Shown in pieces: positions 1 through 64,000 of a stretch of 64,000 nt of DNA. Position 1 is the stretch's first letter, and the number at the start of each line of letters is the position of its first letter. The notes under the pieces are model-generated. The model was not told where the DNA came from and searched no databases. It saw nothing but the letters and a program-made list of their open reading frames with translations. Source of the DNA: Massilia sp. METH4 (GTDB lineage: Bacteria > Pseudomonadota > Gammaproteobacteria > Burkholderiales > Burkholderiaceae_D); assembly GCF_037094685.1 (NCBI RefSeq), contig NZ_CP146614.1, positions 3,906,001 through 3,970,000 on the forward strand. Direction: 5' to 3'. The translations under genes were made by a program, and so were the position numbers.

Positions 1-805
1 GCGCCACGCGGCTGGCCGCGGCGGCAGCCTTGGCCAGGTTGCGCTGGATATAGCGGTACACCAGCCACAGGCACAGCACCGTGCCGCCCACCGACAGGGC
101 CAGCAGCACGACCGCCAGCGCGAACGCCGTGCGCGTTTCCTGTCCGGCCTGCGCCACCGCGGCGGCGGTGCGGGTGTCGAGCATGGCCAGGAATTCGTTC
201 ACGGGCTGCATGATGCGCGCCTTGTTCTGGTGGTATGTGGTGTCGTGCATGATGCGGCGCGCCATCTCCATGTCCGGCTCGCCCTGGCGCGTGAAGCCGC
301 CCTTGCCATCGTCGAACAGGCCCTTCACCGCGTTCATCGCGATCACCTCGGTCTTCACCAGGCCGTCGGAGTTCGCCTGCGCCTCCTTCAGCTTCGCCAG
401 TTCCTGTTCCGTGAAGCCGGCTTCCTTCATCAGCTGCTGCAAGGGCACGGACTGGCCGGAGGAGGGCGGCACGGGCATGCCGCCGGCCACGAAGTCCCAG
501 TAGATGCGCTCGTAGTGCTCCGGGCGCGGCTTGCTGCCGTTGCGGATGTCGAGGATCTCCATGTACTGCTTCTCGTAAGCCGCGTCGCCGGACACCACGT
601 AGGTACGCGCCAGGCGCGTCAGGTCGTCGGAACTCTGCCGCAGCTCGTCGGCCAACAGGTAGGAGTCATAGCGCGCCTGGCTGGCCGCCGTGGCCGCAGC
701 CTCCTTGGTGGAGACGCGCAGCATTGCCCAGAGGGTGAGGGAGGCGAGCAACAGGGTAAGCAGGAAGGTCGCCACGAAGGCTTGCTTGATCGATAAATGG
801 CGCAT
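1..805 (-). CDS. Methyl-accepting chemotaxis protein, N-terminal part (cut by window edge)
   Basis: This is the N-terminal part of a transmembrane chemoreceptor; it runs off the left edge of the window. About 268 residues are visible: a short cytoplasmic start, a hydrophobic segment at about residues 9-28, a charged periplasmic region of roughly 200 residues, and a second membrane segment at about 228-250 followed by the start of a linker. The HAMP and signalling domains would lie outside the window. The ATG at 805 has a GGAG ribosome site just upstream. It is divergent from another chemoreceptor at 1114. The family senses ligands outside the membrane and signals to CheA. The receptor call rests on this architecture and on the paired context, since the diagnostic signalling tip is not present here. 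Confidence 0.72.
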   Translation of the reverse strand, partial: MRHLSIKQAFVATFLLTLLLASLTLWAMLRVSTKEAAATAASQARYDSYLLADELRQSSDDLTRLARTYVVSGDAAYEKQYMEILDIRNGSKPRPEHYERIYWDFVAGGMPVPPSSGQSVPLQQLMKEAGFTEQELAKLKEAQANSDGLVKTEVIAMNAVKGLFDDGKGGFTRQGEPDMEMARRIMHDTTYHQNKARIMQPVNEFLAMLDTRTAAAVAQAGQETRTAFALAVVLLALSVGGTVLCLWLVYRYIQRNLAKAAAAASRVA

Positions 806-1113
806 GACAGTCTCCGGAAGTGGTTGCCGTGCATAAACATTAGCTTCCAAAAAGGAATCGTGTCCACCATTCCGTGCGATTCCATGCCCTTGCGTTACCG
901 GTTTGTCGGCTGCGGTGCACACTGTTGGCGCAGCGGCATGCCAGCCGGGCAAGGAAGCGCACAGGCGTTCTGTCTTGGAAATAAAAGTTTCCATTTGTCA
1001 CATTGCCGTCATGTGGTATCCCTACAATGCGCAGGCGTTGCGCCGTTCGACAGCCGCCCCGTGAGCGCGGCTGGGGCGGAGCCGCATGCCGATTCACCAC
1101 TACCGATTGCCTC
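806..1113. promoter_or_regulatory. Divergent intergenic region between two chemoreceptor genes
   Basis: These 308 bases separate two divergent receptor genes and should hold both promoters. A small inverted repeat (GGAAA at 977-981, TTTCC at 988-992) lies in the more AT-rich part. TAAAAGTTT at 982-990 followed by GCCGTCAT at 1005-1012 recalls a flagellar sigma-28 promoter, but the spacing is 14 where 11 is usual, so this is only a weak suggestion. No gene is evident. Confidence 0.35.
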
Positions 1114-2703
1114 ATGCTGAACATGCTCCGCCGGCGCACCGGCTCCCGCGTTGTCGCCGCCATCACCGTCATCCTCGCCATGCTTGCCGTGGTGACGCTC
1201 GCTTCCCTGTGGTCGCTGCAAAAGGTCGCCGGCAATGCCGACGTGCTGGTCGACGACAAGCTGGCGCGCCAGCGCCTCACCATCGAGCTGCGCGCCAGCG
1301 AGCAATTGAACGCCTTGCGCGCGCTGTCGATCGCCCGCAGTGACAGCCTGGAAGTGGCGGACGCATTCAAGACGCAACTGAGCGAAGGCGAGCGGACGAC
1401 CGCCCGCCTCGCGCGCCAACTGGAACGCATGCGTGGCGACGCGCGGGAGCAGGCGCTGGCCGGCGCGGTGCGCCAGCAGCGCCAGCGCTTCCACGCCGTG
1501 CGCGACGAGATCTTCCGGCAAAAGGACATGGGGCGCACCCAGCAGGTGGACGAGCTCGTGACGGCAGGTTTCGCCCCGCGCCTGTCCGCCTACATGGCCG
1601 CCATGGACGCGCTGCTCGACCACCAGGCGCAGGCGGCCAGGCAGGTGTCCGAGGACTCCCGCGGCACGCTGGCCGCCATGCGCATGCTGCTGGCCGGCCT
1701 CGGCGCGCTCGCGCTGATAGCCGGCACCGCGCTCGCCCTGGCCCTCACCCGCAGCATCGTGCGGCCATTGCGCGACGCCGTGGCGTTCGCCGAACGCGCG
1801 GCGGACGGCGACCTGGCGGCTGCGCTGCACCACGGCCGCCAGGACGAACTGGGCCAGCTGCTCGACGCGCTGAACGAGATGGCGCGGCGGCTGGCGCGCA
1901 CCGTGAGCGGCGTGCGCGATGCCGCGGCCGCGATCGACGCGGCATCCGAGGAAGTCGCGCACGGCAACCTCGACCTGTCGCGCCGGACGGAACGCCAGGC
2001 CGCCACGCTGGAGCAAACCGCGGCCGCGCTGGACCAGCTGGCCACGACGGTGCGGGCCAACGGTACGCAGGCGGTCAGCGCGGCGCGGCTGGCGCAGGGG
2101 GCGGTCGAGGTGGCCGGGGAGGGCGGCAGCGCGATCGTGGCCGTGTCGACCACGATGGAAGGCATCAGCCGCTCCGCCGCGAAGATCGTCGACATCATCG
2201 CCGTCATCGACGGTATCGCGTTCCAGACCAATATCCTGGCGCTGAACGCCGCGGTCGAAGCGGCACGCGCGGGCGAGCAGGGGCGCGGCTTTGCCGTGGT
2301 GGCGGGGGAGGTACGGGCCCTCGCACAGCGCTCCGCGACGGCGGCGCGTGAAATCAAGGCGCTGATCACGGAATCCGTGGCCGCGATCGGGCAGGGGGCC
2401 GACCTGGCCGCGGGCGCGCAGGCCACCATGGCCGGCATGCTCGAGCGCGTTGGCGGCGTGAGCACGCTGATGGCGCGGATCGGCGACGCTGCCCATGCGC
2501 AGACCGATGGCATTGCCCGGATGAACGACGCGGTCGGCGACCTGGAAGCGGAGACGCAGAACAACGCCGCCCTTGTCGAGCAGGTGGCCGCCGCCTCGAC
2601 GGCGCTGCGGCAACAGGCGCAGGTGCTGAGCACGCTGATGCAACAGTTCCGCGTGGCCGCCGGGCATGCGCCGGTGCCGGCACCCGTGGCCGCCTTGCAG
2701 TGA
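1114..2703 (+). CDS. Methyl-accepting chemotaxis protein
   Basis: A complete chemoreceptor of 529 residues. Membrane segments lie at about residues 11-33 and 189-211, enclosing a helical periplasmic ligand domain of the four-helix-bundle (Tar-like) kind. A HAMP domain follows (about 212-264), then the cytoplasmic signalling domain. The conserved hairpin tip begins near residue 370 with [19 protein letters not shown], the CheA/CheW contact region. The ATG at 1114 was chosen because it sits just before the basic residues and first membrane helix; the frame stays open upstream, and an ATG at 1123 is also possible. It is divergent from another receptor gene. No CheB/CheR-binding pentapeptide is visible at the C-terminus. 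The ligand cannot be told from sequence. Confidence 0.93.
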
Positions 2704-2865
2704 GCAGACTCTTCTTCCCTGCCGCCCCGGCGTTCCTGCAGTCGCGATCGCTTGCAGGGTGCTAGTCCGTCGCGTATGCTTCCAGGACAGCCACGGTTGA
2801 GCGCACCGCGATAGCGAGCTCGGCAGGAATACGGCGCAAGAGAAGAACTATCGGCGGCCGGCCCG

Positions 2866-2963
2866 GCGCAACAAGCAACGCGCAACACGCAACACACATC
2901 ACGCAACACGCAGCGAGCAGCGAGCAACGAGCAACACGCAACGAGCAACGAGCAACGGGCAGC
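2866..2963. repeat. Array of about 14 imperfect 7-bp units in a gene leader
   Basis: Fourteen consecutive heptamers with consensus (AC or GA)GCAAC run without a break, ending 44 bases before the start codon of the GGDEF-EAL gene at 3008. Variant units include GCGCAAC, ACACATC, ACGCAGC and GGGCAGC. The array is non-coding on the plus strand. The rest of the 304-base gap (2704-2865 and 2964-3007) holds no evident gene; the ribosome site AAGGGG lies at 2998-3003. Copy number could vary by slippage and would change the length of the leader. Confidence 0.85.
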
Positions 2964-3007
2964 GGCGGCCGGCAGCGAGACAACGGCAGGCGAAGCAAGG
3001 GGAACCC

Positions 3008-5704
3008 ATGGACGGTGCGAAGGGCATGGCGCTGGCCTCGCGCGCGCTGCGCACGACGCGCGCCGCGGCGTTGCCGATCTTCGCATGGCCGTTCTTCGGC
3101 CTGATCGTGGCCTGCACCTGTTGGGTCTACTTGATCCAGGTGCTCGACTCGGAGCGCGTGCAATTCGAACAGCGTGCCTATGAAACGGCAACGCGCGTGG
3201 CCGAGAACCAGGCCGGGCAACTGTCGCGCGACCTCACGATGATCGACCAGATCCTCGTGCTCGTCGGTTCGCACTGGCAAGCGGTCGGCGGCAAGCCGGA
3301 ACAAAAGACGCTGGACGAAGTGGTGGGGCCGGACAAGGCCATCCTCGACATTTCCGTGTTCAGTGCGCAGGGGCAGATGCTGTTCACAAACAATCCGCCA
3401 GCCTGGACGCCACAGGACCTGGCCACCATTTCCACGTTCCCGTTCTACGCGGAACAGAAGCGCAACCGGGCCGATGTCCTGTTCATCGGCAAGCCGCGCT
3501 CGCGGCCGGGCCGCGACCAGCGCTTCATCCGATTCTCCCGCAAGATCCTCGACGTGTCGGGTAACCTTGCCGGCATCGTCGTCGTCGCGCTCGACAGCGA
3601 AGCGTTGATCGCCGGATATGACCGGGCCGTGCTCGGCAGGCACGGATTCGTCGCCGCGGTGGGGCTCGACGGCGAGACGCGCGCGGTGCGGGCGGACGAG
3701 GGCTCCCGGCCGCCGCGCGCCGTGCCATCCTCGCTGCGCTTCGCGCTCGATTCCTCGGCGGGCAATATCTATGTCTCCGGCAGCGACTTCGGCGATGCGG
3801 TCAACCGCTTCATCTCCTGGCGGCGGGTGGACGGCTATCCGATGGTCGTCATGGCGGCCGCCGACCAGACCGAAGCGCTGGCCGCGCTGGAGGAACGGCG
3901 CAATGCCTCGATCCGCGTGGCGGCCGGCGCGAACCTGGTACTCGTGGTGTTCGTGATCATCGCCACCATGATGTCGATCCGCTTCCACCGCGAGCGTCGC
4001 CAGCTCGCGCTGTCGCAGGCCGCCTACCGCAAGGCCACGGAAGGCGGTACCGAAGGCTTCTTCATCTGCGAGCCCGTGTACGGCGCGGGCGCCGCCGTCA
4101 AGGATTACTGCCTGGTGGACTGCAACGAGCGCGGCGCGGCATTCTTCGATTCCTCCCGCCAGGCCATCACGGGCGCCCACCTGTCTGCCCTGGCCGGCGG
4201 ACTTGGCGCCACCGCGATCAAGGAACTGCTGGACAAGGCATTCCGCCAGGGCGCCGTCGAGGACGACTTCCAGCTCGAGCGGGGCGACCGCCAGGAGCCA
4301 TGGCACCTGCGCGTGGGCGTGGTGCATTCCAACGGCGTGCTGGCGGTGACGGTTCGCGACGTGACGCTGGAAAAATCGCACATGGCGGACCTGGAACGCC
4401 GGGGCAATGAAGACACGCTGACGGGCTTGCCGAACCGCGCCTGGATCCGCGCGCACCTGCCGGCCATGCTGGAACGGGCCGACAAGGCCCATGCCAGGGT
4501 GGCCGTGCTGTTCGTGGACCTGGACGGCTTCAAGCTCGTCAACGATACCTTCGGTCACGGGGCCGGCGACGAAGTGTTGCAGCACGTGGGCAAGCGGCTG
4601 AAGGTGGCGGTGCGGCCGCACGACCATGTGGTGCGGCTCGGCGGCGACGAATTCGTGGTGGTGCTGGAGCTGATCAAGGGCTCGGCGGAGGCCGAGCACG
4701 TGGCCGACCGCATCCTGCACGCCTTCCATGCGCCGTTTTCCACGTCCAAGGGCACCGCCTCGGTCGGCACGTCCATCGGCATCAGCCTGTACCCGGTCGA
4801 CGCGAAGGACGTGGAAACGCTGTACCAGCATGCCGACATCGCCATGTACGAGGCGAAAACGTCCGGCAAGAACCGCTACCACCTGTTCAACTCGGCGTTC
4901 TACGACGCGATGCGCCAGCGCACCCGCCGCGAGAAGGAGCTGCGTGCGGCCATCGCCGAAAACCAGTTCGTGATGCACTACCAGGCGCGCGTGAACTGCA
5001 AGAGCAGCAAGGTGTCGAGCCTGGAGGCGCTGGTGCGCTGGAACCACCCCACCGAAGGCCTGCTGGGGCCGGACGAGTTCATCGGCCTGGCGGAGGAAAC
5101 CGGCCTGATCCTGAACCTGGGCGAGCTGGTGATCGATACCGTATGCGGGCAGATCGCGCGCTGGAGCGACAGCGTGTACGGCTGCGTGCCCGTGTCCATC
5201 AATGTCTCGAGCCGGCAGTTCAACGAGCGCGATATCCGCGAGAGCATCGCCGGCGCGCTCGCGCGCCACGGCATCGATGCCGGGTGCGTGGAAATCGAGC
5301 TGACCGAATCGTCGATGGTGGTCGACCCGCGCCGTACCGCGGATAACCTGCAGGCCATCCACGCCCTCGGCGTCAAACTGCTGGTCGACGATTTCGGCAC
5401 CGGCTATTCCTCGCTGTCCATGCTGCACAATATGGCGTTCGATTTATTGAAGGTCGATAAATCGTTCACGAGCCGGCTGGGCGTGGACGAGAATGGCGAA
5501 GTATTCTTCCGTGCCATTATCACGATGGCCCATTCGCTGGGCATGCGCGTGGTCGCCGAAGGCGTGGAAACGGAGGAGCAGGCGCGCATCCTCGAAGCCC
5601 TGCAATGCGACGAATTGCAGGGGTTTTATCTGTTCCGCCCGGTACCGGCGGAAGAATTGCCGCACACGCTGGAATCGCCGATCGCCGAATTGGCGGCGCG
5701 CTGA
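3008..5704 (+). CDS. Membrane GGDEF-EAL protein with periplasmic sensor and PAS domain
   Basis: An 898-residue cyclic-di-GMP enzyme. Membrane helices near residues 20-45 and 308-326 enclose a PDC/Cache-like periplasmic sensor. A PAS-like domain follows (about 335-445), then a GGDEF domain with an intact GGDEF motif near residue 545 and an EAL domain with the EAL motif near 671 and DDFGTGYSS near 794. Both catalytic signatures are intact, so the protein could both make and degrade c-di-GMP; in such proteins one activity often dominates. The start ATG follows AAGGGG closely and precedes the first membrane helix. The 7-bp repeat array lies in its leader. The large secreted RTX protein gene is next downstream on the same strand but 305 bases away, so probably not co-transcribed. 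Confidence 0.93.
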   Translation: MDGAKGMALASRALRTTRAAALPIFAWPFFGLIVACTCWVYLIQVLDSERVQFEQRAYETATRVAENQAGQLSRDLTMIDQILVLVGSHWQAVGGKPEQKTLDEVVGPDKAILDISVFSAQGQMLFTNNPPAWTPQDLATISTFPFYAEQKRNRADVLFIGKPRSRPGRDQRFIRFSRKILDVSGNLAGIVVVALDSEALIAGYDRAVLGRHGFVAAVGLDGETRAVRADEGSRPPRAVPSSLRFALDSSAGNIYVSGSDFGDAVNRFISWRRVDGYPMVVMAAADQTEALAALEERRNASIRVAAGANLVLVVFVIIATMMSIRFHRERRQLALSQAAYRKATEGGTEGFFICEPVYGAGAAVKDYCLVDCNERGAAFFDSSRQAITGAHLSALAGGLGATAIKELLDKAFRQGAVEDDFQLERGDRQEPWHLRVGVVHSNGVLAVTVRDVTLEKSHMADLERRGNEDTLTGLPNRAWIRAHLPAMLERADKAHARVAVLFVDLDGFKLVNDTFGHGAGDEVLQHVGKRLKVAVRPHDHVVRLGGDEFVVVLELIKGSAEAEHVADRILHAFHAPFSTSKGTASVGTSIGISLYPVDAKDVETLYQHADIAMYEAKTSGKNRYHLFNSAFYDAMRQRTRREKELRAAIAENQFVMHYQARVNCKSSKVSSLEALVRWNHPTEGLLGPDEFIGLAEETGLILNLGELVIDTVCGQIARWSDSVYGCVPVSINVSSRQFNERDIRESIAGALARHGIDAGCVEIELTESSMVVDPRRTADNLQAIHALGVKLLVDDFGTGYSSLSMLHNMAFDLLKVDKSFTSRLGVDENGEVFFRAIITMAHSLGMRVVAEGVETEEQARILEALQCDELQGFYLFRPVPAEELPHTLESPIAELAAR

Positions 5705-6009
5705 TCGCGCCGCTTCTCCCGGCGCTGCCTTGGCGCCCCTCTGGCGCCTTTCCCTGAATTTTTCCCTTCCTTGCCCGTGTCATTTGTCGGGCAATCCCCC
5801 CGAATTGTCACGGATTGTCATCGATTGTTTTTATGTGTATTGAAATAATATTAACAACGTCTCCCTGATTGACGAGCCCGCTTTGCGTCGGATTTAATCG
5901 GCGATTCCAGGTTGTATTAATGCATTGATAACACGGTTGCCCTGTCAGCCGATCAATCGCGCTGATCGGCCGCCGAATCCGACAACACATCATCAGGGAG
6001 ATGCACGCA
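5705..6009. promoter_or_regulatory. AT-richer leader region upstream of the RTX gene
   Basis: This 305-base gap contrasts with its GC-rich surroundings: about 5810-5945 is rich in A and T and probably holds the RTX promoter. An inverted repeat (CCGATCA at 5949-5955, TGATCGG at 5963-5969, 7-base spacer) lies about 40 bases before the start codon and could be an operator or an RNA hairpin. Two GGCGCC hexamers separated by CCTCT shortly after 5730 could form a hairpin after the upstream gene, but the T-run is poor. The ribosome site AGGGAG is at 5995-6000. Confidence 0.5.
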
Positions 6010-9000
6010 ATGTCCACCAATATCATCTACGTTCCGTATTATCCGGGCATGAACCCGCCGACGGTCGGCGCGGCGCTGACCGGCACCCAGGAGAGCGACT
6101 CGCTGGCCGGTTCGGGGTATGCCGACAGCCTGTCCGGCGCGGATGGCCACGACACGATCCACGGTTACGCGGGTAACGACACGGTGCTGGGCGGCACGGG
6201 AGCCGACACGCTGTACGGCGACGATGGCAACGACAGCATCAGTGGCGAAGCGGGTGCCGACCGGCTGTATGGCGGCAACAACGACGACACGCTGCTCGGC
6301 GGAACGGGGGATGACTACCTGTCGGGCGATGCGGGCGCGGACCGCCTCGACGGCGGCGCCGGCAAGGATTACCTCACCGGCGGCGCGGGGGCCGACGTGT
6401 ATGTGTTCGGCAAGGGCAGCGGCCAGGATACGGTCTACAACTACGACAGCGACGCGCCGGGCGTGCACGGCGACAAGGTGCTGCTCGGCGCCGGCATCGT
6501 GCCGGCCGGCGTGATCCTGCTGCGCTCATACGGCGACCTGATTCTGAAGATCATCGGCACCGATGACCAGCTGACGATCCAGGGCTATTTCAACAGCGAC
6601 GCTACCACCGCCTCGGCGGTGGAAACGATCCAGTTCGCCGACGGCACGGTGTGGGACGTGGCGGCCGTGAAGACGAAGGTGCTGGCCGGCACGGCCAGCA
6701 ACGATACCATCACCGGCTACGCCATCGCCGACAGCCTGTCCGGCGGGGACGGCAACGACACGATCCAGGGCCAGGGCGGTGACGACACCATCGGGGGCGG
6801 CAGCGGTGCCGATGCGCTGTACGGCGAGGACGGCAACGATACCGTGAACGGCGACGCCGGCGCCGACCGGCTGTATGGCAACGCGGGCGACGACGCGCTG
6901 GCCGGCGGTACCGGCGACGACAGCCTGTACGGCGAAGCCGGCGCGGACCGCCTCGACGGCGGCGCCGGCAAGGATTACCTGGCGGGCGGAGCGGGCGCCG
7001 ACGTGTATCTGTTCGGCCGGGGCAGCGGCCAGGATACCGTCTACAACTACGACAGCGATGCGCAAGGCACGAACGCGGACAAGGTGCTGCTCGGTGCCGG
7101 CATCACCACGGCCGACGTGACGCTGCAACGTTCCAACGGCGACCTGGTGCTGACGATCAAGGGCACCGGCGACCAGCTGACGATCCAGGGCTATTTCGGC
7201 ACCGACGCCACCACCAGTGCCGCCGTGGAAACGATCGAGTTCGCCGATGGCACGGTATGGAACGTGGCGACCGTGAAGGGCAAGGTGCTGCCGGGCACGG
7301 CGGCCAGCGACGCGATCACCGGCTACGCCGGCGCCGACAGCTTGGCAGGCCTGGACGGCAACGACACGATCCAGGGGCAGGCCGGCAACGACACGGTGCT
7401 GGGCGGCACGGGAGCCGACCTGCTGTACGGCGAAGACGGCAACGACAGCGTGAGCGGCGACGGCGGCACGGACCGGGTGTATGGCGGCGCGGGCGACGAT
7501 ACGGTGGCCGGCGGCACCGGCGACGACAGCCTGTACGGCGAAGAGGGCGCCGACCGGCTCGATGGCGGCGCCGGCAAGGATTACCTGGTCGGGGGCGCGG
7601 GCGCGGACGTGTACGTCTTTGGCCGGGGCAGCGGCCAGGACAGCATCTACAACGCGGACAACGATGCGGTGGGCTGGAATGCCGACAAGGTGCTGCTGGG
7701 CAGCGGCATCACGACGGCCAACGTCACGCTGGTGCGCTCGTACAACGACCTGATCCTGAAGATCAACGGCACCGCTGACCAGCTGACGATCCAAGGCTAC
7801 TTCACGACGGATGCGACGAGCAGCTCGGTGGTGGAAACCATCCAGTTCGCCGACGGCACGGTGTGGGACGTGGCCGCGGTGAAGGCGAAAGCGACCGTTC
7901 CGGTCACGCCGCCGCCGGTCACCGTGAACGGGACGGGCGTGGCCGATACGCTGGCGGGCGGTACCGGCAACGATAACCTGTACGGCAACGCCGGCAACGA
8001 CCGGCTCGACGGCGGCGCCGGCGACGATTACCTGGACGGCGGTACCGGCAGCGACACCTACGTGTTCGGCCTGGGCTCGGGCAAGGACAGGATCAGTGCC
8101 TACGACACCACGGCCGGCAAGGTCGATACGATCCAGTTCGGCGCCGGCGTGCTGGCCGCGAACGTGACGGCCACCCGCGATGGCTCCGCGCTGGTGCTGA
8201 CGATCAATGGCACCGCCAACGAGCTGCGCGTCAACAACTACTTCATCGGCGACGGCGCCGCCGGCTACCAGGTCGAGCAGATCCGTTTTGCCGACGGCAC
8301 CACGTGGAACGTGGCGGCGGTGAAGGCAAAGGTGCAGGCAGCGACCGTCGAGAACGACTACTTGTACGGCTACGCGGTCGCGGACGCGATCAATGGCTCG
8401 GGCGGCGATGACACCGTATATGGCGCGGCCGGCAACGACACGCTCGACGGCGGCACCGGGGGAGACCACCTGTATGGCGAGGATGGCGCGGATATCCTGT
8501 CCGGCGGCGCGCACGACGACCGGCTCGACGGCGGCGACGGCAACGACACGCTGCAAGGGCAGGGCGACCGGGACACGCTGTATGGCGGCGCCGGCAACGA
8601 CGTGCTCAGCGGCGGGACCGGCAACGACCAGCTCGACGGCGGCACGGGCAACGACACGTATCTGTTCGGCATCGGCTCGGGCAAGGATACGATCAGCGCC
8701 TACGACGGTACGGCCGGCAAGGTCGACACGATCGAGCTCGTCTCGGGCCTGCTGCCCGCCAGCGTGACGGTGACGCGCGACGGCTCGGCCCTGGTGCTCG
8801 CGATCAAGGGCACCGGCGACGAGCTGCGCGTGAGCAGCTACTTCCACGCCGATGGGACGGGCGGTTACCAGGTCGAGCAGATCAAGTTCGCCGACGGCAC
8901 CATCTGGGACGTGGCGGCGGTGAAGGCGAAGGTACAGGCGGGCACGGGAGGGAACGACGTGCTGTACGGCTATGCCACGGCCGACGTGTTGACGGGCCAG

Positions 9001-10290
9001 GCCGGCGACGACACGGTGTATGGCGCGGCCGGCAACGACCAGCTCGATGGCTCCACCGGCGTGGATTACCTGTACGGCGATGAAGGCGACGACACCCTGG
9101 CGGGCGGCGCGCACGATGACCGGCTGGACGGCGGCAACGGCCACGACACCCTGCAAGGGCAGGCCGACCAGGATACCCTGACCGGCGGCGCGGGCAACGA
9201 CGTGCTCGACGGCGGTACGGGCAACGATAACCTGGACGGCGGCACGGGCAACGACATCTACCTGTTCGGCCGGGGTTCGGGCAAGGACACGATCACGGCC
9301 TACGAGGCCACGGCGGGCAAGCTGGACGTCATCCAGCTGGGCGCCAGCATCGTCGCCGCGAACGTGACGGCGACCCGCGGCGGCTCGGCCCTGGTACTGA
9401 AGATCAACGGCACCGCCGACGAACTGCGCGTGAATTATTACTTCACGACCGACGGCACCGGCGGCTACCAGGTCGAGCAGATCAAGTTCGCCGACGGCAC
9501 CGCCTGGGACGTGGCCACCGTGAAGACGAAGGTGCAGGCCGCGACGGGTGAAAGCGATTCGCTCTACGGCTACGCGACGGCCGACGTGCTGTCGGGCCTG
9601 TTCGGCGACGACACGCTGACCGGCGCAGCCGGCGACGACCGGCTCAATGGCGGCAGCGGCAACGACCTGCTGTACGGCGACGATGGCAACGACACCCTCG
9701 ACGGCGGCCTGCACAACGACGACATGAACGGCGGCAGCGGCAACGACCTCTACCTGGTCGACAACAGCGGCGACCGTGTCTACGAGTATGGCGACGGCGG
9801 CATCGACATCGTCCAGAGCAGTGCCAGCTTCGTGCTGGGCTCCAACGTGGAAACGCTCACGCTGACCGGCACCGCCGCCATCAACGGCACCGGCAACGCG
9901 CAAGCGAACACGATCGTCGGCAATGGCGCCGGCAACATCATCGCCGGCGCGGGTGGGGCGGACGCGCTGACCGGCGGTGGCGGCAATGACATCTTCGACT
10001 TCGACGCCGTGGCCGACATGGGCCTGGCCGCCGGCGCATGCGACGTCATTGCCGACTTCGCGCGGGGCGCCGACAAGATCGACCTGTCCACGCTCGATGC
10101 CAACACGGCGACGTCGACGAACGATGCGTTCAGCGGCTTCATCGCCACGGGCACGGCGTTCACCGCCGCCGGGCAGCTGCGCTTCGACAGCGGTGTCCTG
10201 TACGGCAATATCGACGCGGACGCCGCGGCGGAGTTCGCCATCCAGCTGACCGGCGTGTCGACGCTCTCCATCGTCGATATCATGGTGTAA
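6010..10290 (+). CDS. Giant RTX (haemolysin-type calcium-binding repeat) secreted protein
   Basis: A 1426-residue protein made almost wholly of glycine- and aspartate-rich nonapeptide repeats (GGxGxDxLxG) that bind calcium after export. Blocks of RTX repeats alternate with a non-RTX segment ending in FADGTxWDVAAVKxKV, matching the haemolysin-type calcium-binding related domain. The last 90 residues (DVIADFARGADKIDLS to the end) resemble the serralysin-type C-terminal domain that carries the type I secretion signal. No N-terminal signal peptide and no enzymatic domain are seen. The ATG at 6010 is preferred over 6001 because AGGGAG at 5995-6000 touches the earlier ATG but stands 9 bases from this one. 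A structural, adhesive or matrix role is an inference. The ABC exporter genes are not in the window. Confidence 0.9.
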   Translation: MSTNIIYVPYYPGMNPPTVGAALTGTQESDSLAGSGYADSLSGADGHDTIHGYAGNDTVLGGTGADTLYGDDGNDSISGEAGADRLYGGNNDDTLLGGTGDDYLSGDAGADRLDGGAGKDYLTGGAGADVYVFGKGSGQDTVYNYDSDAPGVHGDKVLLGAGIVPAGVILLRSYGDLILKIIGTDDQLTIQGYFNSDATTASAVETIQFADGTVWDVAAVKTKVLAGTASNDTITGYAIADSLSGGDGNDTIQGQGGDDTIGGGSGADALYGEDGNDTVNGDAGADRLYGNAGDDALAGGTGDDSLYGEAGADRLDGGAGKDYLAGGAGADVYLFGRGSGQDTVYNYDSDAQGTNADKVLLGAGITTADVTLQRSNGDLVLTIKGTGDQLTIQGYFGTDATTSAAVETIEFADGTVWNVATVKGKVLPGTAASDAITGYAGADSLAGLDGNDTIQGQAGNDTVLGGTGADLLYGEDGNDSVSGDGGTDRVYGGAGDDTVAGGTGDDSLYGEEGADRLDGGAGKDYLVGGAGADVYVFGRGSGQDSIYNADNDAVGWNADKVLLGSGITTANVTLVRSYNDLILKINGTADQLTIQGYFTTDATSSSVVETIQFADGTVWDVAAVKAKATVPVTPPPVTVNGTGVADTLAGGTGNDNLYGNAGNDRLDGGAGDDYLDGGTGSDTYVFGLGSGKDRISAYDTTAGKVDTIQFGAGVLAANVTATRDGSALVLTINGTANELRVNNYFIGDGAAGYQVEQIRFADGTTWNVAAVKAKVQAATVENDYLYGYAVADAINGSGGDDTVYGAAGNDTLDGGTGGDHLYGEDGADILSGGAHDDRLDGGDGNDTLQGQGDRDTLYGGAGNDVLSGGTGNDQLDGGTGNDTYLFGIGSGKDTISAYDGTAGKVDTIELVSGLLPASVTVTRDGSALVLAIKGTGDELRVSSYFHADGTGGYQVEQIKFADGTIWDVAAVKAKVQAGTGGNDVLYGYATADVLTGQAGDDTVYGAAGNDQLDGSTGVDYLYGDEGDDTLAGGAHDDRLDGGNGHDTLQGQADQDTLTGGAGNDVLDGGTGNDNLDGGTGNDIYLFGRGSGKDTITAYEATAGKLDVIQLGASIVAANVTATRGGSALVLKINGTADELRVNYYFTTDGTGGYQVEQIKFADGTAWDVATVKTKVQAATGESDSLYGYATADVLSGLFGDDTLTGAAGDDRLNGGSGNDLLYGDDGNDTLDGGLHNDDMNGGSGNDLYLVDNSGDRVYEYGDGGIDIVQSSASFVLGSNVETLTLTGTAAINGTGNAQANTIVGNGAGNIIAGAGGADALTGGGGNDIFDFDAVADMGLAAGACDVIADFARGADKIDLSTLDANTATSTNDAFSGFIATGTAFTAAGQLRFDSGVLYGNIDADAAAEFAIQLTGVSTLSIVDIMV
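6070..7890 (+). repeat. Three direct 606-bp modules inside the RTX gene
   Basis: The landmark CAGCTGACGATCCAGG recurs at 6568 and 7174 and, with one change, at 7780, giving an exact period of 606 bases (202 residues). Each module has about eight RTX nonapeptides, a VYVFG/VYLFG strand, a YNYDSDA-like loop and an FADGTVWDVA end. The third ends in a proline-rich hinge (VTPPPVTV) that marks a change of module class. Confidence 0.88.
8280..9540 (+). repeat. Direct 600-bp modules (second class) inside the RTX gene
   Basis: The stretch coding FADGTxW recurs at 8281, 8881 and 9481, an exact 600-base (200-residue) period. These modules differ from the first class by GKDTISAYDxTAGKVDTI and GYQVEQIKFADGT signatures. 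A shortened module lies before 8280. Together with the 606-bp class this suggests growth by in-frame duplication of two ancestral modules. Confidence 0.85.
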
Positions 10291-10369
10291 ACAGCAAGGC
10301 AATACCTGCCGCCGCGGCCGCCCGGCCGCGGCAACATCCTCCCGTGCCGGGGTGGAACGCGGATCCCGC

Positions 10370-10391
10370 TATAATGAGTGCTTACTCATTA
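10370..10391 (+). promoter_or_regulatory. -10 box overlapped by a TetR-type palindrome
   Basis: TATAAT at 10370-10375 is a perfect -10 hexamer for the gene starting at 10414. It is overlapped by an inverted repeat with 8-base arms, TAATGAGT at 10372-10379 and ACTCATTA at 10384-10391, around a GCTT centre. This is the size and symmetry of a TetR dimer operator, and its place predicts autorepression. No convincing -35 hexamer is seen. Confidence 0.8.
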
Positions 10392-10413
10392 AACCTGGCT
10401 TCCCGTTCGCCCC

Positions 10414-11088
10414 ATGGCACGTCCTAAAAGCGAAGAAAAACGCGAAGAAAAGCGCCTGCAGCTCCTGCATGCCGCCGCCGAAGTGGTGGCCCAGCGGGGC
10501 GCGGGCGCGCCCACCGCCGCGATCTCGGCCCTGGCCGGCGTGGCCGAGGGCACCCTGTTCCGCTATTTCCCGACGAAGGAAGCGCTGTTCAACGAGCTGT
10601 ACCTGTACATCTTCCGGCACCTGTGCGATGCGCTGCACGATGTGTTCGATCCCGCGCTGGATCCCATGCAACCGTTGCACCGGCGCGCCCAGCGCCAGTG
10701 GAACAGCTACATCGACTGGGGCCTTGCCCACCCGGCGTGGATGCGGGCCCTGACGTGCCTGGCCGCCACCGACGCGCTGACGGAAGCGACGCTCGACGCG
10801 AAACTGGCCATGTTCCCCGACGTGGCGCTGGTGGAAGCGGGCATGCAGGGCGAGTTGTTCGGGCACTTGAATCCCGCCTACGGCGATGCCATGTTCATGG
10901 CGATCGCCGATGCGACGCTGGAATTCGCCGCGCGCGAGCCGTTGCGCGCCGAAGAGTACAAGCTCAGCGGATTCAAGGCCTACGCGCGCATCTTCCTGCC
11001 CCCTCCGGTGGAATTTCCGACGAACGAGCGAACCGCGGCCGGACAGGTCCGGATGGCAATGCATCACCAGATGAAGGAAACGCAATGA
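10414..11088 (+). CDS. TetR/AcrR-family transcriptional regulator
   Basis: A 224-residue repressor. The N-terminal helix-turn-helix lies at about residues 12-60 (AAAISALAGVAEGTLFRYFPTKEALFNELY), with the usual GTLFRYF recognition helix. The rest is a helical ligand-binding domain of normal length. A palindrome overlaps the -10 box just upstream, so self-repression is likely. Its stop codon overlaps the start of the next gene (ATGA), so the two are translationally coupled and regulator and hydrolase-like protein probably form one operon. The ligand is unknown. In related genomes such regulators often control efflux or detoxification genes, but none is adjacent here. Confidence 0.92.
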   Translation: MARPKSEEKREEKRLQLLHAAAEVVAQRGAGAPTAAISALAGVAEGTLFRYFPTKEALFNELYLYIFRHLCDALHDVFDPALDPMQPLHRRAQRQWNSYIDWGLAHPAWMRALTCLAATDALTEATLDAKLAMFPDVALVEAGMQGELFGHLNPAYGDAMFMAIADATLEFAAREPLRAEEYKLSGFKAYARIFLPPPVEFPTNERTAAGQVRMAMHHQMKETQ

Positions 11089-11936
11089 ACGATCGATCGC
11101 TCGATATCGCGGAAGTCGACTCCCGCGACGTGGAAGTGGCGGGTGCCGCGGGGCCGCTGCCGGCCCGGCTGTATTTTGCAGGCACCACGGCCGGCGCCGC
11201 GGCGGGCAAGCGCGACACCCTGCTGGTATTCTTCCACGGCGGCGGTTTTACCGGCGGCTCGATCGACGAGGCGGACGACTTCCTGCGCCACCTGGTGGCA
11301 GCCGATCCGGGCCAGGTGGCGCTGTCGGCCGGCTATACGCTGGCCTGCGAAAAGCCGTTCCCGGCGGCGGTGGAAGACGCCCACGCGGTACTGCTGTGGG
11401 CGAAGAAGCATAAGGCGGCCCTGTCGTGGAACGGCAAGCGGCTGATCGTGGCCGGCATCGAAGCGGGCGCCAACCTGGCCGCCGTCGCGTCGCTGGTGGC
11501 GCGCGACCGGGGCGGGCCGGCGCTGGCCGGGCAGGTGCTGATCATGCCCATGCTCGATCCGGGGCTCACCACGTGCTCGATGCGCACCATGCCGTCATGT
11601 ACGGAAAAGGCGACGGTGGTGGACCAGGTAGCGCGCAGCTGCGCGAGCGGCTACCGCGCCTACCTGCCCAACGCGGCCGACCGCACGCACCCGTATGCTT
11701 CGCCGCTGCAATCGTCGCGCCTGAAGAACCTGCCGCCGGCGCTGATCCTCTCGGCCGACGACGACCCGCTGCGGGACGAAGCCGAGCAATACGGCGCCAA
11801 GCTGATCGGCGCCGGCATTCCCACGGCCGTGAAACGCCTGCCGCCGCCGCCGCTCGAACAGCCGGAAGGGCGCAGCGATTGCGTGTGCACGTTCGCGCTG
11901 GCCGAGATCGGGGCGTTCCTCCGCGCCCTGCAGTGA
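11085..11936 (+). CDS. Alpha/beta-hydrolase-fold protein of the HSL type lacking the serine nucleophile
   Basis: A 283-residue protein of the hormone-sensitive-lipase branch of alpha/beta hydrolases. The oxyanion-hole motif HGGG is at residues 51-54 and the acidic-residue motif DPLRDEA begins at 227. At the nucleophile elbow, where the family has GDSAG, the sequence reads GIEAG, placing glutamate 126 where the catalytic serine belongs. A clear catalytic histidine near the C-terminus is also not evident. It may be a non-catalytic relative that binds rather than cleaves a ligand, or may have changed chemistry. It overlaps the TetR gene by 4 bases and is co-expressed with it. There is no frameshift or stop, so it is maintained as an intact gene. 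Confidence 0.82.
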   Translation: MNDRSLDIAEVDSRDVEVAGAAGPLPARLYFAGTTAGAAAGKRDTLLVFFHGGGFTGGSIDEADDFLRHLVAADPGQVALSAGYTLACEKPFPAAVEDAHAVLLWAKKHKAALSWNGKRLIVAGIEAGANLAAVASLVARDRGGPALAGQVLIMPMLDPGLTTCSMRTMPSCTEKATVVDQVARSCASGYRAYLPNAADRTHPYASPLQSSRLKNLPPALILSADDDPLRDEAEQYGAKLIGAGIPTAVKRLPPPPLEQPEGRSDCVCTFALAEIGAFLRALQ

Positions 11937-11939
11937 CCG

Positions 11940-12440
11940 TTATGCGGCGGCGCGCGGGATCGCCTGCAATTGCTGGTGGATCGCGTGCTTTTCCAGCATG
12001 TGCAGGGGCAGGCTGACGAAGATGTTCAGGTGCTCGCGCAATCGGTAGAACGCCTGGTGGAACGCGGCGCGGCGCTGTTCCTCGCCGCCTTCGACGGCCG
12101 CCGGATCGGGCACGCCCCAGTGCGCCGTGATCGGGTGTCCCGGCCAGATGGGGCAGGACTCGCCGGCCGCGTCGTCGCACACGGTGATGATGAAATCCAT
12201 CGCCGGAGCACCCGGCGCGGCGAATTCGTCCCAGCTCTTGCTGCGCAGCCGGGCGACCGGATAACCCGTGTGCGCGACCTGTTCCAGCGCCAGCGGGTGC
12301 ACCGTTCCGCCCGGACGGCTGCCGGCGGAATAGCCGCGGAAGCGGCCGTTGCCCATCGTCGTCACCAGCGCCTCGGCCATGATGCTGCGCGCGCAATTGC
12401 CCGTGCAGAGAAACAGCACGTTATAAACCTTCTCTTCCAT
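11940..12440 (-). CDS. arsC: ArsC-type reductase / low-molecular-weight phosphotyrosine phosphatase family protein
   Basis: A 166-residue cytoplasmic protein with the P-loop CTGNCARS at residues 12-19, giving the nucleophilic Cys12 and Arg18, followed by MAEAL as in thioredoxin-coupled arsenate reductases. Another cysteine in ITVCDDA (about 90) is at the place of a resolving cysteine in that class, and the C-terminal half has the usual DP-containing loop. The family reduces arsenate to arsenite or removes phosphate from phosphotyrosine. No other ars genes are adjacent, so the arsenate role is likely but not proven. It is convergent with the hydrolase-like gene, 3 bases apart. Confidence 0.82.
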   Translation of the reverse strand: MEEKVYNVLFLCTGNCARSIMAEALVTTMGNGRFRGYSAGSRPGGTVHPLALEQVAHTGYPVARLRSKSWDEFAAPGAPAMDFIITVCDDAAGESCPIWPGHPITAHWGVPDPAAVEGGEEQRRAAFHQAFYRLREHLNIFVSLPLHMLEKHAIHQQLQAIPRAAA

Positions 12441-12692
12441 TCAGATCCTCGTTTTGTCAGCCAAACGTCAACGGTAACGGGGAATCTTGACCTGCCGATG
12501 ACAGGCGCCGCGGCTTTTCCCGCTCGCCGGCAGCCGCGCGGGCGCACGGTAGTGGATCAGCGGCATGTGTGGCTGGACGAACAGTGCCGCCTCCGATTGC
12601 GCCGTAATCTTTGGCCTGGAGACGGAAAATACATGCAACACGGCAATTGCGCGGCAGCCACCGCGATTCGAGAACATACGCGTCGGGATTGC

Positions 12693-13317
12693 ATGATGGA
12701 TGGGCGGGAACAACGAACCGGGCACCCGGTCGCGGCGATCGCCGCCGCGCTGTGCATCGGGCTGGCAGTGGCCAACCTGGGCGGCTGGCTGACGGTTGCA
12801 CGCCTGCTCATTTCGGTCGCGCCGGGCCTGCCGGCCATGGTGCCCGCGACGGCGGTGCTGTCGCTGCTGGCCGCGGCCGCGCTGTGGGCGCAATGGCGCT
12901 GGCCCGGGGGCATGCCCTGGCGCCTGGCCTTTCCGGGGCCCTGGCCGTGCTCGCGCTGGCCATCGAGGCATGCTACGCGGCCGGCGCGGCGCCAGCGCCA
13001 TTCGTGCTGGCGATGAGTGGGCACGAACGGGCGACCAGTCTTTCCGCGCCAGTCACGGCCGGCATGTTCTGCGGGCTCGCCGCTGCATTGGTGCTCACGT
13101 CCGGGCGCCGGCACCTGCGCCCTACACGCAGGCCGGCATCACTCCGGAACGGGGCGAAGGGGGCCTCGGCCTTGGCCTGTGGCTGGCGCGGCGGCTCGCC
13201 GACCTGCACGGCGGTGTGCTGACGGCTGCCAGCCCCGGACCGGGCAAGGGCAGTACGTTCGTGCTGGCGCTGCCGCTCTTCGATCCCGTCGCCGGTTGCC
13301 CCGAGGAGGCGCCTTGA
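12693..13317 (+). pseudogene. Remnant of a membrane sensor histidine kinase
   Basis: Three frames read in turn give parts of one protein. From ATG 12693 there are membrane helices (about 80 residues, to near 12930). After a frameshift the next frame continues a hydrophobic sensor ending MFCGLAAALVLTSGRRH (to about 13120). The third frame then gives PERGEGGLGLGLWLARRLADLHGG, which is the G2 box and end of a histidine-kinase ATPase domain, to the stop at 13317. The PAS, dimerisation and H-box parts are missing, so a large internal deletion must have occurred between the second and third parts. The gene cannot make a working kinase. It lies just upstream of a KaiC-kinase pair but need not have belonged to it. 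Confidence 0.75.
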
Positions 13318-13433
13318 CCATCTTTCAACTGTGCGTTTGGAAATTAATACTTCAGGTTAGAATCATTTGACTATTCGCCGGGCGGTACAGCAAGATTGCA
13401 GGCCCGGCGCACCAACCATCCAGGCTTTCGGCC

Positions 13434-14870
13434 ATGACGACGAACCGCATTCCTACTGGTATTCCTGAACTCGACGCAGTGCTGCGCGGCGGCCTGCTCG
13501 AGGGGCGCATCCACCTGATCGAGGGCCGGCCGGGCACCGGCAAGACCACGATCGGCATGCGCTTCCTGATCGCCGGCGTGCAGCAGGGGCAGAACTGCCT
13601 GTACGTGACCCTCTCCGAGACCCTGCCCGAGATGCAGGCGACTGCCCATAGCCACGGCTGGTCGCTGGAAGGCATCCGCCTGTTCGCGCCGGACCTGCTC
13701 GATGCGCACGAATACGGCGAGCAGACCATCATGCTGCCCAGCGACGCCGAGCTCTCGCGCCTGATCGACGGGATCGCCGGGCAGGTGGAGCGCAGCGGCG
13801 CGAACCGCGTGGTGATCGATTCGATGGCCGAGATCCGTCTGATGGCGCACGACAGTTCCCACTACCGCCGCCAGATCATCACGCTGCGCGACCGTTTGAG
13901 CCGCGCCGGCGCCACCGTGCTGCTGCTGGACGACCTGACGGCCATCGACCACGAATACGAGCTGCAAAGCGCGGTGCACGCCGCCATCACGCTGGAGCAG
14001 CGCGACCGTTCGTATGGTTCGGTGCGCAGGGTGCTGAAGGTGGTCAAGCTGCGCGGCGGCGAGTACCAGAGCGGTTGGCACGATTTCGCCATCGAGCGCG
14101 ACGAGGTGCTGGTGTTCCCCAGCCTGATCGCGGAGGAGCACCGCCGCGACTACGAAGCCGTGCCGCTCGAAAGCGGTGTGCCGGGGCTGGACGAGATGAT
14201 GGGCGGCGGCATCCTCGACGGCACGTCGACGATGATCATCGGCCCGGCCGGCGCGGGCAAGACGACGCTGGCGCTGCAATACGCGCTGGCGGCCGTGCGC
14301 CAGGGCGGGAAGGCCGCCTACTTCGTGCTCGACGAAGCGGAGATGACGCTGCGCTCGCGCATGATCGAGCGCTTCGGCATCCACGACGCCACGGACAAGC
14401 CGGGCGGCCTGGACATCCACCGCATCAATCCCTCGCGCATCTCGCCCGGCGCCTTCATCTGGCGGGTGCGCCGCGCCGTGGAGGCCGACGGAGCGCGCAT
14501 CGTGATCATCGACAGCATCAATTCCTACCTGGACCTGGTGCGCGAGGAACGCACGCTGCTGGTGCAGATGAACGAGCTGTTTTCCTACCTGTCGAACATG
14601 GGGGTGATCGCCGTGATCGTGGGCGCCCACTCGGCGGCGCTGGACACCTCGCGCGAGCCGGACGCGCTGTCGATCATCACCGACAACGTGATCTCGCTGC
14701 GCTTCCAGGAAGCGGATGGCCGCATCGAGGCGGCCATCGCCGTGCTGAAGAAACGACACGGCCGCCACAGCCGCGACATCCGCCGCTTCCGCCTGACCGA
14801 GGAGGGCTTCTCGGTCGATGGCCGCGCGGCCGCCACCGGCAAGGAAGACATGACCCCGCTCGTGCCCTGA
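13434..14870 (+). CDS. KaiC-like double RecA-fold ATPase
   Basis: A 478-residue protein with two KaiC/RadA-type ATPase domains. Walker A motifs are GRPGTGKTT at about residues 31-39 and GPAGAGKTT at about 270-278, with Walker B-like strands ending VVIDSM and VIIDSI. Each domain keeps one acidic residue pair region after the second strand (LSE and LDE). In cyanobacteria KaiC is the clock ATPase; in proteobacteria such homologues usually act with a kinase in stress or light signalling rather than in a true clock. No kaiA or kaiB is in the window. A hybrid histidine kinase gene follows after one base, which strongly suggests a joint operon and pathway. The start ATG is the first in frame and gives the normal N-terminus. 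Confidence 0.9.
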   Translation: MTTNRIPTGIPELDAVLRGGLLEGRIHLIEGRPGTGKTTIGMRFLIAGVQQGQNCLYVTLSETLPEMQATAHSHGWSLEGIRLFAPDLLDAHEYGEQTIMLPSDAELSRLIDGIAGQVERSGANRVVIDSMAEIRLMAHDSSHYRRQIITLRDRLSRAGATVLLLDDLTAIDHEYELQSAVHAAITLEQRDRSYGSVRRVLKVVKLRGGEYQSGWHDFAIERDEVLVFPSLIAEEHRRDYEAVPLESGVPGLDEMMGGGILDGTSTMIIGPAGAGKTTLALQYALAAVRQGGKAAYFVLDEAEMTLRSRMIERFGIHDATDKPGGLDIHRINPSRISPGAFIWRVRRAVEADGARIVIIDSINSYLDLVREERTLLVQMNELFSYLSNMGVIAVIVGAHSAALDTSREPDALSIITDNVISLRFQEADGRIEAAIAVLKKRHGRHSRDIRRFRLTEEGFSVDGRAAATGKEDMTPLVP

Positions 14871-14871
14871 C

Positions 14872-16551
14872 ATGCATGCGGCCCTGTATGCCCCGGTCGG
14901 CAGGGATGCCAGCGTCCTCTCCACGGTGCTGGCCGCCGTGCAGCTGGACTCGCTGGTGTTCACCGCCGCCGCGCCATTCATCGCCGCGCTAGACGGGGAT
15001 GCGCTGCTGGCCATCGTGACGGAGGAGGGCCTGATGCGCTGCCCGGCCGACAAGCTGGCCGCGCAGCTGCGCAGCCAGCCGTTGTGGTCCAATATCCCGA
15101 TCATCGTGCTGGCCGACGCCAACTCGCTGCTGCCGGGCGGGGCCACCGGCGTACTGGAAAAGCTCGGCAACGTCACCCTGATCACACGCCCGCTGCGCCG
15201 CGAAGAGCTGCTGCTGGCCATCCTCTCCGCCCACCGTACCCGGCTGCTGCAATTCCAGGTGCGCGACCAGTTGCAGCAACTGAGCGAGCACGCGGCCGAA
15301 CTGGAGCGCCGGGTGGACGAGCGCACCGCCGCCCTGGCCCACGAGGTGCGCGAGCGCCGCCAGGTCGAAGCCTCGCTGGCCGAATCGCGCCGACTCGAAT
15401 CGCTGGGCCGCCTCACCGGCGGCGTGGCCCACGACTTCAACAACCTGCTGCAAGTGATTTCCGGCGCCACGCAGGTGATCCGCCTGATGGGGCGCGACCT
15501 GAACCTGTTGCAGAAACCGCTGGACAGCATCATGCGCGCCACGGAGCAGGCCGCCCGCCTGACGCAGCAACTGCTCGCCTTCGCGCGCCGCCAGCCGATG
15601 CAGAACGCCATGGTGCGCCTGGACGAACAACTGCCCGCCACGGGGCAGCTGCTGCGCCATTCGCTGGGCAAGCAGATCAAGCTGGAACTCGACATCGAGC
15701 CGGCGCCATGGCCGGTGAAGACGGACCTGGCGCAACTGGAAATCGCGTTGCTGAACCTGGCGATCAACGCCCGCGACGCGATGCCGCGCGGCGGCACCGT
15801 GACCCTCCTGGCGCGCAACCTGGACCTGCCCGCGTTCGATCTGCCCGAGCTGGCCGGTTTGCGCGGCCACTACGTGGAAGTGGCCTTGCGCGACGAAGGC
15901 GAGGGCATGACGGAAGCGGTGGCGCGGCAGGCTTTCGAACCGTTCTTCACGACCAAGCCGCTGGGCAAGGGCACGGGGCTCGGTCTCTCGCAAGTGTACG
16001 GCTACGCGCAGCAGAGCGGCGGCATGGCCTACCTGCGCTCGTCGCCGGCCGGCACCCTCGTCGGCATCGTGCTGCCGCGCGGGGACGAGGAACAGCCCGC
16101 CCAACCTTCCGTCGCGCCGCCCGCCGACCCCGCCGAAATCTTTGCCGGCTTGCGCGTGTTGTGCGTGGAGGACGATGCGCTGGTGGCCGAAGTGGCCGTC
16201 GCCCTGTTCGCCGCGCTGGGGTGCATGGTGTGCTGCGCCGAGAATGCCGAGCAGGCGCTGTCGAGTGACCTGGACAGGATCGACCTCGTGTTCTCCGACG
16301 TGCGCATGCCCGGCAAGCTCGATGGCGTGGAAATGGCCAGGCGCCTGGCGCGCACGCATCCACGCCTGCCTGTCGTGCTGGCCAGCGGGTTCATCGGCGA
16401 GCCTGACCGGTTGAAGGGATTGGTCGTGGAGTTCGTGCGCAAGCCCTACACGACCGAGATGGTGGTCAATGCCGCTTGCGCTGCACTGGCGCGGGCGCGT
16501 TCGGGCGATGGCGCAGGGGCCGGTGCGCAGCCTGGAGAAAAGAGGGCTTGA
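14872..16551 (+). CDS. Soluble hybrid histidine kinase partner of the KaiC-like protein
   Basis: A 559-residue cytoplasmic kinase without membrane helices. The N-terminal 130 residues look like a degenerate receiver domain (IIVLADANSLLP, TRPLRREEL) followed by a coiled coil at about 135-175. The H-box GGVAHDFNN places the phosphorylated histidine near residue 188. The ATPase domain has NLAINARDAMPRGG and GKGTGLGLSQ boxes, and a C-terminal receiver has the phospho-acceptor in VFSDVRMPG near 476. It starts one base after the KaiC-like gene, so the two are one operon. The promoter of the downstream tRNA lies over its stop codon. Confidence 0.9.
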   Translation: MHAALYAPVGRDASVLSTVLAAVQLDSLVFTAAAPFIAALDGDALLAIVTEEGLMRCPADKLAAQLRSQPLWSNIPIIVLADANSLLPGGATGVLEKLGNVTLITRPLRREELLLAILSAHRTRLLQFQVRDQLQQLSEHAAELERRVDERTAALAHEVRERRQVEASLAESRRLESLGRLTGGVAHDFNNLLQVISGATQVIRLMGRDLNLLQKPLDSIMRATEQAARLTQQLLAFARRQPMQNAMVRLDEQLPATGQLLRHSLGKQIKLELDIEPAPWPVKTDLAQLEIALLNLAINARDAMPRGGTVTLLARNLDLPAFDLPELAGLRGHYVEVALRDEGEGMTEAVARQAFEPFFTTKPLGKGTGLGLSQVYGYAQQSGGMAYLRSSPAGTLVGIVLPRGDEEQPAQPSVAPPADPAEIFAGLRVLCVEDDALVAEVAVALFAALGCMVCCAENAEQALSSDLDRIDLVFSDVRMPGKLDGVEMARRLARTHPRLPVVLASGFIGEPDRLKGLVVEFVRKPYTTEMVVNAACAALARARSGDGAGAGAQPGEKRA

Positions 16552-16576
16552 CCCAGCGCAAGCTTGTCCCTATAAT
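16548..16576 (+). promoter_or_regulatory. Promoter of the tRNA-Val gene, overlapping the end of a kinase gene
   Basis: TTGACC at 16548-16553 and TATAAT at 16571-16576 are separated by exactly 17 bases, a near-consensus sigma-70 promoter. The -35 box includes the kinase stop codon, so the promoter is partly inside coding DNA. The tRNA starts 13 bases after the -10 box. Confidence 0.85.
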
Positions 16577-16588
16577 CATGCCTCTTTC

Positions 16589-16663
16589 GGGAGGTTAGCT
16601 CAGGGGTAGAGCACTGCATTCACACTGCAGGGGTCGCAAGTTCGAAACTTGCACTTCCCACCA
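16589..16663 (+). tRNA. tRNA-Val (anticodon CAC)
   Basis: A 75-base cloverleaf including an encoded CCA end. The acceptor stem pairs GGGAGGT with ACTTCCC (one G-T pair), the D arm is GCTC/GAGC, the anticodon stem is CTGCA/TGCAG with loop TTCACAC giving anticodon CAC, and the T arm carries TTCGAAA. It reads GTG codons, which are abundant in this GC-rich genome. A strong promoter and a terminator flank it, so it is an independent transcription unit. Confidence 0.95.
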
Positions 16664-16678
16664 GGATTCATCAGGAAG

Positions 16679-16708
16679 GGCCTGCAACGCGAGTTGTGGG
16701 CCTTTTTT
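16679..16708 (+). terminator. Rho-independent terminator of the tRNA-Val gene
   Basis: A 10-base-pair stem (GGCCTGCAAC at 16679-16688 with GTTGTGGGCC at 16693-16702, two G-T pairs) with a GCGA tetraloop is followed by six T residues at 16703-16708. Confidence 0.9.
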
Positions 16709-16763
16709 GTTCTGGCGGTGGCAGCGCTGTTGCTGAAATATTGTCCCGCGCGCCATCTCGGCA

Positions 16764-18212
16764 CTATGACGTTGCTCGCGTGCTGCTCCTCGATCGCTCT
16801 AGTACGACCTGCAAACGCATAGTGGCGTCGTCAGTCCAGCCTGCGCTGACAAAATTGGCAAAGCCCATCAACAGCCCGCCGCGTTCCGCATTGTGCATAT
16901 ACCAGTCGCTCAGCGCACCTACAGCAAGTCCTGCCGCCGCAGCCGCAGCCGCAAGTGCCCTGTCGCCATGCTCCTGAGGCAAATACGCCAGCACATGAAT
17001 TCCCCCAGCCTGCGGCTGCACATACAGCCGATCCCCCATCACCCGCTCCAGCGCATCGACCAGATACCCCCGCCGCGTCGCATACAACGTCCGCATCTTC
17101 CGCAAATGCCTCGCAAAATGCCCCTGTTCCATGAACTCCGCCACCATCGCCTGGGGCAGGATGGAACCCGGTCCGGGCACATGGTTCAACGCGAGGTTGA
17201 GTCGTTCGACCAAGGCTGAGGGCGCAACCAGATACGCCAGCCGCAGCCCAGGGAACAGCACTTTGCTGAACGTCCCGGTGTACAGCACCCGCCCGCCTGC
17301 ATCGAGGCTCTTCAGCGCCGGCAACGGCCGCCCGTGGTAGCGGAATTCGCTGTCGTAGTCATCTTCGATGATCCAGGCGCCACGAGCTTTGGCCCACTCC
17401 AGCAACTCCAGCCGCCGCGGTAGCGAAAGTGCCACGCCGGTCGGGCTCTGGTGCGTGGGCGTGACGACGGCAAAGCGCGCATCGGCGGCCACACGCAGCC
17501 CGACGGCAACGTTCATTCCCTCATCGTCGACAGGGATCGGCGCGAGGCGCATGCCGGCGTTCAGGAGGTGATGGCGCGCGTGCACATAGCCCGGGTCCTC
17601 GTACCACCCCAGGTCGCCCGGCTGCAACAGGGTGCGGCAGACGAGGTCCAGCGCGCCGCGATACCCGCCTGTCACGAACACCTGTTCATGCGAGCACGAG
17701 ATGCCGCGCGAGACACCCAGGTAAGTCGCGATGGCCCGCCGCAGCGGCTCGTAGCCGGCCGGGTGCGGATAGAGCATGGCGGCAGTGTCCAGCGTGCGCA
17801 GGCAGCGGCCCGTGAGGCGTGCCCACGTCTTGCGCGGGAACGCATCGAGGGCGGGCAAGCCGAGTTGAAATGGCAGGATGTCGCCCGGTGCCGTGTCCCT
17901 GGACGGCATCGCGGGAGGAGCTTCCCGCGCCGCCTTGGGCTCGCCCGCGCCGGGCAGGCCGGTAATGCGCGGCGAAACGATGGTCCCTGCGGCGCCTCGT
18001 GCCACGAAGTATCCCTCGCTCGTGAGCATCTGGTACGCCAGTTCGACCGTGCCGCGCGCCAGGTTCAGTGCGCTGGCAAGACTGCGCACGGAGGGCACCC
18101 GGTCACCCGGTGCCAGTTGCCCCTGGGCGATCGCGTTCCGGTAACGCCGGTACAGTTGCAGATACATGGGGCCGTCATGCCCGGCGTCGGGCTTCAGTAG
18201 TTGAAGATCCAT
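16764..18212 (-). CDS. MocR/PdxR-type regulator (GntR DNA-binding domain fused to an aminotransferase fold)
   Basis: A 482-residue regulator. A GntR winged helix is at about residues 15-80 (QLAPGDRVPSVRSLASALNLARGTV), joined by a linker to a fold-type I aminotransferase domain with the PLP lysine region TGTFSKVLFPGLRLAY. Such proteins bind PLP or amino acid adducts and control neighbouring genes. The ATG at 18212 is chosen because it starts the usual MDLQLL N-terminus; an upstream start at 18332 would run through the divergent promoter. It faces a GNAT gene across about 94 bases containing an inverted repeat, so the GNAT/AhpD/azoreductase run is a likely target. A PdxR role in PLP synthesis is not supported, as no pdxST genes are present. 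Confidence 0.9.
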   Translation of the reverse strand: MDLQLLKPDAGHDGPMYLQLYRRYRNAIAQGQLAPGDRVPSVRSLASALNLARGTVELAYQMLTSEGYFVARGAAGTIVSPRITGLPGAGEPKAAREAPPAMPSRDTAPGDILPFQLGLPALDAFPRKTWARLTGRCLRTLDTAAMLYPHPAGYEPLRRAIATYLGVSRGISCSHEQVFVTGGYRGALDLVCRTLLQPGDLGWYEDPGYVHARHHLLNAGMRLAPIPVDDEGMNVAVGLRVAADARFAVVTPTHQSPTGVALSLPRRLELLEWAKARGAWIIEDDYDSEFRYHGRPLPALKSLDAGGRVLYTGTFSKVLFPGLRLAYLVAPSALVERLNLALNHVPGPGSILPQAMVAEFMEQGHFARHLRKMRTLYATRRGYLVDALERVMGDRLYVQPQAGGIHVLAYLPQEHGDRALAAAAAAAGLAVGALSDWYMHNAERGGLLMGFANFVSAGWTDDATMRLQVVLERSRSSTRATS

Positions 18213-18269
18213 GCCCTCATCTTGTCCTGGTCTTTTGCGCATTTCTTGCACCTGTCGGGTGAGCCATGA

Positions 18270-18297
18270 TTGTCTTATCTTGACGGCTTCGAGACAA
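18270..18297. promoter_or_regulatory. Inverted repeat in the MocR/GNAT intergenic region
   Basis: TTGTCT at 18270-18275 and AGACAA at 18292-18297 form a perfect 6-base inverted repeat with a 16-base spacer, ending 9 bases before the GNAT start codon. It is a candidate operator for the divergent MocR-type regulator. Further CTTGTC/CCTGTC-like pieces lie in the same gap. Confidence 0.5.
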
Positions 18298-18306
18298 GGA
18301 ACCGCA

Positions 18307-18738
18307 ATGACCGATTTCCGACTGAGTGCCATCGAATCCGAGGAGGATTACCTCGCGAGCTTCGCCGTCATGCAGGAGCTGCGCCCGCATCTGGGGGACG
18401 CCGCCGCGTTCGCCGAGCAGGCGCGCCGTCAGGCGGGGCAGGGCTATCGCCTGCTGGCGGCCTGGCAGGACGGGCAAATCAGGGCACTGGCGGGCTATCG
18501 CGTGCAGGAAAACCTGATATATGGCCGCTTCCTGTACGTCGACGATCTCGTTACCTCCGCCCGCGCACGCGGACAGGGCCTTGGGGCGCGCCTCATCGGC
18601 GCCCTACGGGAGGAAGCGCGCGAGCAGGCGTGTTCCCACCTCGTGCTCGACACCGGCTTGGCGAACGCGCTGGCGCAGCGCTTCTATTACCGGCAGGGAC
18701 TGCTGGGCGCAGGCATGCATTTCCGCCAACCACTTTGA
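18307..18738 (+). CDS. GNAT-family N-acetyltransferase
   Basis: A 143-residue acetyl-CoA-dependent acetyltransferase. The acetyl-CoA pyrophosphate loop reads RARGQGLGARLIGAL at about 92-106, followed by the typical C-terminal strand and helix (HLVLDTG, ANALAQRFYYRQGL). The ATG at 18307 gives the normal family length and lies behind AAGGA. The substrate cannot be predicted. It is first in a plus-strand run with an AhpD-like and an azoreductase-like gene, across from a MocR-type regulator that may control it. Confidence 0.88.
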   Translation: MTDFRLSAIESEEDYLASFAVMQELRPHLGDAAAFAEQARRQAGQGYRLLAAWQDGQIRALAGYRVQENLIYGRFLYVDDLVTSARARGQGLGARLIGALREEAREQACSHLVLDTGLANALAQRFYYRQGLLGAGMHFRQPL

Positions 18739-18785
18739 GCGCCCGACGCGGCGCGAATCACATCAACTCTCTAATAAGGATATTC

Positions 18786-19220
18786 ATGAGCACACCGAAA
18801 CGCTTGCCGTACTACAGCCTGTCTCCCGAAGCCTACCGGGGCTTTGGGGCCACGAAGGCGGCGCTGGAAAAGAGCCCTCTCGGCAAGGAACTGATCGACC
18901 TCATATGGCTGCGCATGTCGCAGATCAACGGCTGCGCCTTCTGCCTCGAAATGCATGCCAAGGCGTTGCGTGCCGGCGGCGTGCCGGAGGCCAAGCTGGA
19001 CAGCCTTGCCGGATGGCGCGTGGCCGAGCATTTCACCGGGCGCGAGCGCGCCGCGCTGGCCTGGACCGAATCGCTGACGCACGTGGACCGCACCCATGCA
19101 CCTGATGAGGATTACGAGCCGCTCAAGCAGTATTTCAGCGATGTCGAAATTTCCGACCTGTGCTTCGCCATCGCCCTGATGAGCGCATTCAACCGGCTGG
19201 CCATCGGCATGCGCCAGTAA
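18786..19220 (+). CDS. AhpD-like carboxymuconolactone decarboxylase family protein
   Basis: A 144-residue helical protein with the redox motif CAFC (residues 52-55) followed by EMHAKALR, the peroxidase-type active site of the AhpD/CMD family. Such proteins act in peroxide or electrophile defence. A ribosome site (AATAAGGA) precedes ATG 18786. It lies 47 bases after the GNAT gene and 14 bases before the azoreductase gene, so the three are probably one redox-related operon. Confidence 0.88.
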   Translation: MSTPKRLPYYSLSPEAYRGFGATKAALEKSPLGKELIDLIWLRMSQINGCAFCLEMHAKALRAGGVPEAKLDSLAGWRVAEHFTGRERAALAWTESLTHVDRTHAPDEDYEPLKQYFSDVEISDLCFAIALMSAFNRLAIGMRQ

Positions 19221-19234
19221 AGGGAAAGGAAATC

Positions 19235-19861
19235 ATGCACATCCTGCATATCGACTGCTCGCCACGGAAAGTCTCGCATAGCCGTCAGCTGTCGGCCGCC
19301 CTCGTGGCGCGGCTTCTCGCGCTCGATGCCGCATCGATCGTCATTCGCCGCGACCTGGGGCGCCACCCGATACCCCATGCGGACGGGGAATACGCGGCCG
19401 CGTTGGCGTCGCCCGTCGAGCAGGCGGATGGCCGGCACGGCACGGCGACCGGCCTTTCCGAGGAATTGATCGCCGAGATCGAATCGGCGGACGCCCTGGT
19501 GATCGGCACCCCGCTGAACAATTTCACGGTGCCTTCCGTGCTCAAGGCCTGGATCGACCAGGTGCTGCGGATGGGGCGGACGATCATCAAGACGCCCACC
19601 GGCGAAAAGGTCGGTCTCCTGCGCGACAGGCCGGTCTACATCGGTATCGCATCCGGTGGCGTGTTCACGGGCGAGCGCGCGAGGCAGCCGGACTTCCTCA
19701 TGCCCTACCTGACAGCCGCCTTCGGCTGCGTGGGCCTGCGATCGCTGCAGTTCTTTCCGCTGCAGGCGACCGCTTTCCTGGACGACGACCGCCTGGCCGC
19801 CGAGCGGCACGCCCTGGTCGCAACGATGGACCTGAGCCTGGGCCGCGTCGAAAGCGCGTGA
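19235..19861 (+). CDS. azoR: FMN-dependent NADH-azoreductase / quinone reductase
   Basis: A 208-residue flavodoxin-like oxidoreductase. The FMN-phosphate loop near the N-terminus reads DCSPRKVSHSR, and GTPLNNFTVPSVLKAWIDQV is the family signature around the flavin ring. The family reduces quinones and azo compounds with NAD(P)H by two electrons, protecting against electrophile stress. The ATG at 19235 has AGGGAAAGGA upstream. It closes the GNAT-AhpD-AzoR run and fits a quinone or electrophile response under the MocR-type regulator, which is an inference. Confidence 0.88.
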   Translation: MHILHIDCSPRKVSHSRQLSAALVARLLALDAASIVIRRDLGRHPIPHADGEYAAALASPVEQADGRHGTATGLSEELIAEIESADALVIGTPLNNFTVPSVLKAWIDQVLRMGRTIIKTPTGEKVGLLRDRPVYIGIASGGVFTGERARQPDFLMPYLTAAFGCVGLRSLQFFPLQATAFLDDDRLAAERHALVATMDLSLGRVESA

Positions 19862-19966
19862 ATGCGCACGGCGCGCGCACGATTACGAGGCGTAGTCCGA
19901 CACGGGCACATGGCGAGCGGATTCGCGGTTATATTTTTGCCAACCGCATCCTCATCGTTCCTGCCC

Positions 19967-21034
19967 ATGAAAACCTTCCACTGCGATAAATGCTCCCAGC
20001 AAGTCTTCTTCGAGAACACCGTCTGCCTCAACTGCGGCAGCAGGCTGGGCTACCAGCCCGCGCACCGCACCGTCAACAGCTTCGAACAGGGGGAGGCCGG
20101 CCAGTGGCGCAGCCTGAACCGCAGGGACGCGGGGAAGCTGTACAAGCAGTGCGCGAACTACGTGCAGCACGATGTCTGCAACTGGATGCTGCCGGCGGAC
20201 GACCCGCACGAGCTGTGCGAATCGTGCCAGCTGACGGAGGTGATCCCGGCACTGTCGTCGGAGAAGAACCATATCCTGTGGTCGCGCCTCGAAGCGGCCA
20301 AGCGCCGCCTGCTGTTTTCACTGGCAACGCTGCGCCTGACGCCCGCGCCGAAATCGGAGGAGCCCGCAACGGGCCTGGCGTTCCAATTCCTGGAAGATAT
20401 GGCACCGAACGAGCGCGTGATGACGGGCCACGCCAATGGTGTGATCACGCTGAACATCGCCGAGGCCGATCCCGCCGAGCGCGAGCGCACGCGCGAGCAG
20501 ATGCACGAGCGCTATCGCACCTTGCTGGGCCACTTCCGCCACGAGAGCGGCCATTACTACTTTGACCGGCTGGTCGCCGATAGCGAATGGATCGGGGAGT
20601 ACCGGGAACTCTTCGGCGACGAGCGCGAGGACTACGGCGCCGCGCTGCAGCGCCACTACAACGATGGCCCCCCGGCGGACTGGGAGTCGCGCTTCGTGAG
20701 CAGCTACGCCAGCATGCATTCGTGGGAAGACTGGGCCGAGACGTGGGCGCACTACCTGCACATGATGGATGCGCTGGAAACGGCCCACGCATGCGGCATG
20801 TCGCTCAATCCCACCCGCCCGGACGAACCATCGCTGGAAATCCCTGTCCCACCCGTCAAGGCGGACACGTTCGAGGAAACCCTGAACGAGTGGTTCGCGC
20901 TCACCTATGTGCTCAACAGCCTCAATCGCAGCATGGGCATGCCGGATTCCTACCCGTTCAAGCTCAGCACCCCGGTGCTGGACAAGCTGGCGTTCGTGGA
21001 CAAGGTGGTGCGCGCGCAGATGAAAACTGCATGA
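19967..21034 (+). CDS. Putative zinc-binding metallopeptidase with N-terminal zinc ribbon
   Basis: A 355-residue protein. The N-terminus has two CxxC pairs (CDKC at 6-9, CLNC at 20-23) forming a zinc ribbon, with further cysteines near 63-90. The central part has HESGH at about 192-196, an HExxH-type zinc site, in FRHESGHYYFDRLV. This matches a widespread bacterial family annotated as putative zinc-binding metallopeptidase (DUF2248-like), with no known substrate. ATG 19967 is chosen because translation then starts right before the zinc ribbon; the upstream open frame is arginine-rich and not family-like. It stands alone, convergent with the cysteine-hydrolase-like gene. Confidence 0.85.
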   Translation: MKTFHCDKCSQQVFFENTVCLNCGSRLGYQPAHRTVNSFEQGEAGQWRSLNRRDAGKLYKQCANYVQHDVCNWMLPADDPHELCESCQLTEVIPALSSEKNHILWSRLEAAKRRLLFSLATLRLTPAPKSEEPATGLAFQFLEDMAPNERVMTGHANGVITLNIAEADPAERERTREQMHERYRTLLGHFRHESGHYYFDRLVADSEWIGEYRELFGDEREDYGAALQRHYNDGPPADWESRFVSSYASMHSWEDWAETWAHYLHMMDALETAHACGMSLNPTRPDEPSLEIPVPPVKADTFEETLNEWFALTYVLNSLNRSMGMPDSYPFKLSTPVLDKLAFVDKVVRAQMKTA

Positions 21035-21071
21035 CGCGGCAGGCCGGGCGCGCGCCACCGCCGCATCGGCG

Positions 21072-21629
21072 CTAGCCGACCAGCGATTCCAGCACCTGCC
21101 CGGTCGTGCGTACCTCCGCATACTCGCCATGCAGGTTCGCCAGGGCCATCAGGTGCACGTCCTCGGCGCTGCGCAGGTGCCCTGCGAAATCCTCCTTCTC
21201 GAATGCGAAGGTCGCATCCGCGACCACGGTCGCTGCGAACCCCAGATTGCCGGCCGTGCGGGCGGTCGACTCGACCGAATTGTTGGTGCTGACGCCGACG
21301 ATGACGACCTGGCGGATGCCGCGCACGTGCAGCCAGCGTTCCAGCCCCGTATTGATGAACGCATCCGGCACGTTCTTTTCCACCACATGGTCACGCGCCA
21401 TCGGCGCGAAGCGCTCCTGGAATTGCACGCCCTCCTGGCCGGGCGCGAACACGGAGGTGGGGGAGCGGCTGATATGACGAACGCACACGAGCGGCTGGTG
21501 CGCTTCGCGCCAGGCCGCCACGAGGCGGGCCATGTTGTCCTCGGCCGCCGGGTTGTTGCGGGGCGGGAGCGTGGGGCTCTGCATGCCCTTTTGCATGTCG
21601 ATGACGATCAGTGCGATTGGTCCAGTCAT
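21072..21629 (-). CDS. Isochorismatase-like (cysteine hydrolase) family protein with Ser at the Cys position
   Basis: A 185-residue Rossmann-type protein. The first catalytic aspartate lies in VIDMQKG (residue 11). The signature loop reads GVSTNNSVESTARTAG, where most amidohydrolases of the family have a nucleophilic cysteine in STNxCVxxT; here it is serine. Variants of this kind exist in the family, so activity may be isochorismatase-like or lost. Start ATG 21629 has AAGGAAC upstream and gives the typical N-terminus. A short stranded gene tail follows on the opposite strand. Substrate unknown. Confidence 0.85.
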   Translation of the reverse strand: MTGPIALIVIDMQKGMQSPTLPPRNNPAAEDNMARLVAAWREAHQPLVCVRHISRSPTSVFAPGQEGVQFQERFAPMARDHVVEKNVPDAFINTGLERWLHVRGIRQVVIVGVSTNNSVESTARTAGNLGFAATVVADATFAFEKEDFAGHLRSAEDVHLMALANLHGEYAEVRTTGQVLESLVG

Positions 21630-21686
21630 GGGCGTTCCTTGTCGCGGAAGAGGGGTATCGGTAGATGGTGGAAATTGTACAGGTAC

Positions 21687-21797
21687 GGGCTCGTTGCCAA
21701 TGCCGAGCGCTCGCCGCAATTTGCCGACGATGGCATGAACAGCACGGAAGCGAGCGAGGAGCGGCAGGCCGTCGCGCATGCGCCGGCGGTGCGCTAG
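21687..21797 (+). pseudogene. Stranded 3' end related to the small gene at 31466-31711
   Basis: This intergenic stretch reads GLVANAERS, then after a few variable residues DDGMNSTEASEERQAVAH, then a stop. It closely matches the C-terminus of the small protein encoded at 31466-31711 (GLVATAERS, DDGMNATEASEERHAVAE). No start codon or upstream part of that gene is present, so it is a truncated copy. Its end overlaps the last bases of the aspS-like gene on the other strand. Confidence 0.62.
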
Positions 21798-23596
21798 CTT
21801 GCTCGATCAGCGGGCGCCGCAAGCCGCACATGCAGCTCCCGCAGCTGTTTCTCATCCACGCTGGCCGGAGCATGCGTAAGGAGGTCTTGCGCCTGCTGCG
21901 TCTTCGGGAAGGCGATCACGTCGCGGATCGAGTCCGACTTCGTCATCAGGCTCACCATGCGGTCCAGGCCGAAGGCCAGGCCGCCGTGGGGTGGCGCACC
22001 GTACTGCAATGCATCGAGCAGGAACCCGAATCGCCGTTGCGCCTCTTCCGCCTCGATGCCCAAGGCACGAAACACGCGCGACTGTAGTTCCGGTCGATGA
22101 ATGCGGATCGAGCCACCACCCAGTTCCCAGCCGTTCAGCACCATGTCGTAGGCCTTCGCCAGGCAGGCACCCGGGTTGGTTTCCAGCAGGTCTTCGTGGC
22201 CATCCTTCGGTGCCGTAAACGGGTGGTGCGTGGCGGTCCAGCGATGGTCTTCCTCGTCGTACTCGAACATCGGAAAGTCGATGACCCACAGCGGTGCCCA
22301 CACGTCGTCGAACAGGCCGTTCTTCCTGCCGAAATCGCTGTGACCGATCTTTACGCGCAGCATGCCCATGGTTTCGTTGACCACCTTGGCCTTGCCGGCG
22401 CCGAAGAAAACCAGGTCGCCGTCCAGGGCGCCGGTGCGCTCGAGGATAGTGGCCAGCACGTCGTCGCTGATGTCGGTCAGGAGCGGCGGTAGCAGTCGGT
22501 CGCATCCATTGGCTTTTTCGTCCATCTGGATGCAGTGCAGCGCTATTGCACCGTGCGTGGCCACGAACCCGGTGTACGCATCGATTTCCCGGCGCGGCAT
22601 GCCGGCGCCCTTCGGCACTCGCAGACCGACCACGCGGCCATCGGCCATGTTCGCGGCGCCCGAGAGCACCTTGCACGCCACGTTCTTCATCACGTCGGTC
22701 AGTTCCGTGAATTCCAGCTTCACGCGCAAGTCCGGCTTGTCCGACCCGTATCTGGCCATCGCGCTGGCGAAGTCCATCACCGGGAATGGGTCCGGCAGGT
22801 CGATCGACAGGGTGTTCCTGAACACCCTGCGGATCATGTCCTCGCACAGGTCGCGGATTTCCTGCTCGCTCAGGAACGAGGTTTCGCAGTCGATCTGCGT
22901 GAATTCCGGCTGGCAGTCGGCGTGCAGGTTCTCATCCCGGAAGCACCGGGCAATCTGGTAGTAGCGGTCGAAGTTCGCCACCATTAGCAGCTGCTTGAAC
23001 AGTTGCGGCGACTGCGGCAGTGCGAAGAACTGTCCGTCGTTGACCCGGGAAGGCACGAGGTATTCGCGCGCGCCTTCATGCGTGCAGTTCGCCAGGATGG
23101 GTGTTTCGATGTCGATGAATTCCCGTTCGTCCAGATACCTGCGCACCTCCATCGTCACCTTGTGGCGCAAGCGCAGGTTTTCCTGCATTGGCGGGCGGCG
23201 CAAGTCCAGTACCCGATGCGTCAGCCGCGCCGTCTCGGGAAGATGATCGGCGTCGAGCCGGATCGGCACCGCCGCGGAGGGATTGAGCACTTCCAATCGC
23301 GAGCACACGACTTCCATGCAGCCCGGCAGCGCTTCGCCGCCTGCCGTTTCGGAAGGTCGCACGGTGACGACGCCCTCGACACGGATGCAGAAGTCCTCGC
23401 GCACTTCCATGGCGGCGTTGAACGCTTCGGGGTGCTCGCTACCGCACACCACTTCCACGAGCCCCTCGCGATCCCGCAGTTCGATACGGATGGCCGCGTC
23501 GTCATCCAGGCGACGCTGTACCCAACCGCACAGGCTGATCGTCTGGCCTGCGAGCGCTTCGCTGGCATGACCGCAATAATGGGTACGCATGGACAT
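21794..23596 (-). CDS. aspS: Aspartyl-tRNA synthetase, divergent form (possible second AspRS)
   Basis: A 600-residue class II aminoacyl-tRNA synthetase of bacterial AspRS type. It has the N-terminal OB-fold anticodon domain, motif 2 around [18 protein letters not shown], the bacterial GAD-type insertion, and motif 3 [10 protein letters not shown]. It charges tRNA-Asp, or tRNA-Asp and tRNA-Asn in non-discriminating forms. Compared with the AspRS usual in betaproteobacteria it is divergent at conserved places: the anticodon-domain loop RRRDHGGVIF is [10 protein letters not shown], and RADRQPEF is HADCQPEF. It also stands outside any translation operon. Both points suggest a paralogue. ATG 23596 gives the canonical start. 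A TTGACA-like box (complement of 23655-23660) lies upstream. Confidence 0.85.
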
Positions 23597-23873
23597 GATG
23601 CCGGTTCCGTTCAGGGTTCAACAGGAGCCCTGGACTGTAGCGCTTGCGGCGGCGTGTCAAGAAAATCGTGTGTTATACCGTGTAGATCGATACAAATATA
23701 ATCACGACGGGAGGACCGAGGGGGTTCGGGGCGGGCGGATTTCGCATCCATCGGCCAGTCAACCGGACCAAACTACGGCGAAAATGTGGCAGGGACCATC
23801 TTGATCCCGGAATTCCTGATGAATTCGCCCGCAATTGCGTTCGCTATCGCGGTCAATCGCCGTTCCCGCAGCG

Positions 23874-25688
23874 TCACCCCGACAGGGTCTGGTTGAGCAC
23901 CTTGCCGCCGATCCGCACGTTCGCGAGCACCACGTTCAAGGCATTGTGCAGGTAGACGGGCTCCTTGCCGTTGCGCGGCGTGCCGAAGTCGCAGTCCCGG
24001 ATCGTCACGTTCGTCACCGGCACGATGGGCGTGCCGGCCGGGCCGTTGAAACTGCCCGCTACTGGGCCGAGGATCAGGATCGCCTGCCAGCCGGAGAACG
24101 ACCCGTCGGCCATCGTCACGTTCGACGCGCGCAGGTTCGAGATATGGATGTCGGACACCGCCGGCGGCCGGGTGCGCACGGCATCGTCGGTGGGCGCGTA
24201 ATTGCAGTCGATCGTGACGATCGCGCCGCTGCCGGTGGCCAGGCCCTTGAACGGGTTGGCGGCATCCGGCGGCGCCCCCTTGCGGTCGCGCGCGTCCACG
24301 CCGTTGGGCACGGTCACGTCGCGCACGTACAGGTGGCGCAGGAAGCCGCCGCGGTTCATGTTGGTCTTCAGCCGGATGGCGCTGCGCAGCGGGTCCGTGG
24401 CCCAGTGCGCGTTGCGGAACTCGATGCGCTGCGCGTACACGTGCTCGATGCCGGCCGCCATCTCGCTGCCGAGCGTCACGCCGCCGTGGCCGCTGTTCAT
24501 CACGCAATCCTGGATCACCACATTGCGGGTAGCGCCCAGCTGCGTGTCGCGGTTCTTGCCGGACTTGATGGCGATGCAGTCGTCGCCCGTGTTGAACGTG
24601 CAGCCTTCCACCAGCACCGTGTCGCAGGATTCGGGGTCGAAGCCGTCGTTGTTCGGCCCCGTGCTTTCCATGTTCACTGTCGAGAACCTCACATTGCGGC
24701 AGTCCACCGGATGGTGCAGCCAGAAGGGCGACGCCACCACGCGGTAGCCCTCCAGCAGCACGTCCTCGCAGCCGATCAGTTCGATCATGCAGGGTCGCAG
24801 GTAATGGCCGATGCCGAACACGCGCTTCTCGACCGGTACGCCCGCTTCCGACAGCGCGGGCAGATAGCGCGGATCGCCGTTCCAGCGCGGGTGCTCACCC
24901 TGGATCAGCGCACGCTGTTCCGGCGTGAGCCACGGTGCCACCGCCGCCAGAGGCGCGTTGAGCGGATTGACGCTGCCCGCGTTGATCTTGCCCTCCTTGC
25001 GGTCGATCCAGTCCCACCACGGGCCGTCGCCGGCATCCACGTGCACGCCGGCCTGGCCGTCCAGGATGCTCGTCCAGTCCTCGCCGGTGAGGGCGATGTT
25101 CTTCTGGTTGCGGGCATACACGAGGGGAGAGTAGTTCAACAGGTCATTGCCCTGCCAGCGCGACAGCACCAGCTTGCCGTGCTTGCCGCAATCCACGTCG
25201 CCGTGCTTCGCATAGTCCGCCGGGTCGGCGCTGAAGTACACATGGGCATTGGCCGCCAGGTGCACGTGCACGTTCGAACGCAGCACGATCGGCCCCTTGC
25301 AGTACCAGTTCCCGGCCGGGATCAGCACCCGGCCACCGCCCGCGCGGCTGGCCGCCTCGATGGCGGCGGCGATCGCGGCATGGCTGTCGGGAGAGCCGGG
25401 GGCGGGCGTCTTCACGTCCGTGATCTCAGTGCGCCACACCAGTTTCGCCGGTACCAGCGCGCAGCTCTTCGCGCCGAATGCAGTGATGACGAAATCCTCG
25501 CTGCGGAACTTGAGAGGGCGTGAGCAGCGCTCGACGATGCCTTGCGCGCGCTGCCATGGATCGGCGAGGGCCTGGGCGGTGGCGGGCGGCACGGTGCCGC
25601 TGGCAAGCAGCATGCCGGCGGCGGAGGTGCCGCGCAGGAAGCGGCGGCGCGGACGGCTATGCAAATCGGTCATAGGTGTGTTGTTCAT
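23874..25688 (-). CDS. Glycoside hydrolase family 28 (polygalacturonase-like), Tat-exported
   Basis: A 604-residue right-handed beta-helix enzyme. The N-terminus carries a twin-arginine signal (RPRRRFLRGTSAAG) with a hydrophobic stretch. GH28 active-site motifs are all visible: NNDGFDPESC, TGDDCIAIKSG, SGHGGVTLGSE and IRLKTN, supplying the three aspartates, the histidine and the R-x-K pair. The family hydrolyses galacturonan or rhamnogalacturonan. It starts one base after the stop of the second GH28 gene, so both are one operon reading leftward. No strong ribosome site is seen at 25688, which fits translational coupling; ATG 25673 is an alternative start. Periplasmic location follows from the signal. 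Confidence 0.92.
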   Translation of the reverse strand: MNNTPMTDLHSRPRRRFLRGTSAAGMLLASGTVPPATAQALADPWQRAQGIVERCSRPLKFRSEDFVITAFGAKSCALVPAKLVWRTEITDVKTPAPGSPDSHAAIAAAIEAASRAGGGRVLIPAGNWYCKGPIVLRSNVHVHLAANAHVYFSADPADYAKHGDVDCGKHGKLVLSRWQGNDLLNYSPLVYARNQKNIALTGEDWTSILDGQAGVHVDAGDGPWWDWIDRKEGKINAGSVNPLNAPLAAVAPWLTPEQRALIQGEHPRWNGDPRYLPALSEAGVPVEKRVFGIGHYLRPCMIELIGCEDVLLEGYRVVASPFWLHHPVDCRNVRFSTVNMESTGPNNDGFDPESCDTVLVEGCTFNTGDDCIAIKSGKNRDTQLGATRNVVIQDCVMNSGHGGVTLGSEMAAGIEHVYAQRIEFRNAHWATDPLRSAIRLKTNMNRGGFLRHLYVRDVTVPNGVDARDRKGAPPDAANPFKGLATGSGAIVTIDCNYAPTDDAVRTRPPAVSDIHISNLRASNVTMADGSFSGWQAILILGPVAGSFNGPAGTPIVPVTNVTIRDCDFGTPRNGKEPVYLHNALNVVLANVRIGGKVLNQTLSG

Positions 25689-25689
25689 G

Positions 25690-27081
25690 TCAGGGACGCT
25701 GGGCGCCGGGATTGCGGACGACGAACGAGCCGGCCGGCAGCCCCGTCACGTGGCTGTCCCCGCCTACTTCGACGGGCGCCTGGGCAGGTATGTCCAGCTT
25801 CGTGTTCGTGAAACGCCAGTCCCGCGCCTGGCGCAGGTAGCCGCCGCTCTTCGCCTCGATGTCGATGCCGTCGAACGTGAAGCGTTGCAGCGGCGCGTCG
25901 GGAACACCGGCCACCTCGAAGGCCGAGCGTGCGCCGGTGGCCTTGATGTTCCAGATTTTTATGTCGCGGAAGCGGGCCAGGCCCTTTTCCTTCGGCACGG
26001 GCGTGGCCATGACCTTCCAGTGCGGCGGCACTTCCTTCACGTTTTCCGGGATGGTGGCGTAGCTGTAGTTCGGGTTCCAGTTCATGTTGACGCGCATGAC
26101 GATGGGCGTGCCCTTCATCGTGATGTCGTGCAGGCGCAGGTTCTCGCCCCAGCCGCCGCGCGTGTGGGCGGACTTGAACAGGATGCCGACGGGCGTGTTC
26201 TCGTCGAACGTCATGTTGTAGGCTTCGATGTTGCGAAAGCCGCCGGAGGTCTCGCTGCCGAACGTGATGCCGCCTTTGGAGGCGCGCACCACGATGTCGC
26301 GGATCACCACGTCCTCGGTCGGGCGGTTCACGCGCAGGCCGTCGGCATCGCGCCCTGCCTTCAGCACCACCGCGTCGTCGTTGACGGAAATGTCGGCGTT
26401 GGCCACCAGCACCCTGCGCGAGGAATCGATGTCGATGCCGTCCGTGGACGGGCCCTTGCCATCGTCGTTGTTGCGGATCGTGAGGCCGTCGACGGTCACG
26501 TCGTAGGAGTAGCACACGTGCACGGTCCAGAAGCCGGCGCGTCGCATCAGCAGGCCGCCACCCACTTTCACGTCCAACGAATCGAACACCTGCACGAGGC
26601 GCGGCCGCTGCGCGTCGTAGTCCGATGCCCAGCGCAGTCCGCGCGGCTCGTAGTCCTTGCGCAGCGCCCAGTAGTGATCCCAGAACACCTTGCCGTCGCC
26701 ATCGATCGTGCCTTCCCCGACGATCGCCGCGTTCTTTTGGCGGTACACGTTGACCAGGGCCGCCGGCCAGGTCATCTCGATGCCGGCGATCCGCGTGGGC
26801 ATCAGTGGGTAGTCCTCGATATTGCGCGAGCCGAGCAGGGTGACGCCCTTGTCCAGCTTCAGCGTGACGCCGGACTTCACGAAAATCGAACCGGTCAGGT
26901 AAGTGCCGGTGGGGAAGACCACGGTGCCTGCTTCCCTGGCGGCGGCGTCGATCGCCTTCTGGATCGCCGCCGTGTTCATCGTGACGGCGTCGGGCCTGGC
27001 GCCGTAGTCGCGGACGTTGAAGTCGGCGGCCGAGCCTTGGGCCGCGAGGAGCAGGGAGGCGGCGAGGAGGAGGAGTCGCAT
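25690..27081 (-). CDS. Glycoside hydrolase family 28, Sec-exported, variant active site
   Basis: A 463-residue GH28 beta-helix protein with a classic signal peptide (MRLLLLAASLLLAAQGSAA, cleavage near 19). The aspartate motifs are present (STDGIDID, NDDAVVLKAG). The place of the canonical GHG reads SKGGITFGSE, so the usual histidine is absent, and the RIK motif reads LFKS. This variation is known among GH28 proteins acting on rhamnogalacturonan-type or short substrates, so specificity probably differs from its neighbour. It is the first gene of the leftward operon. A TATAAA-like box lies upstream of its start, next to a block of palindromic repeats. Likely role: breakdown of pectic side products in the periplasm. 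Confidence 0.9.
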   Translation of the reverse strand: MRLLLLAASLLLAAQGSAADFNVRDYGARPDAVTMNTAAIQKAIDAAAREAGTVVFPTGTYLTGSIFVKSGVTLKLDKGVTLLGSRNIEDYPLMPTRIAGIEMTWPAALVNVYRQKNAAIVGEGTIDGDGKVFWDHYWALRKDYEPRGLRWASDYDAQRPRLVQVFDSLDVKVGGGLLMRRAGFWTVHVCYSYDVTVDGLTIRNNDDGKGPSTDGIDIDSSRRVLVANADISVNDDAVVLKAGRDADGLRVNRPTEDVVIRDIVVRASKGGITFGSETSGGFRNIEAYNMTFDENTPVGILFKSAHTRGGWGENLRLHDITMKGTPIVMRVNMNWNPNYSYATIPENVKEVPPHWKVMATPVPKEKGLARFRDIKIWNIKATGARSAFEVAGVPDAPLQRFTFDGIDIEAKSGGYLRQARDWRFTNTKLDIPAQAPVEVGGDSHVTGLPAGSFVVRNPGAQRP

Positions 27082-27210
27082 GGTTGTCCCGTGTGTACTT
27101 TATAAATTGCGCACCTGATGGCTGGGCTAGTGTAGCGGCGGATTCAGCACTGCGCGTGCCGGAGGGCGATCTGCTCAAGAATGTGACCAATCCCGTGCGG
27201 CGGATACGCT

Positions 27211-27370
27211 GGTGTCGGACACCTTCAGGTGTCGGACACCGGTTTTCCTGTGAGGCATCGGCGGATGTTCGACACCGGTCTTCTTGGACCCAAGTCACGG
27301 GTGTACGCCGGCGACAACCGGTGTCGCACACATTTTCCGGAAGAAGCGTCCGGAAAATATGTCCGACACC
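27211..27370. repeat. Cluster of palindromic (REP-like) repeats
   Basis: GGTGTCGGACACC, a perfect palindrome around one G, occurs at 27211-27223 and 27228-27240. Partial copies follow near 27266 (TTCGACACCGG). A long inverted repeat then has 22-base arms (27320-27341 and 27349-27370, two mismatches) whose core is ATTTTCCGGA / TCCGGAAAAT around a 7-base loop and whose ends again spell GGTGTCG / CGACACC. The cluster fills the gap between divergent GH28 and GntR genes. The rest of 27082-27439 shows only promoter-like DNA. Confidence 0.85.
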
Positions 27371-27408
27371 AGCGTAGCGCCCGCCGCCGGCTCATCCGGA
27401 TTCGCGGA

Positions 27409-27414
27409 TATAAT
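27409..27414 (+). promoter_or_regulatory. -10 hexamer upstream of the GntR-type regulator
   Basis: TATAAT at 27409-27414 lies 25 bases before the ATG at 27440, just right of the palindrome cluster. No clear -35 hexamer is seen, suggesting activation or a weak promoter. Confidence 0.55.
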
Positions 27415-27439
27415 TTATTCAATACAACCCCCGAGACCC

Positions 27440-28363
27440 ATGGCCCGACCACCTCTCGTCTTCAAGCGCAGCACGAACATGCTGCTCGACCACCTCGCCG
27501 CCCACGTGGCGATCGGTGACCCGCTGCCGACCGAGCAGCAGATGGCCGCCCTTGTCGAGGGCAGCCGCACGGCCGTGCGCAGCGTGCTGGCGCACCTGCA
27601 CGAGCAGGGCCTGATCGGCGACCTGAAGGAGCGCCGGCTGCTGCGCAAGCCGCGCCGCAAGGATTATTTCGATATCGCCGAATTGCAGCCGGGCTCGGAC
27701 CGCATCCGCGAAGTGCTGATGGAGCGCATCTACCAGCGCGACATGCCGCCCGGCGCCGAGTTCTCGGAGACGGAGCTGGCGCGCGCCTCGGGCACCGGCA
27801 CGATCAGCGTGCGCGAATTCCTGATCGAGTTCTCGCGCTCGGGCCTCATCGAAAAGAAACCGCGCGGCGGCTGGCGCCTGTGCGCCTTCGACCGCTCGTT
27901 CGCGATGGAGCTGGCGGACGTGCGGCAGATGTTCGAGTTCGCCGCCGTCGACCAGTTCGCGCAACTGCCGGCCGACGATCCGGCGTTCGAGAAGCTCGAT
28001 GAACTGATCGCGCGGCACGAGCAGCTCGGCTCCGTGATGCCGGCGCGGCACAAGGATTTCCCCGCGCTGGACCGCGACTTCCACACCTTCCTCATCGGCC
28101 TGCTGCACAACCGCTTCGCCAAGAGCCTCTACGACGTGGTGTCGCTGGTGTTCCACTACCACTACCAGTGGGACAAGGACGAAGAGCAGGCCCGCAACCA
28201 GTACGCGGTGCACGAACACCTGGATATCCTGCGGGCGCTGGCGCGGCGCGATTTCGCCGGCGCGCGCGAGGCGATGCGCATCCACCTGAATTCATCGCGC
28301 AGCACGCTGCTGCAAGGGATCCGCGCCCGGGAAGAAAAGGCGCAGGCCAAACACCAACGATAA
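27440..28363 (+). CDS. GntR/FadR-type regulator with two winged-helix domains and an FCD domain
   Basis: A 307-residue regulator. Residues about 10-68 form a first GntR-like winged helix (PLPTEQQMAALVEGSRTAVRSV, then GLIGDLKERRLLRKP). Residues about 82-150 form a second (IREVLMERIYQRDMPPGAEF, ETELARASGTG, GLIEKKPRGGWRL). A helical FCD ligand domain follows, with metal-type ligands in DFHTFL, FHYHYQWD and VHEHLDIL. One winged helix is the rule in this family, so the tandem is notable. It sits between the divergent GH28 operon and the alpha-galactosidase gene 30 bases downstream, so it probably controls this polysaccharide locus in response to a sugar acid. ATG 27440 is preferred; the upstream frame runs through the repeat cluster. 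Confidence 0.88.
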   Translation: MARPPLVFKRSTNMLLDHLAAHVAIGDPLPTEQQMAALVEGSRTAVRSVLAHLHEQGLIGDLKERRLLRKPRRKDYFDIAELQPGSDRIREVLMERIYQRDMPPGAEFSETELARASGTGTISVREFLIEFSRSGLIEKKPRGGWRLCAFDRSFAMELADVRQMFEFAAVDQFAQLPADDPAFEKLDELIARHEQLGSVMPARHKDFPALDRDFHTFLIGLLHNRFAKSLYDVVSLVFHYHYQWDKDEEQARNQYAVHEHLDILRALARRDFAGAREAMRIHLNSSRSTLLQGIRAREEKAQAKHQR

Positions 28364-28393
28364 CGACAGCAACGACAAGGAGACGAACCCGCA

Positions 28394-30655
28394 ATGAGCA
28401 ACATCGACCGCGACATCGACCGGCGGCGGCGCGCCGTGTGCATGCAACTCCTCGGCGGTCTCGCCGGCATCGCCCTCGGCGGCAGCGCCCGCGCCAGGCC
28501 CTCGGTGGACGAAGCGGCGAAAGTCTTCCGGCTCGATGGCGCCGGCGTCACGTACGCGTTCGGCGTCAACAAGGATGGCCAGTTGCAGTCGCTGTACTGG
28601 GGCAGCGCGCTGGCGCCGGAAGACCGCTTCCCGACCCCGGTGCCGGTATGGGAAAACTCGTCGAACGAAACATCCACCGTGGTCACGCCGCACGAATTCC
28701 CGGGCTTCGGCGGCGGGGTGACGATGGAGCCGTCGCTGAAGGTTACTTTCCCCGACGGCGTGCGGGATCTCGTGCTCAAGCACGTCGACCACCGCGTGGA
28801 GGGCGATCGTATCGTAATCCGCCTGAAGGACGTGAGCCGCGCCGTGCACGTCACGCTCACGTATGCGATGGATGCCGCGACGGGTATCCTCGCGCGCTCC
28901 GCGGTGGTGGAGAACCGCACCGGCAACTGGATACAGGTGGACCAGCTGGCGGCGGCGAGCCTGAACCTGCCGTACGGCGACGATTACCGGCTTTCCTACC
29001 TCACCGGGCGCTGGGCTGGCGAGTTCGCCCTGCAAACCCACGACATCGTGCCGGGCTCGATCGTGATTGAAAGCCGCAAGGGCGTTACATCGCACCAGGC
29101 CAATCCATGGATCGCGATCAGCCGCGGCAACACCGAGGAGGAATCCGGGCCAGTGTGGTTCGGCGCGCTGGGCTGGAGCGGCTCGTGGCGCATCCACGTG
29201 GACATGGAATCGCTCGGCAACATCCGCGCCACCGCCGGCTACAACCCGTTCGACTTCGCGTATCGCCTGAAACCCGGCGAAAGCCTGGCTTCACCCGTCT
29301 TCCATGCCGGCTATTCGGAGGAGGGCTTCGGCGGCGCCTCGCGCCTCTTCCACCGCTACCAGCGCGAGAAGATCCTGCCCGGCGCGCCGGCGCCGAAGGT
29401 GCGGCCGGTGCTGTACAACTCGTGGGAAGCCACGCTGTTCTCCGTGGACGAAGCGGGGCAGACGGCGCTGGCCGAAAAGGCGGCCAGCATCGGCGTGGAG
29501 CGCTTCGTGATGGACGACGGCTGGTTCGGTGCCCGCAACGACGACAAGGCCGGCCTGGGCGACTGGGTCGTCAACCGCAAGAAATTCCCGAACGGGCTGG
29601 CGCCGCTGATCAGGCGCGTGCGCGAGCTGGGCATGGAGTTCGGGCTGTGGGTGGAACCGGAGATGGTCAATCCCGACAGCGACCTGTATCGCGCCCACCC
29701 GGACTGGGTGATCCACTTCCAGGGCCGCCCCCGCAGCGAGGCACGCAACCAGCTCGTGCTGAACCTAGCGCGCAAGGACGTGTACGAGCACCTCCTGGCC
29801 ATGCTCGACCGCCTGCTCAAGGACCACGACATCGCCTTCCTGAAATGGGACCACAACCGCGCCTGGTCCGAGCCGGGCTGGCCGCAAGTGGCGCCGGCCG
29901 AGCAGCAGCGGCTGTACGTGGCGTACGTGCAGAACCTGTACAAGCTGCTGGCCGAGCTGCGCCGGCGCCACCCGAACGTGGAGATCGAATCCTGCGCCAG
30001 CGGCGGCGGGCGCGTGGACCTGGGCATCATGGCGCTGACCGACCAGGTGTGGACGTCCGATAACACCGACCCGCTGGACCGCCTGCTGATCCAGGACGGC
30101 TTCACGCGCGCCTATACGCCGCAAATCATGATGGCGTGGGTGACCGAGGCGCCGAACTTCGTGAACAAGCGCGTCACGTCGCTTGAATACCGCTTCCTGT
30201 CGGCGATGCAGGGCGGGCTCGGGATCGGCGCGAACCTGAACCATTGGAAGGAAGCCGACTTCGCGACGGCGAAACGGCTCGTGGCGGAATACAAGGCGAC
30301 CCGCAAGACCGTATTGCAGGGGAACCTGTACCGGCTCGTGTCGCCACAGCACCGCTCGGGCCGCTCGGCCACGCTGTCGGTGGCGCAGGACGGCAGCCAG
30401 GCGGTGCTCTTCGCCTTCCTGCATGCCAGCGGCATGCGCGACCCGTTGCCGCGCATCCAGCTGCGCGGGCTCGATCCGAAGCGCACGTATGCGCTGCGCG
30501 CCATCGCCGGCACGGCCGCGCCGCGCACGCCGCGGCAAGCCAGCGGCGCCTACTGGATGGGCCATGGCGTGCAGGTCGTGCTGGCGGGGGACTTCCAGGC
30601 GGCGGCGTTCGTGCTCGACGCGGCGGCTGGGCCAGCGCTGGCGATACCGGGCTGA
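28394..30655 (+). CDS. Alpha-galactosidase, glycoside hydrolase family 36, exported
   Basis: A 753-residue enzyme. The N-terminus has a Tat-like signal (RRRRAVCMQLLGGLAG, cleavage near ARA). A beta-sandwich domain precedes the catalytic barrel, which shows WVEPEMVNPDSDL, the nucleophile region FLKWDHNR and the acid/base region TSDNTDPLDR, all characteristic of GH36. A C-terminal beta domain ends the protein. It removes alpha-1,6-galactose from oligosaccharides such as raffinose or from galactomannan. It lies 30 bases after the GntR-type regulator, behind AAGGAGA, so the two are probably co-transcribed. About 170 bases of its 3' end are found again at 35151. Confidence 0.92.
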   Translation: MSNIDRDIDRRRRAVCMQLLGGLAGIALGGSARARPSVDEAAKVFRLDGAGVTYAFGVNKDGQLQSLYWGSALAPEDRFPTPVPVWENSSNETSTVVTPHEFPGFGGGVTMEPSLKVTFPDGVRDLVLKHVDHRVEGDRIVIRLKDVSRAVHVTLTYAMDAATGILARSAVVENRTGNWIQVDQLAAASLNLPYGDDYRLSYLTGRWAGEFALQTHDIVPGSIVIESRKGVTSHQANPWIAISRGNTEEESGPVWFGALGWSGSWRIHVDMESLGNIRATAGYNPFDFAYRLKPGESLASPVFHAGYSEEGFGGASRLFHRYQREKILPGAPAPKVRPVLYNSWEATLFSVDEAGQTALAEKAASIGVERFVMDDGWFGARNDDKAGLGDWVVNRKKFPNGLAPLIRRVRELGMEFGLWVEPEMVNPDSDLYRAHPDWVIHFQGRPRSEARNQLVLNLARKDVYEHLLAMLDRLLKDHDIAFLKWDHNRAWSEPGWPQVAPAEQQRLYVAYVQNLYKLLAELRRRHPNVEIESCASGGGRVDLGIMALTDQVWTSDNTDPLDRLLIQDGFTRAYTPQIMMAWVTEAPNFVNKRVTSLEYRFLSAMQGGLGIGANLNHWKEADFATAKRLVAEYKATRKTVLQGNLYRLVSPQHRSGRSATLSVAQDGSQAVLFAFLHASGMRDPLPRIQLRGLDPKRTYALRAIAGTAAPRTPRQASGAYWMGHGVQVVLAGDFQAAAFVLDAAAGPALAIPG

Positions 30656-30735
30656 CGTCGCCGCCTTGCTCGCGCTCTTGCGCATCCATGCCGAGCCGGT
30701 CTGCCACGCGCTGGCGCAGCGGTCCCCGCAGAGAG

Positions 30736-30927
30736 TCATTGCACGCTCGTTGGCGCGCGGAATTGTGCCCTGCGGGCGAACGCATCGTCTCCGAGGACCC
30801 TGTCGATCACGGCGCGGGACAAGCCCTCCTGGGTCAACAGTCGCTCGGCATGGCCGCTGGCGATGATGCACTTCAATATCACCGCCGCGTCGACGATTCC
30901 GGCGAGCGCAAAATTTCTTCGTCGCAT
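30736..30927 (-). CDS. Small protein with one VDAA-RVL helical module
   Basis: A 63-residue protein of unknown function. Residues 11-46 (IVDAAVILKC to IDRVLGD) match the module that occurs twice in the proteins encoded at 30987-31469 and 34048-34500: V-D-x-A, about 15 residues, A-x-x-x-L, a G, and a final R-V-L. A good ribosome site (GAGGTG) lies before ATG 30927. It follows the gene at 30987-31469 by 59 bases in the same direction and is probably the last gene of a three-gene operon. No signal peptide is convincing. Function is not predicted. Confidence 0.6.
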   Translation of the reverse strand: MRRRNFALAGIVDAAVILKCIIASGHAERLLTQEGLSRAVIDRVLGDDAFARRAQFRAPTSVQ

Positions 30928-30986
30928 CGACGTCACCTCGTTAGCGGGGCCGGGAAGCGCGTGCGGCGGGATCGGACGATACCCGG

Positions 30987-31469
30987 TCAGTACCAGCGGA
31001 TGGCCCGGCGGCGGTCGGGTTCCAGCATCACGCGCTGGATCGCCGACGCGGCAACGCCATACAGTTCGAGCAGCTCTTCCGCTTCCGGCCTGGCATCCTG
31101 CTTCGACAGCTCCACGGCGCGATCGACTACCTGGGCCGTGATCGTATCGCGGCGGCGGCGGTTTTCGCCGTGCCGCACGTCCAGCATCGTTTCGCATTCC
31201 GACTGCCAGTGGGTATGCTTTTGCTGCAGCGCTTCCCTCATGGCTTCTTCGTCACTCTGCCGCCGCGTCCCGTTGCAGGAGATGGCCCTGAGCGCGGTGG
31301 CTGGCGCGATGTCGCGCAGGCGTAAGTGGTACCACGCGTTCATGGGGCCCAGGACGACGTTGACGCGCAATGCCGCTTCGAATACGCGCGCCCGGGCCTG
31401 GTCGAGCCGCCTGTCCCTTGCCCCGTCAGCTTCCATGGCACTGGCACTGGCGCTGGCGTTGCCGGTCAT
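30987..31469 (-). CDS. Unknown small protein with two VDAA-RVL helical modules
   Basis: A 160-residue protein not recognised as a known family. Module one (about residues 28-62) reads VFEAALRVNVVLG, NAWYHLRLRDIAPATALRAI; module two (about 115-150) reads VVDRAVELSKQDARPEAEEL, LYGVAASAIQRVM, ending EPDRRR. The protein at 34048-34500 has the same layout and closely similar modules (NAWYHLRLRDIAPATA versus SAWQYLRARGIAHATA). The basic C-terminus and helical hairpin pattern could mean nucleic-acid or protein binding, which is speculation. It starts inside the stop of the preceding gene (ATGA), so the two are translationally coupled. Base composition and codon use look native. Confidence 0.72.
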   Translation of the reverse strand: MTGNASASASAMEADGARDRRLDQARARVFEAALRVNVVLGPMNAWYHLRLRDIAPATALRAISCNGTRRQSDEEAMREALQQKHTHWQSECETMLDVRHGENRRRRDTITAQVVDRAVELSKQDARPEAEELLELYGVAASAIQRVMLEPDRRRAIRWY

Positions 31470-31711
31470 CGCATTGCCTGGGCTTCCGCCACGGCGTGCC
31501 GCTCCTCGCTCGCTTCGGTGGCGTTCATGCCGTCGTCGACGAGCCCGGCCGAGCGTTCGGCCGTGGCGACCAGCCCCCGGATGCAGTCCAGGTCTTCCGT
31601 CTCCTCGGCGGGGGTTACGTCTTCCCCGTCGTCGGGATCGCCGGGCGCCGGCGGTGCCGGCGCTGCTGCGTGCGGTCGAGAGGGCGCCGCGTCGGGATGC
31701 ATCGTAGTCAT
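31466..31711 (-). CDS. Unknown small acidic protein, first gene of a small-protein operon
   Basis: An 81-residue protein of unknown function, with a proline/alanine-rich acidic N-terminal half and a C-terminal helix ending DDGMNATEASEERHAVAEA. ATG 31711 is preferred because GGAG lies 6 bases upstream; ATG 31723 would add four residues. Its stop overlaps the start of the next gene. A truncated copy of its C-terminus lies at 21687-21797, so it belongs to a multicopy family in this genome. No signal peptide or membrane segment is seen. Confidence 0.6.
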   Translation of the reverse strand: MTTMHPDAAPSRPHAAAPAPPAPGDPDDGEDVTPAEETEDLDCIRGLVATAERSAGLVDDGMNATEASEERHAVAEAQAMR

Positions 31712-31907
31712 CATGTTCTCCATCAACGATCCGACTGTAGGCCGATTGCGTCGATAGCGCCGGCAATCGGGCGTGCCGGGCACGATAGGAAAGGAACATT
31801 GGCAATCGCCGCGCAGCGCTCCTCGTGCGACGCGGCCATGCCGGCGGGCGTCGGCCGACGATACGTGGTATCGTTTGTGAAGGTGCTCCGCACCACTAAA
31901 AGGAAGA

Positions 31908-34001
31908 ATGATGAACATGCAGATACTCGTCGTCACTTCCGATTCGCGCGACATGGAATTGCTTGGGCCCCTCGCGCGGCAGTCTGCCGGGGGGGAAGCT
32001 CCCAGGCATGTGTTCTCCTTCAAGGTCGTGGACAGTATCGCCCAGGCGATGCGCACCTCGGCCAAGGCCGCCCCCGACCTGGTGCTGGTCAATCTCGACC
32101 GGCAGCTCCACGCCAGCGCACTGCATCCCCTCGACCAGCTGGCAGTCTTCTTTGGCAGTGTACCGGTGATCGTGCTGTGCGGCGAGGGGGGGACGCCGGC
32201 CGGCAGTACCCTGGCCGCCGGGCATGTCGTGCTGGACAAGGCGCCGCTGCCGCTGCTGGCCGAGATGTTCCGCTCCGTGGTGGCGGGTGCCCGCAAGCTG
32301 CACGCCAGCACCGTGGAAAGCGTGCAGCGCGCCGCGCTGCTCGAGGCGATAGCCGACGCGGTCATCAGCACCGACATCGGGGGCAATGTGCGCTACCTGA
32401 ATTCAGCCGCCATGTCACTTGCCCAGGTGAGCCCGGAAGAGGCAGTCGGCCAGCCGATCGCGCAGCTGATGGTGCTCCAGGATGCCGTTACGCTTACCCC
32501 GATCCCGCACCCGCTGCTGGAAACCTTGCGCACGGGCCGGGCGAAGCGGGTCTTGGCGGGATCGGTCCTGGTGCGTAAGGATGGGTCCGAGATCGTTATC
32601 GAGGATTCGACCGGCCTTATCGTGGATGCCGACGGGGCCATCGGCGGGGCGGTGATGGTTTTCCATGACATCACGGAAGCCCGCGAACTGCAGGCAAAGG
32701 TCGATTACCTGGCCTGGCATGATTACCTGACGGGCCTGCCCAATCGCTTCGCCGCCCAGCGGCACCTGAACCGCATCCTGCGCGAGGCTGCCACGCGCGG
32801 CCTGCCGCTGGCGGTCATGTATCTCGATCTCGACAGGTTCAAGTCCGTCAACGACACGCTCGGCCATGGTGCCGGCGACGCGCTGCTGGTATCCGTGGCG
32901 GCGCGCCTGCGCAGCTGCTTCCGCATGATCGATTTCGTCAGCCGGCAGGGCGGAGATGAGTTCATCGTGCTGATGGCGCCCGGCGCAAGCACTGCCGAGG
33001 CCGCCCGGGCGGCGGATCGCATCCTTGCCTCGGTCGCGCTGCCGCACGAACTGGAAGAGGGAGCGGCGCATGTCGGCTGCAGCATCGGCATCGCCATGTT
33101 CCCGGAGCACGGCACCAGTGGCGAAACGCTGCTGCGGCATGCCGACACCGCCCTGCACGGCACCAAGGCGGCGGGCCGCAACCATTACCGGTTCTTCGAG
33201 GCTGCCATGCTGAGCACGGCCGTACAGCGCCGCCAGCTCGAAGACGGCATGCGCCGGGCCCTCGCGGAAGGCGGATTCGAACTGCATTACCAGCCCAAGG
33301 TCCGTCTCAGCGATGGGGGGCTGTGCGGCTGCGAGGCGTTGTTGCGCTGGCATCACCCGGAATGGGGGTGGGTCGGCCCGGTGGAGTTCATCCGCTCCGC
33401 CGAGGAATCAGGCATGATCGTTCCGCTCGGCCGGTGGGTGCTCGGGGAAGCGCTCAGGCAGGCGCGGTCCTGGCACGCGGCGGGCTATGGCTTCGGCCCG
33501 ATCGCCGTCAACGTGTCGGCGCTGGAGCTGCGGCATGGGGGCTTCGTGGAACATGTCGAGGAAATGCTCGGCGCTTCGCCGCTGGCGCCAGGCAGCCTGC
33601 AGCTGGAGCTGACGGAATCGACCTTGATGCGCGACCTCGACCACTCGATCGGCGTCCTCCTGCGGTTGAAGGGCCTCGGCCTGTCGCTGGCGATAGACGA
33701 TTTCGGCACGGGCTACTCCAGCCTCGGGTATCTCGCCGAGTTGCCGGTCGATGTGCTCAAGCTGGATCGCAGCTTCGTCAGCGGCATCGACAGCGCGGCA
33801 CCGCGCCGGCAGGCATTGCTCCAGGCAGTGATCGTGCTGGCGCAGAGGCTTGCCTTGCCGACCGTGGCGGAGGGTATCGAAACCGGGATGGAAGCCGCCT
33901 TCCTGTCGCGGGCCGGCTGTTCGCACGGGCAGGGCTTCTATTACAGTCATGCGCTCGAGCCCGTTCGGTTCGCCCAGGCCTACCTGGGCGCGCAGGCATG
34001 A
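31908..34001 (+). CDS. Response-regulator-like PAS-GGDEF-EAL protein
   Basis: A 697-residue soluble c-di-GMP protein. The N-terminal 125 residues resemble a receiver domain (QILVVTSDSRD, DLVLVNLD, VPVIVLCGEG), but the usual phospho-acceptor context is altered. A PAS domain follows (about 140-255, ending MVFHDITEAREL), then a GGDEF domain with intact RQGGDEFIVL and an EAL domain with CEALLRWHHPEWGW, ELTEST and DDFGTGYSS. It can in principle make and break c-di-GMP. ATG 31911 is also possible and is better spaced from AAAAGGAAG. It stands between two leftward small-protein operons and is transcribed the other way. Confidence 0.9.
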   Translation: MMNMQILVVTSDSRDMELLGPLARQSAGGEAPRHVFSFKVVDSIAQAMRTSAKAAPDLVLVNLDRQLHASALHPLDQLAVFFGSVPVIVLCGEGGTPAGSTLAAGHVVLDKAPLPLLAEMFRSVVAGARKLHASTVESVQRAALLEAIADAVISTDIGGNVRYLNSAAMSLAQVSPEEAVGQPIAQLMVLQDAVTLTPIPHPLLETLRTGRAKRVLAGSVLVRKDGSEIVIEDSTGLIVDADGAIGGAVMVFHDITEARELQAKVDYLAWHDYLTGLPNRFAAQRHLNRILREAATRGLPLAVMYLDLDRFKSVNDTLGHGAGDALLVSVAARLRSCFRMIDFVSRQGGDEFIVLMAPGASTAEAARAADRILASVALPHELEEGAAHVGCSIGIAMFPEHGTSGETLLRHADTALHGTKAAGRNHYRFFEAAMLSTAVQRRQLEDGMRRALAEGGFELHYQPKVRLSDGGLCGCEALLRWHHPEWGWVGPVEFIRSAEESGMIVPLGRWVLGEALRQARSWHAAGYGFGPIAVNVSALELRHGGFVEHVEEMLGASPLAPGSLQLELTESTLMRDLDHSIGVLLRLKGLGLSLAIDDFGTGYSSLGYLAELPVDVLKLDRSFVSGIDSAAPRRQALLQAVIVLAQRLALPTVAEGIETGMEAAFLSRAGCSHGQGFYYSHALEPVRFAQAYLGAQA

Positions 34002-34047
34002 GAGGGCGCGCCGGCCAATGAGGGGCCGAGGCGACTGGACGTGCTCT

Positions 34048-34500
34048 CTACGGAGCCGCCTGGGGCCGCCGCCGCCTGCGGTGAGGCTCGAACAGCACGC
34101 GCATGACCGTCGCGGTATTCAGGCTGTACATGCGCAGCAGGCTTTCCGCGTAATGCCTCCCATGCGTGGCCGTGCGCCCGATGGCACGCTCGACGGCAAG
34201 TGCGGCCGCCACGTTCGTGCGCGGCACCTCCGCCCTGGCCGGCGCACCCTGCGGCATTGCCGAGCGTTGCGCGATGCCCGTCTCGGGCTGGCGCTCGAGC
34301 GCATCCCGGACGGCGGGATGCACGGCGTCCCCCGCGCGCCGCGCGCCGTGTTTTCCCAGCACGCGCGCGGCTGTCGCGTGGGCGATGCCGCGCGCGCGCA
34401 GGTATTGCCAGGCGCTGACGCAACCCCACTGCGCATCGATGCGGATGGCTGCGTCCACTACCCTTGCCTGCTGCCCGTCCGCCCTGCGGTCACCGTTCAT
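34048..34500 (-). CDS. Unknown small protein with two VDAA-RVL helical modules (paralogue of 30987-31469)
   Basis: A 150-residue protein of unknown function. Module one (about residues 14-50) reads VVDAAIRIDAQWG, SAWQYLRARGIAHATAARVL; module two (about 105-140) reads VERAIGRTATHGRHYAESLL, MYSLNTATVMRVL, then EPHRRRRRP. The paralogue at 30987-31469 has the same two modules, spacing and basic tail. It overlaps the upstream gene by 4 bases (ATGA). The region between modules is variable and alanine/arginine-rich. Clearly coding by composition, but no function can be assigned. Confidence 0.72.
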   Translation of the reverse strand: MNGDRRADGQQARVVDAAIRIDAQWGCVSAWQYLRARGIAHATAARVLGKHGARRAGDAVHPAVRDALERQPETGIAQRSAMPQGAPARAEVPRTNVAAALAVERAIGRTATHGRHYAESLLRMYSLNTATVMRVLFEPHRRRRRPQAAP

Positions 34501-34823
34501 GCCGATCTCCCGTGGCGCGCGTACGCCAAGGCATCTTCAAGCCTGTCGTAGCGATAGGGGCCGACGCTGAAGCGCCCGTGGTCGAACCCGATCGACAGCT
34601 CGCGCATCGCCGCTCTCTGCGCGGCATCCGGAGTCCACTCGGGCAGCCACTGCGGGACGAACGAAGCGTCGCGCTCGTACCCTGGCTTTGCGTGCTGCGA
34701 GCGCGCGTAACGCAGCGCGTCGTCCAGGTGCTCGTAGCGGTACTGGCGGAAGTGGTAGTGATGGCCGTCGAACGTGACCTCGAGCGCAAGGCCGGCTTCG
34801 GCGGAAGTGGACGGGTCGGTCAT
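34497..34823 (-). CDS. Unknown small protein with an internal duplication (YRYxxLxDALxYAR motif)
   Basis: A 108-residue protein of unknown function. Two halves repeat the pattern F-D, aromatic strand, Y-R-Y, L-(D/E)-D-A-L, Y-A-R: VTFDGHHYHFRQYRYEHLDD at about 16-35 and IGFDHGRFSVGPYRYDRLED at about 78-97. This suggests a beta-strand-plus-helix unit duplicated in tandem, separated by a WLPEWTPDAAQR linker. It is translationally coupled (ATGA) to the two-module helical protein downstream. The ribosome site (GGAAAC) is weak. The four residues YRYE/YRYD and DAL are the best search seeds. Confidence 0.7.
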   Translation of the reverse strand: MTDPSTSAEAGLALEVTFDGHHYHFRQYRYEHLDDALRYARSQHAKPGYERDASFVPQWLPEWTPDAAQRAAMRELSIGFDHGRFSVGPYRYDRLEDALAYARHGRSA

Positions 34824-34957
34824 GATGTTTCCATTGCCGCGGGCGGCGTGATGTTGTGGGAGGCGCTGGCGGCCGGGGCCGGTCCGCGTCATCCTGGCGC
34901 GAGGTGCCGCCAATATGTTGAAGTCTACGCCCTTTGCCGAATGCGCGGACTTCGATT

Positions 34958-35107
34958 GGCGATGGCGCGCCGGAGGCGCAGCCTGGCTCGGTCGATGCGG
35001 CGCCCGCATGGCTGAGGCAAGCCAGGGCGGCGGCCAGGAGCTGCCCCCCGGATCGGAGCGCGCCGATCCGCCGCGCACCGGCCCGGGCCGTCGACATCGA
35101 CCCGTGA
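34958..35107 (+). pseudogene. Stranded 3' end related to the gene at 39481-39948
   Basis: Read in frame, this stretch gives EAQPGSVDAAPAWLRQARAA, then SAPIRR and a stop at 35107. The gene at 39481-39948 ends EGQLASIDEAFAWLRQARAT, SAPIRR, stop. The match continues past both stop codons for about 40 bases (GGCACCGATGGG, CGTGATCCG), so a gene end plus its flank was copied. There is no start codon or 5' part. It sits in a 595-base gap (34824-35418) that holds no intact gene. Confidence 0.7.
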
Positions 35108-35150
35108 CAACGAGCCGGTGGCACCGATGGGCCGCGTGATCCGGGGCCGG

Positions 35151-35333
35151 CCCGCTGCCGCGCATCCAGCTGCGCGGGCTCGATCCGAAGCGCACCTATG
35201 CGCTGCGCGCCACCGCCGGCACGGCCGCGCCGCGCACGCCGCGGCAAGCCAGCGGCGCCTGCTGGATGGGCCATGGCGTGCAGGTCGTGCTGGCGGGGAC
35301 TTCCAGGCGGCGTTCGTGCCGGAGGCGGCGGGC
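35151..35333 (+). pseudogene. Stranded copy of the alpha-galactosidase 3' end
   Basis: About 170 bases match 30442-30615 in the GH36 gene with four substitutions and two small deletions (1 and 3 bases). In one frame it reads RIQLRGLDPKRTYALRA, then QASGACWMGHGVQVVLAG before the 1-base deletion shifts the frame. Homology begins exactly where the flank of the previous gene-tail fragment ends (about 35150), so the two tails are joined at a chimeric junction. It is non-functional by itself. Confidence 0.9.
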
Positions 35334-35418
35334 GGATAGCCGTTTTGCGCAGGGTGGCGGTACAATCCTCGCAAGAAAAGTGCCGATTCGCCGGCACCGG
35401 GAAGGAGAAAGGCCGGCC

Positions 35419-36222
35419 ATGTCCGTCGACTCCCAATTCGCGGGCCAGCTCCCGCACTGCTACGAGCGTTACCTCGTGCCGCTGCTGTTCGGGCCCTATG
35501 CGCAAGACCTCGCCGCGCGTTGCGCGGGCCTCTCGCCGCGGCAGTTGCTGGAAATCGCGGCGGGTACCGGTGTCGTGACCCGGCAGCTCGCCGCCGGGCT
35601 GCCTTCTGCGCGCATCGTTGCGACGGACTTGAATCGGGACATGCTCGCCGTCGGCCTGCGCGCGGTTCACACGCCACAGGTTTCATGGCAAGTCGCCGAT
35701 GCGATGCAGCTGCCCTTCGGCGACGCCGGCTTCGACCTCGTCGTGTGCCAGTTCGGCGTGATGTTCTTTCCCGACAAGCGACAAGCGTTCGCCGAGGCGC
35801 GGCGGGTGCTTATGCCGGGCGGCCGGTTCCTCTTCAACGTGTGGGATACGCTCGAGGCCAACGAATTCGCCGCCGAGGTGCAGGCCGCCGTGGCGGAGCT
35901 GCACCCGGCCGACCCGCCAGGTTTCTTTGGCCGCACGCCGCACGGCTACCACGACCTCGATGCGATTGCGCGGGACCTCGCGGCGGCAGGGTTTGCGTCG
36001 CCGCCGCACATCGAGAGTGTAGCCCTGCGCAGCCAGGCCGCGAACGCGCTCGACGTGGCTGCGGGATTTTGCCTCGGCACGCCACTGCGCCTGGAAATCG
36101 GCGCGCGCGGCGGTGATCCGGCGACCGCTGCCGCCTTTGTGGCTTCGCGCCTGGAGCAGCGCTTCGGCAAGGGGCCGATCGGCGGCGCCATGCGCGCTCA
36201 CGTTATTTCGGTAGTGGCATGA
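35419..36222 (+). CDS. SAM-dependent class I methyltransferase
   Basis: A 267-residue cytoplasmic methyltransferase. Motif I is LLEIAAGTGVVTRQL (about 45-59), the acidic residue binding the SAM ribose is in VATDLN (about 70), and DAMQLPFGDAGFDLVVCQFG gives motifs II-III, as in UbiE-like enzymes. The acceptor substrate is unknown. GAAGGAG precedes ATG 35419. An upstream in-frame ATG lies in the alpha-galactosidase fragment and is not credible. Its end overlaps the convergent haloperoxidase-like gene by 20 bases. Confidence 0.88.
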   Translation: MSVDSQFAGQLPHCYERYLVPLLFGPYAQDLAARCAGLSPRQLLEIAAGTGVVTRQLAAGLPSARIVATDLNRDMLAVGLRAVHTPQVSWQVADAMQLPFGDAGFDLVVCQFGVMFFPDKRQAFAEARRVLMPGGRFLFNVWDTLEANEFAAEVQAAVAELHPADPPGFFGRTPHGYHDLDAIARDLAAAGFASPPHIESVALRSQAANALDVAAGFCLGTPLRLEIGARGGDPATAAAFVASRLEQRFGKGPIGGAMRAHVISVVA

Positions 36223-37519
36223 AGGCGTGCCCCATCGTCCAGCCGGCGACCCTCCTGCCGAGCTCGGCCCCCGCAGCCGTCGAATAACGGAAGTGCATGC
36301 CGCCATAGATGCGCGCCATCCTGCTTTCATCGGCCAGCGCGTCGGTGTCGGTGTAGGTGCGCGTCGTGTTGGTGACCTTGCTGTCCCAGGTGAAGGTGAC
36401 CTGGTCGGTGCCGTAGTACTGGCGCAGCAGCTCGCCGAGCGTGGCGGCCGAACAGGAATGCGCCGCCGGATACTCGGGATGATTCGGCGTGGCCAGCACG
36501 GGTTTCCATGCCGGATCGGCCTGCGTAGCCGGGTTGCCGTCCGTCTCGGCCAATGGGATGGCGCTTTGCGGGCGCCAGGTGTCGTAGTGATACTTCGCTT
36601 CGAGACACGCGCCGATAGCATCGGCATAGTTGGCGTAGATCGCCCCCATCAGGCGGGCGGCATCGGCGGTATCGGCGGTCGTTCGGGCGAAGCGGCCGAA
36701 GTTGCGGGTGAAATAGGTGGCTGGCGGCTCGGAGTGGAAGCGCGCCAGCTCCAGTTGCTCCGCCGTGCGGCGTGTACTGTTCATGCCGCCCAGCATTTTC
36801 ACCTCGTTGAAGTCCGCCGCGTATTCGGCGCTCTCGAGTGCCGGCGGGGGCGGTGGGCGAAACTGGGCGATGGCATTGACCGTGAAGGGACGCATCAGCG
36901 GCCAGTAGCGGTTGATCGGGTCCTTGCCCCGGAACCGGCCCGGCGCTTCCTGCGCCTCGTAGCCGGGCAGTACGTTCGCCCGGCCGTCGGCGGCGCGGCG
37001 CTCCAGGTGCGCCGCGGCCGCGGCCTTGCCAACGGCGATGCCGCGTGCCTTGCCCGGGTTGTCGGGAATCGCCGCCATGAAGCGTTCATGGGCTTGCCGG
37101 TATTGTTCGGAGCGGCTGGGGAAGAGTGCGCTGAGCACCTCGTACGCGGCGCTGCCCGTGGCGGCGTCGAGCGAGGCACCGGCATCGGACCGTTCCGGGG
37201 CGAACAGGAACGGGCGATAGCGCCGGTCGATCGCCATGGCTGCGTCGTACATGGCCAGGTGCAGCGTCGCCATGTCGGCCGGGAATGCGGCATATTTTTC
37301 CGCCTCGGTTGCCGTGGCCTGGGCCTTCGCAGTGACGGTGGCTGCCCCGATATCGTGCCAGTAGACGATGGCGTTGGTCTTGTCGGCCACGAGGATCACG
37401 CGCCGGCCCTGGGCTGGCTCGGCGCCACTGCAGACCGAGGTGGTGCCGACGGCCGTGCAAAGGCAGAGCAGGGACAGGGCGGCTGTCCGCCGGCTCGACG
37501 TTGAATGGATGGCGCTCAT
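36203..37519 (-). CDS. Vanadium-dependent haloperoxidase / PAP2-like family protein, exported
   Basis: A 438-residue protein with an N-terminal signal peptide (SRRTAALSLLCLCTAVGTTSV, cleavage near residue 33). The C-terminal half has the vanadate/phosphate-site pattern of the PAP2-haloperoxidase superfamily: KYHYDTWRPQSAI (K and R), HPEYPAAHSCSAAT (S and H) and RIYGGMHFRYS (R and final H). Family members oxidise halides with peroxide or act as acid phosphatases. ATG 37519 follows AGGAGG. The gene stands alone, and its 3' end overlaps the convergent methyltransferase gene by 20 bases. Halide or phosphatase activity cannot be separated from sequence. Confidence 0.86.
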   Translation of the reverse strand: MSAIHSTSSRRTAALSLLCLCTAVGTTSVCSGAEPAQGRRVILVADKTNAIVYWHDIGAATVTAKAQATATEAEKYAAFPADMATLHLAMYDAAMAIDRRYRPFLFAPERSDAGASLDAATGSAAYEVLSALFPSRSEQYRQAHERFMAAIPDNPGKARGIAVGKAAAAAHLERRAADGRANVLPGYEAQEAPGRFRGKDPINRYWPLMRPFTVNAIAQFRPPPPPALESAEYAADFNEVKMLGGMNSTRRTAEQLELARFHSEPPATYFTRNFGRFARTTADTADAARLMGAIYANYADAIGACLEAKYHYDTWRPQSAIPLAETDGNPATQADPAWKPVLATPNHPEYPAAHSCSAATLGELLRQYYGTDQVTFTWDSKVTNTTRTYTDTDALADESRMARIYGGMHFRYSTAAGAELGRRVAGWTMGHAFMPLPK

Positions 37520-37684
37520 GCAGCCTCCTGTGTTGACGTGAACGGCCATGGTGCGCGCATTGCGCCGTCCGCTGTGTCACCGGTTGTCGTCGTTTTGTAC
37601 GCAACTGTCGGCGCGGCGCGCAATTCTTCGGGCGCTGCAATCGAGGTCCCTCGCGGGGCACGGGGTTGTTTCGGGGCCTTGCAG

Positions 37685-38275
37685 CTAGTGTGCCGGCACG
37701 GCAAGTCGCCTGGTTCGCAGCGTGATCGACCAGCGGAGGTCCCGGACCGGCGGAATCGAATGCTGCCACTCCCACCTGGCGACACCGTCCAGCTTGTAGA
37801 TCGACCTGGGCGCAAGGTCGAGTTTCACCCATTGCCGGTTGGTCAGCTTGTCCGGCGGGTAGCGCCGGAAGCCCATCACGGCAGCACTGCCCAGGGAAAT
37901 ACCGGCCACGGTCTCGTATTGCGGTACGTCCCGGTGCCAACCCAGCTGCGTGCCAGGTGCGTACTCCGTGACCAGCAGGTGATCCAGCTCTGCCGCTGCC
38001 ATGCCGAGCCAGTCGGCGACGCGTCGACGCAGCGGGTGGAAGCGCGGGTCCAGCTCGGGAGCGGGCGTCACCTTGTTGGTGCCGAAGTCATAGCCGGCGC
38101 CATAGCTGAAGATCCGGCAGCGGGATTCGTACTCCTTGTACTGCGCCGGCTGGAGGGGCAGGGTGCGGATGATGGCCAGCAGTTCGCGCTCTTCCTCCAC
38201 ACTCAGGAAGTCCGGCTGGTAGACCAGGCCGGGAATCGCGTCGTCGTCTTCGTGGCCAAACAGGTCTGATTGCAT
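37685..38275 (-). CDS. alkB: AlkB-like 2-oxoglutarate/Fe(II) dioxygenase
   Basis: A 196-residue dioxygenase. The iron ligands are H114 and D116 in LGWHRDVPQ and H172 in WEWQHSIPP; the oxoglutarate arginine lies in DLRWSITLRTR. This layout is that of AlkB-type DNA/RNA demethylases (ALKBH-like branch) that repair N-alkylated bases. ATG 38275 gives MQSDLFGHEDDD, a usual start for such proteins. It lies about 90 bases downstream of a frameshifted small gene in the same orientation and upstream of nothing obvious. Substrate preference (DNA, RNA or protein) is not visible. Confidence 0.87.
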   Translation of the reverse strand: MQSDLFGHEDDDAIPGLVYQPDFLSVEEERELLAIIRTLPLQPAQYKEYESRCRIFSYGAGYDFGTNKVTPAPELDPRFHPLRRRVADWLGMAAAELDHLLVTEYAPGTQLGWHRDVPQYETVAGISLGSAAVMGFRRYPPDKLTNRQWVKLDLAPRSIYKLDGVARWEWQHSIPPVRDLRWSITLRTRRLAVPAH

Positions 38276-38366
38276 GGTTCGGTCGGTGCAGTTGTTTGTG
38301 GTTACATCGGAGCGCCTGTCGTCTTCTTCAAGCGCGTTTCGCTGCTCGCGGGGGAATCCCATGCGC

Positions 38367-38551
38367 TCATATGCCCAAGCCGCAAACGTGGATCTCGTTT
38401 CCCATGACTTCATAATGGCGGTAGTCCTGGCCGTCCTCAAGGCGGCGCCGGATGTGCATGTTCTTAAAGAAGAATCCGCCGGCATGGATGCGCACCGCGT
38501 CACGTTCCCCGAACTCCGGTCCAAGCAGATCAGTGGGGGGCGAAAAAACAT
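38367..38551 (-). pseudogene. Frameshifted small gene (about 61 residues if repaired)
   Basis: AAGGAG precedes an ATG at 38551 that starts MFFRPP, but this frame then loses coding character. The next frame, from a T6/C6 region right after the start, reads LLGPEFGERDAVRIHAGGFF, KNMHIRRRLEDGQDYRHYEV, MGNEIHVCGLGI and stops at 38367, with GC-rich third positions. The distance from ATG to stop is 185 bases, one short of a whole number of codons. A one-base indel in TTTTTT or CCCCCC would restore a 61-residue protein. It may be a real pseudogene, a slippage-switched gene or a sequencing error. Confidence 0.55.
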
Positions 38552-38603
38552 GATCTCTCCTTGAGGTACGCGACCGGCGCGGCGCAGCCGTGTCGAAACG
38601 CTC

Positions 38604-39014
38604 TCAGTCGAACAGTTCGAGCCCTTCATAGGGCGCCGAGCGCAGCGATGCCAGCCGCGTCTCCAGGCTGCCGACATGAAGCTCCAGTTTATGCCCGTCT
38701 GGATCGAGGAAATACAGTGACTCTCCTTCGCTGCTGTTCTGCTGCCACCGCACCACACCTCGCGCCAGCAGAGCGTCGGCACGGTCCCTGAAATGCATGG
38801 CGTCGACGGTGAACGCGAGATGGGTGTACTCGGGTAGCGGGCCTTGACGGCACTGCGCATCAAGCGTCAGGCATAGCCACAGGCCCTCGACTGAGAGATA
38901 GGCGCCGCGCGCCCATCGTGCGCGCGGGCGGAAGCCGAGCGTATCGGCGTAGAAGGCAAAGGAGCGTTGCAGGTCGGAGACCGACAGGGTGACGTGGTTC
39001 AGGGAGGAGATCAT
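38604..39014 (-). CDS. fosA: FosA-type glutathione transferase (fosfomycin resistance), VOC fold
   Basis: A 136-residue vicinal-oxygen-chelate protein. Metal ligands His7 (NHVTLSV), His65 (YTHLAFTV) and Glu111 (KLELHVGSL) match FosA, as does the loop YFLDPDGHKLE and the conserved GSLETRLASLR end. FosA uses Mn(II), potassium and glutathione to open the epoxide of fosfomycin. The start gives the standard short N-terminus. No mobile element is adjacent, so this is a resident gene like the chromosomal fosA of many environmental bacteria. Activity is probable but untested. Confidence 0.87.
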   Translation of the reverse strand: MISSLNHVTLSVSDLQRSFAFYADTLGFRPRARWARGAYLSVEGLWLCLTLDAQCRQGPLPEYTHLAFTVDAMHFRDRADALLARGVVRWQQNSSEGESLYFLDPDGHKLELHVGSLETRLASLRSAPYEGLELFD

Positions 39015-39480
39015 CGGGGTGCGGGCCGGTCAGAGGACTACGATTGTAGCGTTGCGCCGCCGCCTCGTGTGGTGGTACTTCATTGTCACGCATGCCGACA
39101 GGCGAGCTATCATACTCACGACTCCGGTTCCATCGGGAAGCCCGCGGCCCGGATTTTCTGCCAGCGTTTGCCGCCCGCTCGTATCCGGCCAGTCCCAGGT
39201 CCTTCTTTCGCTCCACTCATTGTTGCGCTGCTTCGCATTCCACGGAATCGATGCCCGTAGCTCCCATCTTCACTCCCGCGACGTGGATTGGCCGTTGTCG
39301 TGGGGCTGCTGGTGAGTACCTCGTCATGCAGACGCTTGGCGCTCGGAACGTCAGGACGGCCAAGCTGCGGGATGTGGCGGTCGAGTGACCCGAGCGGCGT
39401 CAATGGCCCCCTGGGAACCAGCCGGGCGAAATGCTGTCTCATCCTCACCGATGGATCAACCCGATGAGGAGGAACGAACC
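39015..39480. other. Gap without a convincing gene
   Basis: These 466 bases hold the fosA promoter side and the leader of the next plus-strand gene. A short frame ending GEYLVMQTLGARNVRTAKLR and a stop at 39388 is the only stretch that looks faintly protein-like; it lacks a ribosome site. A strong Shine-Dalgarno (GAGGAGG) sits near 39465. I see no repeat or RNA gene here. Confidence 0.4.
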
Positions 39481-39948
39481 GTGGGCAATACCAATGGATC
39501 GCGCTTTGCGGCCAAGCTGCGTGGCTGGGGTGACGCCGAACAGCAGATGTGTGCAGGGATCGCCGCGCTGGGCCGGCTTGCCGGCGTGGATGTGAGCCTG
39601 GGCCGAGGGCCCGAGGACATGGATGAGCTGTTGATCGAAGCCGCGTACCAGTGCAATTTCAACGATGCGGAGTTCATGGACGGGCCGTGCTGCTTCGGTT
39701 TCGTGAAAACCGTCGTCGACGTCGATGTGCTCAAACTGCAGGCCGATGCGGTGGCGCAGAGCCTGGCCGACTACGTTCGCGCGCGGGGCGACGCGGCGGC
39801 GATCCGCGCCGCAGAGGGGCAGCTTGCTTCCATCGACGAGGCGTTCGCATGGCTGAGGCAAGCCAGGGCGACCGCCAGGAGCTGGCCGCGCGACGGCAGT
39901 GCGCCGATCCGGCGCAAGCCGGCTCAGACGGTCGGCATCGGCCCGTGA
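39481..39948 (+). CDS. Unknown protein with C-terminal AWLRQAR helix
   Basis: A 155-residue protein of unknown function. The GTG at 39481 is chosen because GAGGAGG lies about 8 bases upstream; ATG 39451 in the same frame has no ribosome site. The sequence looks soluble and helical, with a CCFGFVKTVVDVDVL segment near the middle, a helix rich in Ala/Asp (residues 85-130) and a basic proline-rich tail. A damaged relative of its C-terminus lies at 34958-35107. It is followed by four 9-base tandem repeats and then by a convergent VOC gene. Confidence 0.62.
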   Translation: MGNTNGSRFAAKLRGWGDAEQQMCAGIAALGRLAGVDVSLGRGPEDMDELLIEAAYQCNFNDAEFMDGPCCFGFVKTVVDVDVLKLQADAVAQSLADYVRARGDAAAIRAAEGQLASIDEAFAWLRQARATARSWPRDGSAPIRRKPAQTVGIGP

Positions 39949-39960
39949 CGCTGAGCCGAT

Positions 39961-39996
39961 GCCACCGACGGCACCGATGGCACCGATGGCACCGAT
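39961..39996. repeat. Four 9-bp tandem repeats after a gene end
   Basis: GCCACCGAC is followed by three perfect GGCACCGAT units. The related gene-tail fragment near 35120 has only one GGCACCGAT followed by the same flank (GGG, CGTGATCC), so unit number has changed since duplication. Confidence 0.85.
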
Positions 39997-40020
39997 GGGC
40001 GGCGTGATCCGCGGCCGTCC

Positions 40021-40500
40021 TCAGCCGCGACGCGCCGCCTCGATCGTGGCGATATCGATCTTCTTCATGCCCATCATCGCTTCGAACGCCCGCTTGGCGG
40101 CTGCCCGGTCGGGGTCCGTGTAGGCAGCCGTCAGTGCACGCGGCGTGATCTGCCACGACAGGCCCCACTTGTCCTGGCACCAGCCGCATTCGCTTTCCTT
40201 GCCGCCGTTGCCCACGATCGCGTTCCACAGGCGGTCCGTTTCTTCCTGGTCGTCCGTGGCGATTTGGAAGGAGAACGCAATGCTGTGCTGTATGCCCGGG
40301 CCGCCGTTCAGGCCGATGCAGGGAATGCCGGCGACCGTGAACTCGACAACCAGCACGTCGCCTGCCTTGCCGGACGGGTAGTCGGCGGGTGCGCGGTGGA
40401 TCGCGCCCACCGAACTGTCGGGAAATGTTTCGGCGTAGAACTGCGCCGCTTGCAGGGCCTCGCTTTCATACCAGAGACAAATCGTGTTCTTGGCGACCAT
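40021..40500 (-). CDS. VOC-superfamily protein of the PhnB type
   Basis: A 159-residue protein of the PhnB/3-demethylubiquinone-methyltransferase-like VOC family. Recognisable are TICLWYESEALQAAQFYAET at the N-terminus, HSIAFSFQIATDDQEE and the cysteine/tryptophan-rich loop GGKESECGWCQDKWGLSWQI before the C-terminal helix KRAFEAMMGMKKIDIA. Despite the old domain name, members are generally unassigned metal-binding proteins. ATG 40500 follows GGAGGAAC. It is convergent with the unknown gene to its left. Confidence 0.88.
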   Translation of the reverse strand: MVAKNTICLWYESEALQAAQFYAETFPDSSVGAIHRAPADYPSGKAGDVLVVEFTVAGIPCIGLNGGPGIQHSIAFSFQIATDDQEETDRLWNAIVGNGGKESECGWCQDKWGLSWQITPRALTAAYTDPDRAAAKRAFEAMMGMKKIDIATIEAARRG

Positions 40501-40634
40501 GATGTTCCTCCGTCGAGTGGGTGGACTGCCAGCTTAGACCACGCGCTGCGACGGGTCCATGAACATCGCGCCGATTGGCCGCAAGTGTTAAACGGCCCAT
40601 ACAACGCCGGCGTGCGCCGCGCTACCATGCGCGG

Positions 40635-42359
40635 ATGGCGCAATTCATCTTTCCAGAGCAATATCAGCGCATTTTCGAGGCAGTGCCCGGTGCATTCCTG
40701 TTGCTGCGCCCCGACCCCGGCTTTACCATCGTCGGCGCCAGCGACGCCTACCTGCAGGCCACGCTGCGCCAGCGGGCCGAGGTGATGGGCCGTCCGGTCT
40801 TCGAGGTGTTTCCGGACAACCCGGATACGCCGGAAGCCAACGCGACCCTCAACCTGTCCCGTTCCCTCGAAAGGGTCGTCGCCTCGCGCCAGCCCGACGT
40901 GATGGCCGTCCAGCGCTACGACGTACCGGCCGCTTCCGGAGCCGGCTTCGAGCTGCGCTACTGGAGCCCCGTGAACGCGCCCGTGTTCGCCGATGATGGC
41001 ACGATCCTGTGCATCGTCCACCGCGTCGACAACGTGACCGAGTATGTGCGGCTCGCCGAGGAAAACGCGCGGCAGCGCAGCGTGACGGAACGGCTCAGCG
41101 CCGACAAGATCAGGATGGAAGCGGAGATCGTCGAGCGCAGCCTCGAACTCGACCGTTTGAATGGCGACTTGCGCGGAGCAAACCGGGAATTGTCCGAGTA
41201 CGCGGCGCGCGCGGCGGACGCGGCCCGGAACAAGGATGAGTTTCTGGCGATGCTTGCCCACGAGTTGCGCAACCCGCTGGGCGCCATGTCGTCCGCGCTG
41301 CAACTGGCGGCCATCACCCGGCCGGACGAGCCGCGCTATCCGGGCTTGCTCGAAGTATGCCGGCGCCAGGTGAAGAACCTCACGCGGCTGGTCGACGACT
41401 TGCTGGAAATGTCGCGCATCGACCGCGGCGCCGTCGAGCTGCACCGTGGGCCGCTCGACCTGCGGGACCTGATCGAGAACGCGATGCACGCAGCGCGCGA
41501 GCTGTTCGAACGCCGCCGGCTGACGATCTCGACGCGCATCGCGCCTGCCAACTTCGCCGCCTTCGGCGACGCGACACGCCTGGAACAGGCGCTGACGAAC
41601 CTGCTCACGAATGCCGCCAAGTACAGTGAACCGGGCGGCAATGTCGAGTTGCGGCTCGAACCGGCCGCCGGGCAGGAGCGCTGGGCGCGGCTCGAAGTGC
41701 GCGACGAGGGACGCGGCATTCCGCCGGAGAAGCTCGATGCAATCTTCGACATCTTCGTGCAGGTCGATCCCGGCATCGACCGGTCGCGCGGCGGCCTGGG
41801 TATCGGCCTGGCGCTGGTGCGTTCGATCGTGGGCCTGCATGGAGGCAGCGTCCGGGCGCACAGCGAGGGCATCGGGAAGGGGAGCCGTTTCGTCATCGAA
41901 TTGCCGCTTGCGACCCTGGCCGAACTGGAGCGGCATGAGCAGGCCGACGTCCCGGCCGCCGCGGCGCCGGCGGCGGCGCCGGGCGCCGCGCCGGGCCGCG
42001 TCCTCATCGTGGAAGACAATGCCGACGCCCGCGAAACCCTGCTCGCTTTGCTGACGGCGTTCGGCTACTCGGTTTCCACCGCCGCGACGGGCGGCGAAGG
42101 GCTGGAACGGCTGATCGCCACCCGGCCCGACGTCGCCATCATCGATATCGGCCTGCCGGAAGTGGACGGCTTCGAACTAGCGCGCCAGGCGCGGAAGGCA
42201 CTCGGCCGGGCCACCAGGCTCGTCGCCCTGACGGGCTACAACACCCAGGTGGTGCGCGCGGCGGCGCTTGATGCCGGCTTCGACATGTATGTCACGAAGC
42301 CGTGCACCCCGGCCAAGCTGGCGGAGATCCTGGCGGTGCCGGGATCGGGCCGATCGTGA
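40635..42359 (+). CDS. PAS-containing hybrid histidine kinase, soluble
   Basis: A 574-residue kinase without membrane helices. A PAS domain occupies about residues 1-140, then a coiled coil (about 140-205). The H-box FLAMLAHELRNPLGAM puts the phosphorylated histidine near 213. The ATPase domain shows NLLTNAAKYSEPGG, DEGRGIPPE and GGLGIGLALVRSI. After an alanine/proline linker comes a receiver domain (VLIVEDNADARE, phospho-acceptor in VAIIDIGLP). ATG 40635 starts right before the PAS domain. The signal and the downstream regulator are unknown; no separate response-regulator gene is adjacent. Confidence 0.92.
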   Translation: MAQFIFPEQYQRIFEAVPGAFLLLRPDPGFTIVGASDAYLQATLRQRAEVMGRPVFEVFPDNPDTPEANATLNLSRSLERVVASRQPDVMAVQRYDVPAASGAGFELRYWSPVNAPVFADDGTILCIVHRVDNVTEYVRLAEENARQRSVTERLSADKIRMEAEIVERSLELDRLNGDLRGANRELSEYAARAADAARNKDEFLAMLAHELRNPLGAMSSALQLAAITRPDEPRYPGLLEVCRRQVKNLTRLVDDLLEMSRIDRGAVELHRGPLDLRDLIENAMHAARELFERRRLTISTRIAPANFAAFGDATRLEQALTNLLTNAAKYSEPGGNVELRLEPAAGQERWARLEVRDEGRGIPPEKLDAIFDIFVQVDPGIDRSRGGLGIGLALVRSIVGLHGGSVRAHSEGIGKGSRFVIELPLATLAELERHEQADVPAAAAPAAAPGAAPGRVLIVEDNADARETLLALLTAFGYSVSTAATGGEGLERLIATRPDVAIIDIGLPEVDGFELARQARKALGRATRLVALTGYNTQVVRAAALDAGFDMYVTKPCTPAKLAEILAVPGSGRS

Positions 42360-42442
42360 TGTGTGGTCCTGACGTGTGGTCATCCTTCGCCGATAACCGC
42401 TACAGTATTGCAACTTAACCGGGTTGAGCCAACGGAGTCCGC

Positions 42443-43303
42443 GTGAACGACTTGATCGACAGTGCCCGGCCGCAACACCTGCTGCTGGCCACCGACCTGA
42501 CCGCCCGCTGCGACCGCCCGCTGGACCGGGCGAAGCAGCTGGCGCTGGAATGGCGCGCCGGGCTGACCGCCCTCGTCGTGCAGCAGGGGCCCAGCACCCC
42601 CGAGGAAGTCTCGGCCTGGCTCGATGGCGGCGACACCAGCCATGCATTCGCGCCGGCCGCGCGCGCCGAGCTGGCCGAGGAATTCGCCGGCACGGGCGTC
42701 GAGCCCGTTTTGCAGGTGCTCGAAGGCGACGTCACGGACGGCATCCTCGCCGCCGCGGCCACCCTCGGCAATGGCCTGGTGGTCATCGGCGCGTCGTCGG
42801 ACGTGGCCGTGCATGAAGTCATCCTCGGCTCCACGGCCACGCGCCTGGTGCAGGATCTCGCGCAGCCGCTGCTGGTGGTGCGGCGGCGCACGCGCGGCCC
42901 CTATGCCCGCATCCTCGTGGCCAACGATTTTTCCGACGCGTCGCGCCAGGCGCTCGGCACCGCCGTGCGCCTGTTCCCCGACCGGCCCATCACGCTGTTC
43001 CACGCGATCGACGCCGAGGCGGATGCGGCGGAGGCAACCGCCCGGAGCCGCCAGTTCCTCGACGCCAGCGTCCCCGATGCGGGCCAGCGGGGCCGCATCG
43101 GCGTCGCCGTCGGCCATGGCCTGGTGTCGGAAGCGATCGGGCGTCGCGTCGTGGAAGACGCGATCGGCCTGGTGGTCATCGGCGTGCACCCGCAATGGAC
43201 TGTTGCGCGCGTGTTCAAGGGCAGCACGAGCGAAGACCTGTTGCAGCAATTGCCGTGCGACGCGCTTCTCGTGCGGGCTGCGGAAGGCGGTGACGATGGC
43301 TGA
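42443..43303 (+). CDS. Tandem universal stress protein
   Basis: A 286-residue cytoplasmic protein with two UspA-like domains (about 10-147 and 152-280). The first ends GLVVIGASSDVAVHEVILGS, TATRLVQD and the second GLVVIGVHPQWTVARVFKGS, TSEDLLQQ, giving the G-x(9)-G-(S/T) nucleotide-binding pattern in variant form. It starts with GTG at 42443 behind CGGAG. The antiporter operon begins about 18 bases downstream, so it is probably the first gene of that operon, coupling stress sensing to ion homeostasis; this is an inference from spacing. Confidence 0.88.
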   Translation: MNDLIDSARPQHLLLATDLTARCDRPLDRAKQLALEWRAGLTALVVQQGPSTPEEVSAWLDGGDTSHAFAPAARAELAEEFAGTGVEPVLQVLEGDVTDGILAAAATLGNGLVVIGASSDVAVHEVILGSTATRLVQDLAQPLLVVRRRTRGPYARILVANDFSDASRQALGTAVRLFPDRPITLFHAIDAEADAAEATARSRQFLDASVPDAGQRGRIGVAVGHGLVSEAIGRRVVEDAIGLVVIGVHPQWTVARVFKGSTSEDLLQQLPCDALLVRAAEGGDDG

Positions 43304-43321
43304 CGCCGCCCCGGTGCGGAG

Positions 43322-46243
43322 GTGACGGCGGTGCTCCTGCTGCTCCTGCTGCTGCCGTTCGCGGCGGCCCTCGTCACGGCCTGCATGCCCGGCGGCTCGC
43401 GAGACCGGCCCGCCGCGGTGGCCGGCATCGCCAGCCTGGTCGGCCTGGTGCTGGCAGCCAGCCAGTTCGGCGCCATTGCCGGCGGTACCGTGCCCACGCT
43501 GCGCCTTGCCTGGATGCCCGCCCTGGGTCTCGAGATCATCCTGCGCATGGATGGCCTGGCGTGGGTGTTCACCATGCTGGTGTTCGGCATCGGCATGCTG
43601 GTGCTGCTGTATGCGCGCTACTACATGTCGTGGCGCGATCCCGTGCACCGCTTCTATGCCTACGTGATGGCGTTCATGGGCGCCATGCTCGGCGTGGTCC
43701 TGTCGGGCAACCTGATCCAGCTGGTGGTGTTCTGGGAGCTGACGAGCGCCACCTCGTTCCTGCTGATCGGCTTCTGGCAGGAGCGCAACGATGCGCGGCG
43801 TGGCGCCCGCATGGCGTTCACGGTCACGACCATCGGCGGCCTGTGCCTGCTGGCCGGCGTGCTGCTGCTCGGGCACATCGCGGGCAGCTACGAGCTGGAG
43901 AAGGTGCTGGCGGCCGGGAACATCATCCGCGCGCACGCGTGGTACCTGCCGGCCCTCGTGCTGGTGGTGCTCGGCGCGCTCACGAAAAGCGCGCAATTCC
44001 CTTTCCACTTCTGGCTGCCGCACGCGATGGCCGCGCCTACGCCCGTGTCGAGTTACCTGCACTCGGCCACCATGGTGAAGGCCGGCGTGTTCCTGCTGAT
44101 CCGCCTGTGGCCCGCGCTGGCCGGCACCCCGGAGTGGAGCTGGATCGTCGGCACCGCGGGCGTGTGCACGATGCTGCTGGGCGCCTGGTTTGCCATCTTC
44201 CAGTGGGACATGAAAGGCTTGCTGGCCTATTCCACGATCAGCCACCTCGGATTGATCACGGTGCTGGTCAGCATCGGTACCCAGCTCTCGGTGGTGGCCG
44301 CCATCTTCCACGTGATGAACCACGCCGTGTTCAAGGCCTCGCTGTTCATGGCCGTGGGCATCGTCGACCACGAGACGGGCACGCGCGACATGCGGCGCCT
44401 GCGCGGCCTGCGCCGCGCCATGCCCCATACGGCGGCACTGGCCGTGGTGGCCAGCGCCGCCATGGCCGGCGTGCCGCTGATGAACGGCTTCCTGTCGAAG
44501 GAGATGTTCTTCTCCGCCACGATGATCGTGGGCGGCAGCGACAACTGGTGGATGTCCTACGCCGCCGTCGCGACGGGGCTGTTCAGCGTGGTGTATTCGC
44601 TGCGCTTCATCAGCGTGTTCTTCGGTCCTCTCGCGCGCGACCTGCCCGAAGACCCGCACGAACCGGCGCGCTGGATGCGGGCGCCGATCGAATTGCTCGT
44701 GCTGCTGTGCATCGCCATCGGCGTGATGCCCGAACGGATCGTGGGCCACGTGCTGGCACTGGCAGCGCGCTCCGTGCTGGGCCCCACCGTGCCGGACTAC
44801 GACCTGGCCGTCTGGCATGGCTTCAACCTGCCGGTGATGATGAGTATCGTGGCGCTCATCGGCGGCACCGGTGTCTACCTGCTGATGCGCAAGCGCTTCG
44901 GCCTGGCCGAACGGGACCGCGTGCCGGTGCTGCACCGGGTGAAGGGCGCGCAGATGTACGAGAACGTCATGACCCGCCTGTTCGAGGGCGCGAACTGGCT
45001 CGTGCGCCTGGCCGGCACGCGCCGCCTGCAACCGCACCTGCTGGTGATGCTGGCCGCCTTCGTGGCGGTGCCCTTGCTGCTGGCCTGGCCGCCGGGAGGC
45101 TGGCCGCTGCCCGTCCCGCACGGCGTCGATCCGTTGCTGTCGCTGCTCTGGCTGATCGGCGCCGGCTGCGCGGTGGCCGCCGCGTGGCAGGCGAAGTACC
45201 ACCGGCTGGCGGCGCTGGCGCTGGTGGGCGGCACCGGGCTGGTCACCTGCGTCACGTTCCTGTGGCTGTCGGCGCCGGACCTGGCGCTGACGCAGCTGAT
45301 GGTGGAAACGGTGACCACGGTGCTGATCCTGCTCGGCTTGCGCTGGTTGCCGGCGCGCCGCCAGCCGGCCCATCTCACCGGCGCGCTGCCCGTCAGCACG
45401 CAATGGCGGCGGGCCCGCGACGCGGCGATCGCGGTGGCGGGTGGCCTGGTGCTGGCGGCATTGAGCTATGCGGTGCTGGCGCGGCCCGGCCTGGCCACCA
45501 TGCGCGACTTCTTCGTGCTGCGCGCGCTGCCGGAAGGCGGGGGCGCCAACGTGGTGAACGTGCTGCTGGTCGACTTCCGCGGCTTCGATACGCTGGGCGA
45601 GATCACCGTGCTGTCGGCCGTGGCGCTCACCGTGTACGCGCTGCTGCGCCGCTTCCGGCCGGCGCCGGAAAGCATCGCCATTCCCATGCAGCAGGCCAGT
45701 GACGTCGACCCGGCCATCGCGCAAAGGCCGGGACGGCAGGCGCGCGACGGCTACCTGATGGTGCAGGGCGTGTACCTGCGCTTCCTGCTGCCGGTGATGG
45801 GCGTGGTGGCCGTGTATTTCTTCATGCGCGGCCACAACCTGCCCGGCGGCGGCTTCGTGGCGGGCCTGATCTTCGCCACCACGCTGATCGTGCAGTACAT
45901 GGTGGCGGGCACCGAATGGGTCGAGGCGCGCATCCGCCTGCGGCCGCACCGGTGGATCGCCTGGGGCCTTGCCTGCAGTTGCGGCACCGGGGTGGGGGCA
46001 TGGCTGGCCGGTTATCCCTTCCTCACCAGCCACACGGCGCACGTGGCGCTGCCGGTGCTGGGTGAACTGCACATTCCGTCGGCCTTCGTGTTCGACCTGG
46101 GCGTGTTCCTCGTGGTGGTCGGCACCACGATGCTGGTGCTGGTGGCGCTGGCCCACCAATCGCTGCGCAGCCGGCGCGCGCCGCCGGAGGCCAGCCGCGC
46201 CGCCGGTCCCGTCGACATTCCGCCCGCCAAGGAGATCCAATAA
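43322..46243 (+). CDS. phaAB: Mrp/Pha-type cation:proton antiporter, fused subunits A and B
   Basis: A 973-residue membrane protein. The first two-thirds is a NuoL/MrpA-type proton channel with many helices and the conserved lysine/histidine helices (ALTKSAQFPFHFWLPHAMAA, YLHSATMVKAGVF, FHVMNHAVFKASLFM). The C-terminal part is the MrpB-like domain (YFFMRGHNLPGGGFVAGLIF). The A-B fusion is usual in the PhaAB type of proteobacteria. Start is GTG 43322 or, with better spacing to GGAGG, GTG 43331. It heads the AB-C-D-E-F-G set, which exchanges Na+ or K+ for protons at the inner membrane. The next start overlaps its stop. Confidence 0.93.
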   Translation: MTAVLLLLLLLPFAAALVTACMPGGSRDRPAAVAGIASLVGLVLAASQFGAIAGGTVPTLRLAWMPALGLEIILRMDGLAWVFTMLVFGIGMLVLLYARYYMSWRDPVHRFYAYVMAFMGAMLGVVLSGNLIQLVVFWELTSATSFLLIGFWQERNDARRGARMAFTVTTIGGLCLLAGVLLLGHIAGSYELEKVLAAGNIIRAHAWYLPALVLVVLGALTKSAQFPFHFWLPHAMAAPTPVSSYLHSATMVKAGVFLLIRLWPALAGTPEWSWIVGTAGVCTMLLGAWFAIFQWDMKGLLAYSTISHLGLITVLVSIGTQLSVVAAIFHVMNHAVFKASLFMAVGIVDHETGTRDMRRLRGLRRAMPHTAALAVVASAAMAGVPLMNGFLSKEMFFSATMIVGGSDNWWMSYAAVATGLFSVVYSLRFISVFFGPLARDLPEDPHEPARWMRAPIELLVLLCIAIGVMPERIVGHVLALAARSVLGPTVPDYDLAVWHGFNLPVMMSIVALIGGTGVYLLMRKRFGLAERDRVPVLHRVKGAQMYENVMTRLFEGANWLVRLAGTRRLQPHLLVMLAAFVAVPLLLAWPPGGWPLPVPHGVDPLLSLLWLIGAGCAVAAAWQAKYHRLAALALVGGTGLVTCVTFLWLSAPDLALTQLMVETVTTVLILLGLRWLPARRQPAHLTGALPVSTQWRRARDAAIAVAGGLVLAALSYAVLARPGLATMRDFFVLRALPEGGGANVVNVLLVDFRGFDTLGEITVLSAVALTVYALLRRFRPAPESIAIPMQQASDVDPAIAQRPGRQARDGYLMVQGVYLRFLLPVMGVVAVYFFMRGHNLPGGGFVAGLIFATTLIVQYMVAGTEWVEARIRLRPHRWIAWGLACSCGTGVGAWLAGYPFLTSHTAHVALPVLGELHIPSAFVFDLGVFLVVVGTTMLVLVALAHQSLRSRRAPPEASRAAGPVDIPPAKEIQ

Positions 46244-46587
46244 TGGAAATCGTGCTCGCCCTCGGCATCGGCATCGTGTTCGGCGCCGGCATCTGGCTGG
46301 TGCTGCGTCCGCGCACCTTCCAGGTGCTGATCGGGCTGATGCTGATGTCGTATGCCGTCAACCTGTTCATCTTCGCCATGGGCCGGCTGGCTGTCGACCG
46401 CCCGCCGCTCACGCCGGCGGGCACGGCAGCCGACCCCACCGCGTTGGCCGACCCGGTGCCGCAAGCGCTGGTGCTGACCGCGATCGTGATCGGCTTCGCC
46501 ACCACCGCGCTATACCTGGTGGTGATGATCGGCGCGCGCGGCATGGCCGGCACCGACCACGTGGATGGCGAGGAGCCCGAGGAATGA
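46243..46587 (+). CDS. phaC: Mrp/Pha antiporter subunit C
   Basis: A 114-residue NuoK-like membrane protein with three helices (about 2-20, 28-48, 72-97) and the pattern RTFQVLIGLMLMSYAVNLFIF, followed by DPVPQALVLTAIVIGFATTA, the signature of MrpC/PhaC. It overlaps the stop of phaAB and the start of phaD. The acidic tail (DGEEPEE) is a family-style end. The symbol follows Pha cation-antiporter naming and is not the polyhydroxyalkanoate synthase gene of the same symbol. Confidence 0.93.
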   Translation: MEIVLALGIGIVFGAGIWLVLRPRTFQVLIGLMLMSYAVNLFIFAMGRLAVDRPPLTPAGTAADPTALADPVPQALVLTAIVIGFATTALYLVVMIGARGMAGTDHVDGEEPEE

Positions 46588-48203
46588 CGTGGACCGAGCA
46601 TCTCGTGATCGTTCCCGTGCTGCTGCCGCTGCTGTGCGGCGCGGCGCTGGCGCCGCTCACGCAGGGCTGGCACCGCCTCAAGTTCGCCGTGGCGTATGCC
46701 TCGGCACTGGGATTGCTTGCCAATGCGGTGGCGCTCGCGTGGCTGGCCGACATCGGCTGGCCGCACGGGATGGGTGTGTACCTGGCCGCCAACTGGGCCG
46801 CGCCATTCGGCATCGCGCTGGTGGCGGACCGGCTGGCCGCCGGCATGCTCGTGCTGACGGCGCTGCTGGCGCTCGCCGCGCTGCATTACGCGCAGCCGCG
46901 CTGGGGCCGCATCGGCGTGCATTTCCATCCGCTGTTCCAGTTCCTGCTGATGGGCATCAACGGGGCCTTCCTCACGCACGACCTGTTCAACCTTTTCGTG
47001 TTTTTCGAAGTGATGCTGGCGGCGTCCTACGGCCTGCTGCTGCACGGGTATAACGTGGAGCGCCTGCGCGCCAGCCTGCACTACATCGCCGTGAACCTGG
47101 TCGCCTCGCTGTTCTTCCTGATCGGCGTGGCGCTGATCTACGCCACCACCGGCACGCTGAACATGGCCGACATGGCCGGGCGCGTCGGCACCCTGTCGGG
47201 CGACGATATCGCCTTGCTGAAAGCCGGCGTGGCCATCCTGTCGCTGGCTTTCCTCGTCAAGGCGGCAATGTGGCCGCTGGGCTTCTGGCTGCCCACCACG
47301 TATGCCGCGGCCTGCCCGCCGGTGGCTGCCATGCTGGTATTGATGACCAAGGTGGGCGCCTATGCGATCCTGCGCGTCTGGCTCCTCGCGTTCGCCGATG
47401 GCGCCGGCCCGCTGGCGCACTACGGCTACGACGCGCTGCTGTGGGGCGGCATGGCCACCATCGTGTTCGGCGCGGCCGGCATGCTGGCCACGGACACGGC
47501 CGGCCGGCTGGCCGGCTACGCCGCCATCGTGTCCTCCGGCACGTTGCTGGCGGTGATCGGCTATGGCGAGCCGGCCGTGGTGGCCGCGGGGCTGTATTAC
47601 TTCGTCGCCTCCACGGTGGCGATCGCCGCGTTCATGCTGCTGATCGAGCTGGTGGACCGCATCCGCACGCCCGGCGCCGCGATGCTGGCGCTCACGGCCG
47701 AGGTCTACGCGGTGGAGGATACGCCGGCCGAGCCGAAGGGAAGGGGCGTGCCGGCGGCGATGGCGATCCTGGCGCTGGCGTTCGCCGCCTGCGCGCTCAC
47801 GATCGCCGGGCTGCCGCCGCTGTCCGGCTTCGTCGCCAAGTTCGGCCTGTTCCATGCGCTCGTCAATCCCGGCCCGCATGCGGCGCCGATCGGGCCGGCC
47901 GGCTGGACGCTGATCGCGCTCGTCATCGTCTCTGGCCTGGCGGCCATCGTGTCGCTGATGCGCTTCGGTGTGCGCACGTTCTGGACCGCGGGCATCGTCG
48001 CGCCGCCCAGCCTGCACGGCGCCGAAGTGCTGCCGGTGGGCGCGCTGCTGCTGGTTTCCGTGCTGCTCACGGTGGGGGCGCAGCCAGTGTCCGATTACCT
48101 GGCCCGCGCCAGCGCCGACATCCACCGGCCCGGCCTCTACGTCGACCGTGTGCTGCGCACGCCGGCGGTCCCGAATCCCGCGCCGGCCGCGGAGGCGCCA
48201 TGA
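46584..48203 (+). CDS. phaD: Mrp/Pha antiporter subunit D
   Basis: A 539-residue NuoN/MrpD-type membrane subunit with about 14 helices. Conserved features are FFEVMLAASYGLLLHG, LKAGVAILSLAFLVKAAMWP, LPTTYAAACPPVAAML and GLPPLSGFVAKFG, the channel lysine region typical of the family. It starts in the stop of phaC (ATGA) and ends over the start of phaE, so it is translationally coupled on both sides. It forms the second proton-translocating module of the antiporter. Confidence 0.93.
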   Translation: MTWTEHLVIVPVLLPLLCGAALAPLTQGWHRLKFAVAYASALGLLANAVALAWLADIGWPHGMGVYLAANWAAPFGIALVADRLAAGMLVLTALLALAALHYAQPRWGRIGVHFHPLFQFLLMGINGAFLTHDLFNLFVFFEVMLAASYGLLLHGYNVERLRASLHYIAVNLVASLFFLIGVALIYATTGTLNMADMAGRVGTLSGDDIALLKAGVAILSLAFLVKAAMWPLGFWLPTTYAAACPPVAAMLVLMTKVGAYAILRVWLLAFADGAGPLAHYGYDALLWGGMATIVFGAAGMLATDTAGRLAGYAAIVSSGTLLAVIGYGEPAVVAAGLYYFVASTVAIAAFMLLIELVDRIRTPGAAMLALTAEVYAVEDTPAEPKGRGVPAAMAILALAFAACALTIAGLPPLSGFVAKFGLFHALVNPGPHAAPIGPAGWTLIALVIVSGLAAIVSLMRFGVRTFWTAGIVAPPSLHGAEVLPVGALLLVSVLLTVGAQPVSDYLARASADIHRPGLYVDRVLRTPAVPNPAPAAEAP

Positions 48204-48718
48204 CCCGCTGGCTGCCGTTCCCCATCGCCTCGCTGGCCTTGTGCGCGCTGTGGCTGCTGCTGAACCAGGCGATCGACCCGGCCAATGTGCTGTTCGGCGC
48301 CGCGCTCGGCATCGCGATCCCGCTGCTCGCGCGGCGCCTGCAGCCGCTGGGTTATCCGCGGCTGCGCAAGCCGGTGGTATTCGTGCGCCTGCTCGGCATG
48401 GCGGCCGTGGAGATCGTCCGCTCCTGCTTCGGCGTGTGCCGCATCATCCTGTTCAAGGATCACGGCACCGTGAACTCGCAATTCATTCGCGTGCCGCTGA
48501 CGATGCGCGACGAATACGGGCTGGCCGTGCTGTCCTGCCTGATCAACATGACGCCCGGCACGGTGTGGGTGGAGATCCTGCCCGAGCGCCACGAACTGTC
48601 GCTGCACGTATTCGACCTGCACGACGCCGGCTGGTGGATCGAGACGATCCAGGCGCGCTACGAACGGCCGCTGATGCAGATCTTTGAAACGGAGGACCAC
48701 GATGGAAACCCTGCTTGA
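48200..48718 (+). CDS. phaE: Mrp/Pha antiporter subunit E
   Basis: A 172-residue subunit with two or three N-terminal membrane helices (residues 5-45) and a cytoplasmic C-terminal domain. The motif LSCLINMTPGTVWVEIL followed by HELSLHVFDL is diagnostic for MrpE/PhaE. It overlaps phaD by 4 bases and phaF by 17. It is needed for assembly in studied systems. Confidence 0.92.
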   Translation: MTRWLPFPIASLALCALWLLLNQAIDPANVLFGAALGIAIPLLARRLQPLGYPRLRKPVVFVRLLGMAAVEIVRSCFGVCRIILFKDHGTVNSQFIRVPLTMRDEYGLAVLSCLINMTPGTVWVEILPERHELSLHVFDLHDAGWWIETIQARYERPLMQIFETEDHDGNPA

Positions 48719-48980
48719 ACTGGCGATCGGCTACGCGCTCGTGTGCGTGCTGGCGGCGATGGTGCTGTGCGCGCTGCGCCTGCTGATCGGCCCCTCGGCG
48801 CACGACCGCGTGCTGGCGCTGGACACGCTGTGGATGTGCGGCATGCTGCTGGCGATCGTGCTGGGCGTGCGCTTCGGCACGCAGGTGTATTTCGAGGTAG
48901 CGATCCTCGTCGCCCTGGTCGGCTTCGTGTCGACGCTGGCGCTGGCCAAGTTCCTGATGCGCGGAGAAGTCATCGAATGA
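48702..48980 (+). CDS. phaF: Mrp/Pha antiporter subunit F
   Basis: A 92-residue protein with three membrane helices and the conserved LIGPSAHDRVLALDTLWMCG loop of MrpF/PhaF. ATG 48702 is chosen behind GGAGG-like sequence inside the end of phaE. An earlier in-frame start would add only six basic residues. Its stop overlaps phaG (ATGA). Confidence 0.92.
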   Translation: METLLELAIGYALVCVLAAMVLCALRLLIGPSAHDRVLALDTLWMCGMLLAIVLGVRFGTQVYFEVAILVALVGFVSTLALAKFLMRGEVIE

Positions 48981-49372
48981 GCGGCATCGAACAGCTGCCC
49001 GGCTGGGCCGCACTGCCGGTGGCGCTGCTGCTGGTGCTGGGCGCCACGATCATCCTGGTTGGCGCCCTCGGCCTGCTGCGGCTGCGTACCTTCTACCAGC
49101 GCATCCACGGCCCCGCCATCGCCGTCACGCTGGGCGCCGGCTGCCTGCTGCTGGCGTCGATGGTGTACTTCACCGTGGCGCAATCGCGGCTGGTGATCCA
49201 CGAGATCATCATCGCCGTCTTCATCCTGCTCACCGCCCCCGTGGTGGCGATGACGCTGATGCGCGCCGCCGTATACCGCGACCTGCGCGCCCGGCGCGGC
49301 GACGTGGGAGCGACCGAGGGCGGCGTCTACAGCCTGTCCGAAGACGAGGCGGGCGAGCCGCCGAAGTCCTGA
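48977..49372 (+). CDS. phaG: Mrp/Pha antiporter subunit G
   Basis: A 131-residue last subunit with three membrane helices, the LGLLRLRTFYQRIHGPAIAV signature and IIAVFILLTAPVVAMTLMRA, both typical of MrpG/PhaG. The acidic C-terminal tail (LSEDEAGEPPKS) is cytoplasmic. It ends the operon; palindromic DNA that could end transcription follows at once. Confidence 0.92.
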   Translation: MSGIEQLPGWAALPVALLLVLGATIILVGALGLLRLRTFYQRIHGPAIAVTLGAGCLLLASMVYFTVAQSRLVIHEIIIAVFILLTAPVVAMTLMRAAVYRDLRARRGDVGATEGGVYSLSEDEAGEPPKS

Positions 49373-49380
49373 GGACAGTC

Positions 49381-49495
49381 TCCCGGGAGCGGGCCCAAAC
49401 CCGGGATCGGACCCCATATTCCAGAAATATTTCCCAGAACCGGGGTCTGCCCCTGGTGTTTGGAAATATTGCACCAAATCGGGGAGTGACGTGGG
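49381..49495. repeat. REP-like palindromic element after the antiporter operon
   Basis: TCCCGGG (49381-49387) pairs with CCCGGGA (49400-49406), close enough to the operon end to serve as a terminator stem, though no T-run follows. Then AATATTTCC (49426-49434) pairs with GGAAATATT (49462-49470) around a near-palindromic core CCGGGGTCTGCCCCTGG. The mix of GGGGTCTG-type and ATATTTCC-type pieces looks like a dispersed intergenic repeat. No gene lies between 49373 and 49633. Confidence 0.65.
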
Positions 49496-49633
49496 CATGG
49501 CCGGGCGGGGTCATCCGCTCTTTAGTCATCGTCCTACATGCACGCAGGCATTCGCCCCTGTCGTGAACACGGGCAAGTCAGTAGAGTGATCAAAAAAAGA
49601 GCAGGAGACCCAACCCAACTAACGGAGTCTTCA

Positions 49634-50653
49634 ATGATTCAGACACTCTGCGAACAATGGACGCGCCTCGCGTTTCCCCCCGCGTTCTTTCCTTCACTGA
49701 CCACCCCCGGCATATCCGGCACCCCGAGCGGCGTGCGACCGGGTGATAGCCCATCCCGCCTGTCGCGCTTCATCGCCCGGGCCTTCGAGGCGCCGGCGGG
49801 CTCCCTCGGCTACAAACTCTTCATTCCCGCCGCGCACCCGGCGCCTGCGCCTTTCCTGGTCGTGATGCTGCATGGCTGCGGCCAGAATGCCGACGATTTC
49901 GCCAGCGGCACGCGGATGAACGAGCATGCCGAGCGGGCGGGCTGCCTGGTGATGTATCCGGAACAGACGCGCTTCGGCATGTGCGGCGGCTGCTGGAACT
50001 GGTTCGATGCCGCGCACCGGCAGCGCGGCCATGGTGAAGCGGCGCTGATCGCGGCAGCGGCGCGCCAGGTCGCCGCCGAATACGGTGTCCCGGCCGACCG
50101 CGTGTACGTGGCCGGCATGTCGGCCGGCGGCGCGATGGCCGTGGCGCTGGGCTGCGCCTATCCCGATGTCTTTGCCGCCGTGGGCTGCCACTCCGGACTG
50201 CCGCACGGCTGTGCCGACGATACCGCCACGGCGCTCGAGGCCATGCGCAGCGGCGTATTCGCCGCCACCTGCGCGCCGGCGCCAAGCGCCGTGCCGGTGA
50301 TCGTGTTCCATGGCGACGAGGACCAGACCGTGCACGTCGCCAACGGGCACACCGTCGTCGAGCATGCGCTCGGGGCACTGTGTCCCGCCGCGCAGCGGCC
50401 GCAAGGCGCGCGCCACGCGGCGATCGCGCGCGAAACGGGCAGCAGCGGCGGGCGCGATTTCACGCGCGTGGTCCATCGCGGCACCGATGGCGCCGTGCTT
50501 GCCGAGGAATGGATCATCCACGGTGCCGGACATGCCTGGTCCGGCGGCGATCGCCTGGGCAGTTATACCGATGAGAAGGGACCGTCGGCCAGCGCGGAGA
50601 TGCTGCGCTTCTTTGCCGACGTGGGAGCCGTCAGGTACCCGGCCGCCGCGTGA
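49634..50653 (+). CDS. PHB-depolymerase family esterase
   Basis: A 339-residue alpha/beta hydrolase of the PHB depolymerase/LpqC-like family. The oxyanion region is MLHGCGQNADDFASGTRMN, the nucleophile elbow is GMSAGGAM, the aspartate is in HGDEDQTV and the histidine in GAGHAWSGG. GCGGCWNWF is another family mark. A clear Sec signal is missing: the N-terminus (MIQTLCEQWTRLAF) is only weakly hydrophobic, so location is uncertain, probably cytoplasmic. ATG 49634 follows CGGAG. Substrates could be short polyhydroxyalkanoate oligomers or aromatic esters. Confidence 0.88.
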   Translation: MIQTLCEQWTRLAFPPAFFPSLTTPGISGTPSGVRPGDSPSRLSRFIARAFEAPAGSLGYKLFIPAAHPAPAPFLVVMLHGCGQNADDFASGTRMNEHAERAGCLVMYPEQTRFGMCGGCWNWFDAAHRQRGHGEAALIAAAARQVAAEYGVPADRVYVAGMSAGGAMAVALGCAYPDVFAAVGCHSGLPHGCADDTATALEAMRSGVFAATCAPAPSAVPVIVFHGDEDQTVHVANGHTVVEHALGALCPAAQRPQGARHAAIARETGSSGGRDFTRVVHRGTDGAVLAEEWIIHGAGHAWSGGDRLGSYTDEKGPSASAEMLRFFADVGAVRYPAAA

Positions 50654-50662
50654 CCTGCCGGT

Positions 50663-52072
50663 TCAATGGTCCGGCCCGCGGACGGTACCGGCGGTGGGAA
50701 AGGCCAGCGTGAAGCGGATGCAGGCGCCCGCCACCTCGACACCGGCCGAGCCGCCGTGCACGTCCATGATGGCCCGTACGATGGCAAGGCCCAGCCCCGT
50801 CGACCCGTCGGCATTGCCGCGCGCGGTGTCGGCCCGGTAGAAGCGCTCGAACAGATGGGGCAGGTGTTCCGGCGCGATCGGCGCGCCGGTGTTCTCGACG
50901 CTCAGTACCGTTGCGCCGGCGCTGGCTTGCGCATGCAGCGTGACGATACTGCCTTCGTCGGCATGCCGCATGGCGTTCGACACCAGGTTGGCGAGCGCGC
51001 GCCGCAGCAGCAGCGGGTCGGCCAGCACCGTGCCGCCACCCGTGCAGGCCAGCCGCAAGCTGCGTTCCTCCGCCATGCCCTCGTAGAAGTCGGCGATCTT
51101 GGCCAGTTCGGCCGGCGCGTCGAGTTCCTGCCGGGCCGGCAGCACCTCATCCTGCTCCGCGCGCGCGAGGAACAGCATGCTCTCGATCATGCGCGCCAGC
51201 CGTTCCAGTTCCTCGATGTTGGAGGCAAGCAGCGCCTCGTACTCGTCGGCGCCGCGCGGCTGCGCCAGCATCACCTGGCTTTGCCCCAGCAGGTTGGCGA
51301 CGGGCGTGCGGAATTCATGCGCGAGGTCGGCCGAAAAGCCGGACAGGCGCTCGTAGCCCGCCTGAAGGCGCTCCAGCATGGCATTCAGCGCGTCGATCAG
51401 CGGCAGCAATTCCGAAGGCGCGTCGCCGGCGTCGAGCCGCTGCGCCAGCGTGCCGGGGCGCACCAGCGCCGCGTGGCTGGCCACCGTGCGCAGCGACCGC
51501 AGGCCCCGGTGCAGCATCAAGGCGCTGCACACGGCTGCCGCCAGCGCGCTCAGGGCGACCGCCCAGGCGATGTGCCGGCGGTAGGCCGCGAACATGGCGG
51601 CGCGCTCGGCGTACAGGCGGGCGACGACGACCGTGACCGGGCTGCCATCGAGCCGGGCGGAACCGGCCACGACGCGGCCCCGATCACCGCGGCTGCCGGT
51701 CCAGCCGGCGATGGCGGCACGGCCTGGCGACGGGCCGGCCGAAGGGGGAACCGGATACCGCTCCCCGCTGGCATTGATGTCGGCGAGTACCGTGCCGTCC
51801 GGCGCCAGGAAGCGCACCAGCGAATTTTCCTGGCCGCTCATCGTGTCGCGAAACAGGTCGGGCTGCGAGCGCAGCAGCTCGGCGGCGCCGGGGCGGCCCA
51901 GCAGCAGCTGGATCTGCCGCAGCTTGCCGAGCAGCGCGGTGTCGTCGCGCCGCTCGATCTCGCTCACGAAGTGGGCATACAGGTAGGTGCCCAGGCCGGA
52001 CGCGGCCAGCGCCACGATCAGCACGAACATCGCCGTCACACGGGCGGCGAGGGAGCGGCGCAACCGGATCAT
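50663..52072 (-). CDS. Membrane sensor histidine kinase (heavy-metal / CusS-like)
   Basis: A 469-residue kinase with helices at about 12-34 and 165-190 around a periplasmic sensor, then HAMP (about 190-243), the H-box [16 protein letters not shown] and ATPase boxes [13 protein letters not shown] and [14 protein letters not shown]. The layout follows the heavy-metal sensor kinases (CusS/CopS), although no metal-binding cluster is obvious in the periplasmic part. It overlaps the response-regulator stop (ATGA), forming a two-gene operon. The divergent genes across the promoter (HbpS-like, hydroxyisourate hydrolase) are the likely targets. Confidence 0.9.
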
Positions 52073-52761
52073 GCGCCGCCCGCCGCCTGCACCTCGCACA
52101 CATAGCCCATGCCGCGCCGCGTGTGGATCAGCTTTTGCGGGAACGGGTCGTCGATCTTGCGGCGCAGCCGGCGCACGGCCGCGTCGATCACATTGGTGTC
52201 GCTGTCGAAGTTCATGTCCCATACCTGGGAGGCGATGAGGGCGCGCGACAGCACCTGGCCCTGGCGGCGCGCGAGCAGGTGGAGCAGGGCGAATTCCTGC
52301 GCCGTCAGCACGATGGCGGTGCCGGCGCGGCGCACGCGGCGCCGGATCACGTCGATTTCCAGGTCGCCGATGTGTATCAATTCTTCCTCGCGCACGGGGC
52401 CGCGCCGCAGCAGCGTGCGGATGCGCGCCACCAGTTCCACGAAGGCGAACGGCTTGACCAGGTAATCGTCGGCCCCCAGTTCCAGGCCGCGCACGCGGTC
52501 GTGCACCTCGTCGCGCGCCGTCAGGAACAGCACGGGAATCTGCTCGGTCGCCGGGCTGGCGCGCAGCGCTTCGAGCACCTGCCAGCCATCCATGCCGGGC
52601 AACATCACGTCGAGCACCACCAGTTCCACGCCGCCTTCGCGCGCGATGGCCAGGCCGTCGCGCCCGTTGCGCGCCAGCTGCACGCCAAAGCCGGATTCAG
52701 CCAGCCCGCGTTGCAGGTAGTCGCCGGTCTTCGGCTCGTCTTCGATCACCAGGATGGTCAT
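52069..52761 (-). CDS. OmpR-family response regulator (CusR/CopR/HprR-like)
   Basis: A 230-residue regulator. The receiver has [18 protein letters not shown], phospho-acceptor in [13 protein letters not shown] (about residue 51), T in FLTARD and K in DYLVKPFAF. The winged-helix domain ends [18 protein letters not shown]. The [10 protein letters not shown] start and SNVIDxxVRRLR end are shared with the CusR/CopR/HprR (copper or oxidative stress) group. ATG 52761 gives the canonical MTILVIEDE. HprR-type systems elsewhere neighbour a hydroxyisourate hydrolase (hiuH) gene, exactly as here at 53416, which favours a copper/peroxide-responsive role. Confidence 0.92.
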
Positions 52762-52893
52762 GGCACGCGGTCCAAAAACAACCATTGTATGCCCGCGCTG
52801 GCCAGCCTTGCATGACGAAATTGTCATCTGGCGGTCAGGTAGCGGCGGGGGATGGCCCGCCAGAATGGCTGCTTCGCATCACAGGAGAAACCC

Positions 52894-53388
52894 ATGTTGA
52901 AACCGACCGTCCTGCTGCTAGCGGCGCTGGCAGCGCTCCCGGCCGGGGCCCAGGTGCGCCCCCAGCCGGATCTCGTGCTGGAGACGGCCAATGGCCTTGC
53001 CGGCGCCGCCATCGATGCCTGCCGCCGCCAGGGCCGGGCCATCGTCGTCTCCGTGCTCGATCGCGGCGGCAACCTGCTCGCGCTGCAGCGCGCCGAGACG
53101 GTGGGGCCGCACAACACCGAGGCGAGCCGCCGGAAGGCGTACACGGCGCTGTCGACCCGCACCGCCACGCTGGACCTGGCCCGCCAGGCTGCCGCCAATG
53201 CCGATGCCCGCAACCTCGCCACGCTGCCCGAACTGCTGCTGCTCGGCGGTGGAGTGCCCGTCTTCGCGGCCGGCCAGGTGGTCGGCGCCATCGGCGTCGC
53301 CGGCGGCGGCGGCGCGGTCAATGACCATGGCTGCGCGCTCGCCGCCATCCGCGCCGTCCCGGGGCTCGACCAGAGCGCGGCCCCCTGA
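52894..53388 (+). CDS. HbpS/GlcG-like periplasmic protein
   Basis: A 164-residue protein with a signal peptide (LKPTVLLLAALAALPAGAQ, cleavage near 20) and a GlcG/HbpS domain: AIVVSVLDRGGNLLALQRAE, SRRKAYTALS, GGGVPVFAAGQVVGAIGVAG. HbpS of Streptomyces binds haem and iron at the cell surface in redox sensing; many proteobacterial homologues are unassigned. ATG 52894 follows AGGAG. It is divergent from the response regulator across 132 bases and 27 bases before the hydroxyisourate hydrolase gene, so it probably starts that operon. Confidence 0.88.
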   Translation: MLKPTVLLLAALAALPAGAQVRPQPDLVLETANGLAGAAIDACRRQGRAIVVSVLDRGGNLLALQRAETVGPHNTEASRRKAYTALSTRTATLDLARQAAANADARNLATLPELLLLGGGVPVFAAGQVVGAIGVAGGGGAVNDHGCALAAIRAVPGLDQSAAP

Positions 53389-53415
53389 ACCTTCCCACTA
53401 TCAAAGGAGAACACC

Positions 53416-53826
53416 ATGCAAGCCATCCGCCGTCTTTCCCTCGCCCTTGCCCTCGCCGTGGCCACCGCCGCGGCCGCGGCAGCCCCCAACCCGATCAGCG
53501 TCCACGTCCTCGACTTGCAGAGTGGCCAGCCCACCGCCGGCATTCAGGTCAAGCTTGAACAGCGCGCCGGGGAAGGGTGGCGCAAAGTGGCCGCCGGCGT
53601 CACCAATGCCCAGGGCCGCATCGCCGCGCTGTACCCGGAAGGCCAGCCGATGGCGGCCGGCGACTACCGTATCGTGTTCGAGACGGGTGAGCATTACGCG
53701 CGGCAGAAGCAGGACACGTTCTTTCCCCGCATCCCCGTCGAGTTCCGCGTGAACGCGCCGGCCCAGCATTATCATATTCCGCTGCTGCTCAGCCCTTTCG
53801 GCTATTCGACCTACCGCGGCAACTGA
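53416..53826 (+). CDS. hiuH: Periplasmic 5-hydroxyisourate hydrolase (transthyretin-like)
   Basis: A 136-residue protein with a signal peptide (RLSLALALAVATAAAAA) and a transthyretin-like domain starting ISVHVLDLQSGQPTAGIQV. Active-site residues are seen: the first His in SVHVLD, Arg in GDYRIVF and His in AQHYHIPLLLSPF. The family ends in the tetrapeptide YRGS; here the end is YRGN, so the last residue, which lies near the active site, is altered. The family hydrolyses 5-hydroxyisourate in urate breakdown; periplasmic forms occur next to HprR/CusR-like systems. AAAGGAG precedes the start. Confidence 0.9.
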   Translation: MQAIRRLSLALALAVATAAAAAAPNPISVHVLDLQSGQPTAGIQVKLEQRAGEGWRKVAAGVTNAQGRIAALYPEGQPMAAGDYRIVFETGEHYARQKQDTFFPRIPVEFRVNAPAQHYHIPLLLSPFGYSTYRGN

Positions 53827-53914
53827 AGACGAGACCGGGGCGCGCGGACGTGCGCCGCGGCTTCGCCGGCCCGTCCTATACTCCCAGTCCTCATGGACAA
53901 TAGCGGAGCCGGAC

Positions 53915-54667
53915 ATGCTGAAATCGCCCTGGATGTTATGGACCGTGGTGCTCGGGGTCGCCCTGGGCGGTTTCTTCGACGGCATCCTGCTGCACCAGGT
54001 GCTGCAATGGCACCATTTCCTGAGCCTGGTCCCCGGCATGGACGACCTGCGCCTGCAGGTGATGTGGGATGGCTATTTCCACGTCGCCATGTACGCGGTG
54101 GCGGTGGCGGGCCTGTGGGGCCTGTGGCGGGCGCGCCGCCGCGGCATCGCCGCGCCGGGAGCCACGCCGCTGCTGGTGGCGATGCTGCTGGGCTTCGGCA
54201 TCTGGAACTGGATCGACGTGGGCCTGGCGCACTGGATATTGCGCATCCACCGCATCCGCGTGGACAGCCCCGATCCGCTGTTCTGGGACGTGCTGTGGCT
54301 CGTCGTGTTCGGGGTCTTGCCGCTGCTGCTCGCGGCCTGGCTGCGCAAGCGGCCTTCCGGTCCCGGCAACCCGACCGTGACCATCACCACGCTGGCCATC
54401 GCCGTCACGGTCTGCGGCGCCTGGGCATTGCGCGAGCCGCCCGGCCAGCAGTTCACGGCCGTCGTCTTCGCGCCGGGCACGACGCCGGCCCAGGTGTTCC
54501 ACGCGCTCGACGCCAGCGATGCGCGTCTCGTCTGGACGGACCGGCCAATGGGCGTCGTACTGGTATCGGTGCCGAAGGAAAAGCGCTGGAACTTCTACCG
54601 GCACGGTGCCATGCTCGTCAGCGGAACCGGCTTGCCGGCCGGGTGCATCGGCTGGAGCAAGCTCTGA
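53915..54667 (+). CDS. DUF2243 membrane protein with an extra C-terminal domain
   Basis: A 250-residue protein. The N-terminal 145 residues match DUF2243: GGFFDGILLHQVLQWHH, MWDGYFHVAMYAVAVAGLWG, WNWIDVGLAHWILRIHRIR, with four membrane helices and several conserved histidines that could bind a metal or haem. After a fifth helix (about 152-170) there is a soluble stretch of about 75 residues (FTAVVFAPGTTPAQVFHALD, LVWTDRPMGVVLVSV), unusual for the family, with a Gly-Cys near the end. ATG 53915 follows CGGAG. Function unknown; may relate to the preceding redox genes. Confidence 0.82.
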   Translation: MLKSPWMLWTVVLGVALGGFFDGILLHQVLQWHHFLSLVPGMDDLRLQVMWDGYFHVAMYAVAVAGLWGLWRARRRGIAAPGATPLLVAMLLGFGIWNWIDVGLAHWILRIHRIRVDSPDPLFWDVLWLVVFGVLPLLLAAWLRKRPSGPGNPTVTITTLAIAVTVCGAWALREPPGQQFTAVVFAPGTTPAQVFHALDASDARLVWTDRPMGVVLVSVPKEKRWNFYRHGAMLVSGTGLPAGCIGWSKL

Positions 54668-54677
54668 TCCGGCCCGG

Positions 54678-55835
54678 CTAGGCGCCCGGCGGCGCGTCGA
54701 CCGTGCGGGCGTCGTAAGGGCGGCAATCGAGGGGCGTATCGATCGTGAAGGTGGTGCCGCGGTGCGGATGGCTGTCCACTGCGATACTGCCGGCATGGCT
54801 TTCCGCCACGGCGCGCACATAGGGCAACCCGATGCCCCAGCCGTGCGCGCGGTCGTGCCTGGCCCGCGCCGAACGGCGGTACATCTGGAAGATCGATTCC
54901 TGCTCTTCCAGCGGAATGGGATTGCCCTCGTTGTGCACGGTCAGTTGCAAGCGGTCATGGAGCTGCGCTGCGCTGATGGTGACCGGTCCCCCCGCGCGGC
55001 CGTATTTCACGGCGTTGCTGACGAGGTTCTCGATGGCACGTCCCATGGCCGAGCGATCCCACCAGCCCCTGACCGGAGCCGGCGCGATGACGTCGATCGG
55101 CACGCCGCCGCAGGCGGTCACGTTGCCCTGGATCTCCCTGATCGCTTCCACGATGTCGAATTCGCCCAGCGTGAGCGCCATCCGTTCGCCGCTGTGAAAG
55201 GCCATGGTGTCGAGCAGGTCGCGGATCATGCCATCCATGCGGTGCACGTTCTCCAGTGCCCTCGCGGCCAGCGTCTTCATGCGCACGGGATCGTCGAGAA
55301 CCCCGATCAGTTCCAGCGCCGAGGCGATGGTGGACAGCGGCCCGCGCAGGTCGTGCGTGAGCGCCGCCGCGAAGCGCTCGCGCAGCGCCGTGTGCACCAT
55401 CACGAAGCCAGACACCGCTTCCTGGATGCCGTTGTCGATCGAGGTCTCGAGCGTCAGCAGCTCGTCGCGCGAAAGCTGCACGCCTTCGCGGTGCAGCACG
55501 TCGTAGATGGCCCAGCGAAACAGCTGGTATTCGCGGATCAATGACTCGTGGTCGTAGGCCGTGATGCGCGCGCGCTCGCCGCCGTGCTCGATCGCCACCG
55601 TGGTACCGTCGCGCCCATCCGCGCGCGGGTAATCCGCGCTGAGCGCCTGGGCAATATTGTCGTAGAACGCCGGCAAGGTATCGATCAGGATCGGGTGCGA
55701 CAGCTCCTTGGCCCGGTCCAGCGAGGCGCGCACGCGCGCCTCCCATTCGGCCAGCACGGCTTCGCGCAGCGCGAGCATGCGGCGGGAAGTGGGCGAGAGC
55801 CCGGCGGTATCAGGTTGTTGATCGGTTCCTATCAT
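54678..55835 (-). CDS. RsbRD-like sensor histidine kinase
   Basis: A 385-residue soluble kinase. The N-terminal 150 residues match the RsbRD N-terminal domain (WEARVRASLDRAKELSHPIL, LIREYQLFRWAIYDVL). The H-box is AALTHDLRGPLSTIASALEL and the ATPase domain has NLVSNAVKYGRAGG, a VHNEGNPIP N/G1 region and GWGIGLPYVRAVAESH. No receiver is attached or adjacent, so its partner is elsewhere. ATG 55835 gives MIGTDQQPD; an upstream frame extension is not convincing. It converges with the DUF2243 gene, 10 bases apart. Confidence 0.88.
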   Translation of the reverse strand: MIGTDQQPDTAGLSPTSRRMLALREAVLAEWEARVRASLDRAKELSHPILIDTLPAFYDNIAQALSADYPRADGRDGTTVAIEHGGERARITAYDHESLIREYQLFRWAIYDVLHREGVQLSRDELLTLETSIDNGIQEAVSGFVMVHTALRERFAAALTHDLRGPLSTIASALELIGVLDDPVRMKTLAARALENVHRMDGMIRDLLDTMAFHSGERMALTLGEFDIVEAIREIQGNVTACGGVPIDVIAPAPVRGWWDRSAMGRAIENLVSNAVKYGRAGGPVTISAAQLHDRLQLTVHNEGNPIPLEEQESIFQMYRRSARARHDRAHGWGIGLPYVRAVAESHAGSIAVDSHPHRGTTFTIDTPLDCRPYDARTVDAPPGA

Positions 55836-56049
55836 GGCGCCTCCCGGCCGTATTCTGCCGATTTTCAGCAGCGAGTATCGCACCGAATGGAAAAACGCCG
55901 CGCCCGGACCGCTGAGCAGTGCGGCAGGCGGGGCCGGCGACTGGAGTGATTGTCACCGGAATGGGAATAACCGGTACCGGAAATGGCCGTTTATCCCGGC
56001 CGCTCCCAGCCGTACCATGCCTTCATCGACAACCCACCAGGAGCACATC

Positions 56050-57018
56050 ATGATCCATCAAGTCATCGCCCGCGAAACCGGCAACCCTTCAGTGATGCAT
56101 TACGAAACCGCCGCCGACATCGGCCACCCCGGTCCCGGCCAGGTCCGCCTGCGCCACGAGGCCATCGGCGTCAACTTCGTCGACACGCTGTTCCGCTCCG
56201 GCGTCTACAAGGTGCCGCTGCCGCTGGCCATGGGAGTCGAAGGCGCCGGTGTCGTGATCCAGGTGGGCGAGGGCGTCGCCAACGTGCAGCCGGGCGACCG
56301 GGTCGCCTATTTCTTCGCGTTCGGCGCCTATGCGACGGAACGGCTGATCGACGCGCAACTGCTGGTGCGCCTGCCGAACGAGGTGGCCGCCGACACGGCG
56401 GCGGCCACGTTCACCAAGGGCTTGACGGCGTGGATGATGCTGTTCGGCGCCCATCGACTGCAAGCCGGCGAAACGGTGCTGGTGCACGGCGCGGCCGGCG
56501 GTGTCGGCTCGATGGTGGCGCGTTGGGCAAAGGCCCTGGGCGCTACCGTGATCGCCACGGCGGGTTCGAACGCCAAGGCGGCCATCGTGCGGGCCCACGG
56601 CGTCGACCACGTGCTGCTGTCGCATGATCCGGAGCTGGCGGCGAAGGTGCGCGCACTGACCGGCGGCCGGGGCGCCGACGTCGTCTACGAACTGGTAGGC
56701 AAGGACACCTTCGCGCAATCAGTCGCGGCGCTGCGCGAGGGCGGCCACCTCGTCCACGTGGGCAATGCGTCGGGCAGCCCGGCCGTCGACAAGGCCGCGC
56801 TGGCCGCGCGCGGCATCCGCTACCTCCAGCCCAGCACGGGGCAATACGTGGGCGAGCGCGCCAGCCTGGAACGGGCGAGCGCCACGCTGTTCGCCGCCAT
56901 GCGCGACGGCGTGTTCGGCGACGTCGAGCCGGCGCGCTATCCGTTGGCCGACGCGGTGCGGGCCCACGAGGACATCGCCGCGCGCCGCCTCGCCGGCCCT
57001 GCGATCCTGCTGCCGTAA
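56050..57018 (+). CDS. qor: Zinc-independent quinone oxidoreductase
   Basis: A 322-residue MDR-superfamily reductase. NFVDTLFRSGVYKVPLPLAM is the quinone-reductase signature, and VLVHGAAGGVGSMVARWAKA is the NADPH-binding AAGGVG loop; zinc ligands of alcohol dehydrogenases are absent. It reduces quinones with NADPH, one electron at a time in characterised members. ATG 56050 gives the standard MIHQ start with AGGAGCA upstream. The MBL-fold gene converges 7 bases downstream. Confidence 0.91.
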   Translation: MIHQVIARETGNPSVMHYETAADIGHPGPGQVRLRHEAIGVNFVDTLFRSGVYKVPLPLAMGVEGAGVVIQVGEGVANVQPGDRVAYFFAFGAYATERLIDAQLLVRLPNEVAADTAAATFTKGLTAWMMLFGAHRLQAGETVLVHGAAGGVGSMVARWAKALGATVIATAGSNAKAAIVRAHGVDHVLLSHDPELAAKVRALTGGRGADVVYELVGKDTFAQSVAALREGGHLVHVGNASGSPAVDKAALAARGIRYLQPSTGQYVGERASLERASATLFAAMRDGVFGDVEPARYPLADAVRAHEDIAARRLAGPAILLP

Positions 57019-57025
57019 CTGGAGG

Positions 57026-58015
57026 TCAGCGGGCCTGCAGCGCGGTGTACGGCACCGGCAGCCAGTCGTATGCGGTAGCAGTGGCGCGCACGTAGCCGAT
57101 GCCAGGGAAAGGCGTGTGCGCGGGCGCCACGAGGTAGCCGCGCCGCGCCGCGTCCGCGAAGATTGCCTTGCGCTGGCGCGCGGCCGCCGGCGAATCCACG
57201 TCGTAGCGGATGGTGATGTCCGGCGCGGCGAACTGTACATCCTTGGCGTGCAGCAGGTCGCCCCAGAAGTGCAGTTCCCTGGCGCCGCTTTTCAGCACAT
57301 ACACGGTATGGCCGGGCGTGTGGCCCACGGCCGGTTGCGTGAACAGGCCCGGCAGCAATTCCTGCGCGCCGTCGAACGTCTTCACTTTCCCCGCGGCCCG
57401 GTAAGGGCCGAACTGTTCCGCCGCCTGGTCGAAGCCCGCCCGCTGGTTCTCGGCGGCGCGCGGCTTGTTGGCGGGATCGAACCAGAACTCGGCATCGTGC
57501 CGGTTCACATACACCGTGGCGTTCGGGAACAGCGCACGGCCGTCGGCGGTAAGCCCGCCCGAATGGTCGCCGTGCACGTGCGTGATCAGCACCGCGTCCA
57601 CCTGCTCCGGCGCATAACCGGCCGCGCGAATGCTTTCCTGCAGGCGCCCACCGGCACCGGGCCCGAACAGCTTGCCGGCACCCGTGTCCACCAGCACCAG
57701 GTGCGTGCCCGTGTTGACGAGGTAGGCGTTGATCGACGTCTCCACCTGCGGCGCCAGGTGGCTGCGCGCCAGCAGCTTGTCCAGTTGCGCCGGCGTGGTA
57801 TTGGTCAGCAGCTGGTCGAGCGGGATCGTCACCGTGCCATCGGAGATGGCCGTCACCTCGGCGCTGCCCACCATCATGCGGTAGTAGCCCGGCGCCTGCG
57901 TCAGCACCATCGGCGCGGCGGCCTGGGCCGCGGGCAGCCCGATCGCCCCCGCCAGGGCGACACCGGCCAACAGGGCCATCATCGGTTTCCCGGTCTTCAG
58001 CGTGATCTTTCTCAT
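57026..58015 (-). CDS. Exported MBL-fold metallo-hydrolase
   Basis: A 329-residue protein with a signal peptide (MMALLAGVALAGAIGLPAAQAAA). The metallo-beta-lactamase signature is complete: THVHGDHSGGL, a following His in VGHTPGHTVYV, an Asp in FWGDLLH and the last His in VAPAHTPFPGIGYV. The N-terminal NAYLVNTGTHLVLVDTGAG is usual in lactonase/AHL-like and related periplasmic hydrolases. ATG 58015 follows GGAG by 6 bases. It is divergent from the LysR gene at 58104, which probably regulates it. Confidence 0.9.
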   Translation of the reverse strand: MRKITLKTGKPMMALLAGVALAGAIGLPAAQAAAPMVLTQAPGYYRMMVGSAEVTAISDGTVTIPLDQLLTNTTPAQLDKLLARSHLAPQVETSINAYLVNTGTHLVLVDTGAGKLFGPGAGGRLQESIRAAGYAPEQVDAVLITHVHGDHSGGLTADGRALFPNATVYVNRHDAEFWFDPANKPRAAENQRAGFDQAAEQFGPYRAAGKVKTFDGAQELLPGLFTQPAVGHTPGHTVYVLKSGARELHFWGDLLHAKDVQFAAPDITIRYDVDSPAAARQRKAIFADAARRGYLVAPAHTPFPGIGYVRATATAYDWLPVPYTALQAR

Positions 58016-58081
58016 CGTGTTCTCCATCATCGGTGGTGCGCGGCTGCGCAACGCTGAAGCAATGATGTAATCTCTCCAGGT

Positions 58082-58105
58082 ATCAATCAAATCGATTATC
58101 TTGAT
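58082..58105. promoter_or_regulatory. Symmetric site in the MBL/LysR intergenic region
   Basis: ATCAA (58082-58086) and TTGAT (58101-58105) flank a central palindrome ATCGAT (58091-58096) with equal 4-base spacers, a 24-base dyad. It overlaps the start codon of the LysR gene. Its size and place fit a LysR-type dimer site for autoregulation and divergent control. Confidence 0.55.
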
Positions 58106-59021
58106 GGTCAATATCAATGAACGCAATTTTCGTGGCGTCGACCTGAACTTGCTCGTCACGTTCCTCGTGCTGGTGCGCGAGCGCAGCGTGTCCGGCGCGG
58201 CGCGCAAGCTGTTCATCGGCCAGCCGGCCGCCAGCAGCGCGCTGGCCCGGCTGCGCGAACTGTTCGGCGACGAGTTGCTGGTGCGCGGCCCCAACGGCAT
58301 GGAACCGACGGCGCGCGCGCTGGCGCTCGAGGCGGCGCTGGGCCCTGCGCTGGGCCAGGTGCAGGCGGCGCTGTTCGAACCCGCTGCCTTCGCGCCCGCC
58401 TCGGCGGCGCACACGTTCACGCTCGGCATGCCGGACTGGGTGGAGCTGTGGCTGATGCCGCGGCTGTTCGAGCGCGTGCGCGTGGCGGCGCCCGGCGTGC
58501 GCATCGCGGCGAAGGTGTGCGATCCGTACACCGCCACGGCAATGCTGGAGGCGGGCGAGATCGATATGGGCATCGGCGCTTTCCGCGAGGGGCCACGCTG
58601 GCAGCGGCAGACGCCGCTGCGCACCCTGGGCTTTTGCTGCCTGTTCAATCCCGCGCTGGTGAAGACGCGCCGGCGCGGCAGGCTGTCGCTGGCGGAGTAC
58701 ACGGCCCATCCGCACGTGCTGGTCAGCTATCGGGCTGCGTTCGAAAGCGCGGCGGACGAGCAGCTGGCCGCGCAGGGCCTGCGGCGCGATGTGCGCTACG
58801 TGACGCCGCGTTTCGCGCTGGTACCGGAACTGCTCCGCCACAGCCCGGCTATCGGCACGGCGCCGGAAGTGCTGGCGCCGCTGTGGCCCGACCTGGTCTC
58901 CTGCGCCGTGCCGGTCGACCTGGCGCCGTTCGACGTCAGCGCGATCCGGCATGCGCGGCGCGAGCGCGATCCGGCGCTGGAGTGGCTGCTGGGCGTGGTC
59001 ATCGAGGTGGTGCGGGAATAG
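58104..59021 (+). CDS. LysR-type transcriptional regulator
   Basis: A 305-residue regulator of the NodD/PcpR-like branch. The helix-turn-helix is at about residues 12-66 (LLVTFLVLVRERSVSGAARK, GQPAASSALARLRELFGDEL, LLVRGPNGMEPT), followed by a periplasmic-binding-like effector domain. ATG 58104 is preferred over a TTG at 58101. It is divergent from the MBL-fold hydrolase gene with a 24-base dyad between, which makes that hydrolase its likely target. The effector is unknown. Confidence 0.9.
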   Translation: MVNINERNFRGVDLNLLVTFLVLVRERSVSGAARKLFIGQPAASSALARLRELFGDELLVRGPNGMEPTARALALEAALGPALGQVQAALFEPAAFAPASAAHTFTLGMPDWVELWLMPRLFERVRVAAPGVRIAAKVCDPYTATAMLEAGEIDMGIGAFREGPRWQRQTPLRTLGFCCLFNPALVKTRRRGRLSLAEYTAHPHVLVSYRAAFESAADEQLAAQGLRRDVRYVTPRFALVPELLRHSPAIGTAPEVLAPLWPDLVSCAVPVDLAPFDVSAIRHARRERDPALEWLLGVVIEVVRE

Positions 59022-59034
59022 GGCACCGTTAACG

Positions 59035-59067
59035 CAAAAAAACCCCGCGCGGCGGAACCGCGCGGGG
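59035..59067 (-). terminator. Terminator between LysR and DoxX genes
   Basis: CCCCGCGCGG (59043-59052) and CCGCGCGGGG (59058-59067) form a 10-base-pair stem with a CGGAA loop. On the minus strand it is followed by a run of about seven T residues, so it ends the doxX transcript. On the plus strand the run precedes the stem, so it would stop LysR transcripts less well. Confidence 0.85.
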
Positions 59068-59087
59068 TGTTGCCGAAGCAGCCGGCA

Positions 59088-59507
59088 TCAGGCGAACTGG
59101 CGGGCCGCCGGGCGTGCCAGGCGCTGGTCCACGCTATAGGCGCCGGCGCCGAACGCCACCACCTGCAGCAGGCCGCCGGCCATCGCGAAGTTCTTCAGCA
59201 GGTGGATCAGCTGGTTCTGGTCGCCGATCGCGCCGTGGAAGGCCAGGCCCGTGACGATCGAGAACGCGGCCAGTGCGGCGGCCACGACGCGGGCCTTGAC
59301 CCCAAGGGCAAGCAGCAGGCCGCCGCCCAGTTCGACGGCAATGGCGATCACCAGGCCAAGCGTGGCGAACGGCAGGCCCACCGACTGGATGTAGCCGATT
59401 GTCGCCTCCGGTGCGGCGATCTTGCCGATCGCGCTGAAGATGAAGATGGTGGCCAGCAGCACGCGGCCGAGGGCGGGAACGAAGGAGTTGGCGTTGAAGT
59501 TGTTCAT
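59088..59507 (-). CDS. DoxX-family membrane protein
   Basis: A 139-residue protein with four membrane helices. LGRVLLATIFIFSAIGKI and the helix GLVIAIAVELGGGLLLALGV are the DoxX family marks, and HLLKNFAMAGGLLQVVAFGAGAYS closes the domain. Such proteins take part in redox or thiol homeostasis in some species. ATG 59507 follows AAAGGAACCATC, nearly the same leader as the pirin gene at 62988. It is divergent from an SDR gene, and the shared 35-base motif lies between. Confidence 0.9.
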   Translation of the reverse strand: MNNFNANSFVPALGRVLLATIFIFSAIGKIAAPEATIGYIQSVGLPFATLGLVIAIAVELGGGLLLALGVKARVVAAALAAFSIVTGLAFHGAIGDQNQLIHLLKNFAMAGGLLQVVAFGAGAYSVDQRLARPAARQFA

Positions 59508-59592
59508 GATGGTTCCTTTCAATGGTGGTTGGGTTTCTGCATCCATGCTGTTGTCTGCAGCGTTGAAGTCATCTTAGGCTTCCGCGATCCAT

Positions 59593-59627
59593 CTGGGTAG
59601 CCTATATAAATCGATGAGATCGATCCA
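59593..59627. promoter_or_regulatory. 35-bp conserved motif, copy 1 (doxX/SDR intergenic region)
   Basis: Matches 63041-63075 at 28 of 35 positions without gaps. Shared blocks are CTG, TAGCC, ATATAA, TCGAT, GATC and ATCCA. It contains an ATCGAT dyad (TCGAT, three bases, ATCGA). It lies between divergent doxX (start 59507) and SDR (start 59747) genes and is a candidate site for the LysR-type regulator encoded at 63088. Confidence 0.7.
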
Positions 59628-59746
59628 GTAAATGGATAGGTTGGGAAGGTTCGGATAATCTGGCAATCGACGCGGAATGCTGGACATTTCCATGCCGGGG
59701 CGGCGCTCGCATACTGCCTCCATCGCAACCCACAATGGAGACCACC

Positions 59747-60484
59747 ATGAACGCAGCAGCACAGAAAGTCGTCCTGATCACCGGCGCCAGCAGCGGCATC
59801 GGCGAGGCCACCGCCAGCTACCTGGGCGCCCGCGGCATGCATGTCGTGCTCGGCGCGCGCCGCACCGACCGGCTCGAGGAACTGGCCGCCCGCATCGTCG
59901 CCGAAGGCGGCTCGGCGTCCGTGTGCAAGCTCGACGTGACGAGCCTGGAAAGCATGCAGAACTTCGTGGACTTCGCGCTGGACAAACATGGCCGCGTGGA
60001 CGTCATCATCAATAACGCGGGCGTGATGCCGCTGTCGAAACTGGAGGCCCTGAAGGTCGACGAGTGGAACCGCATGATCGACGTGAACGTGCGCGGCGTA
60101 CTGCATGGCATCGCCGCCACGCTGCCCGTCATGCAGCGGCAGAAGAGCGGCCAGATCATCAACCTGGCCTCGATCGGCGCCTACACCGTGAGCCCGACGG
60201 CGGCCGTGTACTGCGCCACCAAGTTCGCCGTGGCGGCGATTTCGGAAGGCTTGCGCCAGGAGGTGGGTGGCGACATCCGCGTCACCGTCGTCTCGCCGGG
60301 CGTGGTGGAATCGGAGCTGGCCGATTCGATTTCCGACCCGGGCGGCCGCGAGGAGATGAAGAGCTTCCGCGCGATCGCCATCAAACCCGAGGCGATCGCC
60401 CGCACGATCCACTTCGCCATCGAGCAGCCGGCCGACGTGGACGTGAGCGAGATCATCGTGCGGCCCACGGCCAGCCCGTACTGA
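59747..60484 (+). CDS. Short-chain dehydrogenase/reductase
   Basis: A 245-residue NAD(P)-dependent SDR of the classical type. The cofactor loop is TGASSGIGEA (about 12-21), NNAG is at about 88-91, the catalytic Ser is in NLASIGAY and the Tyr/Lys pair in YCATKFAV. The arginine-containing GARRTDR after strand 2 suggests NADP. ATG 59747 has GGAG 7 bases upstream; ATG 59735 would make that site part of the gene. The substrate is unknown. It is divergent from doxX and probably shares its regulation through the 35-base motif. Confidence 0.92.
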   Translation: MNAAAQKVVLITGASSGIGEATASYLGARGMHVVLGARRTDRLEELAARIVAEGGSASVCKLDVTSLESMQNFVDFALDKHGRVDVIINNAGVMPLSKLEALKVDEWNRMIDVNVRGVLHGIAATLPVMQRQKSGQIINLASIGAYTVSPTAAVYCATKFAVAAISEGLRQEVGGDIRVTVVSPGVVESELADSISDPGGREEMKSFRAIAIKPEAIARTIHFAIEQPADVDVSEIIVRPTASPY

Positions 60485-60495
60485 TACGGAATGGA

Positions 60496-61053
60496 TCAAT
60501 CGTCCATCAGGTAGCGCCAGCGCTTCATGTGCCGGCCCATGTCGACGGCTTCGCCATCGGCGATGAAGACGCCGTCGCCCGCGTGGTGGATCAGGCGGCG
60601 CTCGGCCCGGGCGCCGTCGATACGGATACGCGTGACCTCGAGGATGAACATGTTGTACCGCTCCACCATGGCCTCGTCGGCGACGCGGCACTCGAGGTTC
60701 GCGATACACTCGCGGATCAGCGGTGCCGCCACCGTCTTCGCGCGCTGCGCCGTGAGGCCGTGCACGGCGAACTTGTCCACGTCCACGCCGGAGCAGTTGC
60801 CGATCTTCGTCACCTGTTCGGCCAGGTCCACGGTGGGCACGGCGAGCACGCATTCGCCGGTGGCCTGCAAGGTGTCGAAGCTGTGGTCCCACGGCCCGAT
60901 CACGCAGGCCACGAGCGGCGGCTCGTGCTGCAGCATCATGTGAAAGCCCATCGTCATCACGTTGTGCCGTTCGCCATCGCTGGTCGTTACCAGCAGCACG
61001 GGGCCGGATTCGAGCAGGCGGTAGGCTTTCGCTGGGTCGAGTTCCTGGTACAT
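60496..61053 (-). CDS. Flavin reductase-like FMN-binding protein
   Basis: A 185-residue protein of the flavin reductase (FMN-binding split-barrel) family. GPVLLVTTSDGERHNVMTMG at about 17-36 is the flavin-binding start, followed by PPLVACVIGPWDHSFDTL and NCSGVDVDKF. Members supply reduced flavin to monooxygenases or reduce aromatic compounds. It begins at ATG 61053 and converges with the SDR gene. The AraC gene at 61159 is divergent, so it probably controls this reductase. Confidence 0.9.
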   Translation of the reverse strand: MYQELDPAKAYRLLESGPVLLVTTSDGERHNVMTMGFHMMLQHEPPLVACVIGPWDHSFDTLQATGECVLAVPTVDLAEQVTKIGNCSGVDVDKFAVHGLTAQRAKTVAAPLIRECIANLECRVADEAMVERYNMFILEVTRIRIDGARAERRLIHHAGDGVFIADGEAVDMGRHMKRWRYLMDD

Positions 61054-61158
61054 GGTCTTCCTCCCTGGTTGATCATGCCGCCATGGTGCCGCGTGGTGCG
61101 CGATCGGTCCGCCGGGGCCTTGCGCGCGGTGTCGGATCTTTGCTATGAGGAGAATGCC

Positions 61159-62073
61159 ATGCCCCGTACGGCATCGGTCGAGTCGATGAAGGACCATATC
61201 CCCGGCGAGCTGCTGCGCGAGCGCAAGGCGCGCGCGCCGGACGATATCCATGTGGAGATCCACGCGCACGCCGCGGTGCAGGAACCCGTCGTGGTACCCG
61301 CGGTGCCGGAGCCGATGCTGGTATGGATCGTGTCCGGCGAGCCGGTGGTCGAGGAGCGGCCGCTGGGCGGCGAGTGGCTGGCCGTGCCGGTGCGGCGCGG
61401 CGATTTTTACCTGACCACGTCCCCGGCACCGGTGGAGATGCGCTGGCGAAACACGAGCGTGGAACCGTTCCGCGTGATGCATGTGTACCTGGGCTTGCCC
61501 CTGCTGGCGCGCGTCGTGAAGGAACTTACCGGCAAGGAATTGGGGCGCTTCGCGCTGCGCGAAGTGTCCGGCGAGCGCGACGAGGTGCTGGGCGGACTGT
61601 TCCAGGCCCTGCACGGTGCGCTCTCCGGCACCGCGCCGGCCACCCCGTGCTTCGTGCAGGGCGTGGCGCAAGCGATCACGGCGCACGTGGTGGCGCGCTA
61701 TGAGTGCGCCACGGATGGCCGCGCGGTGGTGCGCGGCGGCCTGCCGGCGCACAAGCTGCGCCGCGTGCTCGACGCGATGCATGCCGGCCTGGCCGAACCG
61801 TTCGAGTTGGGCGAGCTGGCGGCGCTGGCCGAGCTGAGTGTGTTCCACTTTTCCCGCGTGTTCAAGCAGGCCACGGGGATGTCGCCGTCGCGCTATTTCG
61901 TGCGGCTGCGCATGGACGAGGCGCGGCGGCTGCTCAGCGACACGGACCAGTCGGTGCTCGACATCGGCCTGGCGGTGGGGTACGGGAGCCCGAGCCACTT
62001 CGCGCAGGTGTTCCGCGAATCGACCGGAACGTCGCCGAGCGCCTGGCGCGCCGCGCGGCGCGGTGGCCCATAG
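61159..62073 (+). CDS. AraC-family regulator with cupin-type sensor domain
   Basis: A 304-residue regulator. The N-terminal 180 residues resemble an AraC-type cupin ligand domain (PMLVWIVSGEPVVEERPLGG, GDFYLTTSPAPVEMRW). The C-terminal DNA-binding part has both helix-turn-helix units (LGELAALAELSVFHFSRVFK, then SVLDIGLAVGYGSPSHFAQV, FRESTGTSPSAWR). GAGGAG precedes ATG 61159. Divergent from the flavin reductase gene and convergent with pirin. The reductase is its most likely target. Confidence 0.91.
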   Translation: MPRTASVESMKDHIPGELLRERKARAPDDIHVEIHAHAAVQEPVVVPAVPEPMLVWIVSGEPVVEERPLGGEWLAVPVRRGDFYLTTSPAPVEMRWRNTSVEPFRVMHVYLGLPLLARVVKELTGKELGRFALREVSGERDEVLGGLFQALHGALSGTAPATPCFVQGVAQAITAHVVARYECATDGRAVVRGGLPAHKLRRVLDAMHAGLAEPFELGELAALAELSVFHFSRVFKQATGMSPSRYFVRLRMDEARRLLSDTDQSVLDIGLAVGYGSPSHFAQVFRESTGTSPSAWRAARRGGP

Positions 62074-62142
62074 CCTGCCGGCTGGGTGCAACATCGTCAA
62101 ACCGCACGCCGCGCCGCCGCCGGGCCGCGCGGCGTGTTCGTG

Positions 62143-62988
62143 TTACAGCACGCCCTCCGCGCGCAGCCGTGCGCCAATGCGGGCGATTTCCGCCTCGCCG
62201 CGCTCCAGTGCCGCCTGGCTCGTGTGCACGGAGTAGTACCCCGTTATCAGGTCGTGCGGGTGCTTCGGCGCGGAGCCCAGCACGAAGTCGGTGTCGCCGC
62301 GCGCGGTGAACACCAGTTCGCCGTTGCCTTCCTCGAACACGGCCACTTCGCGTTCCAGGGTGGTGCCCGCGGTGTCGACGGCACCGCGCCCGACCGCCAG
62401 CCACGCCACGTCATGGCCCACCGGCGGCTGGTAGCGCCACGTTTCGCCGTCGCGCAGCGCCACGTGCAGGTAGTTGATCGGCGCGCGTGGCCGGATGGCG
62501 CTGGTGGCGCTGCCGTACTGGCCGATCACCACGCGCGCCGGGCCGTCCGCCTGCACGTGCTCCGGGGCCAGGTAGATGCTTTGCGTGGGGCCGTTCTCGT
62601 CTTCCGGCGGCAGCGCGAGCCACAGCTGGAAGCCCTTCACGCTGCCGCCGTCGGCCGGGCCGCCCTCGTGCCACACGCCGCCGCCGGCGCGCATCCATTC
62701 GATGCCGCCCACGGGCAGGATGCCGCGGCTGCCGGTCGTCTCGCGGTATTCCAGCGCGCCGTCGAGGATCACGGTCACGGTGGCGATGCCCGAGTGCGGG
62801 TGCATGCCCATCTTGTGTCGCGTCGATTCCAGTTCGAACAGGTCGACGAACACGAAAGGCTTGATCAGTTCTCCCAGGTCGCCGGGGCTGACGAAGCGGG
62901 TCACGCCGCCGCGCCCGCGCCCGCGCGTGCGGTGCGTGATGCGGCGTTCGGTGACGGTTCGAGAGGAAAGGTCGAGGCGTGCATTCAT
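62143..62988 (-). CDS. Pirin family protein
   Basis: A 281-residue double-cupin protein. The first cupin has the metal-binding pattern HPHSGIATVTVIL with LEYRET and GGIEWMRAGGGVWHEG, as in pirins; the second cupin (about 165-270) lacks such ligands. Pirins include quercetinase-like enzymes and redox sensors. ATG 62988 follows AAGGAACCATC, the same leader as doxX. It is divergent from the LysR-type gene at 63088, with the second copy of the 35-base motif between, so it is probably a direct target. Confidence 0.91.
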   Translation of the reverse strand: MNARLDLSSRTVTERRITHRTRGRGRGGVTRFVSPGDLGELIKPFVFVDLFELESTRHKMGMHPHSGIATVTVILDGALEYRETTGSRGILPVGGIEWMRAGGGVWHEGGPADGGSVKGFQLWLALPPEDENGPTQSIYLAPEHVQADGPARVVIGQYGSATSAIRPRAPINYLHVALRDGETWRYQPPVGHDVAWLAVGRGAVDTAGTTLEREVAVFEEGNGELVFTARGDTDFVLGSAPKHPHDLITGYYSVHTSQAALERGEAEIARIGARLRAEGVL

Positions 62989-63040
62989 GATGGTTCCTTG
63001 GTGAGTTGGTATGCAACGATCGTAGGCCCCACCAACCAAT

Positions 63041-63075
63041 CTGAATAGCCGATATAATTCGATACGATCAATCCA
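63041..63075. promoter_or_regulatory. 35-bp conserved motif, copy 2 (pirin/LysR intergenic region)
   Basis: Counterpart of 59593-59627 (28 of 35 identical). It includes a TATAAT at 63053-63058 that can serve as the -10 box of the LysR-type gene starting at 63088, so a bound regulator would control its own transcription as well as pirin. Confidence 0.7.
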
Positions 63076-63087
63076 AGGAGTAGATGG

Positions 63088-64000
63088 ATGCTGGATGCAT
63101 TGTCGCTGGACCAGTTACGCACCTTCATCGCCGCGGCGGAGGAGGGCAGTTTTTCGGCGGCCGGACGGCGCCTGCGCCGCGCGCAATCGGTGGTCAGCCA
63201 CACGCTGGCCAACCTGGAGCTGCAGGTAGGCTTTGCGCTGTTCGAGCGCACCGGCCGCTACCCCGTGCTGACGGAGCAGGGCCGCGCGCTGCTGGAAGAG
63301 GCGCGCGCCGCGGTGGGCAGCATGGATGCGTTCAAGGCGCGCGCCCGCACGCTCGCCGAGGGACTGGAGCCGGAGCTGGCCGTTGCGGTGGACGTGATGT
63401 TCCCGATCGCCACGCTCACGGCGGCCGTGCAGGCGTTCCAGCGGCAGTTCCCGTCCACGCCGCTGCGGCTATACGTGGAGGCGCTGGGCGCCGTGGTGCA
63501 GCCGCTGCTGGCGGGCCAGTGCCGCATCGCGATCATCGGCTCGCTGCCGGACGTACCAGCCGACTGCGTGTCGCAATACCTGCTCGACGTGGCCGCCGTT
63601 ACCGTGGTCGCGCCGGGCCACCCGCTCGCGCAGGTCAAGGGCGTGGTGCTGCGCAAGACCGCCGAGGAACACGTGCAGCTGGTGCTGACGGACCGCTCGT
63701 CGCTGACGCAGGGCCGCAACTTCGGCGTGGTGTCGGACAAGACGTGGCGGCTGGCCGACCTGGGCGCCAAGCACGCGTTCCTGCGCGCGGGGCTGGGCTG
63801 GGGCCACATGCCGCTGCACATGGTGGAAGGGGACCTGAAGGACGGAACCCTGGTGCGCATCGAGCTGGAGACGAGTCCCACCCGCGGGCCGGGCTTTTCG
63901 ATGCATGCCATTCACCGCAAGGATCAGCCGCCGGGGCCGGCAGGCCGCTGGTTCGTGGCTCGGCTGCAGGGCGATCAGGCGCGCGGCGGGCCGGGCGGCA
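63088..64000 (+). CDS. LysR-type transcriptional regulator (cut by right window edge)
   Basis: 304 codons are visible with no stop, so the gene is nearly complete for the family (about 300 residues). The helix-turn-helix is at about 1-60 (LDQLRTFIAAAEEGSFSAAG, RRAQSVVSHTLANLELQVGF), followed by the effector-binding domain (ELAVAVDVMFPIATLTAAVQ, PLLAGQCRIAIIGSLP). AAGGAG precedes ATG 63088. It is divergent from pirin, and a 35-base motif in that gap recurs before doxX/SDR. This suggests a regulon of pirin, doxX, SDR and itself. Confidence 0.9.
   Translation, partial: MLDALSLDQLRTFIAAAEEGSFSAAGRRLRRAQSVVSHTLANLELQVGFALFERTGRYPVLTEQGRALLEEARAAVGSMDAFKARARTLAEGLEPELAVAVDVMFPIATLTAAVQAFQRQFPSTPLRLYVEALGAVVQPLLAGQCRIAIIGSLPDVPADCVSQYLLDVAAVTVVAPGHPLAQVKGVVLRKTAEEHVQLVLTDRSSLTQGRNFGVVSDKTWRLADLGAKHAFLRAGLGWGHMPLHMVEGDLKDGTLVRIELETSPTRGPGFSMHAIHRKDQPPGPAGRWFVARLQGDQARGGPGG

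What the first reader, a model, noticed from the sequence alone, without database searches (positions are those of the whole stretch)
30736..34823. Two operons of unknown small proteins sharing a repeated helical VDAA-RVL module
The proteins at 30987-31469 and 34048-34500 are paralogues, each with two copies of a module of about 35 residues (V-D-x-A-(I/V/L), a G or polar turn, A-x-x-(L)L, (G/S)-(I/V/L), then R-V-(L/M)). A third gene (30736-30927) carries one copy. Each two-module gene is coupled by an ATGA overlap to a different small partner upstream. The two operons flank a GGDEF-EAL gene. I recognise no named family, so this may be an undescribed, expanding small-protein system; any function is inference.
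Basis: partly seen in the sequence, partly recalled or inferred. Interest (0 to 1): 0.72.

Follow-up and report, generated by a model that had tools for sequence, protein, structure and literature searches.

The report
New helical proteins beside c-di-GMP enzyme
This bacterium carries a large, so far unclassified family of tiny, probably helical proteins; the doubled version found here is often found beside genes for a bacterial signalling molecule (cyclic di-GMP), so it may be an unrecognised helper of that signalling system.

Summary
Five copies of one module lie in 30736-31469 and 34048-34500; a profile built without them finds exactly these five in the window (E 7e-15 to 4e-7; next best 0.26). 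The module is about 53 residues, not 35, probably three helices. Pfam, NCBIfam, PHROGs, PADLOC and PDB sequences give no significant match.

This genome has 25 copies at about 20 loci; all 37 searched genomes of its genus have 2-32; of 369 genomes sampled from the class only this one matched. Orthologues are under purifying selection.

The GGDEF-EAL gene between the operons belongs to the finding: of 15 clusters with a full-length 34048-type gene, 10 have a GGDEF domain within 2.5 kb, in three arrangements. Partner 34497 occurs in 11 of 12 such genomes, adjacent in six. Against a family-wide role, 60 other module loci show no GGDEF enrichment (3 of 60).

Best explanation: a tandem three-helix adaptor (34048/30987), with a repeat partner (34497), regulates the linked c-di-GMP enzyme. 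Family, selection and linkage are shown; fold and mechanism are inferred.

The parts
30736..30927 (-). single-module protein, 63 aa (module 30778-30924)
   Evidence: ORF; profile hit E 2.2e-8; homologue P0041, 57% over a 56-residue row; weak codon score 8.1
30987..31469 (-). two-module protein, 160 aa (C-module 31002-31157, N-module 31257-31412)
   Evidence: E 6.7e-15 and 4.4e-7; 4 homologues at 73-76%
31466..31714 (-). acidic small partner, 82 aa (net -13), overlapping 30987 by ATGA; divergent from the GGDEF-EAL gene
   Evidence: matches in 6 of 60 genus genomes counting own; no Pfam family above cut-off
31908..34001 (+). PAS-GGDEF-EAL protein, 697 aa, GGDEF and EAL motifs intact; part of the conserved neighbourhood
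   Evidence: PAS, GGDEF 1.8e-44, EAL 5.1e-65; motifs; homologues at 51-59% beside the two-module gene in G032, G356 and G001, and split over two frames in G028
34048..34500 (-). two-module protein, 150 aa, strongly basic (net +13, pI 11.6); C-module 34069-34221, N-module 34333-34488; tail-to-tail with the GGDEF-EAL gene
34497..34823 (-). small partner, 108 aa, two tandem copies of a unit with Y-R-Y-[ED]-x-L-x-D-A-L-x-Y-A-R; overlaps 34048 by ATGA
   Evidence: matches in 18 of 60 genus genomes counting own

Best explanation
The two operons encode accessory regulators of the c-di-GMP enzyme that lies between them. The two-module proteins (30987, 34048) are tandem three-helix adaptors built from a new, mainly Oxalobacteraceae domain; 34497 is their frequent repeat-built partner. 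Most likely the adaptor and its partner bind the GGDEF(-EAL) protein, or its product's target, and set its output. Shown: the domain family, purifying selection, the recurrent adjacency and the co-occurrence. Inferred: the three-helix fold (proline, glycine and hydrophobic pattern only), physical interaction, the direction of the effect. For the family at large, single-module proteins look like small regulatory adaptors plugged into different circuits; that wider part is a weaker inference.
For: 10 of 15 clusters that hold a full-length 34048-type gene have a GGDEF domain within 2.5 kb, against about 5% of loci by chance (1.07 of 20 by circular shifts in own genome; 3 of 60 other module loci). 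There are three arrangements: tail-to-tail with a homologous PAS-GGDEF-EAL gene (own, G032, G356, G028, G001); on the same strand just upstream of a ~360-aa protein with an intact GGDEF motif (G016, G022, G346, G349); and next to a partial GGDEF stretch in G347. 34048 and 34497 co-occur in 11 of the 12 genomes with full-length 34048 (18 of 60 have 34497; hypergeometric P 1e-6, relatedness not corrected). In G016 and G349 two-module gene, GGDEF gene and 34497-type gene form one run. dN/dS of 34048 and 34497 (0.15-0.48) is similar to that of the GGDEF-EAL gene (0.39-0.54). Other subfamilies repeat the theme: own 4018161 lies 36 nt after a CHASE-GGDEF-EAL gene, own 5595471 lies between two GGDEF genes, own 4981638 (an open frame not picked by the caller) is tail-to-tail with a GGDEF-EAL gene, and G003 has a two-module gene tail-to-tail with a GGDEF gene. 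Two large single-module groups sit beside a Crp-like regulator or a lone receiver protein.
Against: Five of the 15 clusters have no GGDEF domain near. The genomes are related, so the 10 are at most about three independent events. 34497 is adjacent to the two-module gene (or one gene apart) in only 6 of the 11 genomes that hold both (own, G032, G356, G028, G016, G349); in G022, G345, G346, G347 and G009 it lies elsewhere. Across 60 other module loci GGDEF density near the module is not raised (3 of 60; near/far ratio 0.70), and G020 shows no enrichment (1 of 16 listed, 0.8 expected). In G028 the GGDEF-EAL gene is split over two frames although the small genes persist. In G003 a 34497-type gene stands without GGDEF or module within the 19 kb fetched (L157). 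None of the three longer c-di-GMP-binding motifs tried is present. No structure could be predicted.
Confidence: 0.45

Rival explanations
1. The module is a small DNA-binding three-helix (helix-turn-helix-like) domain; two-module proteins are transcription factors that control their own operon and the GGDEF-EAL gene, with 34497/31466 as co-factors.
For: 34048 is very basic (net +13, family mean +10); helix 2 - G-[VIL] - helix 3 spacing recalls a helix-turn-helix (recalled, no call); arginines flank the module; neighbours of two single-module groups are regulators.
Against: The 30987 family is only +2 and single-module homologues run from -4 to +8; no HTH family is shared by the 57 single-module homologues with the limit at E 10 (RecX_HTH1 in 2, best E 0.086); the best PDB sequence matches are not significant.
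Confidence: 0.25
2. Hitchhiking: the modules do something unrelated (for example a stress or housekeeping role), and their place beside GGDEF genes is inherited within one lineage.
For: No family-wide GGDEF enrichment (3 of 60, ratio 0.70); 79 GGDEF matches in this genome, so chance neighbours are common; in G356 and G028 a second 34048-type gene sits near a YigZ-like gene (named by eye) without a GGDEF gene near.
Against: Three different arrangements with different GGDEF proteins; co-occurrence with 34497.
Confidence: 0.2
3. Two toxin-antitoxin-like or other selfish gene pairs (ATGA-coupled small genes, one acidic, one basic).
For: ATGA coupling; acidic 31466 (-13) with 30987; copy number varies widely.
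Against: No match to 34048 or a single-module homologue in plasmids, to a single-module relative in phages or to the two-module alignment in viral contigs, and none significant in PADLOC; partners are not fixed (31466-like without 30987 in G032); purifying selection.
Confidence: 0.05

Closest known systems
YcgZ-YmgA-YmgB-YmgC small proteins beside BluF (EAL) of E. coli
   Same: An operon of four small proteins lies next to an EAL-protein gene across a divergent control region and feeds into biofilm control (PMC3509220, passages seen).
   Different: No sequence relation found (no YmgB-family match among the Pfam families listed for 57 homologues); here GGDEF and EAL motifs are intact, no BLUF domain is among the Pfam matches, and the domain has spread to 25 copies. 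A BluR-like repressor was not looked for.
MshEN (GSPII) c-di-GMP receptor domain
   Same: Small helical domain working as tandem motifs, linked to c-di-GMP (PMC5013675, passages seen).
   Different: The 24-residue RLGxx... motif is in 0 of 86 proteins; no Pfam match.
DnaG primase N-terminal stretch / RecX three-helix domain
   Same: A short stretch SARQYLEKRGLSHEVIAR resembles module helices 2-3 (E 0.084; RecX_HTH1 best E 0.086 in 2 of 57).
   Different: Not significant; 18 residues only; no other shared feature seen.

Membership tests
MshEN / T2SSE_N c-di-GMP receptor | RLGxx[LVI][LVI]xxG[LVI][LVI]xxxxLxxxLxxQ motif | tested here: not met
   0 of 24, 0 of 5 and 0 of 57 proteins, strict or loosened; not among Pfam hits
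PilZ c-di-GMP receptor | RxxxR followed at 15-40 residues by [DN]x[SA]xxG | tested here: not met
   0 of 86
BldD-like c-di-GMP binding | RxD-x8-RxxD (spacing 6-10 allowed) | tested here: not met
   0 of 86
YmgB/AriR biofilm protein family | match to its Pfam profile | tested here: not met
   not among the families listed for 57 homologues at E up to 10 or for the window proteins at E up to 1
Helix-turn-helix DNA-binding proteins | profile match to an HTH family | tested here: not met
   no significant match; RecX_HTH1 and Tn916-Xis only at E 0.09-0.2 in 2 and 1 of 57
Helix-turn-helix DNA-binding proteins | tri-helical fold with recognition helix; DNA binding | not testable with these tools
   structure prediction switched off
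Known anti-phage defence proteins | match in PADLOC-DB | tested here: not met
   only a Cas6 match to 30987 at E 0.015 over residues 50-115, taken as chance
GGDEF-EAL enzymes (31908-34001) | GGDEF and EAL domains with catalytic motifs | tested here: met
   domains; QGGDEF, CEALLRW, DDFGTGYSSL; activity not testable

The most novel reading that the evidence does not exclude
The 53-residue module is a new class of c-di-GMP-responsive domain: tandem copies, with the tail R-V-[LM]...P-x-x-R-R-x-x-D, bind c-di-GMP or the inhibitory site of GGDEF proteins, and the family's radiation to 25-32 copies in some species is a lineage-specific set of second-messenger adaptors. RR-x-x-D is present in 23 of 24 34048-type, 5 of 5 30987-type and 35 of 57 single-module proteins, against 3.6, 1.1 and 4.8 in shuffled sequences; RxxD is the inhibitory motif of GGDEF domains (PMC5013675, passage). 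Against it: the motif is short, only 6 of the 25 trimmed module rows of this genome contain RR-x-x-D, and most single-module loci have no GGDEF gene near.
Probability: 0.12. Interest if true: 0.85.

Novelty: new variant of a known kind. Interest (0 to 1): 0.5.

Why it matters
This genome and two relatives have 77-81 GGDEF matches each, and how each such protein is kept specific is an open question in c-di-GMP biology (recalled). A small domain family with no entry in the libraries searched, whose tandem form stays next to one GGDEF-EAL lineage and in other species next to a different GGDEF protein, is a testable candidate for such a specificity factor. Independently, a domain without a Pfam entry that has 2-32 copies in each of 37 examined genomes of one genus deserves a family entry.

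Tried and rejected
Known-family assignment: Pfam, NCBIfam, PHROGs, PADLOC, PDB by sequence (26, 61, 74). Weak matches dropped as chance: DUF4258 (9 of 57, best E 0.007), DUF6866_C (E 0.016), an HNH-endonuclease PHROG on the L004 protein (E 0.0029), DnaG (E 0.084), Cas6 (E 0.015), a designed repeat protein (E 0.0012 for the whole sequence, no single stretch significant), and a PyrB-like frame in the own genome (E 1.2, L020, recognised by eye).

Mobile element: plasmids, phages, viral contigs (40) gave nothing; these tried 34048, two single-module proteins and the two-module alignment, not every window protein. The scan of genome contigs (39) used one peptide pattern and gave 2 loci (L070, L071); L070 is the same organism as G001, L071 is in no count. 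RNA element: no Rfam match at 28000-37000 (89). Promoter scan: no sigma-70-type site and six terminator-like sites (2.2 expected) that settle no operon border (88).

Family-wide c-di-GMP role: suggested by own genome (4 of 20 loci near GGDEF, 1.07 expected, P 0.02) and G032 (3 of 12 listed, 0.57 expected, P 0.018), not by G020 (1 of 16 listed, P 0.56), and rejected by 60 further loci (3 of 60). For G020 and G032 I used only modules listed (16 and 12 merged loci; those genomes have 31 and 21 matches) and the GGDEF hits listed before the list was cut. The 60 loci come from 24 genomes and from the 150 or so rows listed; I left out own, G020, G032, loci already fetched, and about fifteen listed loci, among them all of G005, G013, G019, G033, G034 and G035.

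DNA binding as a family trait: not supported by charge (77). Papers: searches looked for this family and showed nothing on it in the rows listed (8 of 14; none held the terms for 69 and 92); some looked for analogues. Listings only, except passages of PMC3509220 and PMC5013675.

Rows dropped before the 10-of-15 count: eight partial matches (51-84 query residues), from G019 (2), G346, G022, G349, G016 and G357 (2). The own pair 34048/30987 counts as one cluster. In one search, 14 of 60 loci had no called gene at the module and are not in the orthologue groups, and rows were printed for 9 of the 11 loci of the largest group. In one search the G028 two-module sequence carried about 55 extra residues before its start; one search repeats the four G028 pairs with the right start, and its ratios replace those.

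Full report
What is in the sequence. On the minus strand lie 30736-30927 (63 aa), 30987-31469 (160 aa), 31466-31714 (82 aa), 34048-34500 (150 aa) and 34497-34823 (108 aa); on the plus strand between the groups lies 31908-34001, a PAS-GGDEF-EAL protein. All six are picked by a codon-usage gene caller trained on long window genes, among them the GGDEF-EAL gene itself, with other starts for 31466, 34497 and the GGDEF-EAL gene. The stop codon of 31466 overlaps the start of 30987, and that of 34497 the start of 34048, in ATGA.

The module is real. The two-module proteins are paralogues over most of their length (36%, E 7e-17). A profile of 24 modules from elsewhere finds the five window copies and nothing else of note. 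From the alignment the module has about 53 positions. R3 is invariant in the 28 rows that reach it and R43 in all 29; A27, [VI]12, [AG]15, G23, L/M31, V44, L45, P52 and R55-R56 are frequent. Proline is absent from columns 8-19, 27-36 and 40-50, which together with the hydrophobic spacing suggests three helices.

The family. A first profile (17 modules) found 24 modules in this genome at E below 1e-6, 17 of them its own rows, plus one at 0.004; with the 25-row profile all 25 match. They lie at 20 places more than 4 kb apart. All 37 genomes of the same GTDB genus (own counted) have 2-32 matches; 1 of the 24 genomes of other families in that call has one. In 300 genomes of the order 13 match, own counted (at most 22 candidates per genome scored): five more of the same family (1-7 copies; four others of the family have none) and seven of other families, of which two, at E 7e-4 and 9e-4, are probably chance. 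In 369 genomes of the class only the own genome matches at E 1e-4 (up to 18 candidates per genome scored). Where a homologue bears a name it is Pseudoduganella, Duganella or Massilia. No protein-family library or PDB entry matches significantly.

Selection. Pairwise dN/dS of 34048 orthologues from own, G356, G032, G001 and G028 lies between 0.15 and 0.45 (G028 pairs), of 34497 between 0.25 and 0.48, of 31466 0.36 (one pair), and of the GGDEF-EAL gene 0.39-0.54. dS is near saturation in many of these pairs, but third codon positions differ most in every pair. In a closer set (G349, G022, G346) two-module dN/dS is 0.28-0.39 and the adjacent GGDEF gene 0.15-0.22.

The neighbourhood. In G016, G349, G022 and G346 the two-module gene is followed on the same strand by a ~360-aa protein with an intact GGDEF motif (one scanned: GGDEF E 4e-27); in G016 and G349 a 34497-type gene follows. 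In G032, G028 and G003 a further small gene (YRGHVID type; two scanned, no Pfam match) lies upstream of the 34497-type gene. Counting 15 clusters with a full-length 34048-type gene, 10 have a GGDEF domain within 2.5 kb, one of them (G347) only a partial stretch. Those without are the second loci of G356 and G028, G345, one of two in G347, and G009.

Co-occurrence. Of 60 genus genomes (own counted), 12 have a full-length 34048-type gene, 18 a 34497 homologue, 11 both; hypergeometric P 1e-6 without correction for relatedness. The two are adjacent, or one gene apart, in 6 of those 11. A 31466 homologue is in 6 of 60. In G032 it stands divergent from GGDEF-EAL with no 30987 beside it. The 30987 homologues P0026 and P0027 share longest-contig lengths (4819 and 2634) with 34048 homologues P0007 and P0002, which suggests, but does not show, that they lie together there.

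What speaks against a family-wide c-di-GMP role. Placed by circular shifts, module loci are near GGDEF genes more often than expected in own genome (4 of 20, 1.07 expected, P 0.02) and G032 (3 of 12 listed, 0.57, P 0.018) but not G020 (1 of 16 listed, 0.8). Among 60 further listed loci from 24 genomes only 3 are within 2.5 kb, and GGDEF density there is 0.70 times that farther out. Instead, two large single-module groups keep other company: in 8 of the 9 rows shown (group of 11) a protein that by its start looks Crp-like follows (one scanned: HTH_Crp_2), and in 8 of 9 of another group a receiver-like protein precedes by 40-76 nt (one scanned: Response_reg). I did not test these against a background.

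Reading. The evidence supports a new, lineage-restricted small domain, of which the tandem form at this locus is probably an accessory of c-di-GMP enzymes. Whether it acts on the enzyme, on its output or on transcription is open. The closest working analogue is the E. coli YcgZ-YmgABC set beside BluF (passages of PMC3509220); it is not a member of that family by the tests made. The boldest reading, c-di-GMP binding through the RR-x-x-D tail, is not excluded and is cheap to test.

Noticed in passing
window 30439-30589 and 35148-35298: A 151-nt direct repeat at 97%: the 3' end of the GH36 alpha-galactosidase gene (28394-30655) is duplicated on the far side of the finding, bracketing it. It suggests that the cluster was inserted or rearranged there; not tested in relatives.
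   Followed up: partly
window 21687-21794 (+): A stretch 72% identical (36 aa) to the C-terminal end of 31466, without an evident start codon of its own: probably a remnant of a second copy.
   Followed up: partly
G000:C1:4981638-4981778 (L125) and L154 9955-10368: Module next to a GGDEF-EAL gene and near YsnF-like and general-stress-like genes (named by eye); in G003 the gene has two modules, in this genome only one is seen, so it may be decaying.
   Followed up: partly
L189 8496-9171 and orthologues: A receiver-only protein is followed after 40-76 nt by a single-module gene in 8 of 9 loci of one orthologue group (one of the eight scanned by Pfam): a possible two-gene signalling unit.
   Followed up: no
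L138 10592-10834, L140 11643-11897, L157 9305-9553: A small 'YRGHVID' protein lies upstream of 34497-type genes in G032, G028 and G003 but is not found in the window by tblastn.
   Followed up: partly
L067 and L068 (another family of the order): Near-identical single-module proteins ending in PQQRR-x-TDWKH in two genomes of one other genus: possibly the older form of the domain.
   Followed up: no
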